Assembly (NCBI GenBank): GCA_029559035.1
Contig: JAKQCT010000029.1
Coordinates: 1 to 37,442 of the forward strand
From: Acidobacteriota bacterium
GTDB taxonomy: Bacteria; Acidobacteriota; UBA4820
Reading direction: 5' to 3'
DNA length: 37,442 nt
Below the pieces are notes generated by a model. That model had not been told where the DNA came from. It ran no database searches and worked only from the letters and a program-made list of their open reading frames with translations. Below, in pieces: positions 1 through 37,442 of this stretch (the first letter of the stretch is position 1; every line of letters starts with the position of its first letter). The translations under genes were made by a program, and so were the position numbers.

Positions 1-216
1 CGTTCGCAAGCTCACTATGCTGAATACCCCCCGTATGTGAATGGCGCTCGGCCGAAGTGAATTCGTTCCTCGCGCCGATAGAGTATTTCATCGAAGGGTT
101 GAGAGCGCGATAATTTCAAGGCGATGCCCTGAACTGCTTCATAACGAAACGTAAAAAAACCCGATTCTCTTAAAATTCGCCAAAAATGGTAAAATGGTTT
201 TTTTAAGGAGATCGAA
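1..216. other. Intergenic start of window, no gene supported
   Basis: I see no convincing coding region here. The minus-strand open frames crossing this stretch are antisense to the GAF gene and show no recognisable protein. The last 60 bases are A/T-rich, as expected of a promoter region for the following gene. A TAAAAT hexamer at 190-195 is a possible -10, but I could not pair it with a good -35. Confidence 0.5.
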
Positions 217-753
217 ATGGGGATCAAGGAAGATATCAAAGCCATTTCCAAGGACAAGGGAAAAGGCAAGGACGGATTGAGCGAGGCGGGCAGGGTTATC
301 GCCGCGGCTGTCGCGAAGGCCGTAGGAGTTAAAAGCGACGAGGTCGCGCTGCTTCTTCTGACGACCACCGGCAATACGATGAGGTTCATCTGGCCTCCCC
401 CTCTTTTCCAGAGCAACGCGGCGCTCCCCGCGGATTACCAGAACGCCTTCGCCTCCTCGGTGCTGAAGACCATGAAGGGCAAGGTGGACAACAAGGTATC
501 CGAGAGCAAGCACCTCAAGTTCTTCGAGAACGTGAAAGGCATGGAAACCAGCGGTGTGCCCATCCAGAAGATGATAGCGGTGCCCCTGGTCCACGAACAG
601 AAGGCCATCGGCGTGCTGGAAGTCTCGAGAAAAGGCAAGAACCCTGACTCGGCGGGCCCCAACTTCACTCCCGAGGACGGACAGAAACTTGTCGCCCTGG
701 TCAAGGAGTTCGTCCCGGCCCTCGTGGAGCTCGTTCCCAACCCTTTTTTCTAG
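217..753 (+). CDS. GAF-domain protein
   Basis: A 178-residue soluble protein. The C-terminal half (about residues 105-170) has the GAF pattern: strands ending IAVPLV, then a turn and AIGVLEVSRK, then a helix beginning FTPEDGQKLVALV. This small-molecule or regulatory fold usually senses ligands or mediates dimerisation. The first 35 residues are Lys-rich and helical. There is no signal peptide, membrane segment or output domain, so it probably acts as a free sensor or adaptor. The ATG is preceded by AAGGAG (205-210) at 6 nt spacing. The S26 peptidase gene begins 9 nt downstream and the HD-GYP gene 14 nt after that, so the three are probably co-transcribed. The ligand is unknown. Confidence 0.7.
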   Translation: MGIKEDIKAISKDKGKGKDGLSEAGRVIAAAVAKAVGVKSDEVALLLLTTTGNTMRFIWPPPLFQSNAALPADYQNAFASSVLKTMKGKVDNKVSESKHLKFFENVKGMETSGVPIQKMIAVPLVHEQKAIGVLEVSRKGKNPDSAGPNFTPEDGQKLVALVKEFVPALVELVPNPFF

Positions 754-762
754 GAGTTCTTA

Positions 763-1260
763 TTGCATACCGAAAGGAACAGCCTGAATCCGCTGAAGTA
801 CCTGACCGCCGATCCGACGCGGATAAGAGTGTCTGGCAATTCCATGATGCCCTTCCTTGAAGAGGGGGATGAAGTCGAAGTCGTTGCTGCGGAAAGAAAA
901 GACTTCAGCCCGGGTGACCTTATCGTTTTCGACAGGCACGGCGATCTCATTGTACACAGGGTCATTAAGGCGGGAAAAGATCGCTTTCTCGAAATGGGCG
1001 ACAACCAGAGGAACGGATCGTGGTGGGAGTGGCAGGATCACCTGGGGAAAGTGGTGTCGCTGGTCAGTGCCGGCGGAGCGTTAATCCCGGTCGGCGAAGG
1101 TGCGTCCGCGTCAGCCGGAAGAAAGACGGCCAGGCTTCAGAGATTCAGGCTTCTTAGGAGCGCCCTCGAGAGAAAGGCAAGATTTCAAGGCCTGAAAAAG
1201 ATCGTCGGGCTTCCCTTCAGGTTCCTGGAATTCATGATGACGAAAAAGTGTTGGTTATAG
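763..1260 (+). CDS. S24/S26-family peptidase, ER-type Ser-His signature
   Basis: A 165-residue protein starting at TTG, with AGGAG (752-756) 6 nt upstream. Residues 23-30 (VSGNSMMP) match the serine box of signal peptidase I-like enzymes, with Ser27 as candidate nucleophile. GDLIVF (51-56), IVHRVI (63-68, His65) and EMGDNQ (77-82, Asp80) match boxes C-E of the ER/archaeal subfamily, where His replaces the Lys base. Unlike a true signal peptidase it has no N-terminal membrane anchor. It resembles the small soluble S26-like proteins often found beside peptide-maturation genes, but none are visible here. The C-terminal third is Arg/Lys-rich and helical and may bind membrane or nucleic acid. The substrate is unknown. 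Confidence 0.7.
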   Translation: MHTERNSLNPLKYLTADPTRIRVSGNSMMPFLEEGDEVEVVAAERKDFSPGDLIVFDRHGDLIVHRVIKAGKDRFLEMGDNQRNGSWWEWQDHLGKVVSLVSAGGALIPVGEGASASAGRKTARLQRFRLLRSALERKARFQGLKKIVGLPFRFLEFMMTKKCWL

Positions 1261-1274
1261 GGGGCAAAGGATAA

Positions 1275-3110
1275 ATGAAGCGGCGCGAACCGGTAAAAGA
1301 AGCAGACAAAGGCGACCAGGAAAACCTCATAAGGGAGGATGTGAAGCGGTACAGCATCTTCTGGGTGCTGATATTCCTGCTGGTGATACTGGTTGTAGTG
1401 CCGTTGGTGTCCTTCGCGCTGATGGCCATCAATACAAGCAAGACCTACCTGGAGGACACTCTGAGGGAGCGGCAGGCAAAGACCGCCGTAGCAGCGGCTT
1501 CTCACATACAAAGCCTCATGATGGAGCCCGAGGAGAGGCTCAAGACGCTGATAACAAGCTTCGAGATATATTCCTCGGACACCGACGTGTCCACGAAATA
1601 CGAGGAGATAATCGAGCACAGGATCCTCGACCTTTTCATTTCCGATCAGATCCTGATAGCCGCCTTCAGCGATCAGGCAGGAACGAGGATCCAGTCGTCG
1701 CGGCCGGAGGTCGGGGGCGCCCTGCTGGCATCCGTAGATCCGATAATACGCCAGTTCGGCGATGAGGCGCAGAAGGCGAACGGCCCTCAGTATTCGAGGG
1801 TTTACATCCTCCCCGTAAGGAACGAGATGGGCGCCGAGGAGGAGATGCCTGTGCGTTTCCTCGCTTCGCCCCTGCACAAGGACGGGGTTCCGATAGCGTC
1901 TCTCGTCGTGATGGTAAACCTCTCGATAATCCAGGAGGCCCTAGCTCCCTACGGGCGGGAGTTCAGCATGATCATCACGGACAGGAACGGCAAGCTGCTT
2001 TTCTTTTCCGAAGGAGAGGAGAAGCCCTCCCGTTCCCACGATTACAAGGACGATCCGATCTTCAGCTGGGCCCTTCAGGGCGAAGGGATCATAATCTCAT
2101 CGAACTCGAGCGTGCCGGTTGAAGAGGAGGGAAAGAAAAAGATATACCTCGTGACATGCTCGCCGATCGCCGATTACGGCTGGCTTCTTTTCTCCTACGT
2201 GGACAGGGGGCAGTTTTTCATGCCCATTACTTCCCTGCAGAAGCAGTCGACCGGCTGGGTCGTGATCTCGATACTCGGAGCTCTTCTGATAGGGGTCCTC
2301 ATAGCGAGGCAGATCACAAAACCGATCTCCAACCTGACAGAGGTGAGCCGCAAGCTGGCCCACGGCCAGTGGGGCAGCCGGGCGGACATAACCACGAGGA
2401 ACGAGGTCGGGGAGCTCGGTGAAGCGTTCAACTTCATGGCGATAAAGATCCAGAAATACATCCACGAAGTGGAAGCGAAGGCCGAAGAAAACAAACAGCT
2501 CTTCATGAGCTCGATCACCGCTATAGCGAACGCCATCGACGCCAAGGATCCTTACACTCGAGGCCATTCCGCGAGGGTCTCAGCCTACTCTATAGCCGTC
2601 GCGAAAGAATACGGCTTCGACGAGAAGGGCATAAGGATAGTGGAGATAGCGTCGCTGCTGCACGATGTGGGCAAGATCGGCATAGAGGACAAGATCCTGA
2701 GGAAGCCCGGAGCGCTTACCACCGAGGAGTTCGCGGTCATGAAGACCCATCCTTCGAAGGGTGCGGAGATACTGAATTCGATCAATCAGATGAAAGAGAT
2801 GATCCCGGGGATAAAGCATCACCATGAAAGGTGGAACGGCGGCGGGTATCCGGACAACCTGGTCAGTTCGAGGATCCCCATCCTGGCAAGGATAATCGGA
2901 GTGGCCGACGCCTTCGATGCCATGACGACCGACAGGCCCTACCAGAAGGCGATGACGTTCGTTACGGCGGCGACGAGGATCAACGACCTGACGCCGACGG
3001 TCTATGATCCGGATGTAACCGAGGCTTTCAACAACGCCTTCAGGACAGGAGTGCTCGACAAGCAGAGGATAAAGGTCGAGCAGGAATTGGCGAAAACGAA
3101 GGCGAACTAG
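1275..3110 (+). CDS. Membrane HD-GYP phosphodiesterase with periplasmic sensor and HAMP
   Basis: A 611-residue transducer. Residues about 27-50 form a first transmembrane helix. An extracytoplasmic region of roughly 270 residues follows, with the look of a dCache sensor. A second helix (about 325-345) leads into a HAMP linker containing the typical ARQITKPISNL. The C-terminal HD-GYP domain (about 415-600) keeps the metal-binding HD pair in LLHDVGKIGI (His463-Asp464), the downstream KTHP, the HHE motif and the GYP triad in NGGGYP. HD-GYP proteins hydrolyse cyclic di-GMP, and the intact residues suggest an active enzyme. It is the third gene of the GAF/S26/HD-GYP run and ends 8 bp from the convergent GTPase-kinase gene. 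The ligand is unknown. Confidence 0.9.
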   Translation: MKRREPVKEADKGDQENLIREDVKRYSIFWVLIFLLVILVVVPLVSFALMAINTSKTYLEDTLRERQAKTAVAAASHIQSLMMEPEERLKTLITSFEIYSSDTDVSTKYEEIIEHRILDLFISDQILIAAFSDQAGTRIQSSRPEVGGALLASVDPIIRQFGDEAQKANGPQYSRVYILPVRNEMGAEEEMPVRFLASPLHKDGVPIASLVVMVNLSIIQEALAPYGREFSMIITDRNGKLLFFSEGEEKPSRSHDYKDDPIFSWALQGEGIIISSNSSVPVEEEGKKKIYLVTCSPIADYGWLLFSYVDRGQFFMPITSLQKQSTGWVVISILGALLIGVLIARQITKPISNLTEVSRKLAHGQWGSRADITTRNEVGELGEAFNFMAIKIQKYIHEVEAKAEENKQLFMSSITAIANAIDAKDPYTRGHSARVSAYSIAVAKEYGFDEKGIRIVEIASLLHDVGKIGIEDKILRKPGALTTEEFAVMKTHPSKGAEILNSINQMKEMIPGIKHHHERWNGGGYPDNLVSSRIPILARIIGVADAFDAMTTDRPYQKAMTFVTAATRINDLTPTVYDPDVTEAFNNAFRTGVLDKQRIKVEQELAKTKAN

Positions 3111-3118
3111 AACAGGCT

Positions 3119-5185
3119 CTAATTTTTCGGGAGTTCGACAAGTATTATCGTCCCCGGCTCTACCTTGTCCGCGTGCATCGTCCCGCGGTATTTTTCCAGC
3201 ACCTCTCTGACGAGGAACAGCCCCACGCCACCGTTCTTCATAGATACCGGGCTGTCAGCTTCGGGGGTTCCGGAGACATTCAGACCCGAGGGATCCTCGA
3301 TCGAGAACCCCTCGCCGAAATCCCGCACGGAGAAGACGACCCTTTTATCGTCCTCCATCAGGAACACCTTGACCGATGTGCCCTCTGGCGTGAACTTCAC
3401 GGCGTTGTCGAGAAGTTGCCTCATAATGACGGAGGCATCTTCCTCGTTCATCGGAAAGACGATCGAGTCCGAGTCTTTCTTCACGACGGGCTGGACCTTC
3501 TTTGATCTGAACCTGGGAGCGAGGCTTTTGAGGACGCCGTCGAGTACTTGGGAGAGGTCGCAGGGCTTTCCTTTGAAAGGCTCTCTCACTCGCGAGACCG
3601 CAAAAAGGTGGGTCGCGAGATTCTCGAGCTTCTCCGATTCCCGGGAGATGGTTTCCAGGTGCTCTTTTCCCTTGTCGAACCACTTTTCCGGGTGTCTGGC
3701 CAGGAAGTCACAGCAGGAGCGTATAGCCGCCAGCGGGGTACCCATATCGCCTGACGCTTTATCCAGGAAAGCGTGTTTCAGGCTCTCCAGCGCCTTAAGC
3801 CGTTCCATCGCCCTCGACATGTCGGCTGTTTTTTCCACAACCCTTCTTTCGAGCAGTTCGTTGGCTTTGGATAATTCCCCGGTCAAAAAATTCGACGCCA
3901 ACCTGGGGGAGACCATCTTCTCGAAGAGGGATATCAGCCGCTGATTCTCATCGGACCGCGCTTCTTCGGCTGAAGAATAGATCAGGACAGCGAAGCGGGG
4001 ATCCGTTCCCGGGTCGCCCAAGACGAGCGGACAAAGGCTTTCGGGGACTGCCGCGACGGCTCCCGTAGCCGCCTCCAGCCGCCCCGGCAGGTCGTCTATT
4101 CTTCCGGCCTGATTCTTGGAAAAGAACCCGGCGGCTATGTTTCCCGCAGGCACCGAACCCGACCCCAGCAGGGGGTCTTTGTCGGCCCCGAAGCAGCCGA
4201 GCTCTTCCGCTTTTCCTCCGGAGGACCTCAGCAGCGTGAATACCCAGGAAGGCCTCAGCTGGGAGAATAGGCGGCCCGCCGTCAGAAGAAGCGAAACATT
4301 GTCCCTGAGAGAAGATGTCGCCACGCCGATCTCGTAGAGGAGCGTCATCTCCTTGAGACTAGCTTCGAGAAGCCTCGACAGGCGCGCTATCTCGTTGTGC
4401 TGTTCGGCCAGATCGGTAGTTGCTTTCAGCGCGGCGGAAAGCTGCTCCTCCTCGCTGAGCCCCGTCAGCGGCACCTTTGCCTGAAAGTTCCCTTTGTCGA
4501 TCTCCTCGGCGGCAAGCCTTTTTTTCTCGAACGGCTCGAAGAACCGCATCAGGCTTTCGACGACCTTTTCCCTGGTCACGCCCTTGCTCATGAGCCTGAA
4601 TTTGCCGATGAAAACGGCCAGGCTTTCGCCCACTGCCATCCTGAAAGTGTCGATCACTCCCTCGCCGTCGATTGCCGAAGCGAGTGTGACATGCCTGTGC
4701 CCGTCTATCCTCATCGCTTCGAGGATCTTCTCCGGAGGGGCGATGTTCCCGAGGTCCACCTTGTTGCACTGGATTATGACCGGTATCTCGTTGATGTTCA
4801 TTCCGTTGGCGAGCAGATTCGCTTTCATGTTCTCCCAGGAGCAGTAGTTCTCCTCCAACTGGCTTTCCTGGGAATCTGCGACGAAGACTATCGAGTCCGC
4901 GCCCGACAGGACTATCTTCCTTGTCGTGTTGTAGTGGACCTGCCCCGGCACCGTGTAGACCTGCACCCTGATGTGGTATCCCTGGATCTCCCCGAGGTCG
5001 AAGGGCAGGAGGTCGAAGAAAAGCGTCCGGTCCTCCGAGGTCTTCAGGGAGGTCACCTTGGTTATCTCTTCGGGATCCGTTATTTCATGCAGGGTCTCGA
5101 TGTTCGTGGTCTTCCCGCTTAGGGCCGGGCCGTAGTAGACGATCTTGAAAACGACCTCTTTTTCCTGGTTCCTGAACTGAACCAT
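3119..5185 (-). CDS. MglA/Ras-like GTPase fused to GAF-like and degenerate histidine-kinase domains
   Basis: A 688-residue fusion. Residues 1-195 form a small GTPase of the MglA type: P-loop GPALSGKT (19-26), TVPGQVHY (78-85) and NKVD (141-144). Residues about 270-430 look like a divergent GAF sensor. A coiled coil follows at about 435-470. The dimerisation region reads FLDKASGDMGTPL (473-485) where kinases have S-H-E-x-x-T-P-L, so Gly479 sits where the phosphorylated His should be. The ATPase domain looks intact: N box LLDNAVKF, G1 DFGEGF, G2 NGGVGL. It probably binds ATP but cannot autophosphorylate at the usual site. There is no signal peptide or transmembrane helix, so it is cytoplasmic. 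The start has GGAGG about 9 nt upstream. Its gene converges on the HD-GYP gene. Confidence 0.85.
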   Translation of the reverse strand: MVQFRNQEKEVVFKIVYYGPALSGKTTNIETLHEITDPEEITKVTSLKTSEDRTLFFDLLPFDLGEIQGYHIRVQVYTVPGQVHYNTTRKIVLSGADSIVFVADSQESQLEENYCSWENMKANLLANGMNINEIPVIIQCNKVDLGNIAPPEKILEAMRIDGHRHVTLASAIDGEGVIDTFRMAVGESLAVFIGKFRLMSKGVTREKVVESLMRFFEPFEKKRLAAEEIDKGNFQAKVPLTGLSEEEQLSAALKATTDLAEQHNEIARLSRLLEASLKEMTLLYEIGVATSSLRDNVSLLLTAGRLFSQLRPSWVFTLLRSSGGKAEELGCFGADKDPLLGSGSVPAGNIAAGFFSKNQAGRIDDLPGRLEAATGAVAAVPESLCPLVLGDPGTDPRFAVLIYSSAEEARSDENQRLISLFEKMVSPRLASNFLTGELSKANELLERRVVEKTADMSRAMERLKALESLKHAFLDKASGDMGTPLAAIRSCCDFLARHPEKWFDKGKEHLETISRESEKLENLATHLFAVSRVREPFKGKPCDLSQVLDGVLKSLAPRFRSKKVQPVVKKDSDSIVFPMNEEDASVIMRQLLDNAVKFTPEGTSVKVFLMEDDKRVVFSVRDFGEGFSIEDPSGLNVSGTPEADSPVSMKNGGVGLFLVREVLEKYRGTMHADKVEPGTIILVELPKN

Positions 5186-5233
5186 CAGGCCCGCCCTCCG
5201 ATCTCTTCGAACAACGAAACTACCGCTGCAGCG

Positions 5234-5262
5234 ATATTAAGTTAGCACGAAAAAGGAAACAA
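5234..5262 (-). promoter_or_regulatory. Putative sigma70 promoter of the GTPase-kinase gene
   Basis: Read on the minus strand, TTGTTT (5262-5257) and TAATAT (5239-5234) are separated by 17 bp in the gap between the HD-hydrolase gene and the GTPase-kinase gene. The -35 box is weak. Confidence 0.35.
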
Positions 5263-5270
5263 ACTCAAGG

Positions 5271-5837
5271 TCATGCCGTTCCGAACCCGAGTTCTTTTTC
5301 CACGGCGGCGAGCGAGGCTCTGACGAACTCGATGTGTTCGGCAGGGTCGATCCCCATTTCCCCGGTCCCCTGGACGATCTCATCCCTGTTGACGCTCTTT
5401 GCGAAGGCCTTGTCTTTCATCTTTTTCTTCACGCTAGACACTTTCACCGATCCGAACGACTTGTCGGGCTGGACATAAGCGCAGGCGAAAAGGAACCCCA
5501 CAAGCTCGTCGACGGCGAAAAGAGTTTTGGCCATGAGGCTGTTCCTCGGCGTCCCGGAGTAGGAAGCGTGGCCAAGTACGGCTTCCACGAGCTGTTCCGG
5601 GTAGCCCTTCGCCCGGAGTTCTTCCGCGCCTCGGAAGGGGTGGTCCTCCCTGGTGGGAAACCTTTCGTAATCCAGGTCGTGCAGGAGCCCAGTCATGCCC
5701 CAGAGTTCGGGGTCCTCTCCGAACTTAACGGCGTAGGCCCTCATTGCCGCTTCAACCCCGAGGGCGTGCCTGACAAGGCTTTCCGACTTGGTCCATTCCT
5801 TCAAAAGTTGCAGTGAAGACGCTCTATCCATGGCCAT
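5271..5837 (-). CDS. HD-domain phosphohydrolase
   Basis: A soluble HD-superfamily protein of 188 residues. The motifs are an early His in VRHALGVE, the metal-binding HD pair in GLLHDLDYERFP, a following HPFRGAEEL, and HAS in VLGHASYSG. This pattern matches the stand-alone HD hydrolases often annotated HDIG or YedJ-like, which are metal-dependent nucleotide or phosphate-ester hydrolases. The substrate is unknown. An ATG lies at 5849, but GGAGG overlaps that codon and sits 5 nt before the ATG at 5837, so I chose 5837. The gene follows the GTPase-kinase gene on the map but precedes it in minus-strand transcription, with an 85-bp gap that holds a possible separate promoter. Confidence 0.75.
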   Translation of the reverse strand: MAMDRASSLQLLKEWTKSESLVRHALGVEAAMRAYAVKFGEDPELWGMTGLLHDLDYERFPTREDHPFRGAEELRAKGYPEQLVEAVLGHASYSGTPRNSLMAKTLFAVDELVGFLFACAYVQPDKSFGSVKVSSVKKKMKDKAFAKSVNRDEIVQGTGEMGIDPAEHIEFVRASLAAVEKELGFGTA

Positions 5838-5850
5838 CCGAGCCTCCATT

Positions 5851-5878
5851 TTGAATAAAACCGCGAATATAATATAAT
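5851..5878 (+). promoter_or_regulatory. Putative promoter of tRNA-Ala
   Basis: TTGAAT (5851-5856) and TATAAT (5873-5878) are 16 bp apart, and the -10 box ends 11 bp before the tRNA 5' end. That is a tight arrangement for a stable-RNA gene. The box lies in the divergent gap with the HD-hydrolase gene. Confidence 0.6.
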
Positions 5879-5889
5879 ACCATCCTCGT

Positions 5890-5947
<58 letters not shown>

Positions 5948-5965
<18 letters not shown>

Positions 5966-6281
5966 TTTCTTTTATAATTGAACCAAGGTAAACGGGCAAA
6001 CTGCTTTGCCCGAGTAGGGATGAGAAGGCCGCAGCCTTGCGCGAGTTTCCCGAAGGGAAGGCGAGCGCGGCGAGGCGGGCCTGCGAGAAATTGCCGTCAG
6101 GCAATTTACTTGTAGGAGAATCCCTTGCTTCGAGGCTATCCCTTACCGTCCACCATTTTTGTATTACATCCTGAATAAGCGGGATTCTCACCCACATATC
6201 CTCCCCACCCCCTCCTTTTTCAAAAAGGAGGGGCCAAAGGTAGTCGTCCATCTCCAATGGCCGAATTCTTACCGTCCACCA
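5948..6281 (+). repeat. Three direct copies of the tRNA-Ala 3' end (candidate att scars)
   Basis: The last part of the tRNA plus TTT occurs at 5948-5968 and again, identical over 21 bp, at 6138-6158. A third copy matches 14 bp (CTTACCGTCCACCA, 6268-6281) and is preceded by a decayed T arm (GGCCGAATT). Copies 1 and 2 are 190 bp apart. Copies 2 and 3 are 126 bp apart. Direct repeats of a tRNA 3' end are what site-specific integrases leave when elements insert. No integrase or element genes remain between them. The interval 5966-6137 holds palindromes (GGGCAA..TTGCCC and AAATTGCC..GGCAATTT) but no gene. Confidence 0.75.
6209..6233. repeat. Perfect 12-bp inverted repeat
   Basis: CCCCTCCTTTTT (6209-6220), one base, then AAAAAGGAGGGG (6222-6233). 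It sits between tRNA-3' copies 2 and 3. No T-run follows on either strand, so it is not an obvious terminator. A second stem, GCAAGCCA/TGGCTTGC, lies at 6309-6330, just past the stop of the secreted-protein gene, and could help end that transcript. The rest of 6282-6372 shows no gene. Confidence 0.6.
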
Positions 6282-6372
6282 CTCCTTTGAAACTTCGAAG
6301 CAAGGTACGCAAGCCAGCCACTTGGCTTGCCTGGAAGCTCTCTGTGAACAGGTCAAGGGAACACTCTTGTTT

Positions 6373-9090
6373 TCAATTTGCGTATTCTATCGGTTCGAGA
6401 ATGACGTCGGAAACAGAAATTTCAAAAGCGATGTGGCTTTGATCCGGATTATTGTTGTGAGGCAGCCATATCGAGTAACTCCCGGGTTCAAGGTTGTTGA
6501 AAGAAAAATTGCCGCCTGCGTCGCTCCTTGTGAGGATGACAGGCGGGCCGATAGAGATCCTCCGGTAAAGCGGGATCAAAATATTTGAGATACTAGCTTC
6601 CGTTTTTCCCGTCAGTTTTCCTTTTACCGAGAACCCTTTTATCTCGACCGACGCCGTTCTGTCTTCACCGAGTCGGAAAGTCCTGGAGGCCTGGAATGCC
6701 GATTCTCCGCTGAAAAGAAGATAATAACCGCTTTCAAGGTCTTCCAGTTCGATTATTCCACGGGAATCGGTGGCCGATCTGTAGATCCTGTTGCCGCTCG
6801 AAAGGGATGTGCCTGAGGAGTAGGAATCCGGAAGGTAATATCCGAATCCCCTGTCTTGCGGAATGGCGGCGATGTAAAAAGCTTGATTCACTATGGGTGA
6901 CCCATTATTGACAACCGTCAACTCCAGCTTCTCACCCGGAAGGTATATTTCCATATGATCCGAATATTCCTTAAGCTCAAATATATCTTTTACCACAAGC
7001 TCGTTTCGGGGGTTAGATACCTCTATCTTGTATGAACCTTCTTTAAGGCCTTCCAGTTTAACCGTCCCGTCTGATAATGTCAGCGACTGATTCGATTCCA
7101 AACCGAAGGGGTCATCCTCGGAATACGCTTTGACAAGGAAGCCGCTTTTGGGTGATCCGACTTTGGAAAGAACCTTGATGGTGAAGTCTATCCCTTTATC
7201 CAGGTAAAAGTCGCCGATGGAGGCGGAAGAGGATATTTCGATGGAATCTTCATATCCCGCATATCCGGGATAATCGATAAAAACCATGAAAGAACCTTTG
7301 TAAAGCCCGTCTATCCTAAACTCTCCAAAACCGTCGCTTCGCGCGGTCCATCCGGACAGTGCTTTTTCAATTCGGCAGGTTTTTTTTGTCTGCAAGGCGG
7401 GATCTTCACCGACTTCCACCAGGGTGACCAGTGCACCGGCCGCCGGTGTTGCGTCCTCCAGCTTGACTTTCCCGATTACGGATAGGCCCCTTTCAAAAAC
7501 GAGCGTTCCAAGGTCGACGATTTCACCCGCCGGGATCTTTATCTCTTCTTGAATTAACGGCTTGAAACCATCCGAAAACAAGGTCACGTCCGCCATAAAA
7601 TCGGCCGACTTTTTTCCAAAACTCAGGTTGAGAGGGTACTGGAAAAAGCCGCCCTTGTATTTTCTTCGCGGGTTTCCGCTTATTCCTTCCGCACCTTCGC
7701 TCTTTAATTTTACGGAGGATAATACTTCTTCAACTGGATTTCCTTCGGTATCGACGAGCTTGGCCTTTATCCCTCCGTTGCCTTTTTCAAGTACGACCCT
7801 GATGAGCGGCTGTTTCCGGTCTATCTTAAAATATCCCATGAAATAGCCGAGCGCCTCGACCCATCCGCTCTCCTGTTCTCCCGTGTTCATAAGAGTGAAG
7901 TTTCCCCTGGGATCGCTCTGGAACTCTTCATCTCCGATGTGAATAACCGCTCCGGCGATAGGACTGCCGTCCCTGTCCTCCACGACTCCTTTCAGATGCG
8001 TTTCGCGTTTCAGTCTTATCAAAAGGGGCGATTTGGCGCCTGTCAAGGACACAGCTTGTTTCTCGCAACCCTCCGCTGCAACAAGAAGTGAGCATTCAAT
8101 GCCCGTGGACGGCATCGGGAGGGCGAAAGCTCCATCGTCCTTTGTCTGAATGTCGATCAAACCTGCTTTCATCTGAGGATGATCAAATACTACCGGAAAT
8201 GAAAGGAGGGCTTTGATCGGTCGGCCTGTCTCATCGATGACTTTTCCGGTCAACTTTCCACCGCAATGTAGTTTTGCAGCTATCGGAGCTTCGGAAGGCT
8301 TGTCCGAATAATAATAGAAGGGCTTGTGATCGGGACTCAGGGCCACTATCATCCCCGAAGCTCCCGAATCTTCCTGTCCAAGCACCGCTCTTCCGAATTC
8401 ATCGGTCAGACAGGTTTTTCCATGTGGAAGTTTCTCGTTCCACGGAAATTTCGCCAGAAATGCGGAATATATTCCTTTAAGGGGTTCTCCTTCTTCGGTC
8501 CTGATCCTGACCTCCCTGCACCAACCCGCTACGGACGGCCCCGGGTCGAAAGTTTTCTGGCCGACCTTCGAAACGCCGTGATAGGGAAGGATCCCTTTCG
8601 CTCTGATCTCTATCTGGACATCCTCGCCTGCCGGAAATATGACCATTTTCCCGTCATACCCTCCGCATGTCAGCGAGGGATAAAGATCCGCAGGGATGTC
8701 CTGCCAGCTCTTTAAAAACCACACCATTTCTGCGTTTTCAGGATACGAAGAAAGGCGGAGTTTTACCTGTCTCTGTTCCTGTTTCTCTATCGTTATGGAA
8801 CTTTCTTTTCCTTCAAGCTGGATCAGAAGCGGAGACGTGCCGGAAGGTTTTATAAAGAGGGCTCTCTTTCTTTTCTTAACCATCGCCGGAAGCAGGAGAA
8901 GCTTATCTGAGATCGCCCCTTTATCAATGATGACTCCGTTTTCGATCAGATAGTATTCCGATTTTCCGGTTTTTAACAAATGATCGACGACGCCTTCCAG
9001 TACCAGCCGTTGTTCATCGTTTTGCGCCCGCGAAGGGATGGATGCGTGGAATAGAAGAATTGACAACATGGCAAGCATTACGCGTCTCAT
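6373..9090 (-). CDS. Large secreted protein with multiple carboxypeptidase-regulatory-like domains
   Basis: A 905-residue exported protein with a Sec signal peptide (about residues 1-22, ending SRA-QND). At least six stretches start with the pattern G-x-V-x-D-x-x-G-x-P-I/V and end with a G-x-F/Y-x-L or I turn, for example GKVIDETGRPIKALLSF and GVVEDRDGSPIAGAVI. These are CarboxypepD-regulatory-like beta-sandwich domains, about 80-90 residues each. No catalytic domain, sorting signal or C-terminal anchor is evident. It is probably an adhesive, structural or carbohydrate-contacting surface protein. It follows ligA by 38 bp, with GAGG before the start, so it may share that transcript. Its 3' end borders the tRNA repeat zone. 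The function is not identifiable from sequence. Confidence 0.75.
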   Translation of the reverse strand: MRRVMLAMLSILLFHASIPSRAQNDEQRLVLEGVVDHLLKTGKSEYYLIENGVIIDKGAISDKLLLLPAMVKKRKRALFIKPSGTSPLLIQLEGKESSITIEKQEQRQVKLRLSSYPENAEMVWFLKSWQDIPADLYPSLTCGGYDGKMVIFPAGEDVQIEIRAKGILPYHGVSKVGQKTFDPGPSVAGWCREVRIRTEEGEPLKGIYSAFLAKFPWNEKLPHGKTCLTDEFGRAVLGQEDSGASGMIVALSPDHKPFYYYSDKPSEAPIAAKLHCGGKLTGKVIDETGRPIKALLSFPVVFDHPQMKAGLIDIQTKDDGAFALPMPSTGIECSLLVAAEGCEKQAVSLTGAKSPLLIRLKRETHLKGVVEDRDGSPIAGAVIHIGDEEFQSDPRGNFTLMNTGEQESGWVEALGYFMGYFKIDRKQPLIRVVLEKGNGGIKAKLVDTEGNPVEEVLSSVKLKSEGAEGISGNPRRKYKGGFFQYPLNLSFGKKSADFMADVTLFSDGFKPLIQEEIKIPAGEIVDLGTLVFERGLSVIGKVKLEDATPAAGALVTLVEVGEDPALQTKKTCRIEKALSGWTARSDGFGEFRIDGLYKGSFMVFIDYPGYAGYEDSIEISSSASIGDFYLDKGIDFTIKVLSKVGSPKSGFLVKAYSEDDPFGLESNQSLTLSDGTVKLEGLKEGSYKIEVSNPRNELVVKDIFELKEYSDHMEIYLPGEKLELTVVNNGSPIVNQAFYIAAIPQDRGFGYYLPDSYSSGTSLSSGNRIYRSATDSRGIIELEDLESGYYLLFSGESAFQASRTFRLGEDRTASVEIKGFSVKGKLTGKTEASISNILIPLYRRISIGPPVILTRSDAGGNFSFNNLEPGSYSIWLPHNNNPDQSHIAFEISVSDVILEPIEYAN

Positions 9091-9128
9091 CTTTTCCTCG
9101 GCATTAAGATTCTATTTCCGGTCTTCGA

Positions 9129-12485
<3,357 letters not shown>

Positions 12486-12489
<4 letters not shown>

Positions 12490-13613
12490 CGGGGGCCGAG
12501 CCTTTTCCGGTAGGCCGCCAGCGACCTTTTGATGTCCGTCATCGAATCCCGTCCGAATTTGTCCAGGTAGGCTTCCATGAGGACCATCGAGAGGAGCGAC
12601 TCCGCTATCACTGCGGCCGGTGTCAGGGCCGCGATGTCGTTCCTGGGTATCTCCGGAAGCGCCGGTTCGAGCGTCCTCAGGTCTACGCTTCCCTTGAGGA
12701 ATTTCGAGGAGGGCACCGGTTTCAGGACCAGGGTGGCTGTTATGTCCTCCCCGTTGGACACTCCTCCCTCCATTCCTCCGGCGAAGTTGGTCTTCCTCCT
12801 GAAATAAGGAACGGCTCCGGGGATCAGTTGGTCCTGGGCCTTCGAGCCCGGAAGGGTCACGCTCTGTTCGATCCCGCCAATGAGGACTCCCTTGACGGAG
12901 GGAATGCTCATGAGGTGGAAGGCCAGCCTGGCGTCGAGCCTGCTGTCCCACTCGGCATAACTTCCCACACCCGGCACAACGCCCCTGGCGCAGACCCAGA
13001 CTTTTCCGCCGAGGGTCTCGCCTGTTTTCTGGCACCGCTGTATGAGCCCGAGGGCTCTTGTCCTGAGCCGCGGGTCCGCGAAGGGGAAATCCGGGTCGAG
13101 GAGCGAGGCTTTTTCGAAAGAAGGCAGAGAGGCGCATTTGACGCTTCCGGCCTGCAAGATTGCCGAAGCGAAACTGACACCCAGCCCGCCGAGGAATTTC
13201 TTGGCGACCGTCCCCACCGCCACTCTCGAGGCAGTTTCCCGCGCGCTGGCCCTTTCTATGACGTTCCGGGATTCGGCGAAACCGAACTTGAGGGTCCCCG
13301 CGAGGTCGGCGTGGCCGGGACGGGGGAAAAAAGCGTCCGCCTGGGAGTTTTTCTCGGAAACTCCTTCCCTGTATTCGCTGTTAGGGATGTTTATGACGAC
13401 CGGTCCCCCGGTGGTCAGCCCTTTCCTGACACCGCCCGTGATGACCGCGTTCTCCTTTTCAAGCTTCATCCTCGGCGACCTGTCGGGGCCGCCCTTCCTC
13501 CTGACCAGCTCTTTCCTTATATCTTCGGCAGAAAGAGGAATGCCCGCCGGGACTCCTTCGAGGATGGCGGTCAGGAAAGGGCCGTGGGATTCGCCTCCCG
13601 TCGAATAACGCAA
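12486..13613 (-). CDS. aroC: Chorismate synthase
   Basis: A 375-residue enzyme converting 5-enolpyruvylshikimate-3-phosphate to chorismate with reduced FMN, the last step of the shikimate pathway. The family signature GGESHG lies at residues 6-11 (catalytic-site His10). Also present are RKGGPDRSPR, the GITTGGPV-like stretch GLTTGGPV, ASARETASRVAVG, and the C-terminal substrate-binding region with RNDIAALTPAAVIAES. The length is typical. It begins at TTG (13613), with AGGAGGT 6 nt upstream. It is the first gene of the run aroC, sensor kinase, ligA, secreted protein, and its stop overlaps the kinase start by 4 nt. No other aro genes are in the window. Confidence 0.96.
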
Positions 13614-13674
13614 TCAGTACCTCCTAAAGGTAAAAATATACATCAATTCAGCGGCAATAAAAAGGCGGACGGCG

Positions 13675-13704
13675 TTGGATTATTCCCCTCGCGGTTGCTA
13701 TAAT
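13675..13704 (+). promoter_or_regulatory. Putative sigma70 promoter of the glycoside-hydrolase gene
   Basis: TTGGAT (13675-13680) and a perfect TATAAT (13699-13704) are 18 bp apart. The expected start of transcription is near 13711, just before GGAGGA at 13719. It lies in the divergent aroC/hydrolase gap (13614-13727). Confidence 0.6.
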
Positions 13705-13841
13705 CAGGCTTGGTTTTTGGAGGACGAATGCCGGTAACGAACTCGAAACGCCCGACATGTGATGTTAAGATATATTTAAAACCTCAAGATGCCGAAATTT
13801 GCGATATTCACGAAAATATCCCTGAAAGCCGAGAGGTGAAA

Positions 13842-14834
13842 ATGACCGTCAGAATGCTTTTAATCCTTTTACTCGCGAACTTGTCGTGCGCTCTTCTGGC
13901 TCAGGAAGCCAAAAAAACGCCGAACGTGGAGCTTGGGCTTTTTCCGGGCATCGGTGTCAACGGTCATCTGCCCAAGACAGAGGACCTGGACAGGATAAAA
14001 GAAGCGAAGATAGGGTGGGTGAGGGTCGACCTCACCTGGAACTGGGTCGAGCCCAAGCCGGGGCAGTACAAGTGGGAAAGGATAGACAGGCTTGTAAAAG
14101 AAGCCGAGGAAAGGGGGATCTACATCCTCGCGATCCTGGGATACACGCCGGGATGGGCTTCCGAGGAGGGAGACATCCACGACCCGCCGAGGGACGTCGC
14201 GGAATGGAAGAAGTTCGTCAGGACGATCGTCTCCAGGTACAAGGGGAGGATAAACTACTGGAGCCTCTGGAACGAACCTAACAGCAGGACCTTCTTCAGG
14301 GGAAGCCTCGACCAGTTCATCTCCGAGATCCTCATACCCGGGGCGAGGGCTGTGAGGGAGGGCAATCCCGATGCGAAGGTGGTCGGGCCGGACCTTGCGC
14401 ATCTCAAGGGCGCGAAATGGGACGTCTGGCTGGAGGAGATACTGGTGAAGGCGTCTGACGACATCGACATCATCTCCCACCACTGCTACAAGAGCAAGCC
14501 GCGAAAGGTCAGGAAGATGCTTCAGGGGATGGTTCCCCCCTGGGATCCCCCGGCGGTGAAGAGGATAATAGAAAAAACGGGATGCGTCCACAAGCCGTTC
14601 TGGCTGACGGAGGTCGGCTGGAGGTCGAGCAAGGTAGGCGAGGACAAGCAGAGCGATTACCTGATCAAGTTCCTCGAGACGAACGAGAAAATGGGATGGA
14701 TAGACAAGGTCTTCATCTATGAACTGAAAGATTCTCCGCTGGAACCGGGGTACGGCCTTCTCAGGGAGAACCTTGAACCCAAACCGGCCTTTACCGCGCT
14801 CGGCCGGTTCATCGACGCGCGCCTGCTGGATTAA
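13842..14834 (+). CDS. Secreted clan-A glycoside hydrolase (GH39/GH5-like)
   Basis: A 330-residue exported enzyme of the TIM-barrel clan GH-A. The strand-4 motif LWNEPN supplies the acid/base (Glu145) and WLTEVGW supplies the nucleophile (Glu257). GWVRVDLTWNWVEPKPGQY near the start is typical of GH39/GH5-type barrels. A signal peptide follows the ATG at 13842 (MLLILLLANLSCALLAQ), which has AGAGG 5 nt upstream. The frame stays open to another ATG at 13728 with a strong GGAGG, giving a 38-residue, AT-rich extension before the signal peptide. I prefer 13842 because the extension would bury the signal. The sugar substrate cannot be read from sequence. The exporter genes follow 53 bp downstream on the same strand. 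Confidence 0.8.
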   Translation: MTVRMLLILLLANLSCALLAQEAKKTPNVELGLFPGIGVNGHLPKTEDLDRIKEAKIGWVRVDLTWNWVEPKPGQYKWERIDRLVKEAEERGIYILAILGYTPGWASEEGDIHDPPRDVAEWKKFVRTIVSRYKGRINYWSLWNEPNSRTFFRGSLDQFISEILIPGARAVREGNPDAKVVGPDLAHLKGAKWDVWLEEILVKASDDIDIISHHCYKSKPRKVRKMLQGMVPPWDPPAVKRIIEKTGCVHKPFWLTEVGWRSSKVGEDKQSDYLIKFLETNEKMGWIDKVFIYELKDSPLEPGYGLLRENLEPKPAFTALGRFIDARLLD

Positions 14835-14887
14835 ACCATTTCCGGTCCTGCCGCGTCAGACAAGACTTGAAGAACGGGGGTACTGAA

Positions 14888-15988
14888 GTGTTCAAGAAAA
14901 CATTCGTTCTGCTGATCGTCGTATTTGCCGCCATCGCCTGTTCAAAAGGCCGGAAGAACGAGCTCCGCGCGAGCTGGGTGGAGGTCAAGAAAGCCGACCT
15001 TCCCGCCGAAGTCACGGCGACAGGAACCGTGCTCCCGGAGGTCGGAGCCCAGGTGAAGGTAGGCCCGAGGGTTTCGGGAAAACTCGAACATCTTTATGTC
15101 AAAGTGGGAGACAGGGTCGAAAAGGGCCAGATACTGGCGGTCCTGGAACAGAAGGACCTTATCGCCAACTCCGTCAGGATGGAGGCACAGGTCAGGGACT
15201 CCGAAGCCGCCCTCTCCTACGCGAAGGCCAACTTCAACAGGGTTTCGAAGCTTTTCGGCGAGGGGGTCGTCTCCGTAGATTCCCTGGATGCTGCGAGGAA
15301 ATCTCTGGAATCGTCCGAAGCCCAGCTGAAGAGCGCCAAAGCCCAGAACGAATACACGAAGATCCAGCTTTCCTATGCGACCGTGACTGCTCCCATATCG
15401 GGCACGATCGGTTCCGTTTCCACCCAGGAGGGAGAGACCGTCGCCGCGAGCCTCTCCGCGCCCACCTTCGTCACCATCCTGGACCTGAGCCGCCTCGAAG
15501 TGGACGCCTACGTGGACGAAGTGGACATCGGTAAGATCTCCGTCGGGCAGAAGGCCGATTTTACGGTGGACGCTTTTCCTGACAAGACCTTCAACGCCCA
15601 CATCGAGGCTATCTACCCGGACGCCACGACCATAGACAACGTGGTCTATTACGCGGTAATACTTAAGATAGACGATCCTTACGAGGGCCTGCTCAGGCCC
15701 CAGATGACGACCTCCGTTTCGATCCACCTCGACGCGCTCACGGGGGTTCTCGCGATCCCGGCGAAAGCCGTCAAACGGGAGAACGGGTCGCCTTTCGTCA
15801 TGGTCAAGGAAGGCGGCAAGGCGGCGAGGAGGCAGGTCAGCCTCGGGAGGGAAGCGGGGGAACTGGTCGAGGTGAAGGGAGGCCTGGCGCTCGGCGATTC
15901 GGTGTTGGTCCAGGTCTCCGAGAACAGGCAGAAGAACGACGATATGGGCGGCTCGGGAGGGCCGCGCGGCCCCGGAGGGCCTCCATGA
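14888..15988 (+). CDS. MacA-like periplasmic adaptor lipoprotein (HlyD/RND-MFP family)
   Basis: A 366-residue membrane-fusion protein that links an inner-membrane ABC pump to an outer-membrane channel. The N terminus has a lipoprotein signal (VVFAAIAC, Cys about residue 18). Two biotinyl-lipoyl halves (VSGKLEHLYVKVGDRVEKGQIL and APISGTIGSVSTQEGETV) flank an alpha-helical hairpin. A beta-barrel follows, then a membrane-proximal domain with IPAKAVKRENG. The C terminus is Gly/Pro/Arg-rich. I chose GTG at 14888, with GGGGG 7 nt upstream. An earlier in-frame TTG at 14867 would lengthen the lipoprotein signal unnaturally. The stop overlaps the ATPase start as ATGA, so the genes form one operon. The transported substrate is unknown; MacAB homologues export peptides, antibiotics or lipoproteins. 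Confidence 0.88.
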   Translation: MFKKTFVLLIVVFAAIACSKGRKNELRASWVEVKKADLPAEVTATGTVLPEVGAQVKVGPRVSGKLEHLYVKVGDRVEKGQILAVLEQKDLIANSVRMEAQVRDSEAALSYAKANFNRVSKLFGEGVVSVDSLDAARKSLESSEAQLKSAKAQNEYTKIQLSYATVTAPISGTIGSVSTQEGETVAASLSAPTFVTILDLSRLEVDAYVDEVDIGKISVGQKADFTVDAFPDKTFNAHIEAIYPDATTIDNVVYYAVILKIDDPYEGLLRPQMTTSVSIHLDALTGVLAIPAKAVKRENGSPFVMVKEGGKAARRQVSLGREAGELVEVKGGLALGDSVLVQVSENRQKNDDMGGSGGPRGPGGPP

Positions 15989-16662
15989 TAGAGCTCCGGG
16001 GAGTAAAGAAAACCTACTACACGGAAGGAAAAGAGACGCCCGTTCTTTTCGGAATAGACTTCAAGATAGAGGAAGGCGATTACACGGCGATCATGGCACC
16101 TTCAGGAACCGGGAAAAGCACGCTCCTGAACATCCTCGGGACCTTGGACAAACCCACCGAAGGGAAATACCTGTTCAGGAACAGGGACCTGACGGAGCTC
16201 TCTGACGACGAGCTTTCCAGGATGAGGAACAAGTCGATAGGTTTCGTCTTCCAGCTCTTCAATCTTCTTGGCAGGGTGTCCGTCCTGGAGAACGTCCTCC
16301 TTCCTCTGCTCTACGCGGAAACCTACCCGAAGGAGGCCAGGGAAAGAGCTCTCAGGCTTCTCGACATGGTGGGCCTCGGTGACCGTGTCCATTTCAAGCC
16401 GAACGCGCTTTCGGGCGGACAGCAGCAGAGGGTCGCCATCGCGAGGGCGCTAATCAACGAACCGGACCTGCTCCTGGCCGACGAGCCCACGGGAAACCTG
16501 GACAGCATGTCCTCCGAGGAGATACTTCAGATCTTCGACGAGATCCACCGAAAGGGGAGGACTATAGTGGTCGTCACCCACGAGAGGGATGTCGCGCTGA
16601 GGGCCGATAAAATAATCACGATGAAGGACGGAAGGGTTTTTTCGGAAGAAAGAACGAGATGA
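15985..16662 (+). CDS. ABC transporter ATPase, MacB/LolD type
   Basis: A 225-residue nucleotide-binding subunit. Walker A is APSGTGKST (38-46), the Q loop is FVFQLFNLL, the signature is [15 protein letters not shown], Walker B is [12 protein letters not shown], and the switch His is in VVVTHERD. The LDxxxS run after Walker B and the overall length match the MacB/LolD/FtsE group, whose ATPases drive permeases with large periplasmic domains by a mechanotransmission cycle. It sits between the adaptor and the two permeases, overlapping both neighbours by 4 nt (ATGA), which implies equal, coupled translation. Confidence 0.95.
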
Positions 16663-17891
16663 AATCCCGGAGCGGAAGGCTCTTCAGGATATTCGGGCAC
16701 GCGGTCAGGGCGCTCGCGGACCAGAAGGGCAAGACGATACTCATGATGCTCGGGACGGCTGTCGGCATCATGCTGCTGACGGGCGTAGTAGGCCTCTCGC
16801 GGGGCGTGGAGAAGAGGATCGAGGAGGTCATGGCTTTCATGGGCCCGAGGTCCGGAATGGTGTTCGCCGGGGGCGGCAGGCTCCAGTCCGCGGGGGCGAG
16901 GGCGGGGAGCGGCTCGACCCTCAAGCTCCAGGATGTCGAAACCCTCAGGAACAAGCTGAGCGACAGGGCCGTTTTCTCAGCCACGCTGAGGCGGGAGGGC
17001 GTCCAGGTTAAATATGAAGGGCAGGCCTGGGAGACCGCCGTTTTCGCCGTGGACCCGGATTTTCCGATAGTCTCGGACTGGGCGATCGCCGCTGGCGAAC
17101 CTCTCGACTATCATGACGAGAAAAGCCTGGCGAGATCCTGCCTTATCGGGGCGACCGTGGCCAGGAACCTGATGATAGAAGACGACCCGCTGGGAAAGAA
17201 GATACTCATCAACAGGATACCTTTCACGGTCAAGGGGGTTCTGGAGGCGAAGGGCACCAACACGATGGGCATGGACATGGACGACTGCGTCTGGACGCCT
17301 CTTTCCACCGGCATGCGCAGGATATTCCACGCGACCAGCATAAGGATGGTGCGCTTCAAGGTGAGGGAGGGATACTCTATCCCGGAGGTCAGGGAAGAGG
17401 TAGAAAGGATACTCAAGGAAGCTCACAAGATAAAGGAAGGCGAGGAAATCGACTTCACGATAAGGACGCCCGACTTCATAGCGAAGAGGATCATGGAGAT
17501 GACGAGGACGGCGAGGCTCGTCGGGTATTCGCTGGCCATCGTGGCGCTCCTGGTCGGGGGAATAGTGCTCATGAACATACTGCTGCTTTCCGTGAGCGAA
17601 AGGGTCCCCGAGATAGGGCTCAAGAGGGCGGTGGGCGCCACCGCGAACGACATATTCCTCGAGTTCATCATGGAATCCGTGTCCGTCTCCGTGCTGGGAA
17701 TGCTTCTCGGGATAATCCTCGGTTTCATACCACTGCTACTTCTTCCCAGGCTGATGCCGATGCTCCCGATGGCATTCTCGTTCAAGTCTCTCACTTACGG
17801 GTTCATCTTCTCCGCGGCCGTGGGGATATTCTTCGGTGTCCAGCCCGCCAAGAGGGCTTCAAGGCTGACGCCGATAGAGGCCCTCCGGTGA
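16659..17891 (+). CDS. MacB/FtsX-like ABC permease, first of two
   Basis: A 410-residue membrane subunit. An N-terminal transmembrane helix (about 25-45) is followed by a periplasmic MacB-type core of about 230 residues. Three C-terminal helices (FtsX domain) follow, the first around LAIVALLVGGIVLMNILLLSV. The cytoplasmic EIGLKRAVGA motif contacts the ATPase. A Gly/Arg-rich patch (about 67-85) before LKLQDVETL is unusual but lies outside the membrane parts. Four-nt overlaps with the ATPase gene and with the next permease show one operon. With the second permease it probably forms a heterodimeric exporter. Confidence 0.92.
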   Translation: MKSRSGRLFRIFGHAVRALADQKGKTILMMLGTAVGIMLLTGVVGLSRGVEKRIEEVMAFMGPRSGMVFAGGGRLQSAGARAGSGSTLKLQDVETLRNKLSDRAVFSATLRREGVQVKYEGQAWETAVFAVDPDFPIVSDWAIAAGEPLDYHDEKSLARSCLIGATVARNLMIEDDPLGKKILINRIPFTVKGVLEAKGTNTMGMDMDDCVWTPLSTGMRRIFHATSIRMVRFKVREGYSIPEVREEVERILKEAHKIKEGEEIDFTIRTPDFIAKRIMEMTRTARLVGYSLAIVALLVGGIVLMNILLLSVSERVPEIGLKRAVGATANDIFLEFIMESVSVSVLGMLLGIILGFIPLLLLPRLMPMLPMAFSFKSLTYGFIFSAAVGIFFGVQPAKRASRLTPIEALR

Positions 17892-19111
17892 ACATAAGAA
17901 GGGCGGCGTCCATATCGCTCAGCGTGCTTTTCGGCCACAAGCTGAGGACGCTGCTTTCCTCCCTAGCGGTGGGGACCGGGGTCGCCGCTGTCGTGATGAT
18001 GGTCGGCGCCGGCGAGGCCGCCAAGCGTGACACGATGTCCAAGATACAGAGCTTCGGAACGGACCTGCTGACAGTGAGGGCCGGAAGGTTCAAGAGCGTC
18101 GGAGGGAGGATGAGGGGAGTCGCGAGGTTCACCACCCTCAAGCCCAGGGACGCCCAGCACATAAGGAAATACGTGGATGGAGTCGAAAAAGCGGGAGGGA
18201 CTTTCCACAGGCACGCGACGATCACCTACAAGAACGTAAGGACAAGGACCGACGTGATGGCGGTCGAACCGGAGGTGTTCGGCATTTGGAGAGTGCACGC
18301 CTCGGAAGGAAGGCTCTTCGAGCAGAAGGACGAGTTCAGGATGGCGAGAGTGTGCGTCCTGGGCCCGACCGTGAAGGAGAACCTGTTCGGGGACGGTGAT
18401 CCTCTCGGCGTGCCTCTCAAGGTCGGGAACATCCCGCTGAAAGTCATCGGGGTTTCCTCGCCCAGGGGTCAGGATACGGACGGGGACGACCTGGACGACG
18501 TCATCTACGTGCCTCTCAGCACCGGGATGAAAAGGATGTACGACGTGGATTTCCTGGAAAACCTCCTGATACAGGTCCGGGACAAGGAATCGATGGAACT
18601 GGCGAGGGAAGAGATAACTTCAATTCTGAGGAAGAACCACAGGCTTAAAGAGGGCAAGGAGGACGATTTCACCATTCAGGATCAGAGCCAGCTGATGGAA
18701 ACCGAGCTTCAGACACAGGAAGCGTTCGCGCTCCTCGTCGCCGTGGTGGCCGGCCTGTCGCTCCTGACCGGGGGGATAGGGATTTTCGCGGTGATGCTGA
18801 TCTCTCTCAGAGAAAGGCGCCGAGAGGTGGGCCTCAGACGGGCTATCGGCGCCAGGCACAGGGACATACTCGTCCAGTTCCTTTTGGAAGCCTCGATGCT
18901 GTCGCTCCTGGGCGGCATCGCCGGAGAGGTGATCGGCTTCGCGGGCTGCTACATAATCTGCGTCTCCTCCGGATGGGCTCCGGTCCTCCCGCTCCAGACC
19001 GCGGTAGGGGCGTTCGCTGTATCTCTCGCTACAGGGCTCGTTTTCGGCATCTACCCCGCGAGGGAAGCATCAAAGCTCGATCCTGCGGAGTCCCTCAGGG
19101 CGGCGGTATGA
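17888..19111 (+). CDS. MacB/FtsX-like ABC permease, second of two
   Basis: A 407-residue paralogue of the preceding permease. It has one N-terminal transmembrane helix, a periplasmic core (RPRD-like loop, VEPEVFGIWR, MKRMYDVDFLENLLIQVRD), three C-terminal helices, and the coupling motif REVGLRRAIGARHRDIL. It starts with GTG overlapping the previous stop (GTGA), so it is translated by re-initiation. Having two different permeases with one ATPase and one adaptor contrasts with classical MacB, where one polypeptide carries both ATPase and permease and forms a homodimer. The substrate is unknown. Confidence 0.92.
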   Translation: MNIRRAASISLSVLFGHKLRTLLSSLAVGTGVAAVVMMVGAGEAAKRDTMSKIQSFGTDLLTVRAGRFKSVGGRMRGVARFTTLKPRDAQHIRKYVDGVEKAGGTFHRHATITYKNVRTRTDVMAVEPEVFGIWRVHASEGRLFEQKDEFRMARVCVLGPTVKENLFGDGDPLGVPLKVGNIPLKVIGVSSPRGQDTDGDDLDDVIYVPLSTGMKRMYDVDFLENLLIQVRDKESMELAREEITSILRKNHRLKEGKEDDFTIQDQSQLMETELQTQEAFALLVAVVAGLSLLTGGIGIFAVMLISLRERRREVGLRRAIGARHRDILVQFLLEASMLSLLGGIAGEVIGFAGCYIICVSSGWAPVLPLQTAVGAFAVSLATGLVFGIYPAREASKLDPAESLRAAV

Positions 19112-19135
19112 CCATCTCCGTGCCACATTGGCAGG

Positions 19136-19164
19136 TTGACACCCGTTATCCATAGGTTTATAAT
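19136..19164 (+). promoter_or_regulatory. Perfect consensus sigma70 promoter
   Basis: TTGACA (19136-19141), a 17-bp spacer and TATAAT (19159-19164): both hexamers are exact and the spacing is optimal. AGGAGGT (19182-19188) precedes the ATG at 19194. It should give strong constitutive expression of the DUF1573 gene, independent of the exporter operon ending 24 bp earlier. Confidence 0.88.
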
Positions 19165-19193
19165 TCCACCCTTACGTATTTAGGAGGTCGGAT

Positions 19194-20336
19194 ATGAAGA
19201 AAGTCTTGTTGATTCTAACGGCGTTGATCGTCATGATCTCCTTGATGACCTTCGCCCAGGAAACAAAAACGCCGATTCAGCCAGCCGGAACGGTCGATGC
19301 CCAGACGCCGCCGGCCAAACCGGTCCCGATAAAGAGGGAACTGAAGAAACTCGAACCGGTCAAAGAAGGCAAGGTTTTGACACCCGTGGTTGAAGATTCT
19401 GGCCCTCCGCCGAAGCTGGAGATCCCAGAACTGGAATACCACGCCGGAGACGTCGTGAAAGGAACGCTGGTCGAGCACGATTACCTTGTCCACAACAAGG
19501 GACAGGGGATCCTGAAGATAATCAGGGTACAGCCCACCTGCGGATGCACCATCACCAAGTACGATCCGGAAGTAAAACCAGGAGAGACCGGAAAGATAAC
19601 GGCGAGCCTGAAAACGGACAACTACATGGGAGAAACCGCCAAGACCATCAACGTCCAGACGAACGACAAGGACCTTTCCACGTTCACCCTTACCATCAAG
19701 GCGAACATCAAGACCCTGCTCAGCGTGAAGCCCTCGGAAAAAATGACGCTGGGGCTCATCTATGTCGGGACCCCGGTGGAAAAGGAATTCACCATCAACT
19801 CCGAAGACGGGGAGCCTTTCGACATCACGCAGGTAACGACCGCAGACGAGAAGGTAAAATACAACATCATTCCCGGACCGGACAAGAAAAGCGCCAAGTT
19901 CAAAGTCACGATCCCGGCCGATTATCCCGTGGGGTCGGTCAACGCCAATTTCTCTTTGAAGACCACCCATCCAAAGGTCGAGAACCTGAACATCAACATG
20001 TTCGGGACCATGAGGGAACCTCTTTCGGTGTTTCCTTCGACCGTGAGCTTCAACGGTTTGAGCAAGGAATTCATCGAAAAGAACCCCGAATCGCCGGAAC
20101 TGAACAAGGTTGTCACGGTGAGGCTCGAGACGGAGCCCGCGCTGCAGGTCAAGGAAGTGAAATGCAACATTCCCTTCGTCGTTGCGACCTTCGAGAGCAC
20201 GCAGCCGAACCAGGCATATTCCGTGAAGCTTCACCTCGACCCGAAGAAAGCCAAGGTCGGTCCTTTCGACGGCGCTCTGCTTGTCTATACCAACAAGAAG
20301 ACCATCACGGTGCCGGTAAAGGGAGTCGTCTTTTAG
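19194..20336 (+). CDS. Secreted DUF1573 protein with tandem Ig-like domains
   Basis: A 380-residue exported protein with a signal peptide (about 1-21, ending TFAQ). A Pro-rich linker (about 22-65) follows, then a DUF1573 domain with its typical VQPTCGCT motif and VKPGETGKITASL. Two further beta-sandwich segments follow (about 180-275 and 275-380). DUF1573 domains are ASH-like or Ig-like folds in periplasmic and surface proteins, with no defined activity. The exact consensus promoter and strong ribosome site suggest an abundant protein. A strong terminator follows directly, so this is a single-gene transcript. Confidence 0.85.
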   Translation: MKKVLLILTALIVMISLMTFAQETKTPIQPAGTVDAQTPPAKPVPIKRELKKLEPVKEGKVLTPVVEDSGPPPKLEIPELEYHAGDVVKGTLVEHDYLVHNKGQGILKIIRVQPTCGCTITKYDPEVKPGETGKITASLKTDNYMGETAKTINVQTNDKDLSTFTLTIKANIKTLLSVKPSEKMTLGLIYVGTPVEKEFTINSEDGEPFDITQVTTADEKVKYNIIPGPDKKSAKFKVTIPADYPVGSVNANFSLKTTHPKVENLNINMFGTMREPLSVFPSTVSFNGLSKEFIEKNPESPELNKVVTVRLETEPALQVKEVKCNIPFVVATFESTQPNQAYSVKLHLDPKKAKVGPFDGALLVYTNKKTITVPVKGVVF

Positions 20337-20362
20337 GACACCCTTCAAAGGGTCATTCTTTG

Positions 20363-20393
20363 ACGGGCGGGAGAGATCCCGCCCGTTTTTTTT
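20363..20393 (+). terminator. Rho-independent terminator after the DUF1573 gene
   Basis: The perfect 10-bp stem ACGGGCGGGA/TCCCGCCCGT (20363-20372 and 20377-20386) with loop GAGA is followed by an uninterrupted T-run to 20393. It lies between convergent genes. The remaining gap to 20503 is AT-rich, contains three TTTTCAAT words and holds no gene. Confidence 0.95.
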
Positions 20394-20503
20394 CGATACG
20401 AATTAACATGGCAAGAGAGAGATAAACAAAAGTGGGAAACAGATCAACGATTCTTAGCTTTTCAATTTTCAATCTTCATTTTTCAATTGCATCGAGGCAG
20501 ATC

Positions 20504-21865
20504 TTATTCGTCACCCCTCTGGATCCCGTAATCCTTCATTTTTCTCCAGAGGGTGACCCTCGAGACCCCGAGCCTTCCGGCAGCCTTGGAGATCCGCCAC
20601 TTCGTGGCTTCGAGGGCCCTGACTATCAAGTCGCGCTCCAGGGTCTGGATCGGGACCTGTATCTGGTGAAGCCTCAGGGGCGATTCGAGCTGGGGGACCT
20701 CCGGAGTTATAGGAAGGTCAAGGAGCCGTATGAATTCGGTTCTGGCCCTTATCGCGGCGTGCTCCACTATGTTCTCGAGCTCCCTTATGTTACCCGGGTA
20801 ATCGTAGGACATCAGCCTGGAAAGAGCCTCCGCTTCGATCCCCTTGAGATCTTTCTGGGGCATCTTGACCGCTATCTTCCTTATGAAGTTGTCGACGAGA
20901 AGAGGGATGTCCTTTTTCCTGTCCCTGAGGGGGGGGAGGGGAATCCGGAAAACGTTCAGGCGGTAGTAGAGGTCGTTCCGGAACTGTCCCTGCTTGACGG
21001 CGTCCTCGAGGTTCCTGTTGGTAGCGGCGATCAATCGAACGTTGACCTTGACCGTTTTGGAAGATCCGACCCGCTCTATCTCTCCCTCCTGAAGGACCCT
21101 GAGGAGCTTCACCTGCACTGAGAGCGGTATCTCTCCGACCTCGTCCAGGAAAACGGTCCCGCCGTCGGCGTATTCGAACCTCCCGACCTTGTCCCAGTTC
21201 GCTCCGGTGAAAGCCCCCCTGACGTGGCCGAAAAGCTCGCTCTCGAGTACTCCTTCGTTCAGGGCGGCGCAGCTCACCTTGACCAGGGGATGTTCCTTCC
21301 TGAGGGAGTTGTAATGGATGGCGTTGGCGACCAGTTCCTTTCCCGTACCGCTCTCGCCGGTGATGAGGACCGTGGAGTGGGTCCGGGCGACCATCCTTAT
21401 CTGGTCGAAAACCTCTTCCATGGGTCCGCTTTTCCCGACGATGCTGGAGAACTGGTGCTGTGATTCGGCCTCGTCCTGAAGCGCTCTCATGGCCGTCACG
21501 TCGTTGAATATCTCGACTCCGCCCGCGACCTGCCCGTCGGCGTCCCTCAACAGAAGCACGTTCGTCCTGCAGAGGAGCTGATTCCCGTCCTTGGTCGTGT
21601 ACCACATCTCCAGGTTCCTCTGGTCCTCGTTACTGTCGATGGCATGGGTAAGCGGGCAGTTCTCCCCGCACCTTGAGGTCTGTGTAACGGATTTGCATCT
21701 TGCCTGGAGGACCTCCCCTTCCTCATACTTGAGAAGCTTCCGCCCCGTCTCGTTGATGAATATTATCCTTCTGTCCAGGCTTATGACTATTATCCCGTCG
21801 TTGACGCCGTCGAGAATCCTCTGGTACTTGCATTCCTCGATTATCTTCTTCGCGTCGGGCTCCAT
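20504..21865 (-). CDS. PAS-domain sigma54-dependent transcription activator
   Basis: A 453-residue enhancer-binding protein. The N-terminal PAS domain (about 15-125) carries Cys57, Cys66 and Cys70 (CGENCPL), a layout that could bind a metal or respond to redox. The AAA+ domain has Walker A GESGTGKE (170-177), GAFTGA (217-222, which contacts sigma54) and Walker [12 protein letters not shown]. The C-terminal Fis-type helix-turn-helix is [19 protein letters not shown]. There is no receiver domain, so control is probably through the PAS signal rather than a kinase. It is the last gene of rsmD-selB-desulfurase-activator, 23 bp behind the desulfurase gene. Its targets are unknown. Confidence 0.93.
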
Positions 21866-21888
21866 GATCCCTCTTTTCGAAAAAGCGA

Positions 21889-23010
21889 TTATACCACTTT
21901 GATCGCCTCTGCCAGGGCTTCCAGGAAACCTTCAATTTCTTTCCCGGTAGTTTGTCTCGATATGCTTACCCTGAGCGGAAAAGAGGCCGCCGGCCGTTTC
22001 ATCTCCACGAGGACCGCCGGGATCTCCGATCCCGCCCCGTGGCATGCCGATCCAGTTCCGACGAAGAAACCCCTTGCGGCCAGTTCCTGCTGGACCTTCC
22101 GCCCGTCAATGCCGGGCAAGGAAAAGAAGGATGTGTTCGGCAGCCTCGGCGCGCTTTTCCCGTGAAAGTCGGCGTCGGGCGCAATGTCTCGGATCCCCTC
22201 TTCCATCATGTCCCTTATTTCGGCGAGCGTTCCGAACATCCCGTGATCGGCCGCTTCAGCCGCCGCGGCGAACGCGGCCGCGAGGGGCACCGCCTCGGTC
22301 GATGCCCGCAACCCGCCTTCCTGCCCTCCGCCGGAAAGCATGGGTATTATCTCCGTTCCTTCGCGGAAGAAGAGCGCCCCGATCCCTTTCGGGCCTCCTA
22401 TCTTGTGAGCCGCGATCGAAAGCGTGTCGGGACAGCCTCCGGAGAGCGGCAGGCGGATCTTCCCGAACGCCTGCACCGCATCGGTGTGGAACTGGACTCC
22501 ACTCCCTCGGCACATCTCCAGGGCTCGGGCCACAGGCTGGACCACGCCGGTCTCGTTGTGGGCGCACATCAGTACGACGAGCGAAGCGGGCTCCTCAAGG
22601 AGCGTGCCGAGGCGAGAGAGGTCCGCGGTTCCGTCCACGTCGATTCCAAAGAGTTCGGTCTTCACGCCCGACCCGCGGAGCTTTTCGATCAGCCCGAGGC
22701 AGCTCGGGTGTTCGATCGCCGACATCAGGACCCTTTTCTCGGGACGGACAGCGGCTGCCGACAGGATGGCCAGATGGTTCGCTTCGGTTCCCGAACCCGT
22801 GAAGACCAGCCGCCCTTCCAGGCCGAGCTTAGAGAGAATGGAGGCCCTGGCAGAATCGAGGGTTTCCCTCGACTTTTTCCCTGCGGGGTAGGGAGCGGAA
22901 GGGTTTGCGAAAGAGCGATTTTCCGCCTCCAGCATCGCTTCCAGTGCCTCGCGGCATTGCGGGACCGTGGCGTTGGCGTCCAGATAGACGGCTCCGTCAT
23001 GAAGCCTCAT
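21889..23010 (-). CDS. Cysteine desulfurase, NifS/IscS-like
   Basis: A 373-residue PLP enzyme of the class V aminotransferase fold. It has the PLP-stacking His in IEHPS (His101), HTDAVQAFG (175-183), the PLP Lys in AAHKIGGPKG (Lys203), and a catalytic loop Cys in GTGSACHG (Cys323). It takes sulfur, or selenium from selenocysteine, and passes it on as a persulfide. The loop type is that of NifS/IscS rather than SufS. It overlaps the selB end by 14 nt, so it may supply selenide to SelD for selenocysteine synthesis rather than serve Fe-S assembly; no IscU, IscA or SUF genes are nearby. That role is inferred from context only. Confidence 0.9.
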   Translation of the reverse strand: MRLHDGAVYLDANATVPQCREALEAMLEAENRSFANPSAPYPAGKKSRETLDSARASILSKLGLEGRLVFTGSGTEANHLAILSAAAVRPEKRVLMSAIEHPSCLGLIEKLRGSGVKTELFGIDVDGTADLSRLGTLLEEPASLVVLMCAHNETGVVQPVARALEMCRGSGVQFHTDAVQAFGKIRLPLSGGCPDTLSIAAHKIGGPKGIGALFFREGTEIIPMLSGGGQEGGLRASTEAVPLAAAFAAAAEAADHGMFGTLAEIRDMMEEGIRDIAPDADFHGKSAPRLPNTSFFSLPGIDGRKVQQELAARGFFVGTGSACHGAGSEIPAVLVEMKRPAASFPLRVSISRQTTGKEIEGFLEALAEAIKVV

Positions 23011-24907
23011 CGCCGTCTCCCTTCAGCAATACCTCTCTTGTGTCTCCGTTCCTTTTCGTCATCCCCAGCCTGTCGAAATGCTCCAGAAGCGGTATCGCCG
23101 TCTTTCTTGTCAGGCCCAGAAAATCCTTGAATTCGGGAACCTTGAACATCCGATGGCCTTTCCTCGCGAACTCCGCCAGCTTGGCGGAAACGCGTTGGAA
23201 TCCTTCTTCCGAGAGAAAAAAGTTCCCTCCGTCGATAGCCACGAGCCTTCCGTCGCCTCTCATCATGTTCACCAGCCAGCGGTCCTTTTCCTGGACGATG
23301 AGGAAAAGCTCGTCTTTCCCCAGAGGGACTGGGAACGAGGCGCCGAGGGCGTCCATGATTTTCCTGATCTTTTTCTCGTCATCAGGGGAAAGCGGAGGCA
23401 CGAACGAATTCAGCTTCATCCTGTCCCTGTCTATCGAAATTTCACCTTTCTCAACGAGGATTTCCAGGAGCGCGCCTGTCCATTTTTCCGGGAGGAGCCT
23501 GCCGAAGTGGCTGAAGAACTCCTCCTTTGAAAGATATGTCCTGACGGGAGGCCCTTCGTGTTTTTTCCTCAGGTAGTAGACCGCCCTGGAGCAGAGCTTT
23601 TCAAATTCAGAAGGCCCGATCCACCATTCTCCAGGGACCGGTTCCTTCATCTTTCCCTGCTCGACAAGAATGCCAGCGAGTTCTTGCGCCGCGGCACCCG
23701 TCATTCCGGTCTTCCTGGCCGCCTCATTCCTGGAAACGCCCATTTCTCCGCTTTCCGCAAGAAGAGCGAGTATCACGGCGTTCTCTTCTGAAGAACGGAG
23801 CAGTGCTGCCACCCTGCCTGTTCTCCCGCTGTGCCATTTGGCCCGCCTTGAGGTCGGAAGCAGGACCGTCCCTCCTCCCGCAGTCCTGACGGGCGAGGGA
23901 AGCCTAAGGATGAACCGGTCTCCGGCCCACAGCGCCAGCTCTCTCGTGGGCCTTGCCTGGACAATGAGCCGGCCGTCGTCCTTTCCCGGCGTTCCGGGAT
24001 AAGCTATCCTTACGGGCGTCTCCGTGGTCCCCGCGTGCATTTGGAACTCCGAGCCGTTACTGAGAATCCCGCGCGGAATATCCAGCGAGCAATAGAAATA
24101 CTTCGCCGGGAACATCGAATCGGCGGCGGCCGCGGTTTCGCCGCGCGCTATTTCGTCAGGGAAGACATCGGGCACGTTGAGGGCCACACGCTCCCCGCCT
24201 GAGGCGCGTTCCCTTTTTTCCCTAAAGACCTCGATGCCCCTTACCTTGCTTTTCAGGAGCGAAGGATAGAAAGTCAGCGAGTCGCCGGTTGTCAGCGTTC
24301 CGCTCGTGGATGTCCCCGTTATGACCGTCCCGAAACCTCTGATCGAGAAGACCCTGTCGACAGGCAGCCTGAAAGGCCTCGAAGCGTCTCTATCCGCGGA
24401 CGCCGCAGCCTCCCGGATGATCGCTTCTTTCAGGAGGCCGGTCCCTTCTCCGCTCTTTGCGCTGACATCTATGACCTCTATGTCCCTGAACCCCCGGCTT
24501 TTCAGCAGATCCCGGACCTCCATCCGGCAGACCTCCGCCGCGTCAAGATCGGCCTTGTCGATCTTGTTTACGGCCACTATGCCTCTTTCTATCCCCAGCA
24601 GTTTCAATATCTCCAGGTGCTCGACCGTCTGGGGCATCACCGACTCGTCTGCCGCGACTACCAGCAGGAAAAAATCCATTCCCGTAGCCCCAGCCAGCAT
24701 GTTCTTGATGAATTTCTCGTGGCCCGGAAGGTCGACGAAATGGACAATAAGATCCGCTTCCCTGAGAACCGCGAAGCCGATGTCGATGGTTATCCCCCGT
24801 CTCTTCTCCTCGGCGAGCCTGTCCGCATCGATGCCGGTCAGCGACCTTACCAGGAGTGTCTTGCCGTGGTCGATATGCCCGGCGGTCCCCACAACCACGT
24901 TCTTCAT
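22997..24907 (-). CDS. selB: Selenocysteine-specific elongation factor SelB
   Basis: A 636-residue translation GTPase that delivers Sec-tRNA to in-frame UGA codons marked by a SECIS hairpin. G1 is GHIDHGKT (10-17), switch II is DLPGHEKFIKNML, and G4 is NKID. Two beta-barrel domains follow. The C-terminal winged-helix repeats bind the SECIS RNA (for example RTYLSKEEFFSHFGRLL and KVPEFKDFLGLTRKTAIPLLEHFDRLG). The last of these is the classical SelB ending and separates it from EF-Tu. The start at 24907 overlaps the rsmD stop (ATGA), with GGGGA upstream. An upstream extension of 24 residues was rejected. SelA, SelD, tRNA-Sec and selenoproteins must lie outside the window. Confidence 0.96.
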   Translation of the reverse strand: MKNVVVGTAGHIDHGKTLLVRSLTGIDADRLAEEKRRGITIDIGFAVLREADLIVHFVDLPGHEKFIKNMLAGATGMDFFLLVVAADESVMPQTVEHLEILKLLGIERGIVAVNKIDKADLDAAEVCRMEVRDLLKSRGFRDIEVIDVSAKSGEGTGLLKEAIIREAAASADRDASRPFRLPVDRVFSIRGFGTVITGTSTSGTLTTGDSLTFYPSLLKSKVRGIEVFREKRERASGGERVALNVPDVFPDEIARGETAAAADSMFPAKYFYCSLDIPRGILSNGSEFQMHAGTTETPVRIAYPGTPGKDDGRLIVQARPTRELALWAGDRFILRLPSPVRTAGGGTVLLPTSRRAKWHSGRTGRVAALLRSSEENAVILALLAESGEMGVSRNEAARKTGMTGAAAQELAGILVEQGKMKEPVPGEWWIGPSEFEKLCSRAVYYLRKKHEGPPVRTYLSKEEFFSHFGRLLPEKWTGALLEILVEKGEISIDRDRMKLNSFVPPLSPDDEKKIRKIMDALGASFPVPLGKDELFLIVQEKDRWLVNMMRGDGRLVAIDGGNFFLSEEGFQRVSAKLAEFARKGHRMFKVPEFKDFLGLTRKTAIPLLEHFDRLGMTKRNGDTREVLLKGDGDEAS

Positions 24908-25464
24908 GGTTCCCCTGCCTTTCCGGCGAGAAGCAGCGAACTGTCGCCGTACTTGTAGCTCTTGATCTCCCTGAAACATCCGGTAATCCCGGGCTTTTTC
25001 TTCGTTGCGTGCTCGATGATCACCAGCGCCCCCTTTGCAAGGAAGCCCGGAACGGAAAGAAGAACAAGAATTTTCTCGATCTGGTCGTTCCGGTAGGGCG
25101 GGTCCATGAAGACGACGTCGAATCCGGGCGACTCTCCGGCCAGCTCGTGGAGCGCCTTTTCGGCGGTCATCCGCAAGACGCCCGCGCTCGATGAAATCCC
25201 TAGCTTTCTGATGTTATCGTCAAGGAGGCTCGCCGCTCTCCCGTCGCTTTCAACGAAGACCGAGAACGAAGCCCCCCTGCTGAGGGCTTCTATCCCGACC
25301 GCGCCGCTGCCGGCGTAGAGGTCGAGGAACCTCGCCCCCGCGATCCCCGGAGAAAGGATGTCGAAGGCGGCCTCCCTCACCCTGGATGATGTGGGGCGCG
25401 TCCCGGCGCCTTCCGGAGCCTTTATCAGCCTTCCTTTGAAAGAGCCTCCGATAATTCTAAGCAT
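24904..25464 (-). CDS. rsmD: 16S rRNA (guanine-966-N2)-methyltransferase RsmD
   Basis: A 186-residue SAM-dependent methyltransferase. It has the family start IIGGSFKGRLIKAP, the target-recognition RPTSSRVREAAFDIL, SAM motif I LDLYAGSGAVGIEALSRG (AGSG 51-54) and catalytic DPPY (121-124). It methylates G966 of 16S rRNA in the 30S head. An upstream TTG (25479) is in frame, but GGGGA lies a few nt before the ATG at 25464, so I chose the latter. It is the first gene of the selB operon and is divergent from ssb. Confidence 0.94.
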   Translation of the reverse strand: MLRIIGGSFKGRLIKAPEGAGTRPTSSRVREAAFDILSPGIAGARFLDLYAGSGAVGIEALSRGASFSVFVESDGRAASLLDDNIRKLGISSSAGVLRMTAEKALHELAGESPGFDVVFMDPPYRNDQIEKILVLLSVPGFLAKGALVIIEHATKKKPGITGCFREIKSYKYGDSSLLLAGKAGEP

Positions 25465-25481
25465 GGCTTCCCCTGACAAAA

Positions 25482-25510
25482 TTTATAATACTTCAAAAAA
25501 TTGATATAAT
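25482..25510 (+). promoter_or_regulatory. Putative ssb promoter
   Basis: TATAAT (25505-25510) with TTTATA (25482-25487) 17 bp upstream lies in the AT-rich 66-bp gap between divergent rsmD and ssb. GGAGAG precedes the ssb ATG. Confidence 0.5.
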
Positions 25511-25530
25511 AAACACGGAAGGAGAGCAAA

Positions 25531-25944
25531 ATGGCTGGAGTCAACAAAGTGATCCTCGTAGGCAACCTCGGCAGGGACCCGGAGACCAAGTACACGCCCC
25601 AAGGCACCGCCGTCGTGACTTTTTCCCTCGCCACCAGCGAGAACCGCAAGGACAAGGACGGCAACTGGAAGGAGCACACCGAGTGGCACCGCGTCGTCGT
25701 TTTCGGCAAGCTGGCGGAGAACTGCGGCCAGTACCTGAAGAAAGGCCGCCAGGTTTACGTGGAGGGCTCGATAGCTTCGAGGAGCTACAAGGACAAGGAG
25801 GGTCAGGAGAGGACCATGTACGAGATCAGGGCCTCCCAGATCGTTTTTCTGGCCAAGGGAAAACCGGAATCCGGCTCCGCCGACGCGGACCTTCCGCCGG
25901 ACGAACAGGAACCCAAGCTCCAGGACGACAACATCCCCTTCTGA
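25531..25944 (+). CDS. ssb: Single-stranded DNA-binding protein
   Basis: A 137-residue SSB that coats single-stranded DNA at forks and repair sites. The OB fold begins [22 protein letters not shown] and contains [28 protein letters not shown]. The C-terminal linker ends in the acidic tip DDNIPF, which recruits partner proteins. It heads a plus-strand run with a DedA protein, a DnaC-like ATPase, RNase G and an exonuclease. Confidence 0.97.
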
Positions 25945-25957
25945 CGGACATCGCTTG

Positions 25958-26584
25958 ATGGAACAGGTTCTGCTCAACTTTTTCAACCATCATGGAAAAG
26001 ACTCGTTCTACCTGCTGGCGGCGGTCATAACGCTGGCGTCTTTCCTGAAATTCGTCGTCCCGCCTCTGCCGGGAGACCTGACGGTCCTCATCATATCTTT
26101 CATACTTGCCGTGAGGCAGGCCTCCCTCCTGCCGATCATCGTCGGGATAACCGCGGGAGGCATGGCCGGGGCTCTGACGGCGTACTGGTTCGGATCGAGG
26201 CACGGGGATTACCTCCTCAAGAACAGGTTCTTCCAGGCTTACAACGACAGGGCCGAGGAGCCTTTCAGGAAAGGCGCGTGGTTCATTCTCTGCTTCAACA
26301 GGTTCATGCCCGGAGTCAGGCCCTTCATATTCCCTCTGGCAGGAATATACAGGGTGAGGCTGGATTTGGTCCTGTTCTCCGCGGTCTTTTCCAACTTCCT
26401 CTTCGGGGTCTTCATCTTCTCGATAGCCTCTCTCGCGGGAAAACATTTCGAGGACATAAAAATACTTTACGGCCTGCTCGGTTTCTGGCTGGAGTTCACG
26501 ATCCTCGCCCTCGTGGCTGGAGGAGTCCTGCTGTTCTGCAAGGAGAGGATAATGAAGTACAGGAGAAAGGCTGACGTCGAATGA
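25958..26584 (+). CDS. DedA/VTT-family membrane protein
   Basis: A 208-residue polytopic inner-membrane protein. The conserved region runs from FVVPPLPGDLTVLI through GGMAGALTAYWFGSRHG to FNRFMPGVRPFIFPLAG. The last element is the F/G-x-R-F-x-P-x-x-R signature of DedA proteins, implicated in lipid (undecaprenyl phosphate or phospholipid) translocation and proton-dependent membrane homeostasis. About five hydrophobic helices are visible. ATG at 25958 is preferred over the TTG one codon upstream. It overlaps the next gene by 4 nt (ATGA). Confidence 0.88.
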   Translation: MEQVLLNFFNHHGKDSFYLLAAVITLASFLKFVVPPLPGDLTVLIISFILAVRQASLLPIIVGITAGGMAGALTAYWFGSRHGDYLLKNRFFQAYNDRAEEPFRKGAWFILCFNRFMPGVRPFIFPLAGIYRVRLDLVLFSAVFSNFLFGVFIFSIASLAGKHFEDIKILYGLLGFWLEFTILALVAGGVLLFCKERIMKYRRKADVE

Positions 26585-27294
26585 CCTCGAACTGCAAGCG
26601 CTGCGGAGGGACCGGATACATCGTCGAGGACAGGAGCGGCAGCGTCTACTCGAAACCCTGCGCCTGCATCGCCACCGAAAAGGACACCCTTCTCCACCGC
26701 GATTCGATGATCCCCGACAGGTACCGGAACAACTGCGTCCTAGAGAACTTCACGGTTCCCGAGAAAAACGCGTCCCTTCAGGAGGCATTCCTCGTCGCGA
26801 AGAAATACGCCGGGGACTATCCTTTCTTCGAAGAGGGCAAGCCGAACGGCCTGCTCTTCATCGGGCCGTGCGGAGTGGGCAAGACCCACCTCGCCGTCTC
26901 CATACTGAACGAGATACTTTTCAAAAAGAAAAAGCCCGTCAGATTCGTAGACCTCAACGACCTTTATCGCGAGATCAGGGCGAGCTACGACGGCTCCCAG
27001 GTCTCCGAGTACGACATATTGACGCCGCTCGTAGAGACCGAGCTTCTGCTCGTTGACGAACTGGGTTGCGTCGCCTCTCCCTGGGCGCAGGACACTCTCC
27101 TGTTCCTCGTTTCGCAAAGGTACAACCAGTCGATGCCGACCATACTGACCACCAACTATCTCGACGAACCGGCGCCTCAGGAGCCGTCGCTCACGGCGAG
27201 GATCGGTGTCCGGTCCAGGTCCAGGCTCAGGGAGATGTGCAGGACGGTCGTCATGAACGGCGAGGATTACAGGAACAGGAGGCACCGCCAGTGA
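26581..27294 (+). CDS. DnaC/IstB-like AAA+ ATPase with zinc-finger N terminus
   Basis: A 237-residue protein. Cys5, Cys8, Cys27 and Cys29 form a probable zinc knuckle. The ATPase core has Walker A GPCGVGKT (95-102), Walker B LLLVDELG and a sensor-1 TTNY. This is the DnaC/DnaI/IstB helicase-loader group. No transposase adjoins it, and it lies between ssb/dedA and rng, so a role as helicase loader or primosome helper is more likely than as a transposon partner. The start overlaps the dedA stop. Confidence 0.82.
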   Translation: MTSNCKRCGGTGYIVEDRSGSVYSKPCACIATEKDTLLHRDSMIPDRYRNNCVLENFTVPEKNASLQEAFLVAKKYAGDYPFFEEGKPNGLLFIGPCGVGKTHLAVSILNEILFKKKKPVRFVDLNDLYREIRASYDGSQVSEYDILTPLVETELLLVDELGCVASPWAQDTLLFLVSQRYNQSMPTILTTNYLDEPAPQEPSLTARIGVRSRSRLREMCRTVVMNGEDYRNRRHRQ

Positions 27295-27322
27295 AAGCGG
27301 AGCCCCCTGCGGCGGAACGATA

Positions 27323-28795
27323 ATGGAAAAGCTTCTTCTGGCGACGAGGGACAGGCTAAACACAAGGCTCGCGCTCATGGAGGACGGGAGGCTCGTCGAG
27401 TATTTCCAGGAGCCCACGCACCTCGGGGGCCTCGTCGGCAACCTTTACATGGGCAAGGTCAGCAGGATACTCCCGGGTGTGGATTCGGGGTTCATAGACA
27501 TCGGGCTCGACCGCGACGGGTTCCTCTTCGAAGGGGATATGGGGCCCCTTCTCGACGACGAGTTCAAGTTCGAGCCCCAGTCGAAATACCACCCCGTGAT
27601 CGAGGACCTGAGGGTCGGAGAGCGCGTCCTGGTGCAGGTCACGAAGGAACCGCTGGGGCAGAAGGGGCCGAGGCTCACGACGCAGATATCCATTCCCGGC
27701 AACTACCTCGTTTACATGCCCCAGACCAACAGGGTCGGCGCCTCGAAGAAACTCTCCGACAGCGAGAGGCAGAGGCTCAAGAAGACGATGGCGGAGCTGA
27801 AAGGCGATTTCCAGGGCAGCTTCATAGCCAGGACCGCCGCGGAAGGCGCCTCCAGGGAGGAACTCGCCGCGGAGATGCAGCAGCTCGCCGAGCTGTGGAG
27901 CTTTCTTACGCTCAAGATGGACGGTGCGCCGTGCCCGTCCCTCATCCACCAGGAGGCCGACCTCGCCACCAAGTCGGTCAGGGAGATCCTGCTCCGCTCC
28001 GAGGGCGAGCTCATCACCGACGACGGGGAGCTTTCCGAGAAGGTCCTCGAAAGCATCCAGTCCGTCCATGACAAGGACATCAGGATAACCCTATGGAAAA
28101 ACAAGCAGGACCTTTTCCGCGAGTACAAGATAGACGAGGAGCTGGAGAACGCCCTCAGGCCGAGGGTCTGGCTGAAGTCGGGCGGCTGCATCGTGGTCCA
28201 GCCGACGGAAGCTCTCGTCGCCATCGACGTCAACTCGGGAAGGTTCGTCGGAAAGAGGTCGCTCGAAGACACGGCGTTCAAGACCAACGTCGAAGCAGCG
28301 GAAGAGGTCGTGCGCCAGCTTCGCCTGAGGAACCTCGGGGGGATCATCGTCATAGATTTCATCGACATGACCGAGAAGGGACACAGGGACGCGCTCCTGT
28401 CGAAGTTCCAGGAATTCCTCAAGAACGACAAGGCGAAGAGCAGGATACTCAAGATCTCCGAGTTCGGCCTCGTGGAGATGACCCGAAAGAGGACGCACAG
28501 GCCGCTCGACAAGCTGCTGACCGCCCCCTGCCCCTGCTGCGAGGGGAAGGGAAGGATACCCGCGCCGTGGAAGATAGCGGAGGCGATCCTCGGCCAGCTT
28601 TCCAAGATCACCAGGAACAAGAAGTACAAGGTGACAGTCTCAACCCACCTTTACAGGTTCATCGAGGAGAATAGGGAGCACCTCGACATCCCGCCGTTCG
28701 CCGTCTTCGAGGAGATCAAGATGAGGGACCCGTCCCGCTTCGAGATCCTTCCGGTAGACGAAAAGGCGTTCCAGAAAATTGCGGAACATAAGTGA
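27323..28795 (+). CDS. rng: Ribonuclease G/E family endoribonuclease
   Basis: A 490-residue single-strand-specific endoribonuclease for rRNA 5' maturation and mRNA decay. It has an N-terminal RNase-H-like segment, then an S1 domain (GNLYMGKVSRILPGVDSGFIDIG, about 35-125). The catalytic DNase-I-like domain carries VAIDVNSGRF and GIIVIDFIDM, containing the two Mg-binding Asp residues. The Zn-link is CPCCEGKG. There is no long C-terminal scaffold, so it is RNase G-like rather than a full RNase E. It ends in a 17-nt overlap with the exonuclease gene. Confidence 0.95.
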   Translation: MEKLLLATRDRLNTRLALMEDGRLVEYFQEPTHLGGLVGNLYMGKVSRILPGVDSGFIDIGLDRDGFLFEGDMGPLLDDEFKFEPQSKYHPVIEDLRVGERVLVQVTKEPLGQKGPRLTTQISIPGNYLVYMPQTNRVGASKKLSDSERQRLKKTMAELKGDFQGSFIARTAAEGASREELAAEMQQLAELWSFLTLKMDGAPCPSLIHQEADLATKSVREILLRSEGELITDDGELSEKVLESIQSVHDKDIRITLWKNKQDLFREYKIDEELENALRPRVWLKSGGCIVVQPTEALVAIDVNSGRFVGKRSLEDTAFKTNVEAAEEVVRQLRLRNLGGIIVIDFIDMTEKGHRDALLSKFQEFLKNDKAKSRILKISEFGLVEMTRKRTHRPLDKLLTAPCPCCEGKGRIPAPWKIAEAILGQLSKITRNKKYKVTVSTHLYRFIEENREHLDIPPFAVFEEIKMRDPSRFEILPVDEKAFQKIAEHK

Positions 28796-29567
28796 CGAGC
28801 TTTTAAAGGAGCTCGAAGCGAAAGGCCGCCTCTCGGTTTCGGAGGCCGCCGGCAGGTATTTCTTCACCAAACTCACGGGCACATCCAGAAAAATGATAGA
28901 AGGCATCGTGGCAAGCGAGCCTCTGCTCGGCCTCGACGGCGACTACATCGTGATCAGGAAGCGCGAGCCTTATGACCTCGAAACGGAAATATCAACTGCG
29001 AAATTCGCCTTCATCGACACCGAGACCAACTTCAACAACATGAGGGCGGTCGAGATCGGGATCGTCCTTTCCGAAGGGCCTCAAGAGACCGGCAGGTTCT
29101 CGACCCTTCTGAACCCGGTCGTCGGCGTGGACAGGGAAACGCTCGAACTGACGGGGATCAGGGAGGAGGATATCCGGAGGGCGCCGAAGTTCGAGGAGGC
29201 GTGGGAGAATATCGAACCTCTTCTTCGCGGAAGGGTGATCGCCGCGCACAACCTGTCTTTCGACAGGAGGGTGATCGCGGAGGAGCTGGGAATCGCGGGG
29301 ATACGGTTCGGAGGCGACGCGCCGGGGATATGCACGCTGCAGTTCGCGAGGGCTCTTCTGAAGAGAGGGCAGTGCTCGCTGGACGAGCTTTCGGAGAGGT
29401 TCGACCTCAAGGAGGATGGGAGGCACAGGGCGCTGCCCGACGCGGGGCTCTGCTTCAAGCTGTTCTTCAGGCTGGTGAAGTATGCCGAGGAGAACAAGGT
29501 TGTCGAGACAAGCAGGCTCTCCCATCTCGCGCAGTTCAAGGCGCTCTTTCCCAGACTAATGTTCTAA
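28779..29567 (+). CDS. DnaQ-like 3'-5' exonuclease
   Basis: A 262-residue DEDDh exonuclease. Residues 1-65 form a winged-helix-like region. The exonuclease core then has ExoI FAFIDTETNF (Asp and Glu), ExoII AAHNLSFDRRVI and ExoIII HRALPDAGLCF. These give the DnaQ-type metal site used for proofreading or RNA/DNA trimming. The likely start is TTG (28779), inside the end of rng, with only a weak ribosome site, so translation is probably coupled. The separate N-terminal module sets it apart from standard epsilon subunits. Confidence 0.85.
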   Translation: MRNISDELLKELEAKGRLSVSEAAGRYFFTKLTGTSRKMIEGIVASEPLLGLDGDYIVIRKREPYDLETEISTAKFAFIDTETNFNNMRAVEIGIVLSEGPQETGRFSTLLNPVVGVDRETLELTGIREEDIRRAPKFEEAWENIEPLLRGRVIAAHNLSFDRRVIAEELGIAGIRFGGDAPGICTLQFARALLKRGQCSLDELSERFDLKEDGRHRALPDAGLCFKLFFRLVKYAEENKVVETSRLSHLAQFKALFPRLMF

Positions 29568-29711
29568 AGGTAGGCTGAAGGCTTAAGGCTGAAGAGCTGA
29601 AGTTCAATAGGGAATGTTGTTTTTCCGTAGGGGCGCGTTGCACGCGCCCGAAATTATTCCCCCTTTCGTCAAAGGGAGAGAGCGGGGGTATAATAATAAT
29701 TGAGGTGAAAA
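29568..29711. other. Intergenic boundary with hairpin and direct repeats
   Basis: This is the junction between the GC-rich core and the AT-rich block. It holds repeated GGCTGAAG-like words (29573-29612), a perfect 8-bp hairpin GGGCGCGT-TGC-ACGCGCCC (29631-29649), and a TATAAT at 29689-29694 with a weak -35. No T-run follows the hairpin, so I do not call it a terminator. No gene is seen. Confidence 0.6.
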
Positions 29712-29816
29712 ATGGGCGCTTTGTATTTTGGGGATAACCTGCATGTTCTCAGGGAAGAGAAGGAAATAAGTATCGTGTCCACCGAATGCGGAGGGAAGTT
29801 GCGTGGTTTGGATTGA
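29712..29816 (+). pseudogene. N-terminal stub of a DNA adenine/cytosine methyltransferase
   Basis: A 34-codon frame with GAGGTG just upstream. Residues 1-15 read MGALYFGDNLHVLRE, which is the usual beginning of type III/beta-class site-specific DNA methyltransferases. The next expected residues, leading to the catalytic DPPF, are missing, and the frame ends after unrelated residues. It therefore looks like the 5' remnant of a deleted modification gene, with its ribosome site still in place. Confidence 0.6.
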
Positions 29817-29852
29817 AAAGGGAAGGGCAATATATTAGGGACTTGAGGGAAA

Positions 29853-30674
29853 ATGAATAAAAGAGTCTGCGGAAAGCATGATAAGGCTTTATCCAGCAAT
29901 AAACAATTAGAATCGCACCCGTTCATGCTTCGCCTAAAAGAAGACATGCATTCACTCGTGAAGAAGGCTGGGAGGGAATTGTCTCTCAACGCAGAAAAGG
30001 GTAAACCTCTGAGAAAGAAAAAAGGCCCTGCAAATCTTCAACTTCCCTTCTCGTATTATCATGCTGTTTTTTCTTATACGACTAGATTAGTAGACGCTTT
30101 GGGATGTATTGGAGAAACTCTTGAATTTCTTCGTACATCTCCAAATCAAGCAACATTGAAAAAATACCACATTTCGAAAGAAAGATGGACCAAATACCAT
30201 TATGCAATCTTTGTTATAAGGATTTACAGCCTTTATGATATAGCGCTAATTTTAACAAATTATGTCTTTATGTTGGGTATTCCAGAGAGATATTGCATGC
30301 CTCATTTAATAACTTCAAACGCATGGGTTCATGGCACAAAGGTTGATGAGCAGCTGCACGCGATGGAAAAGGTTGTCAGTGAATATAGAGAACTCAGAAA
30401 TCATGGCGTTCATCGTGGCCAGCAACCAGAGTTTGAAGAATTACAAGATTTTGAGCCCATCTCTTTCTTGGCCTCAATGAGACTTGTGCCAGAGGATATT
30501 GTAAAGGCGGCAGATAAAGGCTTTACCTCATGTCTTCAACATAAAGGCAAGGAACTAAAAAGCAAGTATAAGGAATGCTTCGAGATCGTTTATAATCTAT
30601 TTACTGAGTTGCAACCATATTACGAAGCACGATGCGCCCAGCTTGAAAAATCAAAAAACTTGATTTCTAATTAA
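29853..30674 (+). CDS. HEPN-domain protein (Cthe_2314-like), possible RNase
   Basis: A 273-residue helical protein with AT-rich codons unlike the preceding operons. Residues 178-188 contain RNHGVH (Arg182 to His187), the RNxxxH motif of HEPN ribonucleases, within a helical domain running about 65-265. The overall shape resembles the Cthe_2314-type HEPN family. HEPN proteins often act in toxin, defence or RNA-cleavage roles with a nucleotidyltransferase partner, but none is next to it. A basic, flexible N terminus (1-60) precedes the domain. GAGGG precedes the ATG. The family assignment is tentative. Confidence 0.6.
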   Translation: MNKRVCGKHDKALSSNKQLESHPFMLRLKEDMHSLVKKAGRELSLNAEKGKPLRKKKGPANLQLPFSYYHAVFSYTTRLVDALGCIGETLEFLRTSPNQATLKKYHISKERWTKYHYAIFVIRIYSLYDIALILTNYVFMLGIPERYCMPHLITSNAWVHGTKVDEQLHAMEKVVSEYRELRNHGVHRGQQPEFEELQDFEPISFLASMRLVPEDIVKAADKGFTSCLQHKGKELKSKYKECFEIVYNLFTELQPYYEARCAQLEKSKNLISN

Positions 30675-30690
30675 TCGAGAAGGAGACCTT

Positions 30691-32244
30691 ATGAGAGAAA
30701 GATCCAAAAAAACTACCCTTTCTGTACTTATTGTCTCTTTAGTAATCCTTTCACAAGCTATCATAGCCCAAGAAAGTCTGCCTTCTATTATCAAGAAAAT
30801 CCAACCCTCTACTGTAGTCATTATCACCTACGACAGCAAAGGCGATCCTCTTGCCCAAGGAAGCGGATTTTTTATAAGCCAAAATGGAGAAATAATTACG
30901 AACAGACATGTTATCGAAGATGCTTATAAAGCCGAAATTAAAGCAAGTGATGGCAAAATCTATCAAGTTGCCGATATCTTAGCAATAGATAGTGAGGGCG
31001 ATATCGCCAAACTTTCCATCAAACTTGTTCAACCGAAAATATTTAGTCCTCTTGCCCTAAGTACTTCTGTCCCTCAGGTTGGCGAAAAAATCTTGGTCAT
31101 TGGCAACCCATTAGGGCTTGAACAAACTGTTTCTGATGGAATCGTGTCAGCGGTCCGCGACATTCCTTCATTTGGGAAAATTATCCAAATTACTGCCGCT
31201 ATTTCTCCTGGGTCTAGTGGTGGTCCTGTAATAAATATGAAAGGTGAAGTTATAGGAATTGCCACCTTTCAGTACAAAGAAGGGCAAAACCTCAATTTTG
31301 CAATTCCTTCCGAAAGAATTAACAAACTGTTTGTGAAAAAAGCCCAACCAATTGAAGATTGGAATGCGAGCTTAATTAAGGAAGGGCAATCTTCTGCCGA
31401 AAATCTTTATAAATCAGGATTCATTTTTCTTTGGACGGAGGAATATGAAAAGGCTCTTCCATATTTTAAAGAAGTAGTCAAGAAAAACCCCTCACATGCT
31501 GAAGCATACTCATATATAGGTCTATGCTGCATTAAACTTGGCAAATATCAGGAAGCAATAGAATCCAATAAAAGGGCAATACTCATTAAACCTGATTATG
31601 CATACGCTTTTGCTAGCCTTGGATTGTGTTATGGACTCCTCGGTAAAAATCAAGAAGCAGTTGAAGTATTAAGACAGGCGATAAGGATAAACCCCAATGA
31701 TGGTGAAGCTTATCATATGCTTGGTTTATCATATTTCGGCCTTGGTAGACATGGGGAAGCTCTGGAAGCTCTAACCCAGGCGACAAGGATTAATCCTAAT
31801 AACGCAGAGGCATATAACCTGCTTGGGTTGATTTATGGCCAACTTCATAAATATCAGGAAGCCATCGAAGCCTTCAAGCAAGTTATAAAAATCAATCCTG
31901 ATAACGCCGAGGCACATAATCAAATTGGTATGCTATATAGTCAACTTAACAGATATCAGGAAGCCATAAATGCTTTCAAACAGGCTATAAGGGTAAATCC
32001 TGACTATGCTGATGCGCATACGAATCTTGGCGTAAGCTATATGCAAACTGAAAAGTATCAAGACGCTGTAAAAGCCTTTAAACAAGCGATACGCAACAAT
32101 CCTAATTCCTCTCAATCTCATTATGGTCTTGGTTTAACTTATTTACTTCTTGGCGATACCGGGTCTGCATTGAATGAATACAAAATACTCAAAGCCCTAG
32201 ATCCCGAACTAGCCAACAAATTGTTCAACTTAATTTACAATTAG
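30691..32244 (+). CDS. Exported HtrA-like serine protease with eight TPRs
   Basis: A 517-residue protein. A signal peptide (about 1-27, ending AIIAQ) precedes a trypsin-like domain (about 30-225). The catalytic triad is visible as TNRHVI (His), DSEGDIAKL (Asp) and SPGSSGGPV (Ser), as in S1C/DegP proteases. Instead of a PDZ domain, residues about 236-508 hold eight consecutive TPRs of exactly 34 residues, such as NAEAYNLLGLIYGQLHKYQ. The TPRs probably hold partner or substrate proteins in the periplasm or at the surface. AAGGAG precedes the start. The AT-rich codon use matches the HEPN gene 16 bp upstream. Confidence 0.9.
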   Translation: MRERSKKTTLSVLIVSLVILSQAIIAQESLPSIIKKIQPSTVVIITYDSKGDPLAQGSGFFISQNGEIITNRHVIEDAYKAEIKASDGKIYQVADILAIDSEGDIAKLSIKLVQPKIFSPLALSTSVPQVGEKILVIGNPLGLEQTVSDGIVSAVRDIPSFGKIIQITAAISPGSSGGPVINMKGEVIGIATFQYKEGQNLNFAIPSERINKLFVKKAQPIEDWNASLIKEGQSSAENLYKSGFIFLWTEEYEKALPYFKEVVKKNPSHAEAYSYIGLCCIKLGKYQEAIESNKRAILIKPDYAYAFASLGLCYGLLGKNQEAVEVLRQAIRINPNDGEAYHMLGLSYFGLGRHGEALEALTQATRINPNNAEAYNLLGLIYGQLHKYQEAIEAFKQVIKINPDNAEAHNQIGMLYSQLNRYQEAINAFKQAIRVNPDYADAHTNLGVSYMQTEKYQDAVKAFKQAIRNNPNSSQSHYGLGLTYLLLGDTGSALNEYKILKALDPELANKLFNLIYN

Positions 32245-32383
32245 TCCAGGTGATGCAGGAAACCACGAGGTTGTTTCCGTCGTCAAGATTCAGAAAAAAT
32301 TATTCTTTTATGGTATTGTATAAGTGCGGGATTGATCGGAGTATAAAAATAAAGTAAGATTATTGCAGACAAGGAGGTGTATC

Positions 32384-32755
32384 ATGGCAAAAGTAGTTAA
32401 ATATAGTTTTGTGGTGATATTAGCTCTTTCAGCAATTAGTTGTGCGATAATGAACAAAAAGATGGCATCGTGGGAAGGTCACGATATTTCAGAAGTGATT
32501 GCCAGTTGGGGACCACCTGATCAGGTGATAGATATAGGTAGTGGCAACAAAATATATTCATGGTCACAAACCAGATCTTACACTTCGCCTGGAACAGCCA
32601 CAACAAACACTAATGTCAATGTATACGGGAACACCGCTTATGGCAGCAGCACCACAACTTACAATCCACCGAAAACAACAACTCGTCAAGCAACTCGTTC
32701 CTTCTGGGTCAACAGTTCTGGTAACATTTACAAGTGGGCCTGGCGAGGTCTATAA
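32384..32755 (+). CDS. Small lipoprotein with N-terminal W-x-G motif
   Basis: A 123-residue lipoprotein. The signal peptide ends LSAISC (lipobox, Cys about residue 20). After it comes SWEGHDISEVIASWGPPDQV, a pattern shared by small secreted lipoproteins with a BamE/SmpA-like fold. A Thr/Asn/Gly-rich low-complexity middle and a short strand region (RSFWVNSSGNIYKWAWRG) follow. The start is ATG 32384 with AAGGAGGTG upstream; an in-frame upstream start lacks a ribosome site. The 139-bp gap before it holds a GGAAAC/GTTTCC stem and no gene. The function is unknown. Confidence 0.7.
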   Translation: MAKVVKYSFVVILALSAISCAIMNKKMASWEGHDISEVIASWGPPDQVIDIGSGNKIYSWSQTRSYTSPGTATTNTNVNVYGNTAYGSSTTTYNPPKTTTRQATRSFWVNSSGNIYKWAWRGL

Positions 32756-32805
32756 AAGGTGAGTTTAGGTTAATTTCAAAGACCCGTGGGGTCAGGCAAT
32801 GAATT

Positions 32806-33522
32806 ATGAATAACTCCCTCCTCTCCCGCCTCTCCCCCCTCTCCCGCTCCGCCTCCTCCTGCTCGGAATGCTTCAACGAAGGCTGGGTGAAGCGTCCTTT
32901 CATGGATGTTGCCCAGCCGCGATGGGTCGGCCCGAAATATTGGGGATCTCCCTGTCGTGTCGTTGTCCTGATGTTGAACCCCGGACAAGGTAAGAAAAAG
33001 GAGCTTCCTGTAGAATCCAAGAAACGGCTACACAACTTTCGCGACGGGACGGCCAGCCTTGACGATATTTTCATGCGTCAAAAGGAGGGAATGAAACAAT
33101 GGGGTTGGCCGAAGGGGCGCTTCCTGGATTATTATTGCGGGAAACTGGGACTTGATCTGGACGAGATCGCCTTTGCCAATGTGGCCTGGTGCGCAACAGA
33201 GGGCAACAACTACCCAAGGAAAATGCTGGATCGCTGTTTCAACAAACATACTGCCCGGCTTTTTGAAATCCTTGAGCCGCGCGCCGTGCTGGCCTGTGGA
33301 ACGAAAACCCGCCGTTACGCCGCCGGTCTCACCGACATCACAGTCATAAAGCTGCTGCACCATGCCCATCGGAAGGGAAACGAGGCGGAGGAGAAAGAAA
33401 TTGAACGTGTCAAAGAAGAATTGAAGGCACAGAAGGTGTGGGTCCAGTCCCTACATTATGCATCTTTCCCCTCCCTCTTCCTTCTTTTTCTGTCTCTGCT
33501 AGAATCCTTTCTTCCGACTTAG
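32806..33522 (+). CDS. Uracil-DNA-glycosylase-like fold protein
   Basis: A 238-residue protein. The core reads VVVLMLNPGQG (about 50-60), AFANVAWCATEGNNYPRKML (about 122-141), EPRAVLACGTKT (about 160-171) and LLHHAHR (about 184-190). These elements fall in the order of UDG-superfamily motifs: substrate-binding loop, Asn strand, and the H-P/A-x-R closing loop. The N terminus (1-40) has a short Cys pair (CSEC). The C-terminal 25 residues are hydrophobic. The ribosome site is weak and is preceded by a GACCC-GTG-GGGTC hairpin (32781-32793), so the start could be further in. I infer the fold from motifs only; activity is uncertain. Confidence 0.5.
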   Translation: MNNSLLSRLSPLSRSASSCSECFNEGWVKRPFMDVAQPRWVGPKYWGSPCRVVVLMLNPGQGKKKELPVESKKRLHNFRDGTASLDDIFMRQKEGMKQWGWPKGRFLDYYCGKLGLDLDEIAFANVAWCATEGNNYPRKMLDRCFNKHTARLFEILEPRAVLACGTKTRRYAAGLTDITVIKLLHHAHRKGNEAEEKEIERVKEELKAQKVWVQSLHYASFPSLFLLFLSLLESFLPT

Positions 33523-33571
33523 AACCGTCAACTTTTGGGTTATAAAGGCAATTATTCCGCTTCAGAGGATT

Positions 33572-33943
33572 GCTTTGATGATCCGTTTTTTCGCTTGCGC
33601 TATCTTTCCGTCCAAGGGAGCCATCCGCAAGGCTGCTTTAGCCATCTTCTTATTTGCTTTGACCATATCCGTTTCTGCTTGGGGCGTATCTGCCTCTGCT
33701 TTATGTTTCCCCGTTTCTGCTTGGGGCATACCTGCTTCTGCTTGCTTTAAAGCAAGCATCTGTCAGCTTCAAGCAATTGTCTGGCGGCTTCAAGCAACCA
33801 TCGGGAAGGGTCAAGCAATGTCATAAATGTTTCAAGCAATTAACGGGAGGGCTAAAGCAGGCTTCGGGAGACTTCAAGCAGTCGTCCGGCAGGTTCAAGC
33901 AACCTCAGGAAGGGCTTAAGCAAGCATCGGGAGGCTTCAAGCG
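33572..33943. repeat. Convergent inverted arrays of 21-bp repeats around a 20-bp palindrome
   Basis: Left array: GCTT cores at 33572, 33593, 33635, 33656, 33677, 33698, 33719 and 33740, each a multiple of 21 bp apart (one degenerate unit at 33614). Right array: ten AAGCA/AAGCG cores from 33750 to 33939, exactly 21 bp apart, with consensus TCGGGAGGCTTCAAGCA plus 4 variable bases. The arrays have opposite polarity and meet at the perfect palindrome TGCTTGCTTTAAAGCAAGCA (33739-33758). Because 21 is divisible by 3, every open frame shows seven-residue repeats (about ASGGFKQ on plus, about AETGMPK on minus). The plus frame (TTG 33777 to TGA 34031) overlaps the next gene by ATGA. It is unclear whether any frame is translated. 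Confidence 0.85.
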
Positions 33944-34027
33944 GAATTCCGGATGTTCATTCGATAAAGCAGGGAGGGATGAAAAATTCACGGGCAAGCC
34001 CGTTTTTCCTTTTGAAAGGAGGAAACG

Positions 34028-34765
34028 ATGACCAAAACAAGACCGATGACCGGAATTTCAGACAGGCTGGCAAAGGCGAACGTCGCAATTTCCAACGCGC
34101 TTTCCGACGCGCAGATCGGGAAGCTCCTCGGGGAGTACGGCTATCAGACGCAAAAGCTCTCGGAGGGCAAGGGGATGCTTGAGGCGGCGGACCTTGCGGT
34201 GAAGAGGCAGGTGGCGGCGCACGGGGACCAGAAGGAGGCGACGGCGCGCTTCCTCTCCGCCGAGAAGACGGCGAGGACGGCCTACCAGAACCTGGCGCAG
34301 GTGGCGAGGGCGGCCTTCGCGAGGGACAAGGCGAAGCTGGCGGTGCTGGGGCTGAACGCCGCGATGCCGAAGGCGCTTCCGCTCTTTCTGACGATGGCGA
34401 CCGCCCTTTTCGACAATGCCAGCCACACGGCGGAGATCGCCGAGACGCTGAAAGGCTACGGCTACGGCGCCGACAAGCTGGCGAAGGAGCGGGCCAAGAT
34501 AGTTGAGCTTTCGGCAGCCGACCAGTCGCAGGAATCGGCGAAGGGCGCGGCCCAGCAGGCCACCTTCGAGCAGAACAGGGCGATGGAAGCCCTCGATTAC
34601 TGGATGGGCGGCTTCGTCAAGGTGGCGAAAGTGGCGTTGAGGGACCAGCCACAGCTCCTTGAAAAGCTCGGCATCCTCAAGCGCGGCGGCAAGACAGCCG
34701 CACAGAGACAAGCCCCACAGAAAGCCGCCGCGACCAGGGCGGCGAAGAAGACCCCGAAGATGTAG
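34028..34765 (+). CDS. Internally duplicated alpha-helical protein, unknown function
   Basis: A 245-residue, Ala/Lys-rich helical protein. Two halves align: LGEYGYQTQKLSEGKGMLEA (about 35-54) and LKGYGYGADKLAKERAKIVE (about 142-161). Each is followed by a long helix rich in Ala/Gln and a final helix ending near LAVLGLNAAMPK or LLEKLGILKRGGK. It looks like two four-helix-bundle units. The tail is Lys/Arg/Ala-rich. There is no signal peptide or membrane segment. AAGGAGG precedes the ATG. GC-rich third positions contrast with the AT-rich genes upstream. It lies directly behind the 21-bp arrays and ahead of two hairpins and a terminator. I do not recognise its family. Confidence 0.75.
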   Translation: MTKTRPMTGISDRLAKANVAISNALSDAQIGKLLGEYGYQTQKLSEGKGMLEAADLAVKRQVAAHGDQKEATARFLSAEKTARTAYQNLAQVARAAFARDKAKLAVLGLNAAMPKALPLFLTMATALFDNASHTAEIAETLKGYGYGADKLAKERAKIVELSAADQSQESAKGAAQQATFEQNRAMEALDYWMGGFVKVAKVALRDQPQLLEKLGILKRGGKTAAQRQAPQKAAATRAAKKTPKM

Positions 34766-34778
34766 AATACAATCAGTC

Positions 34779-34850
34779 TCTCTCACTGCCCCCTAAGCAT
34801 GTGAGAGACAAGCAGGATAGCGTCTCTGAGCCCCCTCATGCCTATCCTGC
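34779..34850 (+). other. Two hairpins with a shared loop motif
   Basis: Hairpin 1: TCTCTCAC (34779-34786) pairs with GTGAGAGA (34801-34808). Hairpin 2: GCAGGATAG (34812-34820) pairs perfectly with CTATCCTGC (34842-34850). Both enclose GCCCCCT followed by CATG (34788-34801 and 34830-34840). The stems differ but the loop word is kept. They lie between the helical-protein stop and a terminator, so they would be in its 3' UTR. Confidence 0.6.
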
Positions 34851-34852
34851 GC

Positions 34853-34890
34853 CCCCCGCCGGTATCCCATTTCCCGGCGGGGGTTCCTTT
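34853..34890 (+). terminator. Strong hairpin terminator after the helical-protein gene
   Basis: The 10-bp stem CCCCCGCCGG/CCGGCGGGGG (34853-34862 and 34874-34883) is followed by TTCCTTT. The T-run is broken but the stem is very stable. It separates the transcript from the convergent minus-strand operon. Confidence 0.75.
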
Positions 34891-34920
34891 CATTCAAAAC
34901 ACTAATCAATGAGGTTCTCT

Positions 34921-35913
34921 CTATTTAACGACAACTGCTTCCGGAACGCTCTTTTCGACCGGGGCGCTTACCCATCCTTTCTGCTTCATTATTTCAACGA
35001 AAAGGCCCGCCTTTTCGGCAATGTAAGGCTTCGCTTCCTTTGATAGTTTGATGAAATCAGCTTCGGCGGTCTGGTAGTTTTTAAGGGCAACATGGTTCAT
35101 TGCAAGCTTCAGCCGAAGTTCATCTGCGAACCATATGTCCGGATGGTTTTTGAGAATTATTCCAGCCCACTTGGACCACCACGCCGCGTTCATTTCATCT
35201 TTCATCTCCATCCGACCGTTTTCCGTGGGATAGGAGTTGGAAAGGAATAATCCGGTCTCGAGAGAACGAAGAAACATCGGATTAGCAAAATCCGCACTTG
35301 CAAACCCTTTGAGAGAACCGTAAACGACGTATCCCGCATAAGTGGAGGTAGGAAATCTCTGGAAAAGCTGATCAGGTTTGGATAGAGGCTCGCCCTTGAA
35401 ATAGTTATAGGCTTCTAAATCAATTCCCTCAGGGTTTTTTACTACAATGGCGATTGTATCAGAACTTACATTCCCTTCCCATGCTTTAAAAGACATTTTT
35501 CTTCCATTTTCAAGAAAGTAATAAGGACCTTTTCGGGAAATTGTGGCTTTGATAAAGTATTTCCCTGCTTTTCCAAGATAAAATATTGGCCCGAAAGTCG
35601 TTCTTTCAATCCAACCTGCCGGTACTACTACTTTTCTGGAATCCCCTGAAGACAACATGTACATTTTACGTGGGTTCTCAACACTCTTGCCTTCTTCATC
35701 TTTAATTTCAAGCGTTGATAAGCCGGAGTGAATATAAGAAAGAGTCAAGGCCTTTCCGCTAACGTTTTGGATCTCTATCGTAAGATAGATTGGGGAACCC
35801 AAAGGAACTTCTTCTGGGAAAGAGACTATCCTCACTTCAAGATCACCGGCAAAACAACATAGATTTCCAACCAGCAACAGACAAGATAAAACTAGAATAG
35901 GCATCCTCTTCAT
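34921..35913 (-). CDS. Secreted protein of unknown function, partner of metallopeptidase
   Basis: A 330-residue exported protein with a signal peptide (about 1-23, CLLLVGNLCCFAG). Residues 25-155 form a beta-rich domain (EVPLGSPIYLTIEIQNVSGKAL), like Ig/CARDB-type domains. Residues about 195-310 are helical, with a TPR-like pair around LRLKLAMNHVALKNYQTAEADF. The start ATG overlaps the stop of the upstream gene (ATGA), so the two are co-translated. I do not recognise the family. It may be a periplasmic or surface partner of the putative peptidase. Confidence 0.7.
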   Translation of the reverse strand: MKRMPILVLSCLLLVGNLCCFAGDLEVRIVSFPEEVPLGSPIYLTIEIQNVSGKALTLSYIHSGLSTLEIKDEEGKSVENPRKMYMLSSGDSRKVVVPAGWIERTTFGPIFYLGKAGKYFIKATISRKGPYYFLENGRKMSFKAWEGNVSSDTIAIVVKNPEGIDLEAYNYFKGEPLSKPDQLFQRFPTSTYAGYVVYGSLKGFASADFANPMFLRSLETGLFLSNSYPTENGRMEMKDEMNAAWWSKWAGIILKNHPDIWFADELRLKLAMNHVALKNYQTAEADFIKLSKEAKPYIAEKAGLFVEIMKQKGWVSAPVEKSVPEAVVVK

Positions 35914-37442
35914 TTTGGATCAGCCTCCTTCCTTATTGCACCTGGTCTTGATTCGCAATTTGGATCGCCTAAAAACAAATCCTCGACACAGAACCTTATA
36001 ACGCCATTTTTTGCGTCATCGTTTGGAACTGAGGAATACATTACACATACGGCTGGACATTCAGCGCATCCAGTTCCACACGTATTATCATCCCAGCACC
36101 AAGCCATTCTTATCGGTGTGTCATGCCCTCCTTCTGAAGAAGGACATGAATTGACATCGAACTGATGTGCCAATTCATGATTGTCTGTGTATCTTATGGT
36201 ATGCATATTCTGGTCATATGTCTGCGCATAAGAGAGAATATTCCCAGAAAATATATAACAATAGTCGTCAACAGGTTGAGATGCACCAGCCATACCCGAA
36301 ACGAAAGAAGCGCCTACTAAGTGGAAGTAGTTATGTGGAACAGCAATGGGAGGGGTGCCTTCACCAGGAATAAAGTTCTCAAACCATATATGACTAAACA
36401 GTGCAGGTGGAATTCTAAGCTGTTCGTCAGCAAACGCCCAATCAAACCAGCTCTGTGGTAAGTACGGCACCGCTCCCATTCCGTTTCTCAACCCCACAAA
36501 CTCAACATATGCATCGTCGTATGTTTCTTTGATGGCGCGCATATCCGCTTCATAAAAAGCAGATCCTGTTCCATTGATCTGATTGGATGACGTGTCGTAA
36601 ATCTCCAAATCCGCGCTGTGGATCACGCCAACTCCTGCGGAGTGCCCGTTGCCGAAATCAGGATAAATGTCTGGCGGAGTTCCTGTAACAGTGCTTCTGT
36701 AGTAACAATCGGCTGTCAGATTGGAATCAAGGGTCACGGTCATGGTTCCGTCACCGTTATCAACCGGATCATCGGCGACAACCTTAACTTCTCCCTTTGT
36801 TTCGTAGGGAGAAAGCTCATCAAAAACAACAACCACATCATCTTTGACAACATTCGCCCAATTATAAAGCACCACCTGGTTGCAATTGCTGCCGCAAGTT
36901 GACTTGTTGAAATCTACCGCGAGCAGCCCCCCTCTTCTGAACATCTTGTCCCGTTCGACGAAGACCCTCTTCCAGCCGTTGAACACCGCCGAATAGGTGC
37001 ATACCTGGTTTGCCACAAGGCCGCCGCTGAGATTCTTCCTGGTTACCTCAACCTGCCAGTTGTCACCTGAGTATCTCGGCGGGAGCTTCATGTAAAATGT
37101 AGCCTGATAAGGATAGGAAGTGGATGGAGTGACATCTATTTCCAAGGATGGGGTACCGGTCTGCGATGTCATCAGGCCGTAGTCCGTCTCTGTGGAAGCC
37201 CAGACTGCATTGTCGTTGGCTTCGTAAGGGGGGACTGCGGGTCGGTTTATCGGGTCTGTGGCATCCCATCCCCCGACGGGGGCGTATGGTGAAAAGTCGG
37301 GAGGGTCTATCATCCGCAGATGGATCGGAACGCCGCCGAACCCGTTCACGGTCATCATCACTATCCTGTCCGCAACCTGATAACTGTTGAGATACGGGTA
37401 GCTTTGTCCCGCGTTGTTCAATATAACAACCTTGGCGGCGTT
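35910..37442 (-). CDS. Putative secreted HExxH metallopeptidase (5' end outside window)
   Basis: At least 511 residues are visible, and the frame runs open to the window edge, so the N terminus is missing. The ATG-like start near 37421 is internal. The protein is beta-rich, with Ca-binding-type or cell-surface style repeats early on. NHELAHQFDVN (near 36160-36183) is an HExxH zinc-peptidase motif. A Cys-rich patch follows (CWDDNTCGTGCAECPAVC), likely disulfide-bonded. No third ligand pattern (GxxH or a clear downstream Glu) is obvious, so the clan is undecided. It overlaps the next gene by 4 nt. It is probably extracellular. Confidence 0.65.
   Translation of the reverse strand, partial: NAAKVVILNNAGQSYPYLNSYQVADRIVMMTVNGFGGVPIHLRMIDPPDFSPYAPVGGWDATDPINRPAVPPYEANDNAVWASTETDYGLMTSQTGTPSLEIDVTPSTSYPYQATFYMKLPPRYSGDNWQVEVTRKNLSGGLVANQVCTYSAVFNGWKRVFVERDKMFRRGGLLAVDFNKSTCGSNCNQVVLYNWANVVKDDVVVVFDELSPYETKGEVKVVADDPVDNGDGTMTVTLDSNLTADCYYRSTVTGTPPDIYPDFGNGHSAGVGVIHSADLEIYDTSSNQINGTGSAFYEADMRAIKETYDDAYVEFVGLRNGMGAVPYLPQSWFDWAFADEQLRIPPALFSHIWFENFIPGEGTPPIAVPHNYFHLVGASFVSGMAGASQPVDDYCYIFSGNILSYAQTYDQNMHTIRYTDNHELAHQFDVNSCPSSEGGHDTPIRMAWCWDDNTCGTGCAECPAVCVMYSSVPNDDAKNGVIRFCVEDLFLGDPNCESRPGAIRKEADPK

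Follow-up and report, generated by a model that had tools for sequence, protein, structure and literature searches.

Small GTPases of the MglA family, represented by those of Myxococcus and Thermus (Group 1, PMC4316618), are single-domain proteins of 150-240 aa, and sequences longer than 240 aa were dropped from the main prokaryotic small-GTPase survey (Wuichet and Sogaard-Andersen 2014, PMC4316618). Cooperation between a GTPase and a histidine kinase is already known where the two are separate proteins. In the actinobacterial conservons (AGPS), a Ras-like GTPase, a histidine kinase and GAF-type modulation are provided by separate genes for CvnA, CvnB, CvnC and CvnD in one operon, and CvnA8 autophosphorylates on His183 (PMC13343842). 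Pseudo-histidine kinases are known as well. DivL of Caulobacter has Tyr in place of the phospho-acceptor and PAS input domains, and functions through binding to a phosphorylated receiver, with no kinase or phosphatase activity involved (PMC4211667). ChrS of Corynebacterium glutamicum is also described as a pseudokinase version of a histidine kinase, and the available text on it reports no GTPase domain (PMC9491836). A literature search found no study of MglA-kinase fusions or of the loss of their histidine.

The gene described here is located in a window of 37,442 nucleotides (the whole stretch analysed; contig JAKQCT010000029.1 of Acidobacteriota assembly GCA_029559035.1, here genome G000) and predicts a 688 aa protein that joins an MglA-type GTPase to a kinase module. 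Fusions of this type fall outside the main small-GTPase survey because of its 240 aa limit. The GTPase has TVPGQ, Arg53, Gln82 and NKxD in common with MglA, but the fusion carries an additional kinase-type C-terminus of 490 aa and has no adjoining mglB. Unlike the conservons, it is a single polypeptide without an acceptor histidine, and it differs from HisKA kinases in having Gly479 at the acceptor position and no cognate response-regulator gene nearby. It resembles DivL in its replaced acceptor, in the histidine-kinase fold (recognised here from sequence only) and in largely keeping the other boxes, but has Gly where DivL has Tyr and a GTPase where DivL has PAS domains.

Domain architecture and the acceptor position

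The fusion gene and its parts are as follows.

3119-5185, minus strand: fusion gene, 688 aa from ATG (MglA-type GTPase, putatively GAF-like middle region, coiled coil, DHp, CA (HATPase))
4601-5185, minus strand: GTPase domain, residues 1-195, by match to solved MglA structures
5108-5131, minus strand: P-loop GPALSGKT, residues 19-26, by motif
4940-4954, minus strand: G3 motif TVPGQ, residues 78-82, with catalytic Gln82, by motif
4754-4765, minus strand: G4 motif NKVD, residues 141-144, by motif
3866-4600, minus strand: middle region, residues 196-440, aligning with the same region of relatives
3581-3781, minus strand: DHp helices, residues 469-535, by Pfam HisKA and alignment to solved kinases
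3731-3754, minus strand: degenerate H box SGDMGTPL, residues 478-485 (SHE[MI][KR]TPL in relatives)
3122-3580, minus strand: CA (HATPase_c) domain, residues 536-688, E 1.7e-12
3386-3418, minus strand: N box around Asn594, retained, by alignment
3305-3322, minus strand: G1 box DFGEGF, residues 622-627, retained, by alignment
3215-3235, minus strand: G2 box NGGVGLF, residues 651-657, with Asn for the first Gly, by alignment

The first-pass annotation of a Ras/MglA-like GTPase joined to a histidine-kinase module is borne out by Pfam, with matches to Arf (E 5.4e-5, above its cut-off), HATPase_c (E 1.7e-12) and HisKA (E 4.8e-5, slightly below its cut-off), and by solved structures. Among solved structures, the GTPase domain is closest to Thermus MglA (3t12) and Myxococcus MglA (6hjh, 5ymx), at E 8.8e-46 to 4.9e-45 and about 160 bits. 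The P-loop and NKxD, starting at residues 19 and 141, respectively, were correctly recognised in that annotation. Arg53 is also retained, and all MglA-family hallmarks (P-loop, TVPGQ, intrinsic Arg and Gln, NKxD) are present. The middle region (196-440) gave no match in a Pfam search and is predicted to be GAF-like. Three more MglA-type GTPases in the same genome (L003, L005, L006) carry acidic or proline-rich C-terminal tails of 150-200 aa.

Direct alignment pairs residue 479 with the phospho-acceptor His of HK853 (PDB 2c2a) and of other solved kinases. The residue is Gly, codon GGC at 3749-3751, exactly as the annotation had numbered it, and the flanking Asp480 and Gly482 also differ from the SHEMKTPL of relatives. 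A sequencing or assembly error at this codon might be suspected in a metagenome-type assembly of 99 contigs, but a single wrong base call cannot explain Gly479 because a His codon requires two changes and the neighbouring residues are altered too; with a 688 aa open frame, a native GC3 of 75% and similar losses elsewhere, such an error is barely conceivable. Phosphorylation on another residue, for which His471 was the candidate named earlier, is highly improbable: His471 sits eight residues ahead of the acceptor position, but relatives carry Lys or Arg there, and no H-E/D-x-x-T/N motif surrounds it. The window protein cannot act as a conventional kinase.

All three ATPase boxes (N, G1 and G2) had been described as retained. 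This holds for N and G1, but not fully for G2 (GxGxGL), whose first Gly is Asn651. Relatives also have three more residues in the segment ahead of G2, and the two changes together may leave ATP binding weak. In a leave-one-out comparison, the window protein departs from positions fixed in every other member at 10 of 32 in the coil and DHp, 8 of 35 in CA and 2 of 91 in the GTPase; the corresponding counts for a second copy in the same genome, on contig C37, are 2/24, 4/31 and 2/91. The fast evolution of the coil and DHp, the missing G2 Gly and the shortened lid region would fit a vestigial kinase, in which the GTPase does the work and the histidine-kinase module is a decaying dimerisation tail en route to loss, but the intact N and G1 boxes speak against this.

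Genetic context and a second copy

The fusion was found in all 13 genomes of the order examined. In the order's remaining genomes, 11 orthologues extend across position 479, and all have His there, in the motif SHE[MI][KR]TPL, hence Gly479 is a lineage-specific loss and not a family trait. Close homologues with a standard His, named in advance as evidence against the first-pass claim, do therefore exist; they dispose of a His-less family, but the His-less window protein stands.

The features adjoining the fusion are the following.

1275-3110, plus strand: convergent HD-GYP protein (Pfam Cache, HAMP, HD_5)
5186-5270, no strand: 85-bp gap, occupied in G001 (L027) by genes for a histidine kinase and a receiver-domain protein
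5271-5849, minus strand: small HD-domain protein (Pfam), syntenic in L027

In G001, a member of the same family, the genes run HD protein, histidine kinase, receiver-domain protein, fusion, convergent HD-GYP, signal-peptidase-like protein and 178 aa protein (L027). The window order is identical minus the kinase and receiver genes, and 85 bp separate the HD gene from the fusion. The window locus thus has neither the kinase and response-regulator pair nor the His, with the GTPase fully and the ATPase site mostly retained. A receiver profile detected no receiver gene in the neighbourhood, and the fusion had no DUF4388 gene in its vicinity, despite 15 DUF4388 matches in the 2.9-Mb genome. The MglB-type gene of the genome adjoins a separate, plain mglA on contig C57 (L004, L242). 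Promoter and terminator scans gave nothing usable, and a scan for the H-box DNA in viral contigs gave no match.

The convergent neighbour is an HD-GYP protein as first annotated, and is found in the same arrangement at four relatives' loci (L027, L031, L032, L033). This conservation in part of the order is all that stands behind the suggested connection with cyclic di-GMP, which is possible but weak. The motif of the window HD-GYP protein, HHERWNGGGYP, has Asn in place of the usual Asp.

The second fusion copy, on contig C37, is 49-50% identical to the window protein and retains His in an H box SHQIITPL, with Gln in place of the usual Glu. Adjacent to it is the only full-length copy of the G001-type receiver protein in the genome. 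GC3 is 53-64% for the fusion, kinase, receiver and transposase genes of C37, compared with 80-83% for the genes that follow on the contig and 75% for the window fusion; these genes (receiver, histidine kinase, second fusion and rve transposase) form a transposase-flanked, low-GC3 island at 29-6185 (L026). The C37 copy groups with a low-GC sister genus in the tree (support 98/97). An origin of the window and C37 copies as sister duplicates was rejected (AU p 0.011), and, together with base composition, this indicates that the C37 island was probably acquired laterally. On the simplest interpretation, the genome's native copy is the one in the window and the C37 set was acquired, though C37 may be a chimeric contig.

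In HisKA kinases, the Asp and Thr of the H box serve catalysis and dephosphorylation. As Asp480 and Thr483 are both present in the window protein, and the C37 response regulator is the sole full-length copy of its kind, the window protein could be a monofunctional phosphatase, or a DivL-like receiver binder, for that regulator. This is unlikely. The C37 system looks horizontally acquired and would share no evolutionary history with a native protein, the Thr/Asn at H+4 is missing in two of the three His-less lineages other than the window, and DivL itself is without phosphatase activity (PMC4211667). Less likely again is a heterodimer in which the window protein gives the ATP-binding and GTPase signals and the C37 copy, with which it shares 49-50% of its residues, gives the His. 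The C37 copy appears foreign, having split from the window copy before the two met, its SHQ H box lacks the usual Glu, and in the other His-less genomes searched there was no second full-length copy with His (threshold 1e-70).

Loss of the histidine and absence of adjacent receiver genes across the phylum

A profile of the order-level family gave strong matches in 92 of 396 Acidobacteriota genomes, and 75 fusion proteins of >500 aa were aligned. Arg53, Gln82, Asn141, Lys142 and Asp144 are identical in 75/75; as most of the more distant sequences were chosen by the patterns GxxxxGKT and T[VI]PGQ, the conservation of the P-loop and Gln82 is partly by construction, but that of Arg53 and NKxD is unaffected.

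Fusions with intact N and G1 boxes, and G2 intact or partly so, were classed as ATPase-intact. In this class, the acceptor is His in members of the order and in L023, L024, L054, L056-L058, L060, L062-L067, L075, L079 and L090. It is Gly in the window, Ala in L082 and L072, Asp in L084, Asn in L086, Gln in L077 and L080, Ser in L087, Thr in L088 and L089, and Glu in L073 and L083. A tree of GTPase and middle columns only, with kinase columns left out, requires at least four independent losses of His (to G, to A/D/N, to Q and to S/T/E). For comparison, the HisKA acceptor position was read in three genomes with His-less fusions: in 14 matches from the window genome, the best 30 of 50 from G379 and the best 30 of 39 from G197. 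Fusions aside, His was missing in three (L163, L214, L222) and two were unreadable in frame; the resulting figure of about 4% is a lower bound because the control favours high-scoring matches. One of the three, L163 (contig C49 of the window genome, 11355-11570), is a further HisKA-type match, AADELEAPVREV, with Asp at the acceptor place.

The three His-less lineages besides the window retain Asn594, G1 and some or all of G2, which speaks against a module on its way out, but L068-L071 and the f23 group, which have lost the ATPase motifs too, illustrate such decay. Members of f23 (L093, L095, L097, L098 and related loci) have a C-terminal receiver and degenerate ATPase motifs, and often keep the His (LFHEAANRL), a reverse pattern of decay. 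For close His-less pairs, dN/dS of the CA domain is 0.112 (L084/L086), 0.035 (L088/L089) and 0.050 (L088/L110), similar to the 0.024-0.165 of His-containing pairs. These low values, obtained from other lineages since the window protein is without a close relative, indicate that the His-less module is maintained by selection in the L084/L086 and L088/L089/L110 lineages. With strong purifying selection on CA in those lineages set against it, a vestigial kinase is a somewhat unlikely explanation for the window protein.

Among ATPase-intact fusions with readable flanks, a receiver profile found a receiver gene up to 3 kb away for 23 of 24 fusions with His (usually no more than 300 bp away) and for 0 of 12 without. 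The association has a Fisher p of 1e-8 when relatedness is ignored; a paired phylogenetic test cannot be significant, as there are only three to four independent contrasts. L066, a sister of a His-less clade, retains His but has no receiver gene within 4 kb. It is an apparent intermediate, and its state suggests that the response regulator was lost before the His.

Genes for TPR-DUF4388 proteins lie beside the His-less fusions L087, L088 and L083 (L136 2677-4197, L137 6491-8041 and L139 469-1989), and a DUF4388 gene lies beside His-less L072 (L130 5081-6454). These neighbours, in two lineages, are candidate new partners. DUF4388 is one of the PATAN-type domains. PATAN genes have been found close to mglA (PMC4316618), and the available text on SgmX describes it as a TPR effector of MglA (PMC7519303). 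The DUF4388/TPR neighbours hint at output through MglA-type contacts.

Predicted role of the fusion

From the sequence comparisons, the window gene is most likely its genome's own, native representative of a family of MglA-type GTPase/GAF-like/histidine-kinase fusions that spans the phylum. Ordinary fusions, with His and an adjoining receiver gene, look like two-component sensors in which the GTPase would be the input domain. The window protein appears to be a retained pseudokinase, controlled by its GTPase and binding ATP, that would act by protein contact and not by phosphotransfer (probability roughly 0.6). A pseudokinase switch in place of a phosphorelay had been proposed from the window alone; repeated His loss and the absent partner response regulator favour it, and it is the best reading.

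In such a switch, the nucleotide state of one domain may be read by the other. The GTP- or GDP-bound state of the GTPase might be governed by MglB or another partner; the GTPase domain and the DHp/CA dimer, ATP-bound or empty, would alter each other's conformation. The output would be a protein-protein contact made without autophosphorylation, either through the GTP-bound MglA face or through a DivL-like contact between the DHp face and a receiver.

For the family as a whole, we propose tentatively, and at a little under even odds, that MglA-kinase fusions are an evolutionary class that has repeatedly discarded its phosphorelay output, the response regulator and then the His, and kept the GTPase and ATPase, giving one-protein GTP/ATP switches that signal without phosphotransfer. 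Pseudo-histidine kinases such as DivL are usually treated as single cases. Here, versions with and without His occur side by side with at least four independent conversions, making the route and order by which a kinase leaves the phosphorelay testable, and the family allows one to ask whether a Ras-type GTPase drives a GHKL ATPase dimer directly.
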